Assembly: GCA_027596075.1 (NCBI GenBank)
Contig: JADGJC010000061.1
Span: 1-64,000 of the forward strand
Source of the DNA: Rhizophlyctis rosea
Taxonomy: Eukaryota > Chytridiomycota > Chytridiomycetes > Rhizophlyctidales > Rhizophlyctidaceae
DNA: 64,000 nt
Direction: 5' to 3'
The notes under the pieces were generated by a model, which was not told where the DNA came from, made no database searches, and saw only the letters and a program-made list of their open reading frames with translations. The translations under genes and the position numbers were made by a program. Positions 1 to 64,000 of this stretch are shown piece after piece (the first letter of the stretch is position 1; each line of letters begins with the position of its first letter).

Positions 1-345
1 CCCCCCGAGTTCGGTTTGCACCTACCTGCTTGGTTCCGCTGAGATACCTATCCGTATTCCGGTCTTGACCCACGTCCTCTTGCCCTTCAAATCCACAGCA
101 CCGCGCTGTCTTGCATATCAGCACATTGTAGGTATGCCGCGTGGGCCGTTTGGGACAAAGAAGGTTGTAACCCTTGTCCTCCCTTCACGCTTCCCGGTGT
201 TTATTTTCGGCTTTCATGAAGTGATTGACAGATCTTCCATCCGTCAGCTCCTCTCTCCTTATCAACTACCAAAACGTGCAACTCCGGATTGCCCACATCG
301 AGTCATTTCATTCCGTTGTTGGAACACCCCGAGAATAGAATCGCA
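1..345. other. Upstream interval of the first gene
   Basis: I see no convincing coding region here. An in-frame ATG at 289 could extend the first gene by 19 residues. Otherwise it looks like a promoter/leader or the flank of a gene outside the window. Confidence 0.4.
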
Positions 346-3300
346 ATGGCAGACGAGCATTCACGATCAATATCAAGCCAACAACTGCCATCATCAATTT
401 CCATTTCCAATTTGCCTACGCCTTCCACATTTCAGCCTCCGCAGCCCTCAGACGCGATTACACCTTCTAGCCCTTCTATAACCACATCGGCTACTGCTTG
501 GCAACATTCCCGGAATGTGTACGACCACTTCCTCCCTTTGTCCATTGGTCCTCAGCTCCAATCACCTGGTGGTCACAACTCAAAGCGTACAAAATGCAAG
601 TGGTGTGGGAAGGAATTGACCGGTAATTCGGGTAAAAAACTGCAAACTCATTTGTCGAGCAGGGATCCAAGGGCTTGCACAAAGTGTCCAGTTGAGATGA
701 AGTTTCGGTTGATTGGTGACGTTAGTGGCATTGGAAGTGGAGGTGGGGCACCTGCAGCTGGAAGTGATTGGAAGTGGCTGGAGAGCGTAGGGAGGAGCGC
801 ATTTACTGGCGTGACTGGTGCCAAAAATGGTGAGTTATCCAGCAGTCGAAATGGCAAACGGATATTTTTACTGACCATTTTATCTTCAAGCCTCCTCATA
901 TCAAACACCAGCCCTTCCACCACCCATATCCTCTCAGGCAATACCCGACCTGACGCCCGCACTAACACAGTGGGTTGCTATCACGCATGCCCTTTATGTG
1001 TCATTGCTCTGTGTCCTTCATGATGTCGCCCAGATCCCGGTGGAGTGGAGGGCTGATAGGGGCCTGGTGGAGAAGTACTGGGATGTGGCCATCGAGGGTG
1101 GAGGGGAGGGGAGTAGCAATGTGAACTTAATGGATGGCAGAGACGGGAGCCAGAAAGGGAAGGAGATAATTCGAGAGGACTTTTTGGACTGTTTACGGGA
1201 TGAGGGGAGGTGGTGGGTGAGTTTCTTCTTTACAAGCTGTTCTTTCCATCATCGTACATGCATTTGCACCTCCTGACATCCATCCGCAACAGCCTGCAGG
1301 CCAGGTATCACACACCTCTCAGGTGCATCCAAGCAATTGTCGACATTACCATGCCTTAGTGTCGGTTTCCAAACTTCACCAGTCTCATCTAAAATCACTG
1401 GTAAATCACCCCGATCATGTCGAGATTTTGGAGTTAGCTAGCAATCACATCCGAAACACATATGTGGTCCAAGTGTGGGCCCATGAGACGATGAAATTGG
1501 TCAGGGAAAGGAGGAAGGTTTTGGATGACTTGCAGGCAGTACGAGAAGTATTAGCGGGTGGTGTCGGAAATTGGAAAGCAGGTCAGTACTTAGCTTAAGA
1601 TCCCTCTGTTCTCAATAACTGGTGAGCTCCGAGTCCGGAAACTGACTTTGGTCCGTCATGTATATTTTGTATTACATATAAACAGCACAGGAAACCATCA
1701 CATCCATGACCCAGCTCATTCAGCGCGGGGAGGATGCATGGGATAAATTGGCGAATTTGCCGTTTGTTAGGAAAGGAGAATTTCCGGATTTCTCGATTAC
1801 TGGGTTGGTGAAATTTGTTGATGGGTGTGAGGGGGTGGTTGTAGGGGATATGGAGGCGGGTGGTGGATCTATGGTGGAGAATGTGTGTGGAGCGGTACGT
1901 GGTGGGCACGGAGATTTGGGAGGTTTGTATTCAACCCTCGGGGTTTCATCGGAATGAGGTCATGTGATTCATCACCATTTGCAGATTGCCGACACGATGA
2001 CCCGTCACCTGGTCCAAATGTACGAACATTGACTAGTGATGAGCAGAGCGTTATTGATGCTCTTGCTTCACTGGCGAGAGATAGAATGGTTGCAGATGCA
2101 AGTGGGCGCGGGGAGGAGGTGCGAAGTGTCACAGGTTCTCCAGTCAAAAGGAAGGATGGCGATAATGTGGCGGGATGGGGTTTTGGAAGTGAGACAACTT
2201 CCATGCACTCAATGGGATGTGGAAGTCCAAACGTTGGCGGCAGTCGAGGAATGGGAGGCAGGGGAGGTAGTTCGTTTAGTGTCGAAATGTTGATCTCGGG
2301 GCCGGACAGAGTGGATAGGCGGGGGCGGGAACTGGACCTGAAGAGAAGCTGGGAGGCAGCTGTTGGAGATGCAACCAAAGAAGGAAGTTCGAGGTATGAA
2401 GGGCCATGCACGAATAGCGGAAACACCGGGGGATGGAGTAGTGACCGTGGTGGGGCCGATGCTGATTTGATTGATGAACGGAGAAAGCGGCCGAGAGGAA
2501 CAGAAAAGAAGGAAGCGCACGCGGATAGAAATGTAGGGATTTCTCTGGATTTGGATCAAGGGATGTTACCCGGCGAAGCAGTGGGCTGGGACGAGAGAGA
2601 CGATGTGGATGGAAACGGGGAGGCTTCCTGGACAGCTAGTCCTGCAGGCGATGACGAGTCTTTAATGAAGTCAGAAGTGAAGAAACGGGGAAGGGGAAGG
2701 AAAAAGTCAAGCGCAGGGCTGGTTAAAGCTGGTCCTATAGCTATTGCACCAAAGGTGATTGACGTGGTACGATCATCAACGGCGGGTTCTGGTGAGAGCC
2801 AGACGCAAGTTGCAGACATTATCGAAGAGGGAAGGCTTGGGAAGAAAGGGAGAAGAGGTGGGATGGAGAAGAGTAAACAGGGAAAGTTCGAGGAAAAGGG
2901 AGTAAAGAAAAGATTATCGTCACAATCCTTGCAACCCCAGCAACCGCCTTCCTCGCCAGTTACAGCATCAGGTCTCCAACGGGAGCCGCCCTTGCAACCA
3001 CACCCAAGGATAGCACCCGCACTGAAAATGCCGGAAGCGGTGCACCTGCCTCCGTTAATGTCCTTTCTCGCAGCTGCGCAGCAGACTCTGCCGAAGATTG
3101 CGCCCGTTATGAATATGGGCACCCGTGTGGGTGTAAGTGGTGGGGGGTTGGTGGGGCGGAACAGCTCAGGAGGTGGAGGAAGCGGAAGGATGGGCAGAAG
3201 GAGGAGTTCCGTGTTTGTGGGCGAGAAGGGTCAGGAAAAGCGGGTGTATCCTTGTGTCAGTAGTAAGGCTTGTCGTTGCCATTCTGCGATTCTCTTGACA

Positions 3301-3682
3301 TTGTTCATTAAACCTTGGATTTTGCAGGCGTTTTGTAGAGATGTGTTTGATACTTGGCACAAGCTCTATTACCACACGAGGGATTCTCATCCTGGGATGT
3401 TGCTTGATGATGTGGATGAAGGTGATACAGGTAGGTTCTTGATTCACGTCGGCCATGTGGAATACGACCCAATTTCCTTACGCTTTGTAGTTTAAACAAA
3501 CTAGGACCCACACTCGTAGCCCATTAGACAGAACGGCGCCACCAATTCCAAGTCCGAATGAGATTGCATCATCAGTCTTGGGAGCGGCTTCTTCCTTGCA
3601 ACAGTATTTGAGTGAAGCGACTGGTGTGGCTCATTCTGGCGTCTCTCACATCACAAAGACGAGTTGCAGCTCAACAGGATAG
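346..3682 (+). CDS. BED-type plus C2H2 zinc-finger protein with long disordered region
   Basis: Multi-exon gene, probably a DNA-binding nuclear protein. Near the N-terminus (nt about 590-690) is a BED-like finger: CKWC, then HLSSRDPRAC, as in hAT-transposase-derived BED domains. Introns fit at 830-890, about 1216-1300, about 1581-1690, about 1895/1902-1984, 3256-3327 and 3431-3527. The middle third (about 2100-3200) is low-complexity, charged and Gly/Ser-rich, with an AT-hook-like KKRGRGRKK stretch. The 3' part encodes a classical C2H2 finger: YPC before the 3256-3327 intron, then AFC, 12 residues, H, 4 residues, H. Joining the last exon at 3528 gives an open frame to TAG at 3680-3682. The start is 346 or the in-frame ATG at 289. 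I cannot identify an orthologue. The hAT-like BED finger suggests a domesticated transposase finger, but no hAT catalytic domain is visible, so it is not called a transposon. Confidence 0.65.
3256..3327 (+). other. 72-nt stop-free intron splitting a C2H2 zinc finger
   Basis: Removing these 72 bases joins TAT-CCT-TGT to GCG-TTT-TGT and creates a perfect C-x2-C-x12-H-x4-H finger. The interval starts GT, ends TTTGCAG, is a multiple of three and has no in-frame stop, so an unspliced mRNA would stay in frame but lose the correct finger spacing. Confidence 0.75.
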
Positions 3683-3829
3683 AGGTCTCTTAACTCCCTT
3701 TGTCATTAAAGCACATTACAACGAGTCCAAAGAGAGCAATAGAGCAATAATAATCATCCGAGACACCTCCTACATAATCATTGTTTACTAACAACATCTA
3801 TGCCTACATTACCGAAACTAGAGGCCTAT
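3683..3829. other. Convergent intergenic spacer
   Basis: A 147-bp tail-to-tail spacer between the zinc-finger gene (+) and the asparaginyl-tRNA synthetase gene (-). It is A/T-rich, with AATAATAATC-like sequence that could serve 3'-end formation. Confidence 0.4.
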
Positions 3830-6375
3830 CTAAGGTTTGCATCTTCCCATGAAGCGAGGATACAAGCACACCTGGTTGGACCCGTCAGTGACACTCATAT
3901 GACATATTACGCCAAAGTCGATTTCTCACCTCGCGAACTGTGTAACGGTTGAGCAACCATGCAATGAGACGTTCAATACCCAACCCGAAGCCTCCGTGCT
4001 CACAAGTTCCGTATTTGCGTTGGTCAGTGAACCTACATTGACTCGTTAAGTAATTGGGGGGAACGGTACCATTACTGGATTACGCACCAGTAGTAGGGTG
4101 CTGGGTCAATTCCTTCACGTTTGTATGCCGCCATTAGCTCCTCCTACGAGAACTTCATGTCAGACTCTCGACAACCCAAAAATTTGCGCGTTTGTCCCGC
4201 ATACCAGATCGGAAATCCTCATACTGCCGCCAACCACCTCCCCAACGTTCGGGATCAGAACATCAACACTCTCGGTCAACCTGTTATCCTCCGGACACCT
4301 CTTCATGTAGAAACTCTTGATCTCGGCAGGGAACCGGCACAACAAGATGGGTTCACCAATCGCATCAGTCATTCTCCGTTCTGGAGCCTCGGGGATGTCT
4401 TCTCCGAATTCATAATCCGCTTCTCCAATCTTGTTGCCCTCCTCATCGAGCACATCCTTCTTCACTCCGTGTTCGTTGAGCCACTTGATAGCTTCTGCGT
4501 ACTGCATCCGGCGGAAGGGCTTCTTTGGAGGTTTGAAATCCGGGTTGAGTTCCTTGATGATGGCAGAAGAGACGGGGTCGTTCATGAGCTGATCAACGAC
4601 GCCCACGATCATGTCCTCGATGAAGGAAAGGAGGTCGTCAAAGGTGATGAAGGACATTTCTGCTTCGCAATGTGTGAACCTATACGATGTGCGATCAATA
4701 TCTCATGATCATGATTTACATGAGAGCCGTAACTTACTCAGACAAATGACGGCGGGTGTGAGAACGTTCTGCACGGAAACTCTCGGCCATACACCAAACA
4801 TCTCCCACTGATGCAAGACATGTCTCCAAATATAACTGGGATGATTGTGTGAGGTACGCCTGATATCATCATTATTAGTTATTAAATCTTGGCCAAAAGG
4901 ACTTCCCATTGATGCGCCCACCTGCTCCCCATAGTAGTCGAATGCGAACAAAGTGGAACCACCTTCGACCTGAGTTTGAACCATTAGGGGAGGAGTGACC
5001 TCCGTAAGCTTACGAGAGTCGAAGAAGTCGCGGAAAGCCTTCATAAGAAGGGCCCGCGTCTTAATGACACTGGAGGCAGTCTCTCCACGAAGCACCAGAT
5101 GACGTTGATCCAATAGAATGTCTTTGCTAGATTCCTATGTGCACACGAATCGATATCATGATGATGTACGTAAATTGCATTCCAAGCGATGATTGCCCAC
5201 CGTGTTCAACTTGTTACCGAAAGCTTCGTCACCACCGGGTGCTTTACCAATCAACTCCCAGTAATCGGCTTGCAATTCGTGACCGCCGGGTGCCTAATAG
5301 AAAGCACCCCGACGGCTCAGAACGTCGCTGATGTTAGAGGAGAGCCCCACGGCAATTCACATACCGTCTTTCCCTCCGGCAACGCCTTAATGACACCGTA
5401 GATGGTGACAGTAGACTCCACCGTTAGAGTGATAGCATCGTATGTTTGGCACTATAATTGAGGTGAATAAACAATCCCAACCAAAGGTGCACCACGCCCT
5501 CCACCATCTTACCTGCTTGCCCGTAAGAACACATTGCAAAAACCCGGTACCATCGCGCAGAACGATGAATGCGAGCTGAGTACCTTGTTGCCTGTACCGA
5601 TGCACCCATCCAGAAACCTTCACGCGAGTGTCACGGCTTTCGGTGGAGTCGCGGATGCGGATCTAAATGGGCCGTAGACGTGCAGATGTGAGTTACGTGT
5701 GATATTGTGCGGGACTGCATCTAAAAATGAGTTGATAGAGATGTTCGTCGCGATTTTTAATGATGACATGACGGGCATCATGCTACCACTGATAGGTCGA
5801 CAGTACGATATCTTCCCACCGTTTCCCTCCACAAGCTCAGTCATTGTAAGCAGCAGAAGTATTTAAATGGGTTCCTACACAAATGGGTTTTCGCGCCTTG
5901 AAGAAGGTCGTTGTTCGCACCGGGCACTACATACCTTCTTCGCAGCCGGAAGCGCCTTGTCCTCCTCCAAAACAATCTTCTTGGCTTCCTCCAATCTAGC
6001 AGCCTCAGCCGCAGCATTCTTCTCTGCATCCGCAGCATCTTTGGCAGCCTTCTCCGCAGCCTTCTCAGCCTTCTTCTTGTTGACGTCAAACTCCTTCTTT
6101 GCCTTCTTCAACGCTGCCTTGGCGATGGGAACGTAGCCTTCGTCCGCGGTCTTACGAACGAAGACCTCGACTGCTTCGCCCTTCACCTGCTCGAGAGCGC
6201 GGAGAGGCGTGCGATAAGGCATCTTCTCCGTGCCCGCGCCTTCGACGTCATGGCCCTGAACTTCGCACACATACAACTTCGGGGCTAAGAAGAGGAACAA
6301 GTGGTGAGCAACAGAGTTCACAATTGAGAACTTATGGCGTTCACCTCGCGCTCACTCACCTGTCTCTGCAGTCAT
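3830..6375 (-). CDS. Asparaginyl-tRNA synthetase, cytoplasmic (class IIb)
   Basis: Charges tRNA-Asn with asparagine in the cytosol. The start ATG (6373-6375) gives MTAET, then an intron. The next exon carries the eukaryote-specific N-terminal extension and a Lys/Ala/Glu-rich coiled coil (nt 6290-5940). The OB-fold anticodon-binding domain follows ([24 protein letters not shown], nt about 5650-5510), then the class II catalytic core: [25 protein letters not shown] (motif 1 region), [14 protein letters not shown] (motif 2, nt about 4830-4740), a long exon 4657-4190, and finally [15 protein letters not shown] (motif 3, reading leftwards from about 4010). The last exon encodes [12 protein letters not shown] and ends at TAG 3830-3832. 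At least nine exons are needed, several under 100 nt. All three class II motifs are visible, so it should be active. Long plus-strand ORFs across it are antisense shadows. Confidence 0.93.
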
Positions 6376-7084
6376 TGTTGACGGTTGTTGCGAAGTCAGG
6401 GAGCGATGGAGATCACTTCCTCCTTTATGGGCAAGGTTTTGGGTGTGGGTTGGGGAACGCGGAGGTTGAGGTCCTTCCCCATGAGCATGGTCACACACAT
6501 GCGCCAAATTTTGGCTGAGCATGTGAATGTGGGTGTGGAGATTACCTGTGACTGTGCCGTCATTTGTGAGTCAGCTAATGGTGGCACAGCTCACGCATTG
6601 TGATAGCCCACCAGACACACCACTTGAATGACCTGTTAGTCCTGTTTCATCCAACGAATTGAAATCATTCACAGCGATCTTCCTTCTGTGCTTCAACGAT
6701 GTGAAGATCATTCTTGTTCCTCATCAGCCACGCCAAGGGAGTCTGAAACTGGGGCAGAGGCCTGGGCAGCGTGAACGAATGTTTGAATGGGATTTTGGAA
6801 TAAGCTCCACCCCTCGACTGCTACTACTGCTGGATCACTCGCCAGATCAGTGCACGTTGAAAGTCATCGGGGTTCATGATGAGCAGACGTAAGCTCAGAT
6901 CATATACTACATTGGGACGTACAAGCATAATACAAGCTCAGCTATTGCTGAATGAGGTCTATATCTGTTTATCTGGGGAATACATAACTGCAAAGTCCGC
7001 GACCTCTTCTACATTACATTTCGTACATTCAGCACAGGAGGGTTGCCGCCACACAGCTCCATCAGGTCAAACTTTCTGACGCTT
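6376..7084. other. Intergenic, promoter side of the AsnRS gene
   Basis: No coding region supported. It contains the upstream region of the AsnRS gene and the 3' flank of the DUF2306-like gene, both minus strand. The short ORFs here resemble nothing I know. Confidence 0.4.
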
Positions 7085-7525
7085 TCATCTTCTCAACCAC
7101 GGAAGTGTCCCCTCCGTGACAAAGGCATGCATCCGCCTAGGCGGGATAAAGGTAGCAGCGCCCGCGCCAAGCAAACCCAGCACAGATCCCACCATATTTT
7201 TCCGATGCGCCTGCACCTTCCCCGCCCTAATGGCCCGCACGCCTTGTGCCATTGCATATATAGTATACAAACTCAGGGCATGGATGAGCGTAAAACCGCC
7301 GGCGGCACCGTCGGGACTGATCTCATGGACCGCAAAGCTCGATATGGCTCCTACTGTCATCAAACCAACCCATGCGCGACCGGTATAGCGATGTAAGCGG
7401 TCGCCTTTGCGTCGCAGAAGGACAATAGCTGATAGGGCTGTTGCGGGAATTACGGTGCCTAGATGGATGGCAAGAGGCAGGTGAATGCGCGGTGCCGGGA
7501 GTGACTGGGTGGTCGTGGATGACAT
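7085..7525 (-). CDS. DUF2306-like small membrane protein
   Basis: Intronless 146-codon gene starting at a true ATG (7523-7525). The product has about four hydrophobic segments: LAIHLGTVIPATALSAIVLL, a second around VGLMTVGAISSFAVH, a third around FTLIHALSLYTIYAMAQG and a fourth around NMVGSVLGLLGAGAATF. Conserved small motifs sit between them (HRYTGRAWV, and QAHRKNM after a basic stretch). This pattern of paired His-Arg motifs in a four-helix membrane protein matches the DUF2306 family of bacteria and fungi, whose biochemical role is unknown to me. Its lack of introns is unusual among its neighbours but common for small fungal genes. Family call moderately sure; function not known. Confidence 0.7.
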   Translation of the reverse strand: MSSTTTQSLPAPRIHLPLAIHLGTVIPATALSAIVLLRRKGDRLHRYTGRAWVGLMTVGAISSFAVHEISPDGAAGGFTLIHALSLYTIYAMAQGVRAIRAGKVQAHRKNMVGSVLGLLGAGAATFIPPRRMHAFVTEGTLPWLRR

Positions 7526-8143
7526 TGATCGGCAAGAACTTTTGTACGGAAGTATAAATATTGCTCAATCACCCTGGGGTATCAACGGGCCCATGAAACG
7601 TGGTAGGAGGGACTCGAGGCTGCAACGGGTATTTATGTTCGGAGTGGGCTCCAGCCCAGAACATCCTGTTACACCATCAGCCGCAATGTGCCAGCGTCTG
7701 TTCTTTTGTCACACATCACTGGCCACAAGGACCCGCGAGACTTCAGGGTCCCAATTTCCAAATGTCATCACATGTCTTGAAACTCGAAAAACATGTCATT
7801 CACCGGACCCCAGTGCCCGGCTTGATGGGCTGTCGCAGAGGCTGATGTGTTATGCGAGGCATTGTGAATTGCCAAAAAACCATCATGATTTGTTCCGAAC
7901 CTCCGGCAAGCCGGTGCGATTGTTGATTCTTCCAACGGATTGCGGATGCATATGCATCAAATTTGGTATCAACAATTTTCCCACCAGCAATCTCGAATTC
8001 CAACAACAAGAACGTAACCGAAATGGACTTGGAGAGCAATGACTGTTTCTGTGAAGTTTATTGCAAGCAAACTATATCATCTACGTAAATCTGGACCGAT
8101 GTGGCGATCATCGACGCCAACGGTCCACCAGGCCGCAACATGA
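7526..8143. other. Intergenic
   Basis: A 618-bp interval holding the DUF2306-like gene's upstream region and the 3' flank of the NELF-A-like gene (both minus strand). The plus-strand 185-codon ORF starting at 7485 begins antisense inside the DUF2306-like gene and has no recognisable features. Confidence 0.4.
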
Positions 8144-10638
8144 TCAAGAAGCAACAGGATCATGTTTCGGATCCATGGGCAAGGGCTTCTTCCTCCTAAC
8201 CTTCCTCCAAGTTGACGTACCCAAATCCAACAACAACCATAACGACTCCACTTTCCACCTCCCCCCCACCAAAACATTCTTGTTGCTCAACTCAATCTCC
8301 TCCCGGCGCCCCTCTTCCTGTGGCAGCTGACCCAGCAAGAACTTGTGCACCAGCTCCCTTTGGTCGGCGCTGACTGCTGCGCCCTCCAAAACTTCATCAA
8401 CGCTCGGTGGTTGTGGTATCGTCGGCGGAGACGGAACTTGGAAGGCAGGGATTTGCATTTGGTGTGCCGCGGGTGGTTGGGACGTTTCCGTCGCTGGAGG
8501 GGTGGGGAGAGGTGATGATGATTTTGATTTCATGTCCACATCCATCGGAGTGGGCGAGTGGCGGATGGCGGGCGAAGACGCTGTGGGAGAGTCGGCTGAT
8601 ATTGGGCTGAATGGTGTTTGAGGGGAGGCGTAGTCATTTGATGATGCTCTTCGGGCTGGAGCACGTTTTCCTGTAATGGTCCATTTGTGAATGTTAGACG
8701 TCTCACAAGCGGCAAATTCGTAATCTACTCACGGTTCGATGACTTGTTAGGAAAGAAGTCTTCATCATCCTCGGTGATTGCGCTCGACTTGCGTTTTCGC
8801 AGTGGAGACGAAGGTCCTCCGCCATCTTGATCTACCAAAAAGAATAAAGTGAGGATAGGTACTAATTGATTATATCTGGCTACAAGGTGCCAACCTTCAG
8901 CGTCCCAATCTCTTGTCTGCATCTCGAGGATATTTCTGATCTTCCGGTCCGTTTCTTCTGCCCTCGTGCGATCCCTCTCTGTTTTCTGAAGGTCGTGCTC
9001 TGCTTTCCTCTGTGCCGCGGCCTCCTCTCTTTCTCTCTTCTTGTCCTCACGTTCTTGTTGTTTTGCTTGCTTGGCGCGCTCTTTCTCTGTGAAATAGGGT
9101 TGAATTCATGACCCCTCACGTTATCGCTATCATCCAAAGGACCTACCCTCTTGCTGCTGCCTTTTATGTTCCACCTCCTCTTGCTTCGCCCTGATGGATT
9201 CCATTTCATCCATCCGGCCGACTTTGCTTTTTTGTTCCATGTATTTTCCTGGGGTCGCTTTCACCAGCAGGGTACTTGTACGTCGAGTGGCGTTGTTGAT
9301 CGCAGTGGAGGTTCGTCGTTGACCTCCACCAAAAAGGCCGCCAAACGTGTTGATTGGGCTTGCCTGTGATAGTTTTCGCGGAGGTGGGCCATTCGTTTTG
9401 ATTGCGGCTGGACCATTTCGAGGCAAGGCGATACTCGGGGATGTTGTTGTCGGACTTCCACCGCTCGCTGCAGAATTCGGTTAGAGATGCGATTCAGATA
9501 GATTGGGAACTGGAATGTCTCCTACCAGACCCCCCGGTAGAAGCAGACGAGTGAAGTTTGTTCAACCGCTCCTCCCAGGATGGGAGAGGAGCTTCCTTGC
9601 GGAACCGAAGCGGAGCATCCGACGACCCCAAACGCTCAGAAGCACCATACGCGGACGCGATTGCCGGATGCAGATAAGCCAACTCTTTCGGACCAAAAGA
9701 CAATTCTTTGTTGTTCACTGCGATGAAGAGAAGAAAATCAACGTTTTAGTATCAATGATGGAAAGCAGGAATGGGGATGATCAACAACTATACGTACAGA
9801 TAGGTATGACAACTTCGCGAGCTGTTATCATGGGTACGCTGTCGTCTTTGAGATTGAGGTTGAGGTAACCCTTATCGTCATGATACTTCGTCTCAATCAG
9901 GCTGCACAGAGAATACAAATATTCGTCGCCTGAGGCAAATGCCTTGTCGAAAATCTGATGATTGAGGAATGATGGGGAGACAAATGGTTGGTGGGTGTTG
10001 ATAGATGGGGTGGAGTTTCTCAATATTCCAGACTGTAGCCAGCAACCAAAGTTTTTGCGAGAACAATCTGACTGGTAATTTCTTCATGTACATGGCTGGA
10101 TATTATACGAAGCGCTGAGCCTCTTGTATATTCATGGAATTTTGCGATAATGCCATGAAGAGCAGGGATTTACGGTTTGGGGGGATTGGACATGTTTAAG
10201 AGGGTCAAAAAACTTCTGTCCAGTTCATGAGGGGACTTCACTTGCACACGTTCTTTCCACTTCCTCAGTCATATGTTTTAGCGCTTTACGGGCGTCCCAC
10301 CGTTTCAACCCCCAGCAAGCTGCATCTTCATCTGCAGACTGAAACTAGTCGTTACACAAAACGATGCATGGCGCATAATTACCCACCTGCTTGACCACTG
10401 CTTTCAAATCTCTTGGGATGCGCTTTTTCATCGCAAGAGCAAGCAAAATGCCCGCTTTTGCCACCCTACCCTGTACCGGGTCAAGTTCGGAATCCCATCG
10501 TTCCTTCGCGTAGTACTCCAAGAATTCGGGGGTGAGTTGAGCGGAAAGACTGTTAACGTTCCAGTGCTGATCCCTTTTGGCGGCCGCGCTTTCCAAAGCG
10601 TCTGCAACGGCCTTTAAAGCGTCCCGTGGATTAGCCAT
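8144..10638 (-). CDS. NELF-A-like negative elongation factor subunit
   Basis: Multi-exon gene. The ATG at 10636-10638 begins MANPRDALKAVADALESA; an in-frame ATG at 10683 is an alternative. Exon 1 (10638-10387) ends RIPRDLKAVVKQ, matching the NELF-A HDAg-like domain in which human NELF-A has LPRRTVDEMKGALMEIIQ. A later exon (nt about 9950-9800) encodes GYLNLNLKDDSVPM, similar to human TGSLNLELEEQNPNV. A central exon has RTSTLLVKATPGKYMEQKSK and a Lys/Glu/Arg-rich coiled coil (nt 9180-8890). The last exon (8545-8144) carries a Pro-rich tract and a C-terminus in which LVHKFLLGQLPQEE, then WLLLDLGTSTWRKVRRKKP and a closing PM, parallel human ALILGFMAG, FEMNYATGQWTRFKKYKP. These matches at both ends and in order support NELF-A. 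The role would be promoter-proximal pausing of RNA polymerase II with the other NELF subunits and DSIF. NELF is absent from budding yeast, so this is notable. Exon 2 (about 10327-10220) is the least certain. Confidence 0.68.
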
Positions 10639-11316
10639 GTTTGGGCGATTGTGAAGATTGGCGGGACGACTAGATAGCTTCACAACACGATAGCTGGAGG
10701 TTATTTACTTTTATCAGTTATTTACAACTGTCTTTGCCTGATATTTGGGAAGTCAAAGGGAAGAGGTTGAGTCGAAGTTCATCCCCCGCCAGAGGAAACG
10801 CAAACTCACCTGTATTTATAGAGGTTTTGCAAAAGAGCGGAAGCGTGGGAAAAAGGGGCAACGAGCGAAGCGCACCCTCTTTTTGAATGGTCGCGTGTTG
10901 AGGGGGCTGCGGTCATGACGCGTGATGACGCATTAATCCATGGTCCTGTCCGATGTGGCGTTAGTGACGGGAGGTCAGAAAGCAGGGCCTTTGTTTACGG
11001 ACGCAAATTGCAATTCAATTGAACCCATCAGTTCCATGACTGTCCGTCAGGACTCGGCCAGTTCTCTCCCCTGCTTTCCCACGGTATTCGCGCTATAAAC
11101 ACTCCCCAACTCACCTTGTCCACCCTTACTTGACAGACAGCTGTACGTGGTGCGCCTCTTTGGCCTTCCTCATTCTCCATAAACCTCAACATCTTCCTCA
11201 GGTTATTACAACTTTGGAACAGAGGAAGTAGAGGAACCACCGACAACTCTACCTGAGGTGTTCTGCAATTCAAACCGCAGTGGCGTCTCGGTTTCTATAC
11301 CAAAAACTTCGAAACA
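10639..11316. other. Divergent promoter region (NELF-A-like / DUF262)
   Basis: A 678-bp head-to-head intergenic region. On the minus strand a TATTTATAGAGG-like sequence lies upstream of the NELF-A-like gene near 10815-10826 (read as CCTGTATTTATAGAGG on plus). No coding sequence recognised. Confidence 0.4.
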
Positions 11317-13003
11317 ATGGCTAACGACGATGACTACGACCCGTTTGACGAGGAGGCTGAAGGGGAAGATGGGATGAAAAATCACCTGGAACCCCCACAA
11401 ATCATGAATTATCCTTTTGCTCTGCTTAAAGGTAAGCATTTGTGGGGGCGCGTAACTGGGTCCCCAACCGTGAAATGACTATATCTATCTTCAGATTTCA
11501 TTGAGAGAAACATCCTTGATTTGAACCCGGACTTCCAGGTATGTCTTCCCCCCACCCCGTAGTACTCGTCCCCGCCTACCCAGCTTTGTGTTCTTGGACA
11601 GCGCGAAGTTGTGTGGAATGGTAAGTTTCTGTTCAACGGTACACTCGTCACCGTACTCTTCTCTTACCAGCGGGAACCTCAGACACCAAACAAAGTCATT
11701 TGATTGATTGTAAGCCTACAGCCTTTGGGTCTATGAAAATGCCGTTCGTGGAGCTAAAACAGTAAAACTCACAGCGGTGATGAAAAACTACTACGTTCCT
11801 CCTGTCATATTCTCCAAGCACAAGTAAGCATACATGAATCCTTTTGACCTTCAGATGAACTAAAGTGGAGCTCTCATGTAGTGAGTACGACGGGATTGCG
11901 AACAGAAAGGAGAATGAATTCCGGCGTGCTGTCATCGATGGGAAGCAACGATTGACTTCCATTTACAAGTAAGGACCATTTGCTTGCTTGCCCATGCACT
12001 CGGCATCTCAATTTACACAAACCTCTCGCAAGGTTCATGACCAATCAAATTCCGCACATCGACAGTAACACCAAGAAGAGAACTTGGTACTCTGTCGAAG
12101 GGGGACGAAATCATTTCACGGCTGCAGAACGGTTGACGTTCAACAACAAAACGGTGATTTGCGTAGAGTATGCGGACTTGGAGAAATTCCAGGAGGAAGA
12201 AATGTTCAGTCGCGTGCAGCTTGGTATGTTACTCCATAAGGCCGTCACGTTGACACCTGGATGACCAAGTTGATGGATCATTGATCATCTTACCAATATT
12301 GATCTCCAGGCATGGCCTTGACAACGGCAGAGAAGATGTTTGCAATTGGGGGTCCACTGACCTCGTTCATTCGCAAGCTCATGGAGGTGAGAACATGAAT
12401 GGCATTTGATCTCACATCCAACGCGCTGACGTATGGCCGGTTATCCGTATTATTCAGGATCATGCGGAAGTTCTCTCAATGATGGAGGATAAACGCAAGC
12501 GGGTGTTCCATATCTTGGCCCAAGCATGGTGCATCATCAACCTTGATGGACCAGAAGTCCTTCCATCCACCACTGCTGTCACGAAGACCCTAAAGGAAAA
12601 GCGAGAACCCGAAAAACGGCAGAAGGCTTTGATGGACGGCATCCTTCGGGTTCTAGGACAAACGTACGCTGACTACCCAGAGATCTTCAGAAAATACAAG
12701 ACAGTCGCGGTATGTTTGCCAATGAATTTTCAAGTAGGCGTTGTTTGTGCCAGCAAGGTCAATTTCTCATAATCATGTTTGCTTCGTCTGTACACTCTCT
12801 AGCCGATTGAGTTCTGTATGTTCTGCTACATGGTGTACCGGAACGACGAGTCGACCATTACTCAACTGCGTGATGATATCGACAACATGCGGGAGACAAC
12901 GCGCAAGAAGGAGAAGGATATTAGAGCAAATCAACGGTTGTACAGTCTCATGAAATTGATCGTTGATAATGGGTCTTCGAAAAAGGGCAGAAGACGTGCT
13001 TGA
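11317..13003 (+). CDS. DUF262 domain protein (ParB/GmrS-like fold)
   Basis: About eight exons; ATG 11317, stop TGA 13001-13003. After an acidic N-terminus (DDDYDPFDEEAEGEDG) the protein has the hallmark DUF262 signature split over small exons: LNPDFQREVVWN (nt about 11530-11620), HLIDSVMKNYYVPPVIF (11700-11818) and AVIDGKQRLTSIYKF (11925-12035), followed by a helical C-terminal half rich in Lys/Glu and ending SSKKGRRRA (possible nuclear signal). In bacteria DUF262 is the GTP-dependent regulatory half of GmrSD-type type IV restriction enzymes, usually fused to a DUF1524 HNH nuclease. Here no HNH nuclease motif is visible. Stand-alone DUF262 proteins occur in many fungi with no established function known to me. 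The full intron set and basic tail show it is a resident eukaryotic gene, whatever its remote origin. Confidence 0.85.
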
Positions 13004-13234
13004 TGGGTAGTTGCACCTGCGGTCTCGGAGGGCTTGTAACTTGTAAATAATTGCATCAGTGTGTGTTTGACATTGTGTTGGCAATCCAGTATTGGTTGCA
13101 GTGATGGAAATTTCCTGTTCATTCTCGACTGTTGAGCAAACTAAAAACGGCATTTCATATATACATAGATGATACAACCTGGGGCCGGCCCGCAGCGCCA
13201 GACTAAACAGACTAACTCGAATAAAAAGACTATT
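13004..13234. other. Convergent intergenic spacer
   Basis: A 231-bp tail-to-tail spacer between the DUF262 gene and the JmjC gene. Nothing coding seen. Confidence 0.4.
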
Positions 13235-14789
13235 TTACGGCAAATGGGCGTTCCTCAGGTATTTTGGCACCTCCTTATACTTCCCAGCGAGGATATGATT
13301 CGCCAACGCTTCCGCATATCCCGCCAAGACGGACTTCCTGATACCCAACGGCATATGGCCAAAGTACTCTTTTGCAAACCTCTGCACGTGAGGTTCCAAC
13401 ATGGGTTTGAATCTATCTACCACCGCCTGATGTAAGGTCCCCCTCTCTCCGTCAACCTTCAACCCCATTACACCATACTGCGCGCCCACCACAATCTCAT
13501 CAAAGAATCCCTCCCCGACCCCCTCCACCTCCTTCTCCAACAACCCCAAAAACACTTGGGTGGCCATTGAAACAATAGGGGGCGTCCACTTCATTGTAAT
13601 CTTCGGATCATTCAAGTACGGTGCAGCATTCTGCAACACGCCAAACTGATACAACTCCTGTTCCCGACTCGTCGACCACACGTTAACGCTCACTGTCGCG
13701 GCGTCCAGCGATTCCACGTTATGGAACCAGAATGGCGGGATGTAAAGCACTTGGCCTTCGTCCAGGACGGCTTCGATGACGTGGCCTTTGACGTCTGCCA
13801 TGCGTGCGAAGCGGGATTTGAGTTCGGCCCATCCGGCGTCGCTTTCTGCTTTGAGGAAATGAGCCATGCTCTGACGGTCGGAGGGGTGGAGGCGGGGATG
13901 GCAGTGGAGGGAAGACCAATATTCGGGAGAGATGAGGAGGAAACGTTTGCGGCCGCGGACTTGGAGGTAGAAGTTATGGGTGGCGTCGTAGTGGAGATTT
14001 GCTACTACTCCTTGGGAGCCGATCCAGAGCTTGATTTCGCCGGTTTGCGGGGTGGATCCTGCTGGGCGGGGTGTAACCGGCGGTGTGCCATTTGGTGAGG
14101 GCGTGAAGTCGTCGACCACAAGGGTCTTATAGGAGGACGGTACATCGGAGAGAAGGGCTGGGGCGTTGAGATCCACAATCATGGAATTGAAGTAATAAAG
14201 GTAGCCGTCGTCCTGCGTGGACTTTTTGTTCCCAGGAAAGACCTCATTGGCTTTGGTTCTCTCTTCACGAAATTGGCGTTGCTCCTTGGTCATTAAGCCA
14301 TCAACACGCTGCCGGACAGCAGGATTAATGCGATCAGTCCTGTCTTCGGCAATACGTTCCCAGAACTGCTTCCTGGGAATTGTGATACGCTCAAAAGTGG
14401 GTGGGTTGGTTTCCGACAGAGGAAAGTTGGGAGAGGCGTCGTGGTGCACAAAATAGCGCGCTTTGTTACGGGCAACGGAAAGCTTGGCAGGGAGGTGTTT
14501 GTTGAGGTATTGGAGGCAAGTCCACTTTGTTCGAGCAGGCCATTGGGACACGAAAGTTTCGGTCAAAATAATTGGTTGACGTGCGGAGTGTGTTGGATAT
14601 ACGAAAGACCCAGCGCTTGGAGGCCACGACTTGCGGATGACTGAGACAAGGTTGTCCGGGTGCAGTGGTGAAGAGGTGTCTGAAGGATGGATAGAACGAT
14701 TGAGACTTTTGTCAGGGACGGTTCTCACTAGCGATTTAATTACAACACTGACCTGTCAGCACATCCTCTTTCAATGTTGTCGTCACCAT
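13235..14789 (-). CDS. JmjC/cupin_8 Fe(II)-2-oxoglutarate oxygenase, TYW5-like
   Basis: A nearly uninterrupted 497-codon frame (14728-13235, stop at 13235) encoding a cupin_8/JmjC oxygenase. The Fe-binding HxD is in VVANLHYDATHNFYLQVRG (His about 246 counted from nt 14728) and the distal His in PPFWFHNVES (about 336). The spacing and the sequence around HYD and WFHNV resemble TYW5-like (wybutosine hydroxylase) and related protein hydroxylases. The N-terminal region (RQPIILTETF, ARTKWTCLQYLNKHLP) is the usual pre-cupin helix-strand module. The long frame has no ATG at its 5' end: it begins GTG, and the first internal ATG comes too late. The best upstream ATG (14787-14789) encodes a 12-residue leader that joins in frame only if a 25-nt GT...AG interval is removed (see that entry). 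Substrate not predictable; could be tRNA or protein. Confidence 0.8.
14728..14752 (-). other. Candidate 25-nt intron or frameshift at the JmjC gene start
   Basis: On the minus strand the sequence after MVTTTLKEDVLT starts GTCAGT and ends TCGCTAG 25 nt later. Its removal puts ATG 14789 in frame with the JmjC domain. Everything else in this window uses introns of about 45 nt or more, so a sequencing indel or a distant first exon are serious alternatives. Confidence 0.35.
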
Positions 14790-16055
14790 TTTTCGGCGTT
14801 TAGAATCAATCGGAGCGCCTTATAACGATAACAGCTGTCAGCTAGCTATGAGCCCTTTCACGAAAAGACGACGATGGGAAATAATTGAGAGGGAAGAGGA
14901 AGGAAGCAAGCCCTTCGCTGAGTTTGGCAGCTTGAGGTCTGTTTTGTTGACAGAGGAGGAGAGCACGGGGAGACGGGGGGAGGAGGGTGTGGAGGTTGTT
15001 TTGAATTTTGGGTTCCACGTCAAGTGCCACCCCCTGAGGGAAGTGGCGGCTTGGTGTAACCCAACAGAGACGCGCGCTCCGAATCTGGAGACCTCCCTCA
15101 AAGTCCCCGCTTCTGAGCCTTCTCTCATGAGTCAATTTTGGCCTTCAACTTCCCCCTGCAATCATTCCCTCGTACTCTATGCATTGATTTCCTTTTCGTT
15201 GGCTCAGTTGTCTCTGGCGTGGTCCACCCCTCCCTTCGACCGCTCACATTTCCCTTCGTGACAGTGTGCAAGAATACAATCCCCCTTCGCGCTCAGCCGA
15301 TGCAACTTATCAACAGGTGCCGGAACAGGTATCGTCAGAATCGGACTCATATATCGTCCCATCTCCTCTACACCTCTCAGAAGTATTGCTGCCACCGTCA
15401 ATATGCCATGATGTCACAGCTCACTGAGTGCGCCATCGGTTGGACCCAGCTGATTCCTGTAGGATCATACGATTTGTCTTAAATCACCTGCTCCCACCGA
15501 CATCAAAGTCATGGTCTCCATGTCAGCCCTTACTGACCTCGACTATTTCTCATCTTATGCCATCTTTTTGGTGAGAACCTATCAGCGCTGAAGAGAATTG
15601 CGATGAAAAGCTAAATCGGACAAGTCCTGCCTTGTTCTTCAATCCAAATCTTCACGCCTTCTCTGAGTTCCTGTCAGTGAAGTCATGAATGCGACGAGAA
15701 AAGCTGAGGGAGGGCAACTTCAAACGGTAGCAATCGCGGCTGGCTGAAAAATGGGCCAATAATAGCTTGGTTTCGCATATACACGCAGAAAGCCTGGGCG
15801 GGCCTTACTAGGAGAATTTTGGGACATCGATTTTCACAGTGAAAAAGGGTCCCTGGGGTGCGGATCGGGCCATTGGCTGACGTCAACTTCTAAGCCACTT
15901 TCAATGTGAGCTTATAAATAGCCAGAGCTCCCCTTTGTCCGGAAGATGTTCAAACACCCAACGTGCACCATTCGTTCTTCTGTCCTTCGCACATTGTGAC
16001 CTTCCCGGTTTTGACAGCAGTTCCAAGCCGTTGTGTCTCTCACAATTTCCTCACA
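14790..16055. other. Long divergent intergenic region (JmjC / ABTB1-like)
   Basis: A 1.27-kb head-to-head region. ORFs on both strands around 14840-15260 overlap each other and look like nothing known; a first exon of the JmjC gene could hide here. The right end carries a clear CCAAT-CRE-TATA promoter described separately. Confidence 0.4.
15872..15920 (+). promoter_or_regulatory. Inverted CCAAT, CRE palindrome and TATA box
   Basis: ATTGG (inverted CCAAT) at 15872-15876 is followed immediately by the perfect CRE/ATF palindrome TGACGTCA at 15878-15885, then TATAAATA at 15913-15920. It lies 136-184 bp upstream of the ABTB1-like start codon, suggesting bZIP (ATF/CREB-type) control. Confidence 0.7.
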
Positions 16056-18138
16056 ATGCGTGAAGAAGCTATGTTTTTGCCGTACAACACGGCAGCGGCG
16101 TCGACTGCTCAGGAGGAAGATCACCCACTTTTCATGACTCTTTGTGAGGAATGTCGCAAGGGAGACGTGCAGAAGGTTTGAATACACGATGGATTCGCAC
16201 TTGGTGAATTTGCCATGTACTGAAAGGGCCATTCGCTGCAGGTTAAATTTTTGGTTGAGACTGAAGAGGTATTGTCGAAAACCTGCAACACAATAGTCAG
16301 CTAAACATCTTTGGTTCTTATGATGTTTGCTTCCAGGTCCCCATAAACCGGCGTGATAAATGGTTTGTCAGTTTTGAATCCTCTCTTGCCATCATTGGAA
16401 TGTCTAAACAATTTTGCGTCGTAAAAGGGATTGCGTACCATTATACTATGCGGCTCTTTGCGGTCATGTCGACCTTGTTAAATATCTTCTTCAAGCCGGT
16501 GCGCATTGTGATCCTAACACATTTGAGGGCGAGCGTTGCCTTTACGGGGCATTGACTGATGAAATTCGGGTATGTGGTCATACAATTCCAATCTCTAGAT
16601 GGTTATTCATACCATATTTGTAGAACATTTTGCGAGCAAGCCGCCTAACAAAGGCCATTGATACTGCATCAGACTATGCCTTGTTCACATATGCCCTCTG
16701 GTCTCTGCCACAAGACCACTGCCCAGATATTTCCTTCAACCTCCCGCACGCGATGCTCCCACCATCGTTGTCTGTCTTTCCGGCCCATCGGGTCATTCTG
16801 TCCGCCCGCTCGCCGTTCTTCTTGCTGAATCTCTTGATGCGCTGGAGCGGATCCTCAAATCGAATGGTGCCCGTCCGACATCATCGCGTGCACCCGCAAA
16901 CATTACGAGCAACTTTGCTGTACCTCTATACCGGTCAGGCTGCCCGTGATGTCCCGCCAGAGCAATTGGAGGATTGGGTCTTTCTATGTAAACAATGGAA
17001 GATGTCGGAACTTGTGGGATTCGTGCAAGACATGATTAAGGCAAATGCAGATGAACGGTTGGTGAAGTCGAAGGCAGCAAGGGAAGCTATCATGGTACGG
17101 GACGTCAGGGGGGTTCAGCGAGATATTGGCACTTTGCTTTGGTGGATTTTGCATGCGGGCAAGCGGTGGGTTATTGAGGAATGGTGGCGGATTAAGAGGG
17201 GGCAAGCTGTTGTTGCAGAATGGGACGTGGCGGGAGCGATGGATAAGCTAGCATCTTTCAAGGATCGAACAATTTTGCGACTGTGGGGTACAGAGGAAGA
17301 TATTTTGGCTGCAAATGCTGCACCCGATCGGCCGAAGCTATGGGCGGGACCTCGTGAATCGACACAAAATGGCTTAGATACAGTCCCTCCGGAGGACATA
17401 GAAATGGGACTCGCCCTATTGACCGCCAGCGACCCCGATGTCATAGTGGAAGTCGCTGGAACTCACTTTCCCTGCCACCGGGCATTTCTACAAAGGTCGG
17501 AATACTTTGGTGCACTCCTCTCTGGCCGCTTTGCAGAAGCACACGATGACTTCATCAATACGAAGGAGCCACACCCACCCACCAAAATAGATTTGACCGC
17601 TTCAATACCTTCACCCGAAGTTTTCGGCTGCATCCTGGAATTTATCTACACTGACCGAACCACTTTGCTGAGTGCGACATCCGCTCATGCAACGTTGGAA
17701 ACGGCAGACCTCCTCCTCCTTCCCCGCCTCACCTCCCGCGTACAAACCTACATTATCTCCCTTCCCTACCTTCCCTCACCAGGCCCATATGCGCTTCTCC
17801 GAACAGCATGGGCGTTAAACCTCCACCGGCTTGAACAACATGTTACTCGCCATTTTGCTCGGGAGATGCTGACAGAAGGAAAGAAAGACGATTTCAGAGA
17901 ATTGATCAGAGAGAGTGCGGAGAGTATCGTGTCTAGGCAAGAGACTGATACTGTGATTTTTGTGGATGATTTGCGGTTCTGGTTGGCGAGGGAATGTGGG
18001 ATTGAGGAAGGGGAGGAGATGTGGGAGGATACGGATGCGTTGGTGGATGAGGGGGTTTTGCCGGCTAGTAAATTGGAGTATGTGAAGCGGATGCGAGTAT
18101 TGGAGGACATTTTGGAGGGGTTGGGAATAGATATGTAG
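16056..18138 (+). CDS. Ankyrin repeat and BTB/POZ protein, ABTB1-like
   Basis: Five exons; the first four are small (16056-16176, about 16242-16269, 16337-16362, 16429-16569) and the last is about 1.5 kb. The N-terminus has two ankyrin-type helices: LCEECRKGDVQKVKFLVET, then PLYYAALCGHVDLVKYLLQAG, followed by NTFEGERCLYGALTDEIR, which is nearly identical to the human ABTB1 motif. Two BTB/POZ domains follow. The first is around VFPAHRVILSARSPFFLL with LRATLLYLYTG, the second around VEVAGTHFPCHRAFLQRSEYF with PEVFGCILEFIYTD. A helical C-terminus contains ESAESIVSRQETD and VDDLRFWLA, again as in ABTB1. ABTB1-type proteins are thought to act as cullin-3 substrate adaptors or translational regulators; here the role is inferred from family. 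Domain order and length (about 590 aa) match the family. Confidence 0.9.
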
Positions 18139-18619
18139 GTCGAAATCAATAAGATTGTCTGCCGCTGATGGAGTGTGATTGAGTGAGACCGAGTGAGACC
18201 TTTTGGGAATGATGGATGGCGGCCACGGTGGCCTGGATGATAGCAACTGAGCTGCCCTCGAACTTCGAAGTTTCAAACAGTAACAACTGGGGTTAGCCAT
18301 TGCTCATGCGGTTTCAAGAGGATCATCGCACATGGCACAGTCCCCACCAGATCGGGCTTTGTGGATTGAAACATGGCCGCATGGCAGTCTTCAGCCTGAC
18401 ACCACTTGATGCTTTTGAGTAGACCATTGACGTCAACAGAACGTAACTGCAAGTGGTTTGGTATAATTGGGGCCCGTTTGTTTTGAGAGAGATGTGCAAC
18501 CAATCACTTTGAGTTTTCATCATTAAATCGGCTCAAACGGAATCTACTCACCTGCTTCTAGAACTCACTTTTTGGTTTGGCATTGCGTACGAAGCTTTCC
18601 CGTCGAACAGCTCTTCACG
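18139..18619. other. Intergenic
   Basis: A 481-bp region holding the 3' flank of the ABTB1-like gene and the upstream region of the next plus-strand gene. No coding sequence supported. Confidence 0.4.
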
Positions 18620-19412
18620 ATGGAATTGGATTATCTTAGAGGTTACGATACGGGCGCCAGCCCATCCCCCATCGACCATTTGGAAACCTGGAAAGACCTC
18701 GTGTACATCACTTCAGGCACCATCAAGACCTACATCAACCCCGAATGGTCCGGCAAAGCCGTCCGGAGCTTTCGTGTGTTCGAAGTTAAGGAAGAACAGG
18801 TGGGGTATTGCCAGTCCCAATCATTTCGAATTGTGCGGTGTTCAGTGTGCTCACTAGGCACCATGACCTTCATACCGTGAGCAGGCCCACAAAACGGTAC
18901 CACTCTGGGGTCCACTCACAATTGAATGGAAAGCCACTTTCATATCCAATTGGAGGTAAGATTACAATCATAAAATGATTCCTATCGCACTATCTATTAC
19001 AATGTCCAGTGCGCACGTCGCCAAGCAGGGCTATGCCAAATGGCACGATGATGCAACTGTCGTTGTGCAGTGCCCCAGGCTGTACACCGTTCAAGAATGG
19101 GCCCTTCAAATTGGGAACAAGGGGCAAACAATCATATTTTGGTATGAAGGGGAGAAGGTGAATACATGCAAACCCTTCAGTCACTCCCGCCGCCACTGGA
19201 TGTCTTTTCTTCAAGATTGTCAGGATTTTGGGCTGAGGCAGGGCAATGAAAATTCATTGCAGCGTGTCAAATGTGATGAACATGTGCGGATGATGATTGA
19301 TGCCTCCTCTTCATTCTCGGCGTGGATACCTAACAATGGCCGGACTTCCGATTCTGACTTCACCCTTGATGAAAACGAGTTTACAACCAGAACGTGCACA
19401 GCGGTTACATGA
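18620..19412 (+). CDS. Hypothetical protein, multi-exon
   Basis: ATG 18620 opens MELDYLRGYDTGASPSPIDH. Three exons join cleanly in frame: the first ends VFEVKEEQ (GT at about 18799), the second begins AHKTVPLWGPLTIEWK after CAG at about 18883 and ends SNW at a GTAAG donor near 18956, and the third begins SSAHVAKQGYAKWHDD after the AG near 19010. The third frame stays open to TGA at 19412. A further GT at 19158, after WYEGEK, could instead splice to an early stop near 19237, so the C-terminus is uncertain. The predicted soluble protein is rich in aromatic residues (TIIFWYEGEK). I recognise no family. Phase-consistent joins make it a likely real gene. Confidence 0.5.
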
Positions 19413-19485
19413 TAAGGATTTACAATAACGGCTAAGAAGCCCAAAGATACATATTTCGCAATCCCCCTTGATCACGCACGCCAAA

Positions 19486-23075
<3,590 letters not shown>

Positions 23076-23581
23076 ATTGCTGGCTGGGATGGGGTTTGCG
23101 AACTGTTGAGAGTTTTCGAGGCTATCGAGCAAGAGCGGTAACAGCCTAAGGTGGGTACAGACACTGGTCGAGTATTATGATGAAGAGTTTATCGGCCAGT
23201 TTACACGGCAATCTCAATCTTTGAATCCCAAAGTCAGTTGATGCTTTGTTTGGAGTGGAAAGGAGAGTGAAGCTGTGGGAAACAACTTTGAATGAGAGAA
23301 GGGCACGTCCGGAGCTTCCGGATGGGGCGGACGAACCAAGCCACATCCCGTCTGGCGACTGGGAATCTGGCATCTGGGAGTCGAACCATCTCTCATTTTC
23401 TGACACAAGGCTTTGAGGTTGTTGAGCTGTACAGGTTTGTCCATGTGATGTGGAACAAGCAAAAGGATTCGCTTGCAGCATATGAGATTCAAACCCCTCT
23501 CTTGAGAAGCAGACACCTTCGCATAAGGATTATACATGGTTTTGCTACAGTTGAGTCCACCGTTCGTTGTTACCAATGTAT
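23076..23581. other. Intergenic
   Basis: A 506-bp region holding the MCM6 upstream region and the 3' flank of the ThuA-like gene. The overlapping short ORFs show no family features. Confidence 0.4.
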
Positions 23582-24464
23582 TCACAGTGCTCTAGTTGCA
23601 AACTTCACAGCTTTAGCTACAAGTGAAATTACATGGGGGTCGGCCAGAGCCTTCTCCGAATGCGCTACAGTGATAGCAACAACTCGCCCTTGCCCATATT
23701 CGTGACACCAGCCCGCCACCTGCTCGCCCTCTTTTCCAAGGTCGCTGGTAGTTTTCATGAAGACGGATGTGTTTGAAGGATCGGTAAGCTTGATGTGATA
23801 ATGTTCGTCCGCATGAAGAGTAAATGCTGTTGTTGGTGCAAGGGAGGAGGCTTTGGAGTCGGAAGATGATGCGGGCACGTGGTCAACGATGCACAATTCC
23901 GGGTGATGAACAAAGTAACCCTACATGGTCAAACAAGAAGGTCATCAATCAACAACTTTCTTTTGTTCATCTTCGTACACGCTACTTCAATTGGTATTGT
24001 AAAACAGGAATCCCGTCAGTTGGCCCAACCCGAATCACACAGCGAAATGGCTTCGCCGCTCATTCATGGTTGCTCATGATTGGAGCGTCCCCCGAGATAA
24101 CTGCGAGAAGCTTTACCTTGACAACATCCAAATACACGCCACAATTGTCCCAGTCAAATGCCGCTAGTCCTCCATGCAAAACTACCCATCCACCACCGTT
24201 CTTTACATATTCCGCAATGGCCTTTTGGATCTCTTCAGTCAACCAATATGAGCGCTTCTCTGCAACAGGAGTGAGGTCGCCTAGTGTAGAAAGGATTACG
24301 GCACGTGGCGGGGGAGTCGATTTGAGGGCAGCAAGCAGGTTTTTCGAGAGATCTTCGGGAGCGATGTAGGTGACAGGTTCCGAAGTGGCAGCAGAGATGC
24401 CCCGTTTGATGGGTTCAGCTGGATGATAGTAGTCACCAACGGTAGCAAGGATGTTTGCTGTCAT
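23582..24464 (-). CDS. ThuA-like domain protein
   Basis: Two exons. ATG 24464 gives MTANILATVGDYYHPAEPIKRG, matching the first strand and active-site loop of ThuA-like (trehalose-utilisation, glutamine-amidotransferase fold) proteins. YVKNGGGWVVLHGGLAAFDW (nt about 24205-24145) is the central strand-turn. An intron of about 200 nt separates it from an exon containing DEHYHIKLTD, VFMKTTSDLG and the family signature AGWCHEYGQGRVVAITVAHS (nt about 23720-23655), ending TGA at 23582. Bacterial ThuA homologues act in trehalose/disaccharide breakdown; the fungal function is unestablished. An upstream in-frame frame extends 41 codons from 24587 but includes TATA-like promoter sequence, so I prefer 24464. 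Confidence 0.85.
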
Positions 24465-24819
24465 GTTCACCAATCTGTCGTCTGACTGTCGAAGTTGAGA
24501 AAACGTAATTTTAGGGAAGCAGTGATTGCAGAACGGCGGAGCGAGGGAAACTGCCTCACAGTAGATTATAAATAGCAGTCGGCTCAATTTGAAAGTGAGG
24601 GGGTGATGTGACGGGTCAGCTGAATCGCAATCGGCCTGGGCCGACCAGGAGACAAGTCACCAGAAGTCCAGGACCTAGCCCTGCAGGCTGCAATATGAAC
24701 TAATATGCTATCAGGTATGCTTCCGTCTGCATCTTGGTGCGGTCCTCTTCCTCCTCGCCGCGACTTCAAATAGGTACCAAGCAATAGACACTTTCCAGGG
24801 CGCAGTGAAGCTTGTAAAA
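24465..24819. other. Divergent promoter region (ThuA-like / ABHD10-like)
   Basis: A 355-bp head-to-head spacer. It contains TTATAAATAG at about 24566-24575. No coding region. Confidence 0.4.
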
Positions 24820-25635
24820 ATGCCTGCCGTATCATACCTACCCCGCATCGTTGCGGGCGCTACCTCCATAGCGTATCAACACATTCTGCCACAACTCAAC
24901 ACGAAAGGCCCCGGCATCCTTCTCATAAACGGCTTTCAATCCGCAATGTCCTCGACCGTAAAAGGCGCGCACCTAGCCAAATATTCCCAAACCCATAGCC
25001 TCCCTTACCTAACTTACGATCACTTCGCGCATGGCCTGTCGTCGGGTGATATTTCAGACTTCACAATTCCACAAGCGGCAGACGATCTCGTCCTCCTTCT
25101 CGACACTGTTGCCCTCCCCAATGTGCCATATATCTTGATAGGTTCAAGTATGGGTTTTTGGCTGGCCCTTCTGGCAGCCAATCGACGCGCTGGTCGGATC
25201 GGTGCCATTGTGGGTATTGGTGGTGCGGTAAATTTCACGGACAGGTTGGAGTCGGAGATACCACCCGAAGAACGGGAACGATTAATGAAGGAGTATGCCG
25301 GTGGGGCATCTCCTTTCTGGCGTCGTCCATCGCGTTACAACCAGGAGGGCTACAGGATTGGTTGGAAGCTGCTACTAGATGCAAAATCCAGCAGGATACA
25401 GCCCGGTTGGAAAGTACATGGCGCAACAATAGACATCATTCATGGAACGAATGATCTCGACGTTCCAATGGAAGATTGCGTCCAAAACGCGCGACTCTTA
25501 CAATCGGATGATGTGCGAATCACGCTTGTAAAGGGTGGGGACCATCGTCTGAGCACGCAGCGGGATCTCGACCTCCTAAGCGATGTCTTATCTCGATCTA
25601 TTGAACACGTGTCGAAAGCTCGACAGAATACATAA
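24820..25635 (+). CDS. ABHD10-like alpha/beta hydrolase (acyl-protein thioesterase type)
   Basis: Single-exon 271-residue protein; the start is the ATG at 24820 (MPAVSYLPRIVAG), since the frame upstream begins only with GTG. The fold signature is complete: the GFQSAMSSTVKG oxyanion-hole region, the nucleophile elbow IGSSMGFW (Ser110), the acid in HGTNDLDVP (Asp212 most likely) and His242 in GGDHRLS. YDHFAHGLSSG is typical of ABHD10 and bacterial relatives. ABHD10 is a mitochondrial depalmitoylase/glucuronidase. The short basic-hydrophobic N-terminus might target mitochondria, but that is inference. It lacks introns and could derive from bacteria or an old mitochondrial gene. Confidence 0.87.
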   Translation: MPAVSYLPRIVAGATSIAYQHILPQLNTKGPGILLINGFQSAMSSTVKGAHLAKYSQTHSLPYLTYDHFAHGLSSGDISDFTIPQAADDLVLLLDTVALPNVPYILIGSSMGFWLALLAANRRAGRIGAIVGIGGAVNFTDRLESEIPPEERERLMKEYAGGASPFWRRPSRYNQEGYRIGWKLLLDAKSSRIQPGWKVHGATIDIIHGTNDLDVPMEDCVQNARLLQSDDVRITLVKGGDHRLSTQRDLDLLSDVLSRSIEHVSKARQNT

Positions 25636-25695
25636 TTTGCAAATATGTGGGATAACGTTTCAGTTGCATTCTATCTAGAAGTGACTGTCCAGACC

Positions 25696-27534
<1,839 letters not shown>

Positions 27535-28607
27535 GGTTATAACTGATGAAGCGATGAACTCGCTTAGAACCAAGAAAACATCGACGCGCCAAGTCAATTT
27601 GTGCACGAGCGAGATCGAATTTTGGGGCTTGTGTGGCTTGTGTTCCGGCAATTGGTGGTTGCTGACATGATCCTAGAACGCGTCACACCAACTCAGAGCT
27701 CAAGGACCCTGAAAAAAAGAATAAAACTTCCTAGCCCAACGTAGAGATTTTTCTGAGAGTGGAGTGTGAATTTGGGAACTGCGTGTGACTGGAGTGACTT
27801 GCGATCCTGTGCAGCCTTGTCTGAAAAGTCAAATCAAAATCACTTCAAATCAAAATCACTTCAATTTCGCTGCGACCCCGAAATATCCTTTGGATGGTTT
27901 GACCTCGAAGAACAACTTTTGAAACAACACATATAGCGCTCCAAAAGCCAGCTCGTCAGTGTAGAGATTGATTTGTCCAATTACCTTGGATCGTTACAGA
28001 TGCCATGACTACCAATGTCGGAATCATGGGATTTCGAATTGGGATGCCGATTAATTTATCAGGTGGTGGATTCAACAAATTTTACTGGCCCACATGATGC
28101 CCAAGCCCCCCGGGGGGGCGTGTTCCGGTTCTGTGGGTCGCCGCACCAGCTTCTGAGCTTCTCATCAATTAGACTACTCGTCTCGCATGGAAAACCTTCA
28201 AGGCATCCTTAGGACTGTTGACTCTGTTGAAGTAAACGCAGAAATCAGCAGTACCTTCGAATTTTTTCAGGAGATTACCATCAGGTGTTCACTCTAGCTG
28301 TCTCTGCTTATCACCCACACTTCGTTACATCTTCCACACTGGGTTCAGGGTGATCAGTGCACTGCGGGGCACAGCTTGTCTCCTCTGCCCGACTTACCCG
28401 CACCCCAGTGACTCTTTCATTGGGCGTTGTCACTCTTGCTTGCAGGAACACGTCTGGTGGGTGTAGCCTGTTTACTAACGTAAACAAGGCGCAGTCGCAC
28501 CGAACTTCGTTTCTGAATAATATCTTGGACCTCCAGGCTCTGTTACTGTATGCCCACCATTCCATCCACTACCAGCCTACAATTATCAATTTCAGCCTTT
28601 ATCCGAC
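27535..28607. other. Long divergent intergenic region
   Basis: A 1.07-kb head-to-head region between the adenylosuccinate synthetase and GID4 genes. It holds a 16-bp tandem duplication (27829-27860) and a GC palindrome CCCCCCGGGGGGG at about 28108-28120. No gene recognised; the short ORFs are featureless. Confidence 0.45.
27829..27860. repeat. 16-bp tandem repeat, two copies
   Basis: TCAAATCAAAATCACT occurs twice back to back, about 300 bp upstream of the adenylosuccinate synthetase start. It is either a small slippage duplication or a duplicated factor site. Confidence 0.8.
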
Positions 28608-29563
28608 ATGCCTGTAACAATAGAGCGGCTCCCTTCCGAGCAACCTGACGGAAAGGAACGAATGGAGGAGCAGCAGACAATTCCAAGACGGAACTTCATT
28701 ACACCAGAGCCACCCAGGTTGATAAACAAATATACCTCCTCTTTGTACTCCGGTTCAAAGTTCAGTGGGCAGCAGAAGAGCGGACGGAATTCGTATGAGG
28801 TGTCGGTGGAGATTCAGCACGTGGACTTGCGCGAGTCTTTCCTCTGTGGTTACCTACATATCAAGGGTTTGACCGAGGTGGGTTAGTGAGGTTGTCGGTC
28901 TACGCCCTTGACGCGGAAAATGATACATATTCTTTCAATTTAGGACTGGCCAGATTTGTGCACGTTTTTTGAGGCAGACATCATCGGACCAAAGTACTCT
29001 TTTTTGACGCGGAAATGGGATGCAGACGAGGCCATTGACAGGCAGCACTGGGTACGCGAGTCGCGCTGTTTTGGGATTCCTCAGTTTTGCACGGCTTTTC
29101 GGGTGCGGCATTGTTTACTAATCATGATTGTCATCCTTGCATAGACAAAATTCCCATCCTTTGAAAAGTATGCTGACGATTTCAACAAAGACGGGTTCAC
29201 GTACGATTTTGAAAATAGCGATTACATCTTCATGCGATGGAAGGAGCATTTCTTGGTGCCTGACCATCGAATCAAGTTTATTACGGGCGCTTCATTTGCT
29301 GGATTCTACTACATCGTCTATCAAAAGTCAACGGGGACGATCACGGGGTTGTACTTCGTAAGTACGAAATGTACACGTTGTTCGTGGAATTTAGAGGTTG
29401 ATCATCATTTCAGCACCAAAATTCGGAGTGGTTCCAACATCTTCAACTCAAGCACGAGCCGGAGACTGCATTCCCAGGTTGGTATCTGCTTTTTTGGCGT
29501 GGATGAAGTAACAGGTGTCGATTGACTTCACATTTCTTCGCGCCAGCATTCGAATTTCGATAG
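28608..29563 (+). CDS. GID4: GID4/Vid24, substrate receptor of the GID/CTLH ubiquitin ligase
   Basis: Five exons: 28608-28877, 28944-29051, 29145-29357, 29414-29477 and 29547-29563, giving 223 residues. After a 45-residue variable N-terminus, the beta-barrel that binds Pro/N-degrons is complete: [84 protein letters not shown] and [17 protein letters not shown]. The end, PAFEFR, is the typical GID4 C-terminus. In yeast GID4 is induced by glucose and directs gluconeogenic enzymes to the GID ligase; the same module exists as CTLH in animals. A LisH-CTLH-WD40 gene of the WDR26/GID7 type lies at 56.9-60.1 kb. Identification is secure. Confidence 0.95.
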
Positions 29564-29580
29564 ACATTATATACCCAAGG

Positions 29581-29601
29581 ACTTATCTCCACTGTAATAT
29601 A
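29581..29601. repeat. Dispersed 21-nt repeat, copy 1
   Basis: A word beginning ACTTATCTCC and ending CTGTAATATA lies 17 nt after the GID4 stop. The same 21 nt recur at 30343-30363, and 19 of them at 44877-44895, all in the same orientation. Here it runs into a perfect hairpin: arms TGTAATATA (29593-29601) and TATATTACA (29605-29613). Confidence 0.85.
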
Positions 29602-29683
29602 ATGTATATTACAAGGATGGGTCAGATAATGGGCGAATTAGCGTTACTATTCCATAATTTCTTTTTAGTGTAGATTGTTTATA

Positions 29684-30394
29684 TTACTTTTTTAGATGTG
29701 AGGCGTAGTATTGGGGTACGGGCGATTGTACTTTTGTGTTTATTTTGTCATATATGCGTAAATGTAATGCTTTGCCAGAAGGAATTTGGCGGACCCAAAT
29801 GGCTTCGTCTGCTTCCAGAATGGAACCCACCACACCTCGAGGTGCGGACATCGAATCAAACGGCCATTTCAAGGCATCGCGCTGTAGTATGACAGGCTGA
29901 CGCTTATTGATTGATATCATCACATACAGTCCCAAACACCATACCGCCCGGACCATTTCCTCCGTATCCACACCTCTGGAGCGGAAAAGTCTCAAGACCA
30001 TCGTGTCTTTTTCCCACACCTCCAATATGTGCAAACCACCACATGTTCCTCGCCTATCGGCAAACACCACTCCACCACCGTCAAATTCTCCGATCTCCGT
30101 TCCCTTGGTTGTTCTCCCTGTCAAGTCAAGATCTTGCCGGTGTTCGAGCAGTTGCAGCTTCAGATTCCCACTACTTAAATCTAGCTAGTAACACTCATAA
30201 GGATGCGCATCTTTGTGTATAGGTTGTAGACCCGTAGGGCAGGGGATTGATGTCTGGATTGATCATGGTAGTAGAGTACTAGTATCTTGTATCTATATAT
30301 AGCGGGGGGCCGGCCTGTCACGCATGAAGGCCTCCAGAGTAAACTTATCTCCACTGTAATATACAGACGAATGCATATTTGCATTGAGAAGCAT
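29684..30394 (-). CDS. Small hypothetical gene flanked by direct repeats
   Basis: A minus-strand open frame runs from about 30178 to TAA at 29684-29686 and reads like protein (TGRTTKGTEIGEFDGGGVVF, LHILEVWEKDTMVLRLFRSR, DALKWPFDSMSAPRGVVGS). It lacks an ATG but begins after a TAG acceptor at about 30180. An upstream exon with ATG 30394 (MLLNANMHSSVYYSGDKF) could splice from a GTGACA donor to that acceptor in phase 1. A 42-nt in-frame intron before RDALKW is possible. I recognise no family. The coding segment lies between two direct copies of a 21-nt repeat, one of which would be inside its first exon. The coding status is a tentative inference. Confidence 0.38.
30343..30363. repeat. Dispersed 21-nt repeat, copy 2
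   Basis: Identical over 21 nt to the copy at 29581-29601. Read on the minus strand it contains CAGTGGAGATAAGT next to TA, which resembles the end of a Tc1/mariner-type element, or codes for YYSGDK in the tentative gene. Confidence 0.85.
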
Positions 30395-30543
30395 TTTGAC
30401 GATATTCAACCTTGTGAAAAAATGTGAATACAAATGGTGGCATAGACGTTGAGCGCACTGCTCGTCTTCCATCCAAAATTAAGCTAAATTATACAACTAA
30501 ACTATTTTCAAATCCTGCCCCAACATCCTCTCAAGAAGCCCCG

Positions 30544-30902
30544 TTAGACCTTTGCGGAGACGCACTTCTCCCCCAAAAGCTTGTTCGCGTTCTTTGCAGC
30601 GGATGCGTCTCGACACGATTGAATATTCGAGCATTGGTGAGCTTCTGGCAGGCGGTGTCGTGAGCAGAACTTTTGTGAACTACGATGTGACAAGAGTATT
30701 GGTTAGCCACTTGAACTCACTATTGTACCAGCGAGCCATAAATAAATAATCACCAGTATCTGCAGTCACCAATGATCTTCACCGCCCTATCTGTGCAACC
30801 TGACGCCGTGTGTGCGCATTTTGCGGCATTAGACTTGCGTGCGGGGGCGGTGTTGGGGGCAGAGGTTGGGGCGGTAGAGGGAGCGGAAACGGTGGAAGAC
30901 AT
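30544..30902 (-). CDS. Small AN1-type zinc-finger protein
   Basis: Two exons, 30902-30754 and 30679-30544, giving 94 residues. Neither exon is long enough to stand out as a large ORF. After an Ala/Pro/Ser-rich start (MSSTVSAPSTAPTSAP) the AN1 finger is complete across the splice: CAHTASGC, CRYC, FCSRHRLPEAHQC. The intron splits the codon for the Cys in CRYC-SQKFC, and joining at GTGATT...CGTAG restores the spacing. The tail is helical (SAAKNANKLLGEKCVSAKV). Such single-AN1 proteins of 80-100 aa are common in fungi; relatives link to ubiquitin/proteasome and stress biology, but the function here is unknown. A TATAAATAC box lies 129 bp upstream. Confidence 0.85.
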
Positions 30903-31442
30903 TGTTATTGTTTGTAGAGATTTGATGTTACTTATGTTGAATGCGACTGAAGGCGTGCTAATGGTTGTAAAGTTTTGTGGGATGGTGACTGTTTGGGAGT
31001 TGAGTGGTGGAAAGAGCGGAGGGCTGTGAAGTATTTATAGCCGTTCCTCTGTGTATACTACACAAGCGCAAACCGGGGTCGGATGTGCGTGACTGTAAAT
31101 TTGATTGCTCCATATCGCCGAGGGGTTTGTGGCTCCGTCAAAACTGTGGGGCAGTGGTGGCTCACTTTGGCGGCACAGATAGCGAAGGAACCCGAATTTG
31201 TGAGATTTCCATTGTGGTCATCAAATCCGCTGAGCCGCCACCGCCTCGTGACATGGCGCATCGCCGCCGCCACAAAATGGGTCAAAGACTCGACTTTCAA
31301 GGGTCTTTAACTGCCGTGTTCTACTACCAGAAAGATCTCACGCAAAGCATTACACGTTCCGTAATGACTTTTATCTTCAGGTGATATATTGGTACGAACG
31401 TAACATCGAACGAATGACACATGCCATTTTCGACATTCACTT
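30903..31442. other. Intergenic, upstream of the AN1 gene
   Basis: A 540-bp region containing the AN1-gene promoter and the 3' flank of the copper oxidase gene. No coding sequence. Confidence 0.4.
31031..31039 (-). promoter_or_regulatory. TATA box of the AN1 zinc-finger gene
   Basis: On the minus strand TATAAATAC, 129 bp upstream of the AN1-protein start codon. Confidence 0.55.
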
Positions 31443-33618
31443 CTAACCCCAAAATAGGAGGACCAAGCCAACCAAGCCGACAGCAGCGCCATTAACCCCG
31501 ATATCCCAACTTCTTCCAGCCGCATTCGCAGTCCCACTCTTCCAATCAGGCAATTCCTCATCATTGACCTTCCATTCCGGTGCCCGATTCTCAGCATCGT
31601 TCCACTGGAATGACTCTTTTGGATGCTTCTCCCTCAAGTTTATCTCCGCCGCTTTGATCACCACCGCCCCCCTGTCATCCACAGCCCATAGCATGTAGTT
31701 ACCCGGTGGCGCGATGTTGGCGTTTGGCGGCGATTTGACAAGCATACGATTGTTCGAGTACTTGAGAGCCTCCAACATGATTTGCCGTTGGTCGAAATTG
31801 GTGGAGTGCGTCACGGTGGAGAAGCGAATGAGGGAAACGGATTTGATACGAGGCGCGATATCAGAGGTGAAGGTGACGACGAATGGATGGTCGTAAGAAA
31901 GGTGTTGAGGGATTTTGCCGAGGTCGAATGAAGGACGGTTGTCGAAGAAGATGTAAGGCGGTTTGTACACTTCCAACTTCAACGAATACGGATCGACGCC
32001 GACACGATCAACAAAATTCTGCTCATCGTCCCCACCCGTGAGAATAGTCCCATCCGTCAACAGCAACGCTGTGTGATGATACTGCCTCGCCACTTTGGCT
32101 GCAGCACCCACAGTCCACCTCTTAGGATGCCCAAGTTTCTTCCTGGGGTTGAAGATCACCACCTGATTGACCGGCTCAAAACCGTACGGCGTCCCCGCAT
32201 TGCCGCCCTGGTGTCCCCTTCCGCTTCCCCCCACAATCGCAATAGTTCCATCAGGCAGATTGACTGCGGTACTCTGCGATCTAGCCAGCGGCATGTCTTC
32301 TGCAACCCACGTGGCGCCCTCTGTTTCCAACTCTAAGTGATAGCACCTTGCGGTCGCAAGACATTGTGGGCAGTTGGCCCACCATTGCGTTTGTCCCCCC
32401 TCCCTTCGAACCGGCTGGCCATCTGGTCCCGTGCTATTTGTCCCTCCGCAAATCCACGCGGTAGCGGTGTATCCGTTTGCCGGGCTGAGGGGATTCATCC
32501 AATGGGATGGGGCGAACGGGAAGCTGCGGCCCATGATGCCATCATTTTTGGGAAGTTGGGTCCCGTTCAGTTGACTTCCGTCTTTCACGTCGATTGTAAC
32601 AGTATCGTGGCCGGCTAAGGCCCAGATGCGACCGGTTTTAGGGAGGACGTGAATGATGGGGTACATGTTGATCGGATACGTTGTGACTAGCATTGGCACG
32701 CGGACGGTCGGGCTCAGGGTGTTGGTGGAGGGGTTGAAGATGTCGTACGTTGGATTGTTGGCGAGGGGATCGTTCGGGGTGTAGTACAAGTGATGTCCAC
32801 CAATTATGATGACGCTGAATCACACGTCAATCAAGGATGGTTCTCAAGCAACATGATTCAAACGAACTTACTTCTCATTGGGCAGTATCATTGCGCTTGG
32901 ATACCATCTTCCAGAGTATAGCTTCGATTCCGTCCCATCAATGAACTGAGTAGGCATCGAAGCCACTTTATTGAATTTGCCATCTCTATAGATTCGCACA
33001 TCCCGGCGCCCATCACTGAGTCCCAGATGCATGTTAGAGGCGTAACACTACGTCATTTGACAGACCAATCGAAGCGACTTACGTTGTGTAGTTCCTTCCC
33101 TTGAATTCCAAATACCACTTCTGATCCCCGCCTGCGACAATTACACTCCCATCCGCCATCTGAGCAGCCCCTGCACAGAACGCATATCCTTCGTTTTGAC
33201 CCTGCACCTCGTTTTCTGGAATGTAGTTGATCATGCGATAAGAGTTGGTGTTGAGATCGAATTCAGAGGAGTCCGTCAGGAAGCTGTCCAAGTTCTTATT
33301 ACTGCTGTAGAAACCTGTTGCCACGAGTTGGTTTCTCAGGTCTGGGGAATCGTTGGGTGGTTCGTGAAAGCGTTCAGTAAGGAGGAGCCGTGAAGAGGGG
33401 AGGAGGGCCATATGGACTGTGGATGCGGGAACTCAGTCAGATTTGGGAAATCACAGCAATGGCTTATGGCACAAAGTCGGCTCACCAGCAACAACGCCTG
33501 AGTTCTCCGTCTTCATTTCCCAACTTCCCAATTGTGTAGGAGTCGCCGAAACAGCTACCGCCGCTACAGTTTGAAGCAGCAATGCTCTTAGTTGGATTGA
33601 TTTTTGTTGGAGGTGCAT
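31443..33618 (-). CDS. Secreted copper radical oxidase (glyoxal oxidase-like)
   Basis: Extracellular oxidase that makes H2O2 from aldehydes. The ATG at 33618 starts MHLQQKSIQLRALLLQTVAAVAV, a signal peptide with cleavage likely after VSATP. At least four exons. Kelch-type beta-propeller blades follow (GSVIVAGGD, GTIAIVGGSGRG, GTILTGGDD). Active-site elements of the galactose/glyoxal oxidase family are visible: FCAGAAQ (the Cys that crosslinks to Tyr), NMYPIIHVLP (radical Tyr), ARQYHHTALLL (axial Tyr and His) and THSTNFDQRQ (second His). The C-terminal DUF1929 domain ends with PGNYMLWAVDD. The last 20 residues (AAVGLVGLVLLFWG) are hydrophobic behind a small-residue stretch, which fits a GPI-anchor signal. 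The last exon is 1.35 kb. Confidence 0.92.
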
Positions 33619-36480
<2,862 letters not shown>

Positions 36481-37054
36481 CTAGCACGAGCAAAATTGTA
36501 ATTTGTGGGAAATTATGTGCGGCATTGGATACTTCGGATGAGGAGGGCAGTGCGGTATGTAGCCACATGTTGAAGTAAAGGCAGAACAATGATTTTATAG
36601 ATTTTTTTGGACTTCCGCCATGATGTACGTCGCGAGTGACGGGTCAAGAGATCCCCCTCCTGTTGGATTGAGTTTGTGAGAGAGTTGTGCAATGATTTGT
36701 GTTATTCTCCATCCCATGATCACTTATTCAGCGAATATATACTGGAACTGAGCACTACAACCACAGGATGCCCCCGATGTTCCGCTTTGGGCCTCACAAA
36801 ATGACGCATGCCCAACTCACAATGTCTTGCGTCTGCCCTCCGCGGCATCAATTGAATTGACCAATTTACTCTTCTCCTCAAAAAACAAACAGGTGATGCA
36901 GTATCTCGAACATCCCTGTCTCTCTTGTGGAGGTTCGGTGACATTCAAGATCATATGAAAATATTGGCCAATGTGGGTAAATCGTCCACATCAAAAAACT
37001 CTCACACGCAAATATGACTACACGAATTTCACTCGCGAAGACGAACCATACAAA
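36481..37054. other. Convergent intergenic region
   Basis: A 574-bp tail-to-tail spacer between the xylulokinase and TMEM70-like genes. No gene recognised. Confidence 0.4.
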
Positions 37055-37926
37055 TTAGAATGGTTCTGGCTTGATTAATTCGGTCAATGGTCTCCCATAT
37101 ACATCATTCCACAACCACTGCCCGAACGTTGTTCCCTTTAATTCCGGAGCCATCACAATCAGAGATCGAGTCTTTCCATTCCCCATATCTGCCACCCAAG
37201 TGCGCGCAAGAAATTTGGAGAAATACAGGTCGCTTGTCCGCACTCTGATGACAGGCGGTTGGCGGGTGAGGAACGGTATAAGGGGTTTGGTTGTGATGAC
37301 TATTTCTGGCGATTGGCGAGATGTCTTGCCGGTTGGGTCGTACGGTTGGGGAATCCGATGAATTGACGTGACGTAATAAAGTGATGTCCAGTGAACTGCC
37401 GCCGGGGTGATGCATGCTACGGCCACTGGAATATTGCACAGCGCTTTATGAGACTTCTACAATACTTGAACGGATCAAACGCGTACGCCAACTTACGGAA
37501 GGAAAGATACCGTCCGCTCGAAGTTAAAGGATCAATGAGGTATTGCAGAGGGATGGCGCTGAAAGGAACCACAGAGAGCCAGGCGACAGCTTTCATAAAA
37601 AAGGTCTGCTGACCTTCGTAAATTTGGACACGACCATCGGATTGGGGTGCGACTTCTTTTCCGAAAGGGCTGTCTAGTTGTGGACTTGTCCCTCGTTTTG
37701 ACTTGCCTCTGGAAGAAGCTTCGACGGTACGGACGGCGGAGCGTGGTGAAACAACTGTTGTGGGTTGTGGTGACGAGGTGGTGGCGGCTGTTGTGTAGGC
37801 AACTTCGAAGGGAAGGGGATGTGATAATGGAGTAAGAAGAGAGGCGTGGTGGACGGGTGATCGCCGGAAAGTCGTCGGTAGCCGATTTATACGCGGCGTG
37901 CGGATGAACGGTGTGCACCTAAGCAT
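37055..37926 (-). CDS. TMEM70-family mitochondrial membrane protein
   Basis: Two exons (37926-37497 and 37427-37055) joined across a 69-nt GTAAGT...CCAG intron; the frame changes unless it is removed. The N-terminus MLRCTPFIRTPRINRLPTTF is Arg-rich and free of acids, a typical mitochondrial presequence. The core has GRVQIYEGQQTFFMKAVAWL followed by SVVPFSAIPLQYLID (helix 1) and, after the splice, LAVACITPAAVHWTSLYYV (helix 2). This matches TMEM70/TMEM186-like inner-membrane proteins: GxxxYxG, two helices, then a TP..H motif. TMEM70 helps assemble ATP synthase in animals; the role here is inferred from family. The C-terminal matrix-type domain ends PLTELIKPEPF. Confidence 0.68.
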
Positions 37927-38316
37927 GGTAATTGTGCTTGGAGTAACTATGTATTGAAGGCCGAGGAAATGACTATAAGCTATTGTGAATTGACTTGGAG
38001 TGTGTGCTTCAACCGGGTGAGACGAGGAAGAGGCCAAATTAGACCAAGAGGCGCAGGGCGTGGCGCACAATCCGTGCCACTGCTACCGGCCATAAGGACC
38101 CTTCACCCTTGTGACTTCAAAGCTCATAAACATTCTACTCCAATCTTTTGCCATCTTCAGCCATCGTCTAGATATTCAAAGGGTCGAGCACACTTCTTTT
38201 GGGCTGAAATTTGAGCGGGAGCACCGCTGCACTATAGAAAAAGTATTCTGATCAAAAATATTCTAAGTGAAACAAGGCAACAGTTCATGTACACAATGGC
38301 CCTTGATCCCCTCTCG
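37927..38316. other. Intergenic
   Basis: A 390-bp region holding the TMEM70-like promoter and the 3' flank of the cNBD/F-box gene. Nothing else seen. Confidence 0.4.
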
Positions 38317-41300
38317 CTATGAGGGCCGGGCCCCGCTCATAGATCCAGATCGTTTCCTATTCTTTTGTTTCCCATGGGTTGCAGGCTTAGTCTTCATCAA
38401 CGACGGCCGCATCTTCTCCCCAGGCCCACTCGAAAACACCTGCTCAAACCGCAATTCTAATGCCTTCGGCTTTCCACCCTCCCCTGGCTGTTGCACGCCC
38501 CTTGAAGCGGCCGGCACATCATAGCTTACTACACAACCGGAGATAGCCGCCTCCAGCACAAGTTTTGATTGCTTCGTAACATGCGGGCAGCCTGTAACGT
38601 CTAGGTACCGCAATTTGGGTGCACATCGGGCAAGGTAGCTCGCCACGCCGTCGGTGATTTTGCGGCAACGACGGAGGGATAGGTATTGTAGGGATTGTAT
38701 GCTGTCGTTGAAAAGTGCGATGGCGGCGTCCGTGATATGGGCACAGTGGGAGAGGTCAAGGTGGGTAAAGGTTTGGCAGCCTAGACTGAGGTCGTAAAGT
38801 CCGCCGTTGGTGATGCGGGTGCAGAAGGTCAAATTGAGTTGACTGAGATTATAGCATGAGGATGCAATCCATTTCAGACAGCGGTCGGAGATTTGCTCGC
38901 AATCGGAGATATCTAGTCTTTTGATGTATCTGTAAAAGTCCAACTTTGTCAGCTTCCACATATGAGAGTACACAACCCACGGGCCTTTCACATACCGGCA
39001 ATATCTAACTACTAAAAACAATCCAAAATCCGAAATCCTAGTGCACCTCCTCAATTGCAAATCTGTGATGTCGCTGGTCCGGCACAAAATCTTTTCCAAA
39101 TGTTCATCCGTCACTTGTTTGCAGTACGTCAAGTTCAGCTTCTTCAACCCCGCCCAGACATGATTTGCACATCCAGATCCGTTTACTTGACCGCAGAAGC
39201 TGATGTCCAGATCCTCCAATGCCGATAGGTTGTGCGCGACCCCAGCCACCCCCTTGTCCGTGAGCTTCCAGCAATTGGACATGTTCAAGCGACGCAAGGA
39301 CGGGCACGCCTCAGTGATGCGAAGGAGGGTATCGTCGAACAGTTGCCAGCAAGACTTCAAATTCAATGCAGTGATTTGGTCCCCGCAGTAGTCTCCGCAT
39401 ATGCGAACGAGCTGGATTGATGAAACTATATTGAAAACGGGTGCGAAATCGAGCTCGGACCATAGTTGAGGGCTGCGGAGTAGGGTTCGCCACTTGCGGC
39501 ATACTTGCCGAACAGCGAAACGGGTGATAGGGTTGAGGTAGAGGAAGACGGGTTTGAGCTCGTTGTCGTATAGAGAACTGATATTGGTTATTTTTCTGTG
39601 AGCAACGTCCATTGAAGTGCTCTGGCTGGTGACAAGGGTCGAGGTTGGTGATGCTGTTGCCGAAGCTCCCGCCGGTTTAACTTTTGCGCCTGCTTTGAAA
39701 GTCTGCTTCAGGGTTTTGATCACCTTATTGAGCTTATTGGCAGTCTTGTCCGGAGCATGAGGTTTTTCCTCCGCAGCTTCGGGATGTACCAGTGAGATCT
39801 CTTTTACCGGCAATCCATCCTGACTTCCATGCATTGACACTTTGCTACTTCTCCGCGACCCACTATCCTCCTTTAGCTTCTGAAACAGTCCTATCATTTT
39901 CCCTTTATCCTTCTCGTCCTTCTTTTCCTCCTTTTCGTCCAGTTTCTCATCCTTCTTGGGCTTCGTGAACATCCTTCCCAGGGCTGACGTTTTCCGCTTC
40001 GCCTTCTTTGCATCTTCTGAGAAATCCATCCCTGATACCCGCTTGGATATTTGACCCATTCCCACTGTTCCACCACCCCCGCCTCCTTCTCCCATAGTTA
40101 ATGCAGGACCGACCGTCTGCCGCACATGCTCCGTGTCCATCATTGTACGTTGCTCCTCAACTTCCACAACTTTTGCTCCCTCCGGACCTGTCCCCATCTT
40201 GCGCTGTTCCGTCAAGTGAAACCTCTTGTCTGCCTCCAAGGCAATCGTCTGATAGCTCTCAGGATATCCCTCCAACACCTTTTGCAACGCTTCGGCCGTA
40301 AGAACTATTAGGTCGACGGTGGCTGAGGCTACTCGGACGGCCGCGGTTCGCGCAATACCACGAATCAGTCCAACTTCCCCAAAAAAGCCGCCATCCGTTA
40401 TAGTGTCGTATATCGTAGCGCCGTCATCGGACACGATTTCCGCGGTGCCACTAACTATGAAGAACATCTCTGAAGCAATCTCTCCTTTTCGGACGATAAA
40501 TTCTCCGCTTTTGTGCGAATGGACGGACGTGAGGAGGGCCAAAGTGCGCACAAATCCCTCGCTGACTTTTTGGAAAAGTGGCACCTGTGATTTTGAGATT
40601 GGAGACGCTAAAGAAATCAGAGGGAGATTTATCGTCAGCAGTGGTTTGTACAAACATCACATACCCTTTTCAACCGCTCAGCAGTAGCTACAATGTCAAA
40701 CTTTTCTTCCGCAGCTCTATCTTCTTCTGTAATCTTCTCAACCCCTCTCTGGCGCTTCATGAAGAGCTCATAGTTCTCCTGAGCGGTTGCCTTCATGGTA
40801 TCCTGCAGCGCCGGATGTTGGTTCAGCACTTCCCAAAGATCGTCCTTGTCCAATTCGAACATGGTGGACCGAGATTTTGCTTTTACTGTGGCGGTACGGG
40901 CGACTTCGTAGAATAAAGCAACTTCGCCGAAAAATGATGATGGCTTCAGCTCTGCATATACCGTGCTCCCATCATCCGATACAACTTGAGCTTCGCCGTC
41001 AACCAAGAAATACATGGATCGACCCACTGAACCCTTTTGAATGATGATTGTGGCCGGTTCGAAGATGCGCAATTTCAGTCGCAGGGCCAGCTGATGTAGA
41101 AAACCAACACTGCCGTCCTTGAATAGCGGTACCTGTGTTGCACGCAAATGGGATGTTGAGAGACTGCCATTTTCCCTCCTCTAATAGAGATCTGCGCATC
41201 TCATTCTGTAAAATATCATAAAAGATGCCACGTTTACTCACATTCTTCAGCTTCTCACGAACAACCTCCACCTCCGTCTCAACCTCCTGGGTGCTGGTCA

Positions 41301-42719
41301 GCTTCGCCTTCTCCCGATCTTCATTATATTGGAACCGCTGCTGCGCTTCCAACTTGATCTTCTCATCGATCTCCGGGTACTGCGCCAATAGGGTGTCCAA
41401 ATCCTGCTTGGTCAGCTTAAACAGGGTAACCTGGTTGCTGGTGCATCGAACGCTGGCAGTTCGCTTGACTTGGAAGAACACCCCGACTTCACCGAAGAAA
41501 GACCCAGGATGGAACTCGGCGTAAACAGCGTTATCAGCTTCTGAGAACACTTCCGCTGTGCCAGAGACGACGAAATACATTTCGGAAGCAATGTCGCCTT
41601 TCTGTATTATTATGTCACCCTGGCGGTATTGCACGGGTTTGAGCGATAGGGCTAGCATATGGAGGAAGCCGACCTCGCAATCGCGGAAAAGGGGGATCTA
41701 TATACCATTCGCATCAGATGGTCAAGCCTTGCAGCAGGTTCACTCTGCAATTTGAGCTAACCTTCTTCAAGTCAGAATGGTCCATCCCCAACTTCAGTTC
41801 TTCGCCAAACTCTACCACCATGTCGCCTTCCTTTTGCTTCATGTAGTTAGAGAACCGTTCTTCCGCAATGTTTGCAATGGTTGATGCAACATGTGGGTTG
41901 TCGGCTACAGCGCGTTTCAGGGCATCTTTGGTCAGTGTCAGTATAATGCATCTTCCTCGAGCGCGGCATGTAGCCGTCCTAAATGTAAGACTGTGAGCGG
42001 ACACCCACAGCAGAGATCATCTTCGCTGCTGCATACCGTGGCACGGAGAAGAGGACACCTATCTCTCCGAAAAACGATTCCTCCTCCATGACATTGATAA
42101 CGGTTTCGCCTAGTCAATGCGCCGTGAGTAGGATTCTTGGGGCACTCATTCATGACGCTTGAGCATACCATCTTCGGAGACTACTTCTACAACCCCACGT
42201 AATACAAAGAACATCGCTCTTCCCACCTCCCCTTTTCGAATGATGTAGTCACTGTCATTGCATACACGCGTCTGCATGAGATTTGCTAGTGTCGAGAGGA
42301 ATTGGACATCCAAATCCTTGAAGAGTACATGTTGCTCAAGAAATCTGGCAAATACATCAATGCAATTGTAAGAGTTATGCTGGAAGGCCGAAGCGCGTTA
42401 GTGCAGTATGTGCATACTTGACTATGGATCCATCGAAACCCGATCGCCTGTCCGTTTTGCTTGGGGAGGAATACGATCTTGGTAGCGTTGTCGCCTTATG
42501 CATGGCCACTCGCGCGTTACTTAAAAGTTTGCGAACCGCTGACGTGTCAGATGCGTGAGAAGCTCGCCCTTCAACGGCAGTGTTTGAATATGAACTTGCG
42601 GAATCAGAAAGACTAAGATTGGAGCTCAGATTTTGACTAGATCTGCGGCTCAGGGATGGTTGAGGTGTAATAACGGTGATTATAGGTAGGTTCGCGTTTG
42701 TGGATGCACCGCAGCCCAT
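38317..42719 (-). CDS. Four cyclic-nucleotide-binding domains + F-box + leucine-rich repeats
   Basis: A very large single gene of about 1,250 residues. The ATG at 42719 starts MGCGAST, a consensus N-myristoylation and palmitoylation motif, then a Ser-rich tail. Four cNMP-binding domains follow in tandem. Domain 1 (nt about 42340-41760) has IIRKGEVGRAMFF and FFGEIGVLFSVPRTATC across a splice. Domain 2 (about 41700-41230) has FFGEVGVFFQVKRTASV. Domain 3 (about 41130-40690) has FFGEVALFYEVARTATV. Domain 4 (about 40600-40220) has FFGEVGLIRGIARTAAV. Each keeps the Glu and Arg that hold the cyclic nucleotide's ribose and phosphate. A Lys/Glu-rich linker (nt about 40060-39880) leads to an F-box (ELKPVFLYLNPITRFAVRQV, then CRKWRTLL) and at least eight AMN1/FBXL-type LRRs (LRRLNMSNCWKLTDKG, LDISDCEQISDRC, LDLSHCAHITDAA). 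A 66-nt in-frame intron lies at 38930-38995. By inference it is an SCF adaptor whose substrate choice is gated by cAMP/cGMP at a membrane. Confidence 0.88.
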
Positions 42720-43512
42720 GTTATGAACCAAGAAAAAAGGCGGTCATCACCTGCGCGAATCTGATGTTGCAACCTCCTTGATATGCATATGCGTAGATTC
42801 ATCAAATTAAGGGGCTGAGGGTCAAGGGGTTGTTTCCGAAGGGACACGCGATCAAAAACCCTTGGTAGCATAAGTGTCATTATTTGATAAACAAAACAAT
42901 CAGCATGGATCTTACTGATCTCACGCGCTCTCCACACTTGCTCCTTTGCAATGATGCATCACGCGAACAATAATAAACATAACTATATGTAAAGAACCAT
43001 GCAACAGGAAAGAAGAAATTTGCTGCGACAGCGGTTCGCCAATGCTGCAGCAGCACTGCTCCCAGATCGCACCCAACGCGGCTCGCCGTGTGTAGCACAC
43101 TACAGTATGATGTAGAAAGGAGTCAAGAATGCTGTCAGCGCCACCTCTGGCTTCAGGAACGGATGCTCCCCATGTAGTCGGAGGAATGTTGTAGTTGCGA
43201 AAGGAAGAAAATTGAATATGTATGCTGCAATTGTAAGTTTTGAAACTGTTTTGGAAACGGTGCAGTGGTCGAAGGGCGGCCCTTACTGCCTGCAGCATGA
43301 CTGTGCCGCCAGACACCATTGCAATTGATTATTGATGGGATGTCATACAGAAAGTCTGTAAGAGGAGGATCACATTGATAGAAATTGGAGCTTAGTACAA
43401 CTGCGCAATCGGGGAGGAGCAGGCAGAAACAAATGTTCCCAGCTCAGTCTGTTCCCACTCGAAGGAGGATATGCGGGAGGAGTTAGTCGATGGCCGATGA
43501 TTTGAAGGGACC

Positions 43513-43627
43513 GGGGGGGGGGGGGGGGGGGGGGGGTGGGATGGGACAACATCCCAAAAAAATTTGCCGTTGACCTTATAAAAAAATGAAGAAATATTAA
43601 NNNNNNNNNNCCCCCCCCCCCCCCCCC
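43513..43627. other. Assembly gap between poly-G and poly-C runs
   Basis: G24 at 43513-43536, then about 64 nt of ordinary sequence, ten Ns at 43601-43610, then C17 at 43611-43627. The two homopolymers are complementary and could fold back on each other. The gap size is a placeholder. Confidence 0.9.
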
Positions 43628-44277
43628 GCGCGGGGACCACCTGCGCACTACATGTGCCGTTGACAGTCTTATCATATGCATCACTAGTACAAGAGAGGTG
43701 AACTGGCTTTGCCAGCCCCGTGTTTTCGTAATTCCTCCTCCGCCGCAACGCGGCTCTGGAGCAGTGGGTCGCTGACCACTTAGAGCAAGCCACGTTTGCA
43801 ATGATATTTCACCGTGTTAATAGCGACAGTGCTTCCCAATGTTTACTGAATGCGCCCTACTGACCCTCGAGAAGACCTAAGAGCAGGTGCATGGAGTCAC
43901 GTGGGTCACTCGGTGGCGCCCATGCTTACTTTTCTGATGTTCCTGCTAAGAAGGAAGAAGGCTCGATGCGCGATGTGTATGTGAAGAGGCAATGAGCAGC
44001 GGCCAGCCTGTGCCTGACGCATGTTGCAGTTGATCAGACATGTCTTCAAAGGCCGAATTGGCAGGTGTCGGAAGCTGGTAGCTTACGTAATGGCGGAAAC
44101 GAACAACGCACTTACCTGGATTGGTCACGTCTCTAAGCTCTTGCCTGTTTGGAGAAAGCAGTCTTAATTGGGAAGTTTGAGCCTTTTCGACTCTAACGCC
44201 TCCCTCCGCATTTGGTGCAGTTGTTGCTTCTTTGGAAGAGCACCAAAATCAGTCATCTCCTTGACGAACCTGTAACA

Positions 44278-45214
44278 CCCTTCAGGCCCTTCAATGCCTT
44301 CATATGCACCGCCTCAAAGGGCCCCTGACCCTTCATGCCGAGAACGCGTCGTTGTCGACAAGGACGTCACCATGAAGATTTCCATTCGACATTTTACATC
44401 CACTCCCTGACATGTGATCGAAGTGGTTCAAAACTCAACCATCGGACCGTCACTTTAGCAAAATCTAGGCGAAAATGCTCGTCAATGACCCTTTAACTAA
44501 ACTCATATGAAACTGCCGTAAATGCGCTAATGAAAAAATGGCCATTCAATGGGCCAGACCACTTCATGAGGTATACGGTATGGAAGGTTTCGGGAGGAAA
44601 GAGCCGAAACTGCTTACCCTGCTCTCGGAGAGTTCTGACATTTTTGAAAGAGTCTCCGAATTTCTCCGTCTGTCATCCTTTCCCGCTGACCTCACATTCG
44701 AAATAGTTCCGCATCGGGTTCCAAATTAGTGGGCTGAAGGTCCAGAAGAGGGGAGAGATCCAATTTTGGAACAAGGGATTGAAGGGTCATCAGCCACAGG
44801 CTTCTATGATCTCATAAGCGGGTGGGCAGCAGTGGGACGCAACGGGCCAACCTTTAACCGCATTTATGGGATGCGCACTTATCTCCACTGTAATACATTT
44901 CATTTTGGTCGTGCCCACGGAAGAAATCCCCTTCATGACTTTTCGTTGAAGGGATGTTGCCCTCTTGGCAATATACTCAACCATACGCGCGAAATCCACG
45001 ATCAAAAATATGGGAGCCGACTGTCGTGTACAGCTCAATGAGCTTATTGCCGCCAAACGTCCCACGGAGCCTGGGCTCCCCTGTCCGGGAATACCCTTCA
45101 TGTATGCCATCCCTCCTTGGATGCTGGCACTTCCTGCACTCCTAAGCATCCGCAGCAGATGAGCCATTTGAGCCCAGAATAGAAACCCTTCGCCGCATGG
45201 GCGAACTTGAAGGG
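44278..45214. repeat. Cluster of eight CCCTTCA / TGAAGGG words
   Basis: Exact CCCTTCA occurs at 44278, 44287, 44329, 44929 and 45094, and its complement TGAAGGG at 44780, 44947 and 45208, in 0.94 kb. By base composition alone about 0.1 would be expected in that length. The copies are usually ACCCTTCAA/T in context. The cluster ends 343 bp upstream of the sugar-transporter start codon, so it may be a factor-binding array or decayed repeat. Confidence 0.6.
44877..44895. repeat. Dispersed repeat, copy 3
   Basis: Nineteen identical nt (ACTTATCTCC then ACTGTAATA) shared with 29581-29599 and 30343-30361, in the same orientation. Flanking sequence is unrelated. Confidence 0.8.
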
Positions 45215-45381
45215 TGCTACCCACCCTTGTCCTGTACATGTGAACAGCAAAAATTACGGCCGTCACGCGACGAGCGAATTTCTCAGTATGAGAAAGTCAG
45301 CCAGCATCGTCTTGTGCTCAAGCATTGATGACTTCACGACATAGAGGAGGAATGGGCGGGACGGAGGAGGGAGGATTCTTC

Positions 45382-45388
45382 TATAAAT
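45382..45388 (+). promoter_or_regulatory. TATA box of the sugar-transporter gene
   Basis: TATAAAT lies 169 bp upstream of the ATG at 45557. The leader after it is C/T-rich (CTCCCCCCTT tracts), as in highly expressed fungal genes. Confidence 0.6.
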
Positions 45389-45556
45389 GAGATCCTCCAC
45401 TTCGACTCCCCGGCTTTTCATCATTCACAACACAATTCAACATTTAGATCAAGGTTTCTTTGGTCCTTTCTCATCGTCTAAATAACAACCTCTCCCCCCT
45501 TACTCAATCTCCCCCCTTCCGCTCTTTCCCTCCTGCCACGGCATATCGTCACCATC

Positions 45557-47166
45557 ATGAAGCTTTACGCAGTCCTTACGGCATTCGGTGCCGCCATTGG
45601 TGGTTTCCTCTTCGGTTATGAAATTGGTGTCGTCTCGCAAGTCCTCAGTATGGAGGCTTTCGGTCTCCGCTTCGGCTTGAAGGTGAATGAGCGCGGTTCC
45701 AATGGCGAGTTGCTAGACGCGCCGGGTGGACCTGATGCGACTGGATGGTGAGTCTCATCTACTTCCATTTCTCTTATCGCTTATGACTGTTACTGATATC
45801 ACATCGCAATCTATCAGGATTACATTCACTTTCCTCATTGGTTGTGTACTTGGTGCCGCCATCGTCTCTGACTTCGCTGATCGGTTCGGCCGGAAAAGAT
45901 CCCTCTTGATTGGTGCCTTCACATTCATCATCGGTGTCGCCTTCCAAACTGGTGCAAGTGAAATTGGTCTCCTCTACGCCGGTCGTTTCATCTCTGGCGT
46001 CGGTGTCGGTATCTCATCGCAAGTTGTACCCCTTTACATTTCCGAAACGGCACACACCAGCGTCCGCGGTCGCTTGATTTCTATTTATCAATTCATGATC
46101 ACCATCGGTATCTTCATTGCCGCCTGTGTCAACTCCGGCATCATTGCGTCGAACCTCCACACTAAGGACTCTGAATGGCGTACGGCCTTGGCCATTCAAT
46201 TCGTTCCCGGTGTCTTGATCATCGCCATCAACTCCTTCCTTCCTTTCTCCCCCCGTTGGTTGGTCAGCAAGCACCGTGACGAGGAAGCCATTGCCGCCCT
46301 TGCCAAGCTTCGCCATGCCGACACCAACTCCCCCGAAGTTCAGCAGGAATACAGTGAGATCCGTGAAGAAGTCAAGTTGGAGGAGTCTGCCGGCAAGGCG
46401 TCGTGGACTGAGGTCGCGGCTAAGGCCAACTTCAAGAGGGTTCTTATCGGTATCATCTTGCAATGTAAGTGTCCTCTTGGAATGCAGTCTGAATTTTGAA
46501 TTCGCGATGTGATGCTAATTGATTTGCTCAGTCTTCCAACAGTGGACGGGCATTAACGTCATTCTTTACTACCAAAACGACCTCATCACCAAGATGGGTT
46601 TCGATCCCAAGGACGCTCAAACTGCATTCAACCTTGCCATCAACGCCATCAACATGATTGCCACCATTCCCGGCATGTACCTCATTGAGCGCGTCGGTCG
46701 CCGTAAGCTTCTGTTGTGGGGTGCCATTGGTATGGGTATCTCGCAATACGTCGTGACCCTCGCCCTCCGCCTTGCCGAAACCCACGGTGTTCCCAAGCTC
46801 TCCTGGCTCGCCATTGTTGCCGTCTTCGTGTTCGAAATCAATTTCGCCTCTACCTGGGGTCCAGTCGTTTGGGTATACCAATCCGAGATCTACCCTCTCC
46901 GCCTCCGTTCCAAGGCTACAGGTCTTGCCACCATCTCCAACTGGGCCAACGGTGCTATCATCGCCAAGGTCGCTCCTCTCATCAACGCCAGTGCCGGCAA
47001 CTTCACTTACCTCCTTTGGGGCAGCATGGCCTTGATCAGCTTCGTTTACACCTTCTTCTTCATTCCTGAGACTATGGGCAAGAGCTTGGAGGAAATGGAC
47101 CGGGTTTTCGATGGGAAGGCGGGTAATGTGGAGGACTTGGAGATTGAGCAGCGCAGGAAGGATTAA
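45557..47166 (+). CDS. MFS sugar/H+ symporter (hexose transporter family)
   Basis: Three exons (45557-45747, 45818-46464, 46532-47166), 490 residues, twelve predicted helices. Sugar-porter signatures are complete: GGFLFGYEIGVVSQVL in helix 1, DRFGRKRSLLIGA after helix 2, LYAGRFISGVGVGISS, VPLYISETAHTSVRGRL before the mid-loop, LPFSPRWLVSKHRDEEA in the central loop, FFQQWTGINVILYYQND in helix 7, IERVGRRKLLLWGA, WGPVVWVYQSEIYPLRLRSK in helix 10 and PETMGKSLEEMDRVF at the end. QQWTGIN and PET/GxSLEE motifs place it with fungal hexose and xylose carriers; the exact sugar cannot be read from sequence. Strong codon bias toward C-ending codons suggests high expression. Confidence 0.95.
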
Positions 47167-47923
47167 GCCGAATAATATAGCTACTAGTCCATATCAATTT
47201 CTTGTGTATAGTTTTTTGCATAGTCAATAAAGCATGTTTGTATTATTAGTGATTTGCGGCAATAAACAAAGTCAGCGAAGTACCTTTTTTCTTGTTTTCC
47301 ATGCTTTTCCCAATCCGAAATTTGAAGGCGTCCATGCAACTCTGGGCCTGAAGGGCTTACATAAACCATCAGCTTTGCCATCTGATGCAATCTCTGATAA
47401 GTGAAACCTCTCCCTTTGAGGTCAGCAGATGTGCCAATCCCGTTCTTCGAATTCAAGGTTTTTGTTTACATATGATGGGCAGTGCTATGAATGGGTCATC
47501 CCGGTCAACGATCGGAGCACTAATCGGAGCTCTGAATAACTTGCTGATCTCAGCGCCCAGCCCAGACCTTTCAATGTTGTGGCAATGTGAGGCACTTGAC
47601 AGATTGAACGGTGATCTATACACCTGTTCAGGGGCTGTGCATATGACCTCGGATGTGTCAACAGTCGTCCCACTTTGCACTCTGAGCAGGGCATTTGTCT
47701 ATAAAAGAGGTCGTCCCGCTTGCGGCTCTTGATCTTTTGTTCCTCGCTGCGCTCTCCAAATCAATACGACTGGGACATACTCCAAAGCCTTCCGCACTTT
47801 GCCTTCATCTTTTGCCATCAACAAGCATCAACTCAATCACTCGTCATCCATCCAAGCAGGCCTCACTCATCACTTCTCCTCCATTCAAACAAGCGTCACT
47901 CAATCACTCGTCCATTCACGAAG
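47167..47923. other. Intergenic
   Basis: A 757-bp region with the transporter 3' flank and the DUF4360 gene's promoter and long leader. The leader contains several degenerate copies of a CAATCACTCGTC-like phrase (47833-47915), perhaps a small imperfect tandem array. Confidence 0.45.
47700..47707 (+). promoter_or_regulatory. TATA box of the DUF4360 gene
   Basis: TATAAAAG, 224 bp upstream of the ATG at 47924; a strong consensus match. Confidence 0.6.
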
Positions 47924-48821
47924 ATGTTCCACATTGTCCTGCTTGCAGTGCTCGCATTCATCACTGGTGTCTTCGCAGCGCCGGTTTCGACCCCTCCGCC
48001 ACCAACGAATGTGACCATCAATGCCCTGACTTATGGTGGTACGGGCTGTCCCGCGGGCACTGCGGCGGTCCTGGTTGCCAATGACAAGATGTCGTTCGCC
48101 GTGATATTCGATGAATAGTGCGTATCGAAGCAAATCATTTCTCGAACACATAGTCTATGTCCGTGCCTCTAACCAATTCATTCAAATAGCACCGTCGCCG
48201 TCGACACAACTACCCACCGCGACCGCAAAAACTGCCAACTGGCCTTCGAACTCATCTTCCCGCAAGGCTACTCCTACTCCCTCGGCACCATCAACTACCG
48301 TGGGTCCGCCTTCCTCGACAAAGGCGTGGTGGGACAACTCACGGCAAACTACTTCTTCGCTGGTAGGTCCTTTACAAGTTGGATCGACTTTTGTGTACCA
48401 AAGAGTTAACGGTGCACACTTGATCAGGCAACCCCACTCAAGCGACCAAAACCACTCCATTCGTCGGTCCGTACTCCAACAACAATTACGTCGTCACCGA
48501 CACATTCAGCCTGCAAGCCGTTGTCTGGAGCCCTTGTGGAGCGGGCGTCCCGCTCAGCTTGAGTTCGTCCATCCTCCTCGACAACACCAAGAACAAGAAC
48601 GGGAATGGCGAGTTGACGACGGATTCCAGTGAGTATTCTGCATCCGGTCACCACATCAAAGTGGTTCATTGACTTCATTTTCGAAATTCATGATAACCAA
48701 CCCATCTCTATTCCACATTACCATTGTTCGCTTTCCTCAACCCTCCAACCACACCATCTACCATCATAAAGTCGACGGGAAGTTCGCACAAATCTTCGGC
48801 ATCCAGTGGGCCAAGTGCTGA
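47924..48821 (+). CDS. Secreted DUF4360 protein
   Basis: Four exons. MFHIVLLAVLAFITGVFA is a signal peptide with likely cleavage after FAAP. The mature protein shows the DUF4360 pattern: INALTYGGTGCPAGTAAVL near the start, IFDEYTVAVD across the first splice, RKNCQLAFELIFPQGYSYSL, INYRGSAFLDKGVVGQLTAN, YFFAGNPTQATKTTPFVGP, VVWSPCGAGVPLSLSSSILL and, across the last splice, IDGKFAQIFGIQWAKC. Cysteines in CPAG, KNC, SPCG and the terminal KC probably pair. The family is common in fungi as small secreted proteins of unknown function. The last intron (about 48630-48771) is followed by TGA at 48819-48821. Confidence 0.9.
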
Positions 48822-49250
48822 AGGGGATCCTCAGGGCTCGTGTCGATTGATTGGGTGGTCGGTCAAATTTGCATGTGATAGCGTGACTTCTGGAAAAGCT
48901 GGACTTTTCAGACTGTTTTGTGGTTCGTTGACGGAGGCGTTCTATGTATAGCGTTGGTGTGTCTCTCATATATTATGTTATTGTTGAGAAGTTTGTTGGA
49001 ATGTATCACGTATGTAAAGAAAGTTGATTGGAATATATCTTGACTGTGTTGAACAGTATGCTGGGGGCCTGGGGCTCATTGAATAAGCGCGATGCATTCC
49101 TTGTGATGCAATGACTCTATCCGCCATGTCTGCGACGAGGATGCGCAGGTTTGATTGCATTTCTGGGTTGTGAGCGGATGGTTTTGGAGGCGTTTACTTC
49201 AAGCAGTAATTTTGAACACCCTCTTCTTTTCTTTGAAACCTTGATGCCAC
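48822..49250. other. Intergenic
   Basis: A 429-bp spacer between two plus-strand genes. No gene or strong signal seen. Confidence 0.4.
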
Positions 49251-50284
49251 ATGGCCATCAAAATCAGAGACTCCAGTCGTCCGCTGATCACGATTTTGTT
49301 TAGCTTAACGGCCGTCGTCCCTCTGTGTATTGTCCTAGGCTGCTATTATATCTGGATTACCCAAACAAATAAAGGCATCGATCAGTGCCGTTCATTGAGG
49401 ACGGTCGCAAAAATTAACTTCACCGTAATGTTGCAAGATGCGTCATCTATTGGTTAACTGTACAACTAATTCTTACATAACAGTCGTTTGTTTGGCATTT
49501 CGCGATGGCATTGTCGATGTGTGTCCTGTTTGTGTGGTATTCAAACCTTCAAACGACGGTGGAGATTCAATGCAAGCAAGGTTTGCGTCCTGGAAGACCT
49601 GTTCCTGTTGAGTAAAGCTTGTGGGCCCATGGGTATGGATCTCACATCCTTGCCTGTATCTCATTTTGTTGCAGATTGCGATGGAGCATATCAATCCCAA
49701 TGCCAACGCACAGGTACGGAAACGTGCAGTCTATTCCGCAGATGTTAGTTAAGCTTCGAAAGATGTGAGCACTTTGCTGACACCAGTACAATTTTTCTCG
49801 ACGGTTCCAGCTGTTCCATCAACAAATGTACCACCCGCTTCCTGTCCTTTGAGCAAATATCAAGATTACGAACAGCAGATTAAGGAGCATCAGAGAAGAG
49901 TCATTGTCATTGGCATATGGCTGGCTTGGCAGGTGCGCAAGGGAGTCAATCTTGGGAGAAACATACTACTGAACTCAACCCATCACCTGCCGCAACCGCA
50001 ACCCCTAGATATCCCTAATCCACTCCTCAACCAACCTAACAATGCGATTCCTACGAGAAGGCCTCCTCTTCCCCAAATGGGCCACCACTCCTCAACCATC
50101 CGAACTCCAGAAGTCCTTGCAACAACTGAACACAAATTCCAACTTCGTTCTCGATTGCTTTCACACTCAGCTTCCCAGTCCCAACCATCTTCCCGACCCC
50201 CGACTCACATGGGTACCTCCCGACAGACGAGCTCCTCTCAAAATTCGCATTTGGGGTCTCAGCCGGGGTTGGGAATCGGATTAG
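49251..50284 (+). CDS. Unrecognised membrane protein, five exons
   Basis: Exons 49251-49424, 49484-49580, 49675-49713, 49811-49932 and 50009-50284 join in consistent phase to give 235 residues. No single frame shows it, and several misleading overlapping frames exist here. A first hydrophobic segment (ITILFSLTAVVPLCIVLGCY) follows a short basic N-terminus. A second (FVWHFAMALSMCVLFVWYS) comes after the first splice. A Cys-rich stretch follows (CKQDCDGAYQSQCQRT, then ASCPLSK), then a third hydrophobic segment (RRVIVIGIWLAWQ) and a soluble tail with RFLREGLLFPKWATTPQPSE and KIRIWGLSRGWESD. I do not recognise a family. The third segment is only marginally long for a helix. The phase agreement over four introns is the main support. 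Confidence 0.6.
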
Positions 50285-50599
50285 GGACACTATAGCCGTT
50301 TCTGACAATCCAATCTTCTACGGTTCACGAGGTCCACTCAAACACTCGTTTTTAGCTGATTAGAGTCAATCCCAGCGACAGATGGATGGTCAAGTTGTAC
50401 CGGTATATTTCAAAAAATAACTGGGAAAAAGGGATTGCCCAACTCACATTGCCGACTTCAAATACCCACATCGTCTTGTCATCACATTAGTCCATACTAT
50501 AGAAATTTCAGGAAAAGTCCAATTACCCTCCACGAAGGCAAAACATCCCACACGCCATGCCCCATTTACCACTCCCTTGTTCATCCCATCTCACCCCAA
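50285..50599. other. Convergent intergenic spacer
   Basis: A 315-bp tail-to-tail spacer. Nothing coding beyond alternative frames of the preceding gene. Confidence 0.4.
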
Positions 50600-52271
50600 T
50601 CACATCCATTCCCCTTTCCGTCTCTCGTACTCCCCAAATCTCAACAGTGCATACTCCAAATAATCAAAATCAAGATCGCTGACCTGCGCCTGCACGAGCG
50701 CCCAAACTCCCCAGAAGTAGTGCGCTGCCAGCCCAAACATGTTGACTTCCCGGTAAAGCTTTTCTACTTCCTCTTCTGATGGGGGTGGCGATGGTAAAGG
50801 AGGCGAGGACATGGTTGGGGTAGGTGCGGAGAAGGAGGTGGAGAGATAGGTTTGGAGCCAGGGTAGTTGGGTGGATTTGGAGGGGTAATGAGAATAATCG
50901 CAATCGAAGCCTGCATTCACATGTTATGTTATGGGTGCCCACTGATGTCTTGTGTATTAGAAAGAGGACCATACCAGCATATTCGCAAAAGTGGTTTCCT
51001 ATGTCGAAGCCCCGGTACGAATAGCATCCATATTCATAGTCGATAAACGAGACGGAATCTAGTGTTTGCGAAGATGTTCAGGTCCAAAAGAATCCAACTT
51101 TAATTCAGAAGACCGAAGCCCTACCTCCACTCGTATTCAAAACTATATTGCCCGAGAGCAGATCGTTATGACAAAACACCACAGGACTATCCAAAGCCTC
51201 CAGCCGACCCTGCAGCTGTCGTAGCTCATTCTTCAGTTGAGACATGTCGATCTTCTCTCGGAACTTCCGGTCCGTGTCGGGGTTAGTGTACCGTTCTGGC
51301 ACGGCCTCCATCCACTTCCAAATCGTCTTGAACAATCGGGGGCTCCGGTCTACAGGCATTTCCACTTTATGCCATGTTGCTAATCTAGCAGCAACTAGTA
51401 GTGACTTTTGCGGATCCCGCATATCTGCGGGGGATGCGAGTCGGTACGTGTGCAGCAAGATGCGCATAATTATAATATTACCTTCTCCTGAAAATGGTGT
51501 TCCTTCAATGAATCCATACACAATACCATTCCGAAACCGACCGTGCAGAGGTGGGCACAGGCCCAGATTGGAAAGGGTTACTATACTCTGAGATATGGTT
51601 AGTTTCCGCCTCCGTTCATCAGCACGGTAAGTGCTCCTTACCAAAATCTCTTGTTGACGATCAATCAACACATCCGATCCCTTCCCATACGCGCGAACTA
51701 GGGCTGATTTACCAGAAGGGACGTGCACACAACGCACCAATTTATTTGTGATCCCCGCCGTGCATTGGATGAGTTTAATATCGTTCTTAACGTCCCAGGA
51801 GGGGAAAAAAGTGGAGATCACATGTGCGACGCTTGTCTATTATGAAGATCGTATCGGATGCATTGTTAGCATTGGCATCGGGTGATTTGGCATACTTCTA
51901 ATATATGGAATTTGCACCATCTCCCAAATAGGGTAGCTATGCTCATAGCCAGCATCATACGGCAACTTGTGGCCATCAGCAGGGTAACTCCGATCCATCT
52001 ACTCCGCTATCCACACGCGCTTTCTCAGCACCAACCACCAACCTACCAAAAGGTCGTCGTGGTCAACTTCCAAATCCACAGACTTAACCCCCTTCAACAA
52101 AGCGTCGCGGACAGCAGCCAAGTCGCGTGCCGGCATGCTGGCTCCGCTGGCGGAAGGCGGCAAGGGAGACACGGTCGGTTTAAGATCACGCACAACCTTG
52201 GTAGAAAGGTAAGCTGGTGCGCTAGCGTGAGCGGACTCGAGGAAGTGGGGTGGGGCGGCGGTGGAAAGCAT
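50600..52271 (-). CDS. Ethanolamine kinase (choline/ethanolamine kinase family)
   Basis: First step of the CDP-ethanolamine (Kennedy) route to phosphatidylethanolamine. ATG 52271 opens MLSTAAPPHFLESAHASA; exon 1 ends near VDLEVDHDDLL. Exon 2 begins after TAG at about 51841 with TSVAHVISTFFPSWDVKND, so the long frame that starts with GTG at 51821 is not the real start. Kinase motifs: TAGITNKLVRCV with VRAYGKGSDVLIDRQQE (nucleotide-binding part), LGLCPPLHGRFRNG, YGFIEGTPFSGE, VVFCHNDLLSGNIVLN (Brenner motif, catalytic Asp) and FIDYEYGCYSYRGFDIGNHF (choline-kinase motif). The C-terminal exon encodes AAHYFWGVWALVQAQVSDLD, as in ETNK proteins, ending TGA at 50600-50602. About six exons. Confidence 0.93.
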
Positions 52272-53656
52272 GAACTACGGTTGACTCTCAAATGTGAACT
52301 GGTGTGGCAAGGAAGAATGAGTGTAAATGTGGAATGAGAGGGGACAAAGGCTGCAGGGAACTGCAGGGTAAGTACTAAGTAGGTAGATAGATAAGGTAGC
52401 TTTCGGAACCTTACGGAGAGGTTTCTGACAACAGGGCCAGTAGGGCCCAAGGGAGGGTAAAAGTTTTTCGATCTTTTGGGTCGCGCCAGCGTCATGCAAC
52501 ACGTTACACGGTCGTGTGAGTTTGTGGCACACTGGCACACCCATCAATGCAATGCCCTCCGATGATATCCTGGTTGGACGTCACCCATGTGAACGCATGA
52601 CGTAATCAATCAATCAATCAAACCACCTTCCACTCTTCCACTCACTTCCACGGCGATAGATGAATTTACGTAAGCAATAATGTATATTGGATTGAAAGTC
52701 ATTTCTCTTCATCATGCTCTTCCGTCCCAACTTTCACCAAGTTCATTATCCTCTACTCCTGCTCACGGCACTCATCGACTGCCGCATGCACCTGTGAAGT
52801 TGGGATAGAGAGAAAATTTAGGTTGCAGGTGCAGGGTTGCGAAGATCACAAACTTGAACGGTAATTCGACCCAACAATGTCTCAGTAGAATCCTAAATTC
52901 TTAACATGCCTTGTCTTGGCAAAAGGCGGTATAGTCAAACAGACTCTTCGGCAGGCAGCGGAGTGGTATAGCCATCGTGTGTCGATCATGGTCGCTTTGG
53001 GAGTGCGAAGTTTGACCTTCAGACCATGTCAAAGAAGCGGCACCTCGTGGGACGCTCTGGGCTTCGGCTCTTGACGCCGGTCTTCAAGACTTCACCCCAC
53101 CTGCCGCCTGTGGATTTTTGGTACGACCCTTTTCACGGAAGGTTATCCAGTTTGGGCGGAAGATGAGATTGGCGGACCGTTTCCCCTCCCCCTTCCTCTC
53201 AGACTTTCGAGTGAGAAATCAACAGTAGACTGTTATTGAGTCCTGTGTTGGCTATTGCCTTCCTCTCATCCTCTTGGATACCAAGCTATTAGTATCTTTG
53301 AAAAGAAAGAGTTACGGGGTCTCCATTGACTGCACCATCAACGCACCGAAACGGACAGGAAACACACTTCATCATCGTGAGTTCAACCAAGCCTGTCAAA
53401 CGGATTATTCTTCTCATCTGATGGCACAATTGTTCTTCAACAACCAGCTTCTGCATTGCCACAGAGTCGTTCGTTGCTGCACTGATTGGACGCTGTCAAA
53501 CGTTCTCCCAAAGTAGAGCTCGTGGGGTTTATGTGTGCTGGTATGTTACATTTGCAACCTTTTGGCAATTCAAACTCTTCACATCCTTTGCCAGCTCCAG
53601 TTTTTGATCGTCAGTTGCCCCCCGCGAAGGTCTTCTCCTCAAGCGCCCCCATCTCA
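52272..53656. other. Long intergenic region
   Basis: A 1.39-kb region between the ethanolamine kinase start and a broken plus-strand gene. It has an AATC tetranucleotide run at 52604-52620 and a small upstream exon candidate for the broken gene near 53560-53656. No tRNA A/B boxes fit the GTCGATCATGG region near 52980 on inspection. Confidence 0.4.
52604..52620. repeat. AATC microsatellite
   Basis: Just over four tandem AATC units, 333 bp upstream of the ethanolamine kinase start codon. Confidence 0.8.
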
Positions 53657-54192
53657 ATGTCAGAATCCACTACATCCCCCAGCCCAGTTCCATTAATGGG
53701 CGTTCACCCCTCATACTTCACCACTTTCATTGACGACTGTGGAGGCCGTGACAAGTTTTACGGGCTGACAACCGAACAAGTGTGCAACCAATTCGTCAAA
53801 CCTCGCACGGAAGAGAACGTGTCTCTGTGTGACCGACTGGTCGAAGCACATTGGCCACGTGGTTCGTCAGCCACTCATGGCAGTACACCTTTCTTGACGT
53901 AGTAGATGCCGTCCAGAGCTACTTCGATGAGTCGGCAAAAGATCTTGATCCAGTAGACATCGTTATTTGGTTCGATCTCTTCTCCCTTCCGCAACACCAG
54001 CGCCAGGTCATTGACACCGCTTGGCTTCAGCAAAGTTTCACCACCGCTATCTCCCCCATGGGCAATCTCCTCATGGTCCTTTCCCCCTGGAACAATGACG
54101 TCGGCGTCGCTGCTCGGTTCGAGGTCGGGGGACAGTTGCTCCATTCTTGGATGAATGGGCTTGGTGTTGAGTCCAGATGGAAAGTTTCATAA
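53657..54192 (+). pseudogene. Broken TIR-like (SHSW) domain gene fragment
   Basis: An ATG at 53657 opens MSESTTSPSPVPLMGVHPSY and continues through TTEQVCNQFVKPRTEE and VSLCDRLVEAH. At about 53845-53852 the homologous continuation jumps to another frame with LATWFVSHSWQYTFLDVVDA, then DIVIWFDLFSLPQHQRQV and SPMGNLLMVLSPWN. The first frame stops at 53902. No GT-AG interval can join them, so a small deletion or frameshift is likely. After SPWN the family's usual LTRAWC segment is lost and the frame ends at 54192. ATWFVSHSW plus IWFDLFS is, from memory, the N-terminal module of large gene families in chytrids, oomycetes and algae, often with TPR or ankyrin repeats and NLR-like. No repeats remain downstream. 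I read this as a dying or misassembled member. Confidence 0.6.
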
Positions 54193-55418
54193 GGTGCGTG
54201 CAAGACATTTTCGATGAGTTGATATGTAACGGACAAAAGAGGGCAGGGTTGAATGCAAAAGGGATGTTTGATGGTTGCTCATCAAGCTGCTTACTAAATC
54301 TCACGGGGTGAAGTTGACTTCGCAAAAGCGCGGCAGGTCTTGGAAACCTTCACTGCCTACCGTGCGCTAAAGGTCCTGGCGGCATATTGAAGCTCTGGCC
54401 GGGATGCCATTGGCGGGAATGATACCATTTGTTAGAGAGGTGCTACCGAGAATTCTTTCTACTCCTTGGAAACCAGAACGTTGCAAAGCTCGATAGACAG
54501 AAAATATCAAATATGGAGATTGTCCAATATATAACATTCGTTTACGCAATCAACAAGGGCCTGACTTGTATGTGGGCTCGTGTCACGAAACTGACTAAAC
54601 TACCGTTTGGGACATTCATGTACAGAGAACAGAGCGGCAGCCAGATAGAGCGGCTTCAAATGAACAAGAATGCATCGTCTACCTCTCTCCATAAAAAAGT
54701 CACAATTACGACCGGATAGGACCAAAAGAAAAGTAGAAGCGCACAGCACTGCATGACTTCCACGCTGCATCCTGCCTTTGGCTTCTCGTGCATGAACCAA
54801 GTCAAATCATGGTCATACACTGTGTATGTTACTGGCTGGTTTCATATTCGCCGAATCCCAACACTGGCTTGGACTCCAGGACCTATTGTTCATTAGTGCA
54901 TAGGCGTATGGGCGTGCAATGTGCATGCAAGTGTTTAGTTATGACTTATCAATAAGTGCGACAGAAACCTCCCCTAACCTCATTTTGTCAATGAGCTCTA
55001 TCGGAGTAATGTGCTGAGAAACCGCGACGAAGTGACTAAACTGCGGCATGCAGAGGCTTTGTATCACAGAGTTGATGAAGTTGAAATGCAATCAATTTCC
55101 TTGTTTGTAATGGAGAGCTAACAAGCCACAGTCCTTTTGCGAGCATTTCCAATTTGAAAGCAGCAAGCCGAGCGTGCCGGCAAAACTTGTGGCTGATCTT
55201 ACCCCTGCAACCCCTTTGGGAATCTCCGGCACGGACAAGCAGGCTGGGGTTTGAATCTGGCAACGTCGGATAGCGTCATCAACAGATATAAAGCGCGTTC
55301 CTTCTCACCCTCCCCCTCATCTTCCCACACAACTCATCTGCAACACCGAATCCCTCTCCAAACAACTCATACATTGAACCACCTCTCAACTACACTCATT
55401 CAATCCGAATCAGCAACA
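54193..55418. other. Intergenic, possibly decayed gene downstream of the fragment
   Basis: A 1.23-kb region. Short frames (54429-54719 +, 54367-54549 -) show no family features and may be remnants of the broken gene. The right end holds the promoter and C-rich leader of the WrbA-type gene. Confidence 0.4.
55287..55293 (+). promoter_or_regulatory. TATA box of the WrbA-type gene
   Basis: TATAAAG, 126 bp upstream of the ATG at 55419, followed by a C/T-rich leader. Confidence 0.6.
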
Positions 55419-56531
55419 ATGGTCAACAAGGTAATCTTACGTGAATCACGGGGAGGTCTTATTTTTAGATCTGTAACCATCTGGCAAGATGGGCACATCT
55501 CTTACACCCCTTTCTGACACGCTCTTCAACATGTGACAGGTCGCCATCATCTACTACTCCATGTACGGCCACGTCGGCACTCTCGCTAAGGAGATCAAGG
55601 CTGGTCTCGAGAGCGTCGGTGTCAAGGGTGACTTGTTCCGCATCCCTGAGACTTTGGTAAGTATGCTGACCTAGCAGCGACGGATGTGAACGGCGGTGGC
55701 GATCCCGAATTGGAGGAGGAGATTTTGGTTGTTCAGTCAAATGGATCAGGACTGAAGGGAAGCGTTGAAGCCTGTAGCGGCATCATAAGCGAGGGCATGT
55801 TATCAAGCTGGTCGCGTTCCGCATGATGCGAAGGACGAACAAGGTGTTGCCGGAGAGACAGCTCATCGAATCCAGCCTTTTTTGCCAAGATTGATGTGGT
55901 CCATCTCGACCATCCGCGTAGGAGAGGCAGTGTACTAATAAGATCACTCCAAACGCTTTCCGCAGACTGAGGATGTTCTTGCCAAGATGCACGCCCCGCC
56001 CAAGCCCGCGGACATCCCTGAGGTCACCTTGGAGACTCTTGAGGAATACGACGCCTTCCTTTTCGGTATCCCCACCCGTTATGGTAACCAAGCTGGTAAG
56101 TTTTCCACAAAATATGACCGGCGCATCCATTAGAGTGTCATGGAGCCTGACGATTGCCGCCACTCTCAGCCCAAGTCCGCGCCTTCTGGGACAGGACTGG
56201 TGGCCTCTGGGCCAAGGGTGCCCTCAGGCACAAGGTTGCCGGCACCTTCGTGTCCACCGCCTCTCTTGGTGGCGGTCAGGAAAACACCGTCGTGAGCTTC
56301 TTGTCCACTCTTGCTCACCACGGCATCGTCTACGTTCCCCTCGTTTATGCCGACACCTTCGCCCAATTCACCGGTCTTGAGCTCCGTGGTTGTTCCGCCT
56401 TTGGTGCTGGTACCATTGCTGGTCCCGACGGAAGCCGCCAACCCAGCGCTCTTGAGCTCGAGGTTGCTAAGATTCAGGGCAAGAAGTTTGGAGAGTTCGT
56501 GTCCAGGATTGGACCCGTCAAGTCTGCTTAA
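55419..56531 (+). CDS. NAD(P)H:quinone oxidoreductase, WrbA/Pst2 flavodoxin family
   Basis: Four exons (55419-55430, 55540-55656, 55966-56095, 56170-56531), about 206 residues. Exon 1 encodes only MVNK. The flavodoxin fold is complete: AIIYYSMYGHVGTLAKEIK binds the FMN phosphate, [25 protein letters not shown] is the hallmark second FMN loop, and STASLGGGQENTVVSFLST is the third. FGAGTIAGPDGSRQPSALEL is typical of WrbA and fungal Pst2/Ycp4 (allergen Alt a 7 group) proteins. These two-electron quinone reductases protect against redox cycling and are often at the plasma membrane in eisosomes. The 309-nt third-exon intron is longer than usual here. Confidence 0.95.
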
Positions 56532-56910
56532 GGTGCCGGCACCAGGGTGTGATGGTCGGATGGAGGGATAGATAGGACTGTTACCGTTTTTTTACCCAGC
56601 GAGCTTGAATATAATGTTTTCATTTTTCGGCATTTTTGAGCTTGACCTCCGGAGATATCGTCATGATTCATAATGCTGTACTTAAGGAGGGAATGCCCAT
56701 TCGGTTGGAATGAATTCGCCTTCAATTTGGTCATTATATGGTAGACCAATCTCGTATATGTACTCCATTTATCGGACCTCCCCAATTCAAAATGAGTGAA
56801 CTTTTCTCTAGGATTCAAGCGGAAAACTTCCAACAACTTTTCCAGTCTGAGCCGACAAAACTCTTCATCAAGCTCCCACCAAAACCCTCCCCACATCATA
56901 TTCAACAATC
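56532..56910. other. Convergent intergenic spacer
   Basis: A 379-bp tail-to-tail spacer between the WrbA-type and WD40 genes. No gene. Confidence 0.4.
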
Positions 56911-59900
56911 CTACGATATTGATCCAGACGCCGTCCTCCGCCCACTATCTCTCTCCCTATCCTTCTCCCCCTCCTCACCCCCCAAACTATCCCCATCCCT
57001 CCCCACGCCACTCGCCTCATCCTCCCACCACCAACTCTTCAACGTTCTATCATCCGAACAGCTCACAAACAAGCTCCTCCTCGCATTCCACGCTCCGCTA
57101 TACACTATCCCGCCATGTCCCGGAAGAGTTTGCAGGATGTCGGCTTTATCTACGTCCCAAATATATAGCAAGCCGTCCTGCAAATAATATGAAGTAAGGA
57201 CGGAGAAGTTTCTCAACATAATGGTCGGATGGAAAGTATTGACATACCTCCGACCCTCCAACCACCAACGAATCCCCAGCAAAGTTGGTCCTGATAAAGT
57301 TCTTGCTCGTGTTCTGATGTCCTCGGAATTTCCGGACGGGTCGCGTCTGGTGGGATTCAGTTTTGTGAGCAGGCTCGAATAATGGTCAGCGCATTTACTA
57401 ACATATCAACGAATCACTCACCATCCGGATATCCCACAATCGATTCGAATTATCCTTACTACTAGATAATAGTAGAGTCCCATTCGAACTCATATCCACG
57501 CACGTTACTTCTCCAAGATGCAGTGACAGCGTCTTTATACATAGCCCTGGGACGCACACACCACGTCAATTACCATCATCAGTGTTATATAGCATGGAAG
57601 ATACCCACCACTCAAAATATCCCAAAACTTGATTGTACTATCTTTACTTCCCGTCACGACCAAATTCCCCAGCGGGCTAAAAATAGCTTTCGTAACGCTC
57701 AAAGTATGTCCGACGAGCGTTTGCACGGTTTTGCCCCGCTCAATGTCATATAAGCGGACAGTTTTATCGTAGCCGCCGGTCACAATGTGGCGCTGGAGAC
57801 ATGTTGAGAAACGATGTCTCGTTAAAGTGAAGACTGTCGAAAACTTACCTCAGCGGGATGGAATTTTACACTATATACATCTCCAACTGCATCATCAAAT
57901 GTTTGGACGCATTGCATTTTACCATGTTTCATATCCCACAGCTGGTGGTAAATGAAATCAGATGTGGTTTCGTCGAACGACTGCAGATGGGTTACAGCGC
58001 ACCAACCTTGACACCTCCATCTCCCGAAGCACTGGCAACAGTTGACCCGGCTTTATTACTCGCAACATCCCAGATGCGAGAAGTATGTCCCTCCAGCACC
58101 GCTAAACACTCCGCCGATTCCGTATCCCACACGCGCACCGTGTTGTCACTGCCCATCAATGCATCCGATCAGTTCAAAGTTCCAAATTTCCCATCACATG
58201 GAACAAACCTTGAGCCCGATACCACCCACTTGCCGTCCTCCCCCACAAACTCGACACATTTCACATTGCCCTTGTGGCCCACAAACGTATGCCGAATGGC
58301 GTTGGGAATGATAACGGAGCTATAATCTTGCAGTAAACTGTGGGAAACCGAGTTGTCATTTACGGCCCTACGGATGCATTATTCGCTTTGTTCCTACCTA
58401 GTGACTTTTGGGGCTATTCGTGGATGATATCGGGAAAACTCAATTTGGTACGCAACGGCTTGTCTTAGAAGGGTCAGTAGCCTTTGGGGTGGGACGTAGG
58501 CGGACCCTGACCATATTAGGCTGTTATTAGCAGAGCGTCCACAGAGCGCTCGCAACATATGGGTGATCCTACCTTCTCGATCTGCTATTTCTACATTGAC
58601 CATGCTCTGGAATTGCTGAACCAGCTTCTCTCTGTATGCAAACTGTTAGCCACGTGCAGGGCAGATTTAAGTGATTTGAGTCACTACCTTGACCGCTCCA
58701 CTCCTTCCCACTCTTTGAATGAGGGAACATCATGTACCGACTTTGCTGTTAGGAGATAGCATAAGTCACGGAATTCGCCAGGCGTTGTGGCATGATGTTC
58801 CAAAGGTTTTAGGCGCTTGTTAAGATGGGTAAAAGCCTGTAAAGACGATTTGTCGGTCACGTGTGGGAACACCAAGTATGGACAATTAGTACACACCTTT
58901 TGCAACTCGTGATGCTCTATGTACTCCAAGTATTGTTGCTTGTACACCGCATACAAAAATGATTTGTAATTTCGTATTAGTGGCTTGGCGCACAACTTAT
59001 CCACCTCCGCCCAGTCGCCATCTACAAATTGAGTGAACACCACCAGTATGTTGCGACGCATTGGACGGCAAAACGAATCTTACCTAGGACGGCTTTTCGC
59101 ATCCGCTTAATATCCATATGTCGCTCCTCCCGCTCATGCGACTTCACATTGGCCTCATCTAAAACCGTAAGCTTTGACGCATTGTAACCTTCGTCGCTCA
59201 AATATTGTATTATAATACGGATGATGTCCTGTGAAAAGAAAGACCAAAAGGAAACGGTCAACATTGGCCCCTGCCGAACCTCATCTGGCCCACTAGCTGG
59301 TGAGGCCCACCTTCCCCCATTTCATCGATGACGGCATGCCCTTGCAATTGCGTGCACGTTCTTCTTAAAATGGCACTCCCTCCCGCCATAAGTGACCCCC
59401 CATACCCTCCGAGCCATTTTCAGTCATGTCACAAGGGCGCAAAGCTGCCCACCTCTTTGATTCTCTCCTCATTTGAATTGAATATATCGTCAGTGGGTCG
59501 TATGCATTTTTCGTGCCGTCCCACGTGTGTCTGGTTCGCAGCAATGGTCAATAAGCTGAAAGACAATCTCGCGTCAGAAACAAATCGTTGAAGCTTCTGA
59601 GCCCTTTTGGCTGGCGCTCCAGTTGCGTACCTTTCTTGATCCAGCACATTGGCCATAGCGCCCGAAAATCCGTTTGCTTCTGGTAGTGAGGTCTCCGACG
59701 ACGATGAATAACCGGAAAAGGCATGATGTAGTCGATGGGGTTCACCCAGTCGTCGTGACGAATCTGCTTCTGACCCACGCCCTAGACGCTCTACGATAGA
59801 GCCCATAAACGAAGAAGATGTCGAGTCGGGAGAGCCTACCGATCTGCTGAACTCGGAGGCGTTTGAAGCGAGGCTCTGCCAAGGTGGACGTGCGGTAGAT

Positions 59901-60130
59901 ATGTGCAGGGTGGAGGGAGCATTGGAGTTTGAGGAAATGGAGCCGGAGTCTGAAGTGGATATGCCGAGGTGGTCTTGGTTGCTGGAGTCTGGTAATGAGC
60001 CTATGGAGCGCGCCACAGAGTCTCGGTGCATGATGTCCGCAGGAGTTGCTGGGGTCATAGAACGCGCTTCAGAGGTCCGCCGAGATGTGGATAAATTGTT
60101 GGAGGATGAGTCAAGTTGTGAGTCCTCCAT
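56911..60130 (-). CDS. LisH-CTLH-WD40 protein, WDR26/GID7-like N-terminal module
   Basis: The ATG at 60130 starts MEDSQLDSSSNNLSTSRRT; the first 160 residues are Ser-rich and disordered. A LisH helix pair follows (DIIRIIIQYLSDEGYNASKL, nt about 59245-59180), then a CTLH/CRA region: KRMRKAVLEGDWAEVDKL, SFLYAVYKQQYLEYIEHHEL, LTAKSVHDVPSFKEWEGVER and VPPQRLLTLLRQAVAYQIEF. This order and spacing match WDR26/GID7, including the VPP-RLL-LLRQAV signature. Seven WD40 repeats come next (VWDTESAECLAVLEGHTSRI, VTGGYDKTVRLYDIERGK, VTGSKDSTIKFWDILSG, LYIWDVDKADILQTLPGH), ending with an acidic-basic tail and TAG at 56911-56913. The WD40 part looks more generic than WDR26's. It could be the scaffold that multimerises the GID/CTLH ligase, or a different LisH-CTLH-WD40 protein. 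More than ten exons. Confidence 0.78.
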
Positions 60131-60442
60131 TGTGAATTTAATGTACAGACCGATTGTAATGTGAAGAATTTCGCAAGATGAAGTTTCAAGTTTGTGTGTG
60201 CATTGAGTGTGAGCATTTGCACGAGCAGCATCCGCAGTGGCTTGCCATACCCACGCCACCAGATGTGAGGTGTGCACGCCAAGTCGCTGGACGAAGTTGA
60301 CATCTCTTTCCCCTCAACAACACACACGCTCTGGCCGATCGCAAAAATAGCATCCGCGCTATTTCTCACGGTGAAATTGGACCCGAGTTGCACAGTACAT
60401 AACAGAACCGTGTATTTACGCGAGAGTCATCGTCACCACCTA
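60131..60442. other. Short divergent promoter
   Basis: A 312-bp head-to-head region shared by the LisH-CTLH-WD40 gene and the sirtuin-PDK1 gene. No clear TATA box; possibly a bidirectional promoter. Confidence 0.45.
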
Positions 60443-63400
60443 ATGGCCGATGAGGGAAAGGCGGGTGGGGTTAGCGCTGAGTCTTCAGCTGGAGCAGGAC
60501 GTTCTGGTCCAGAATGGTAAGTCACAAGCACCCGAGGGAAACTTGGCCCATGAACTAATGACTTTGGAGCAGGCAGCAATACCGTGACACCGTAGAGATT
60601 CCTGACGAAGAGGAAGCTCCAGTGTCCACGAAACCTCCACAGAAGCCGGCCGAGCCTCCCATCACTCCTTCGCGGCCCGCAGCCGCCTCCAGCAGGTCGT
60701 CCCCGCGTTCCGCCAAGAAATTGACTCCCACAGAACAAAAAGAAGCAGACCCTTCCCTAAACATCATTCCCGACAACACAATGGAATCGATCGTGCATTA
60801 CATCGAAACCATGGGAGTCAAGAACATCATCGTCATGACTGGGGCAGGTATCTCGACTAGTGCTGGCATACCAGATTTTCGTTCGCCGGGGACCGGTTTG
60901 TATGTTGACCAACTCTGTTTGAAGAATCCAAGCTTTGAAAGATGTTGATGAAATGTTTCTTTGGTAGATATGATAACTTGGCGAAATACAATTTACCATA
61001 TCCGCAAGCTATCTTCGACATCAACTATTTCCGACGAAAGCCCGAACCGTTCTTCACGCTGGCAAGCGAGTTATACCCGGGGAACTTCCAACCCACACCC
61101 TCCCACTGTGAGTGCTGAAACACGTCGCGCACGCAGTTGCTGTTCAGTGGTGTAAACACATACACATAAATCATTAGACTTCATTCGCTTACTTGCCGAG
61201 AAGGGCATTTTGCTCCGAAATTACACGCAAAACATCGATACGCTGGAACGTGTCGCTGGCATGCCTGCGGATCTGCTCGTAGAAGCACACGGAAGCTTCT
61301 CCGACGCGCATTGTGTTGGGGCAGCTGCACCTGGAGATGACGCATCCGACAGCGAGGACGAGATGGCTGGCACCCTCAATGCGATACGGGGTTGCGGAAA
61401 GGAGTACTCTCAGAAATGGGTAAAGGACGAAATCTTTGCGGGCCGCATTCCACGATGCGAGCAATGCAACGGGCTTGTCAAACCAGATATTGTTTTCTTC
61501 GGCGAATCCCTACCCGAACGCTTCCATACCCTACTCCGCAATGATTTCCGAGTTTGTGATTTACTTATCGTTATCGGCACCAGTTTGCAAGTGATGCCAT
61601 TTGCCGCTTTGATCAATCATGTTCAAGAGCATGTTCCACGGCTGCTCATCAATCGTGAACTCGCTGGTGTGACGGAGTCAGCACATTCCGGTTTCGATTT
61701 TGACGGTAGCTTGCAGAAGTATCGGAGGGACGCGGTATTTTTAGGGGGTTGTGATGAAGGCTGTGAACGGTTAGCAGATTTGCTGGGTTGGAAGGAGGAA
61801 CTCACGGACTTGATACGGCGCGAGAAAATCAGACTAAAAACCTCGGAAGAATCTCCAGCTCCACTCAGTACGGAGGCCGCCACCACAACTCCTGCAGCAA
61901 CTTCGGCTCCCGCTCGCTCCCCGACTCCCGCCCCCGAAACGCCCGCCCCCAGCATATCCGCCACTTCACCGCCAACTGTCGCACCTGTAGAATCAGTCAG
62001 CCCACCACCTGACACTAGGAAGCGCGTTCGCGCTGACTTCGAGTTTGGTCGCACATTGGGCGAAGGATCGTACTCCACCGTCCTATTTGCTAGGGAAAAG
62101 GGGACGGACCGCGAGTTTGCTGTAAAGATGTTGGACAAACGTCACATCATCAAAGAGAAGAAGGTTAAATACGTCAATGTGGAGAAGGATGTTTTGAATG
62201 CACTATCACATCCCGGCATCATTAAGCTCTATTACACCTTTCAAGACCAACATTCGCTTTACTTCGTGCTGGAGCTGGCGAAGGATGGGGATCTATTAGG
62301 GGTGATTAGGAAGCTGGGGTGTTTTGATGCGGAGGGAGCACGATGGTATATAGCCGAGATCATTGACGCCGTTGCATATTTGCACTCGCAAGGGGTTATT
62401 CATCGGGATTTGAAACCTGAGGTATGATCGTCGCCGTTGATGCGGCATCTCATGGAATCCAAATCGAGTACTGATTTGTTTTCGTTATGAGAATTTGCTA
62501 TTGGATTCCAACATGCATATAAAGGTGAGTGTGCTCGGACTGGGTCCAGTCACACGAAATGCTGAACATCCTTCAGATTGCAGACTTCGGTACAGCGAAG
62601 CAAAAGAAGAAGAATGATGAGCCTTCAGACGATGACGCCGACACCCAACGCAACTCATTTGTGGGAACAGCTGAATACTGCTCACCGGAGCTGCTGAATG
62701 ATCGTGCAGCAACTGAAGGTTCCGACGTTTGGGCTATCGGGTGCATCCTTTTCCAACTCTTGGCCGGTAAACCGCCCTTCCGCGGCAGCAACGACTACCA
62801 AACTTTCCAGAAAATCATCAAGTTGGAATACGCATTCCCAGAAGGCTTCAACGAAACGGCAGCAGATCTCATCCGGCAGATATTAGTCCTGGAACCTTCC
62901 CAACGCCTAACTTTGGACCAAATCAAGAAGCATGCGTTTTTTGACGGATTCGATTGGAAGGATCTTCAATCCCGACCTCCTCCCGACCTGCGCCCGTTCC
63001 TACCCGCTACATCCGATCATAACATCGAAGATCTTCGAAGCGAATTGGAGGTGTTGAATTTGCCGTACGCTGATGGCGCTGGTCTTTACGCGATCGGTGA
63101 TACGGAATTGCCGGCACGGGATCCGTTTGAGACGGATGAACCCAGCCTGGGCACCGGTGATCGTGCGCAAGCGGCCATTGACCCCAAACGGGCGGAGCAG
63201 TTGCAGCGGCAGGCAGCGTCGTGGTTTGCGTCTTTCCTCAAGCATAATGAGCTCATCCTGATGGATGGACCTGTCAACAAGGTTTGACATTTTTCGCTGG
63301 TATTACCAGCTCTCAACGTTGGCTGATGAAGGTTCACAGAGGAAAGGCTTGTTTTCAACCAAACGAGGTCTCCTACTGACCGATCTTCCGCGGTTGGTCT

Positions 63401-63661
63401 TTTATGATGAGGGCAAGCAGACTTTGAAGACGGAAATTCCGTGGTCGGAGGATTTGAAGGTGGAGCTCAAGGGGCGCAAGCACTTTTTCATTCATACTTC
63501 GAAACGAACTTGGTATTTGGAGGTAAGGGTGCTTCTGGAGGGTCTTTCGTGGGACAAGTTTTGTGTACTCACTCTTCGATGCTTGCTAGGATTTGGAAGG
63601 AAACGCCGCGCGTTGGGTTGATAAGATTTCCGAGCTGATCTATAAGGTTGGAAGCTCTTGA
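60443..63661 (+). CDS. Sirtuin (SIRT2/Hst2-type) fused to PDK1 kinase with PH domain
   Basis: Eight exons (60443-60516, 60573-60899, 60968-61107, 61178-62421, 62492-62524, 62577-63281, 63340-63522, 63590-63661) give 925 residues; all joins are phase-consistent. Residues about 100-380 are a class I sirtuin: [16 protein letters not shown] (from Gly115), [13 protein letters not shown], catalytic His218 in LVEAHGSF, four zinc cysteines (HC, GCG, RCEQC) and [12 protein letters not shown]. An acidic insert ([10 protein letters not shown]) splits the zinc module. A Pro/Ala/Ser/Thr linker (about 385-468) leads to PDK1: [14 protein letters not shown] (Gly475 on), [26 protein letters not shown] (589 on), DFG at 609-611, activation loop [15 protein letters not shown] with the PDK1 autophosphorylation serine, and [20 protein letters not shown]. 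The PH domain (about 825-922) has [16 protein letters not shown] and [15 protein letters not shown]. Exon 4 contains both the sirtuin's end and the kinase's start with no stop between them. Predicted: NAD-dependent deacylase joined to a phosphoinositide-recruited AGC-kinase kinase. Confidence 0.93.
61855..62040 (+). other. Linker-coding segment of the fusion
   Basis: Codes for a Pro/Ala/Thr/Ser-rich, disordered stretch ([19 protein letters not shown] type) between the sirtuin C-terminus and the PDK1 N-lobe. It is wholly inside exon 4, in frame, without GT-AG borders that would remove it. This is the direct evidence that the two halves are one polypeptide. Confidence 0.85.
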
Positions 63662-64000
63662 AGGATACTAGTTGTTTGAATAGGGATTATGTGTGGCAAC
63701 ACACATTCAGCGATGAATATCTTGTACTTAGTTAGTGCACCGTGTATCATAGTTGTATTAGCAGGACTAGCAGGTTGTAGAATAGACTTTGTTTTTTGGT
63801 TGGAAATGTCAGGCTGTGCCACCTTGCTGATTTATCGGCAAATTGATCATTCTTAGTGTGGCGCGTGAATCTGAGATCGCGCGACGCTTCAACTCGCTTG
63901 CCTCTTTCTCACCATCCCACTTCATACCCCTCTTTCCAGTATACTTGCCTTTGCCGCGCTTTCCCACGGGTCCGCGGTACGACCATCACACCTAATATCA
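63662..64000. other. 3' flank of the fusion gene
   Basis: 339 bp with no gene supported. The last 100 bases are C/T-rich (CTCTTTCTCACCATCCC) and may be the leader of a plus-strand gene starting beyond the window. Confidence 0.4.

Follow-up and report, generated by a model that had tools for sequence, protein, structure and literature searches.

A gene that joins a SIRT2-type sirtuin to the kinase PDK1 lies at 60443–63661 of the window, the 64,000-nucleotide stretch of Rhizophlyctis rosea DNA analysed here (assembly GCA_027596075.1, contig JADGJC010000061.1, positions 1–64,000 of the forward strand; 44.1-Mb assembly, one strain). All features described below reside on the forward strand. The gene is modelled in eight exons, separated by seven GT-AG introns of 52–70 nt, and codes for 925 residues (102.7 kDa) closed by one terminal stop. 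Six splice variants (924–929 aa) pass, with differences at introns 5 and 7 alone; the selected variant corresponds, letter for letter, to the deposited NCBI model P0001, the name of which mentions PDK1 only. Three Pfam domains are found in the product: SIR2 (PF02146; residues 115–321, 2.6e-58), Pkinase (residues 468–728, 7.7e-71) and PH_3 (PF14593; residues 823–919, 8e-30). Exon 1 (60443–60516) carries the start codon and the N-terminal tail of the sirtuin, and its GPEW|QQYRD junction agrees with P0240 and P0241, SIRT2 proteins of a second R. rosea assembly and of Borealophlyctis nickersoniae, respectively. Exon 2 (60573–60899) contains further N-terminal tail and the NAD-binding GAGIST motif (residue 115), and exon 3 (60968–61107) sirtuin sequence only. 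Exon 4 (61178–62421) includes the sirtuin catalytic core and zinc module, a linker, and the PDK1 N-lobe down to HRDLKPE. The short exon 5 (62492–62524; 33 nt, 11 residues) is followed by exon 6 (62577–63281), which spans the DFG motif, the activation-loop S633, the C-lobe and the start of the PH domain; the latter continues in exon 7 (63340–63522) and ends, with the stop codon, in exon 8 (63590–63661).

The SIR2 domain (60841–61599) is interrupted by two introns. The GAGIST motif, QNID at residue 198, and the HG pair with H218 are kept. In an alignment of 29 SIRT2 relatives (A4), residues N199, D201 and H218 are invariant, as are the zinc cysteines C226, C274 and C277, C253 being nearly so. 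Among solved structures the best match is SIRT2 (4y6l, 1.3e-106), followed by SIRT3 (2.9e-86), Hst2 (1.6e-65) and SIRT1 (8.3e-59); SIRT5, SIRT6 and SIRT7 are not named among the 59 structure matches at 1e-20. By these matches the N-terminal half is a SIRT2-type class I sirtuin, with predicted NAD+-dependent deacylase activity. The closest described relative, the SIRT2/Hst2-type P0241, shares 74% identity over the sirtuin, the N-terminal GPEW and the same catalytic residues, and the acidic insert between the first and second zinc cysteines is found in other chytrid SIRT2s as well. Unlike P0241 and other chytrid SIRT2s, the R. rosea protein lacks the charged C-terminal tail and a stop of its own, in place of which linker and PDK1 are found. 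The charged tail is a lineage trait and no family-defining feature.

The kinase domain (62038–62942) and the PH domain (63225–63640) are each split by two introns. The best structural match of the kinase is 4c0t, named 'likely protein kinase' (5.6e-102), next to PDK1 chains (3nax, 6.8e-99); the PH domain matches that of PDK1 (1w1d, 6.3e-26). All catalytic residues are kept, namely K497, E516, D591 (HRD), D609 (DFG) and the activation-loop S633 in NSFVGTAEY, and in an alignment of 29 PDK1 relatives (A3) all are invariant except D591, which is nearly so. The preliminary description, in which both halves were said to retain their full catalytic signatures, was correct on this point. Alignment to PDK1 chains gives K501, K517 (Arg to Lys), T534 and Q536 as counterparts of K115, R131, T148 and Q150, which we take to form the PIF pocket of human PDK1. 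Of the residues presumed to bind phosphoinositides in the human PH domain (K465, R472, R474 and K495), three have conserved equivalents (K841, R850, K871), R472 is replaced by T848, and the equivalent of human K534 is Arg. In a search of the genome for the PI3K marker PF00794, the control matched nowhere. The Spizellomyces punctatus PDK1 P0121 (Pkh1/Ksg1 family) is 64% identical over kinase and PH domain, and shares the activation loop and the PIF-pocket threonine and glutamine. Unlike this and other free chytrid PDK1s (512–637 aa, nine listed), the R. rosea kinase has no start codon of its own and is preceded by the sirtuin. As judged from domains and residues, the C-terminal half is a complete PDK1, predicted to phosphorylate the T-loop of AGC kinases.

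Alignments A3 and A4, which served for the structure models, were picked by hand from 352 proteins. A joint alignment (A2; P0001 with 24 SIRT2s and 22 PDK1s) was discarded, as MAFFT placed PDK1 kinase domains onto the sirtuin. Each half is predicted to fold confidently when given its own alignment, and the other half of each model, for which no alignment was supplied, has low confidence.

The two enzymes meet within a single exon. Exon 4 measures 1,244 nt and, as previously described, runs from the sirtuin into the PDK1 N-lobe without a stop. SIRT2-type sirtuin and PDK1 are thus confirmed to be joined in one reading frame at the DNA level, and a single SIRT2-PDK1 protein from one transcript is predicted. 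Openness of the junction is by itself not rare, since 23% of letter-shuffled versions of the stretch 61825–62016 (192 nt) are open, while none of 241 overlapping windows of the same length in two flanking intergenic stretches is open; the frame is more than chance because conserved domains on both flanks share it. The join might be an artefact, a mis-join or a missed stop merging two separate genes, but it is present in the raw DNA inside a single exon, in frame and far from any gap: the only N run in the window is at 43601–43610. About 180 nt would also be scant room for a terminator and a promoter.

The linker (61840–62016, residues 402–460, 59 aa) is 80% P/S/T/A and 12% charged, with seven [S/T]P sites, and has mostly low pLDDT in both structure models. 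P/S/T/A fractions measure 0.47–0.76 in the N-terminal tails of PDK1s, and charged fractions 0.06–0.29 (14 of 14). In the C-terminal tails of SIRT2s (20 examined, 18 anchored) the corresponding values are 0.19–0.47 and 0.24–0.45 in 17 of the 18; the remaining one is a 9-residue stub (0.56 and 0.11). The composition of the linker thus appears nearest to that of PDK1 N-terminal tails, the range of which it slightly exceeds in P/S/T/A (0.80), and far from that of SIRT2 C-terminal tails. Codon usage of the sense frame (-0.025) ranks at the top of the three forward frames; one reverse frame, likewise open, scores higher (0.228).

The same region bears on whether one frame may yield two working products, either by protease cleavage in the linker or by alternative transcripts giving separate SIRT2 and PDK1, as with early polyadenylation past the sirtuin, or a separate PDK1 first exon spliced to TAG|G at 62018. 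The linker, largely predicted to be disordered, would suit cleavage, and contains acceptor-like AG sites, including CACTAG|G at 62018, immediately before the kinase. PDK1 is essential in yeasts, and a free form could be useful. On the other hand, the 62018 site is a bare consensus match, and no in-frame ATG occurs from the end of the SIR2 domain (61599), through the linker, to the kinase catalytic lysine, the first being at 62128, the codon directly after K497. We regard two products as quite improbable.

No second SIRT2 or PDK1 gene, which the preliminary description had proposed to look for, was found in the assembly by exon-by-exon searches, to which an intron-split or unassembled copy might escape. 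The PDK1-type PH domain PF14593 matches once genome-wide, in the fusion gene, and the junction sequence (61600–62250) also has a single match. Outside the gene, the PDK1 half matches at least 98 places in partial stretches of 24–56% identity, the best reaching 104 bits versus 534 (91 of 180 candidates scored). Five other sirtuin loci are present: C67 is SIRT1-type, C420 SIRT5-type, C112 and C145 lie well away from SIRT2, and C370 was assessed by eye. Provided that the assembly is complete, the fusion gene, as the only PDK1 found, must supply PDK1 function. A mis-join should in addition leave second copies or lost ends, and the second copies searched for were not found.

Similar proteins were sought among 120 of 2,895 matches to the sirtuin region, 120 of 5,024 to the PDK1 region (about 509–1,619 aa) and 120 of 7,840 to the sirtuin only. 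The preliminary description had proposed a search of related chytrids for proteins with both domains; no second SIRT2-PDK1 protein occurs among the 351 other proteins listed, and SIR2, PDK1 kinase and PH domains are found together in P0001 only among these matches. SIRT2 is unfused in Borealophlyctis, a member of the same order, as is PDK1 in Spizellomyces. P0240 is a partial model which ends just ahead of the linker, the join being outside its reach. PDK1s of Borealophlyctis and of the second R. rosea assembly do not feature among the matches listed (models of at least about 509 aa). When both halves were compared by blastp to the 352 proteins (P0001 included), both matched in P0001 and P0108 only. 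The latter, from Blastocladiella emersonii, resembles the fusion in that a single predicted protein matches both Pkinase and SIR2, but their order is reversed, and the match to Pkinase begins at profile position 78, the N-lobe missing. P0108 was rejected as a SIRT2-PDK1: its kinase part is 28% identical over 96 residues, and B. emersonii has a separate PDK1, P0130. SIR8, as presented in PMC9486876, is likewise a sirtuin fused to a domain of another family, but its partner is the actin-binding CAP-C and no kinase. The titles and abstract openings covered, with most subscription papers outside, include no description of a SIRT2-PDK1 fusion, in line with the preliminary description, which knew of none; no literature on SIRT2 with acetylation of PDK1 was found.

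In a tree of hand-picked rows (20 SIRT2, 18 PDK1, plus P0001), the sirtuin half groups with another R. rosea sequence (95/92), and the PDK1 half is placed in a split that comprises ten chytrid rows (97/95). On sequence grounds both halves are shown to be of chytrid lineage, which argues against a mis-join. Gene numbers and contig sizes served to judge linkage in relatives, and fragmented assemblies, such as an 8-kb Thoreauomyces contig, may hide the neighbourhood. The two genes are numbered g00870 and g02669 in Powellomyces hirtus, and reside on contigs of differing size in Geranomyces michiganensis, Thoreauomyces humboldtii, Cladochytrium replicatum and Siphonaria sp. JEL0065; contigs differ also in Geranomyces variabilis and Synchytrium endobioticum, where clusters mix strains. 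This separation would fit an artefact, as would the chytrid SIRT2 models that exist merged with peroxiredoxin or ZPR1, and a few further putative sirtuin fusions of public genomes, each a single sequence, are possibly annotation errors according to PMC9486876. Weighed against the raw DNA and the failure to find second copies, an artefact is very unlikely, and the SIRT2-PDK1 fusion is supported at the DNA level. Unlinked genes in close relatives had been expected to speak against it; they are indeed unlinked in most checkable relatives, yet for this very reason the fusion is, by this comparison, a derived, lineage-specific event. A rearrangement would have placed PDK1 downstream of SIRT2, the SIRT2 tail with its stop and the PDK1 start codon would have been lost, and the former PDK1 N-terminal tail may have become the linker.

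On balance we favour, by a little over an even chance, the view that one R. rosea reading frame encodes a complete SIRT2-type sirtuin, a 59-residue linker and a complete PDK1, the product being a membrane-recruited NAD+-dependent deacylase-kinase. The PH domain would carry the whole polypeptide, sirtuin included, to membrane phosphoinositides. There the tethered sirtuin may deacylate lysines in cis, in the PH or kinase domain of PDK1, or act on docked AGC kinases, so that PDK1 signalling would be favoured at high NAD+ and damped at low NAD+. According to two reviews (PMC6005846, PMC8365027), which cite Sundaresan 2011, mammalian SIRT1 acts in trans to deacetylate the PH domains of PDK1 and Akt and restores PIP3 binding, and SIRT2 binds the Akt PH domain. 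Given this reported action of SIRT1 on PDK1, coupling of NAD+ to AGC kinases through deacylation in cis is plausible. More tentative, and in our estimate rather unlikely, is the full form of this idea: the only PDK1 with its own SIRT2, erasing inhibitory acyl marks of the PH and kinase domains in cis, a NAD+ sensor over the whole AGC network that permits growth signalling only at high NAD+.

The sirtuin may instead be mainly a passenger, the fusion being real and the two enzymes acting independently on one chain, with fixed stoichiometry and shared localisation, and no deacylation in cis. The linker of mostly low predicted order, halves that retain their catalytic residues and look like free relatives, and the separate genes of relatives are all consistent with it, and the sequence would look the same under cis regulation and under independence. 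The reported action of mammalian sirtuins on the PDK1/Akt pathway points the other way, and we hold independence to be a doubtful, if serious, possibility.

Both sirtuins and PDK1 hold central positions in metabolic and growth control. The evidence considered here that sirtuins regulate PDK1 through deacylation stems from mammals, in which sirtuin and kinase meet in trans. Reported sirtuin chimeras are rare and often doubted, and a sirtuin-kinase fusion would be one visible in the DNA itself. The membrane-recruited deacylase-kinase would also be tractable, as one point mutation at H218 tests if the deacylase sets PDK1 output. A natural fusion, as the only gene found for either enzyme in R. rosea, would say, by 'Rosetta stone' logic, that the two activities belong together.

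The preliminary description had proposed one gene joining a SIRT2-type sirtuin to PDK1, and as a reading frame this gene is borne out: 8 exons (60443-63661) encode a single product of 925 aa, with a predicted mass of 102.7 kDa. The 7 introns, all GT-AG, measure 52-70 nt. Six splice variants pass, which span 924-929 aa and differ in introns 5 and 7 only; the one adopted corresponds in every letter to the deposited protein P0001. P0001 carries the name '3-phosphoinositide dependent protein kinase-1 [Rhizophlyctis rosea]', which leaves out the sirtuin, and its precomputed Pfam domains include both the sirtuin and the PDK1 parts. The junction exon (exon 4, 61178-62421; 1,244 nt) leads, as described, from mid-sirtuin through a linker into the kinase N-lobe free of stops. 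Upstream, a divergent neighbour on the minus strand (59022-60130) encodes a LisH/CTLH-like sequence resembling by eye WDR26/Gid7, the candidate start codons of the two genes being ~310 bp apart. The downstream neighbour (L022 517-1754, corresponding to ~64016-65253 of the carrying contig C542) lies on the same strand, and resembles by eye the ciliary protein PACRG.

Matches to solved chains assign the N-terminal half to the SIRT2 type (SIRT2 1.3e-106, SIRT3 2.9e-86, yeast Hst2 1.6e-65, SIRT1 8.3e-59). Similarly, the kinase and PH domain are identified as PDK1: the kinase scores 5.6e-102 against 4c0t ('likely protein kinase'), 6.8e-99 against the best PDK1 chain and ~1.6e-55 against the next family, and the PH domain matches a PDK1 PH domain of known structure at 6.3e-26. 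The catalytic signatures attributed to both halves are in place, as N199, D201, H218 and zinc cysteines C226/C253/C274/C277 in the sirtuin, and K497, E516, D591, D609 and S633 in the kinase. PIF-pocket sites of human PDK1 are conserved (K501, T534 and Q536 here), R131 (human numbering) being replaced by Lys; in the PH domain, equivalents of human K465, R474 and K495 are conserved, R472 is replaced by Thr, and the K534 equivalent is Arg. AlphaFold2 gave pLDDT values mostly of 70-98 for the sirtuin with a SIRT2 alignment, and mostly >90 for kinase and PH domain with a PDK1 alignment; in each model the half lacking its own alignment is poor. The linker has pLDDT <50 over most of its length in both models, and pTM values of 0.45 and 0.49 do not fix the relative placement of the domains. 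The spacer between zinc cysteines 1 and 2 (61315-61392, residues 227-252) has 26 residues, many acidic, compared with 4 in the solved SIRT2 chain; other aligned chytrid SIRT2s carry inserts of variable length at the same spot.

An assembly artefact is one of the main rivals to a genuine join. The junction DNA occurs once in the genome, and the sole N run of the window is 17 kb away from it. The linker frame taken alone is weak evidence, because 23% of shuffles of its 192-nt stretch (61825-62016) are open and codon usage there is non-discriminating; none of 241 overlapping windows of the same length was open in two flanking intergenic stretches. The case for the join rests on the flanks, which are unrelated conserved domains in the same frame with a linker of ~180 nt between, no stop past the sirtuin and no start ahead of the kinase. 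Another main rival envisages separate products, from cleavage or alternative transcripts. Past the SIR2 domain no in-frame ATG occurs until 62128, directly 3' of the codon for the catalytic lysine, which leaves the kinase half without a start codon that it could use.

In the linker (residues 402-460), P/S/T/A make up 80% and charged residues 12%; it has 7 [S/T]P sites. In all 14 PDK1 N-tails examined, which come from Capsaspora, chytrids and further fungi, the P/S/T/A share is 47-76% and the charged share 6-29%. Twenty chytrid-lineage SIRT2 C-tails were examined, 2 without anchor; 17 of the 18 anchored are 19-47% P/S/T/A and 24-45% charged, the remaining one being a 9-residue stub. On composition, the simplest reading is that the linker would be a former PDK1 N-tail, a rearrangement having cost SIRT2 its tail and stop codon, and PDK1 its start codon. 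The five nearest PDK1s among matches listed (Spizellomyces, Geranomyces x2, Powellomyces, Thoreauomyces) each stand alone, with lengths of 512-553 aa, and 4 of them have Ser/Thr/Pro-rich N-tails. Borealophlyctis nickersoniae, of the same order, has the nearest listed SIRT2 that is not flagged as partial; it measures 460 aa and has a charged C-terminal tail. A second R. rosea SIRT2 (P0240; 80% identical) is absent from this assembly; it comes from a 4,203-base contig, is marked partial and ends just ahead of the linker, so that the sister strain is not scorable for the join. In trees of hand-picked rows, with several deep forks open, P0240 and the sirtuin half form one group (95/92), and a split that unites ten chytrid rows includes the PDK1 half (97/95). 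Both halves are thus placed among chytrid sequences, which speaks against DNA of two organisms having been joined. For five chytrids both proteins were listed; there the gene numbers, or the sizes of the carrying contigs, differ, giving no sign of an ancestral neighbourhood.

A check for separate SIRT2 and PDK1 genes had been suggested; exon-by-exon searches found none in the 44.1-Mb assembly, though a gene missing from it could escape them. PF14593, the PDK1-type PH domain, has 1 match, the fusion gene. The PDK1 half, with 4 pieces of its own gene excluded, matches at least 98 other places over partial stretches, at 24-56% identity and <=104 bits (91/180 candidates scored); as expected, these are probably other kinases. 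All 3 strong matches of the sirtuin half are exons of the fusion gene. PF02146 (SIR2) marks 6 loci, the fusion gene included. On C67 the sirtuin is SIRT1-type (SIRT1 4.3e-86, best SIRT2 chain 2.4e-54), on C420 SIRT5-type (6.8e-48). That on C112 is far from every solved type (best 6.3e-16, SIRT2 7e-14), and that on C145 is nearest to deacylase 5oj7 (3.3e-25; SIRT2 only 1e-05), which we take to be SIRT4. The C370 locus looks SIRT6-like by eye, and has no match to the SIRT2 half of the fusion gene. PDK1 is essential in yeasts, and the fusion gene must therefore supply PDK1 function, if the assembly is complete.

The search for double proteins, proposed for chytrid proteomes, gave no second SIRT2-PDK1 protein among the matches listed: of the best 120 of 5,024 PDK1-region matches, P0001 alone carries PF02146. 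No description of a sirtuin-PDK1 fusion came up in the open-access literature searched, for part of the queries among the matches listed. A study of sirtuin evolution (PMC9486876) reports a SIR8-CAP-C fusion and a few other putative ones, which are known from one sequence apiece and may be annotation errors. Sirtuin and PDK1 are both known families; their combination is new within the literature searched. Predicted SIRT2s with a peroxiredoxin ahead (AhpC-TSA and 1-Cys Prx C) occur in two genera (P0004, Blyttiomyces sp. JEL0837; P0007, Chytriomyces hyalinus), which points either to another SIRT2 fusion or to gene models that merged a conserved neighbour. ZPR1 (one zinc finger and one jelly-roll domain) precedes SIRT2 in models from two genera (P0016 and P0023, Chytriomyces hyalinus; P0042, Podochytrium sp. 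JEL0797). With the peroxiredoxin, ZPR1 and PDK1 cases combined, SIRT2 of chytrids seems prone to fusion. P0108 (Blastocladiella emersonii) differs from the fusion gene in having the reverse order, a kinase-like domain without N-lobe, not PDK1, followed by a SIRT2-like sirtuin 48% identical to the fusion sirtuin half. In the SIRT2 model P0002 (Phlyctochytrium planicorne), the C-terminal half of one sirtuin by eye precedes a complete one, as after tandem duplication.

According to two reviews (PMC6005846, PMC8365027), acetylated PH domains of Akt and PDK1 are blocked in PIP3 binding, SIRT1 reverses this, and SIRT2 binds the Akt PH domain. A passenger fusion, the two activities merely travelling together, is the remaining main rival to a coupled function. 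In a coupled protein, a flexible linker would hold SIRT2 close to PDK1, so that PDK1 or docked AGC clients would be deacylated by an enzyme at high local concentration, and NAD+ may thereby gate growth signalling, each functional step being inferred.
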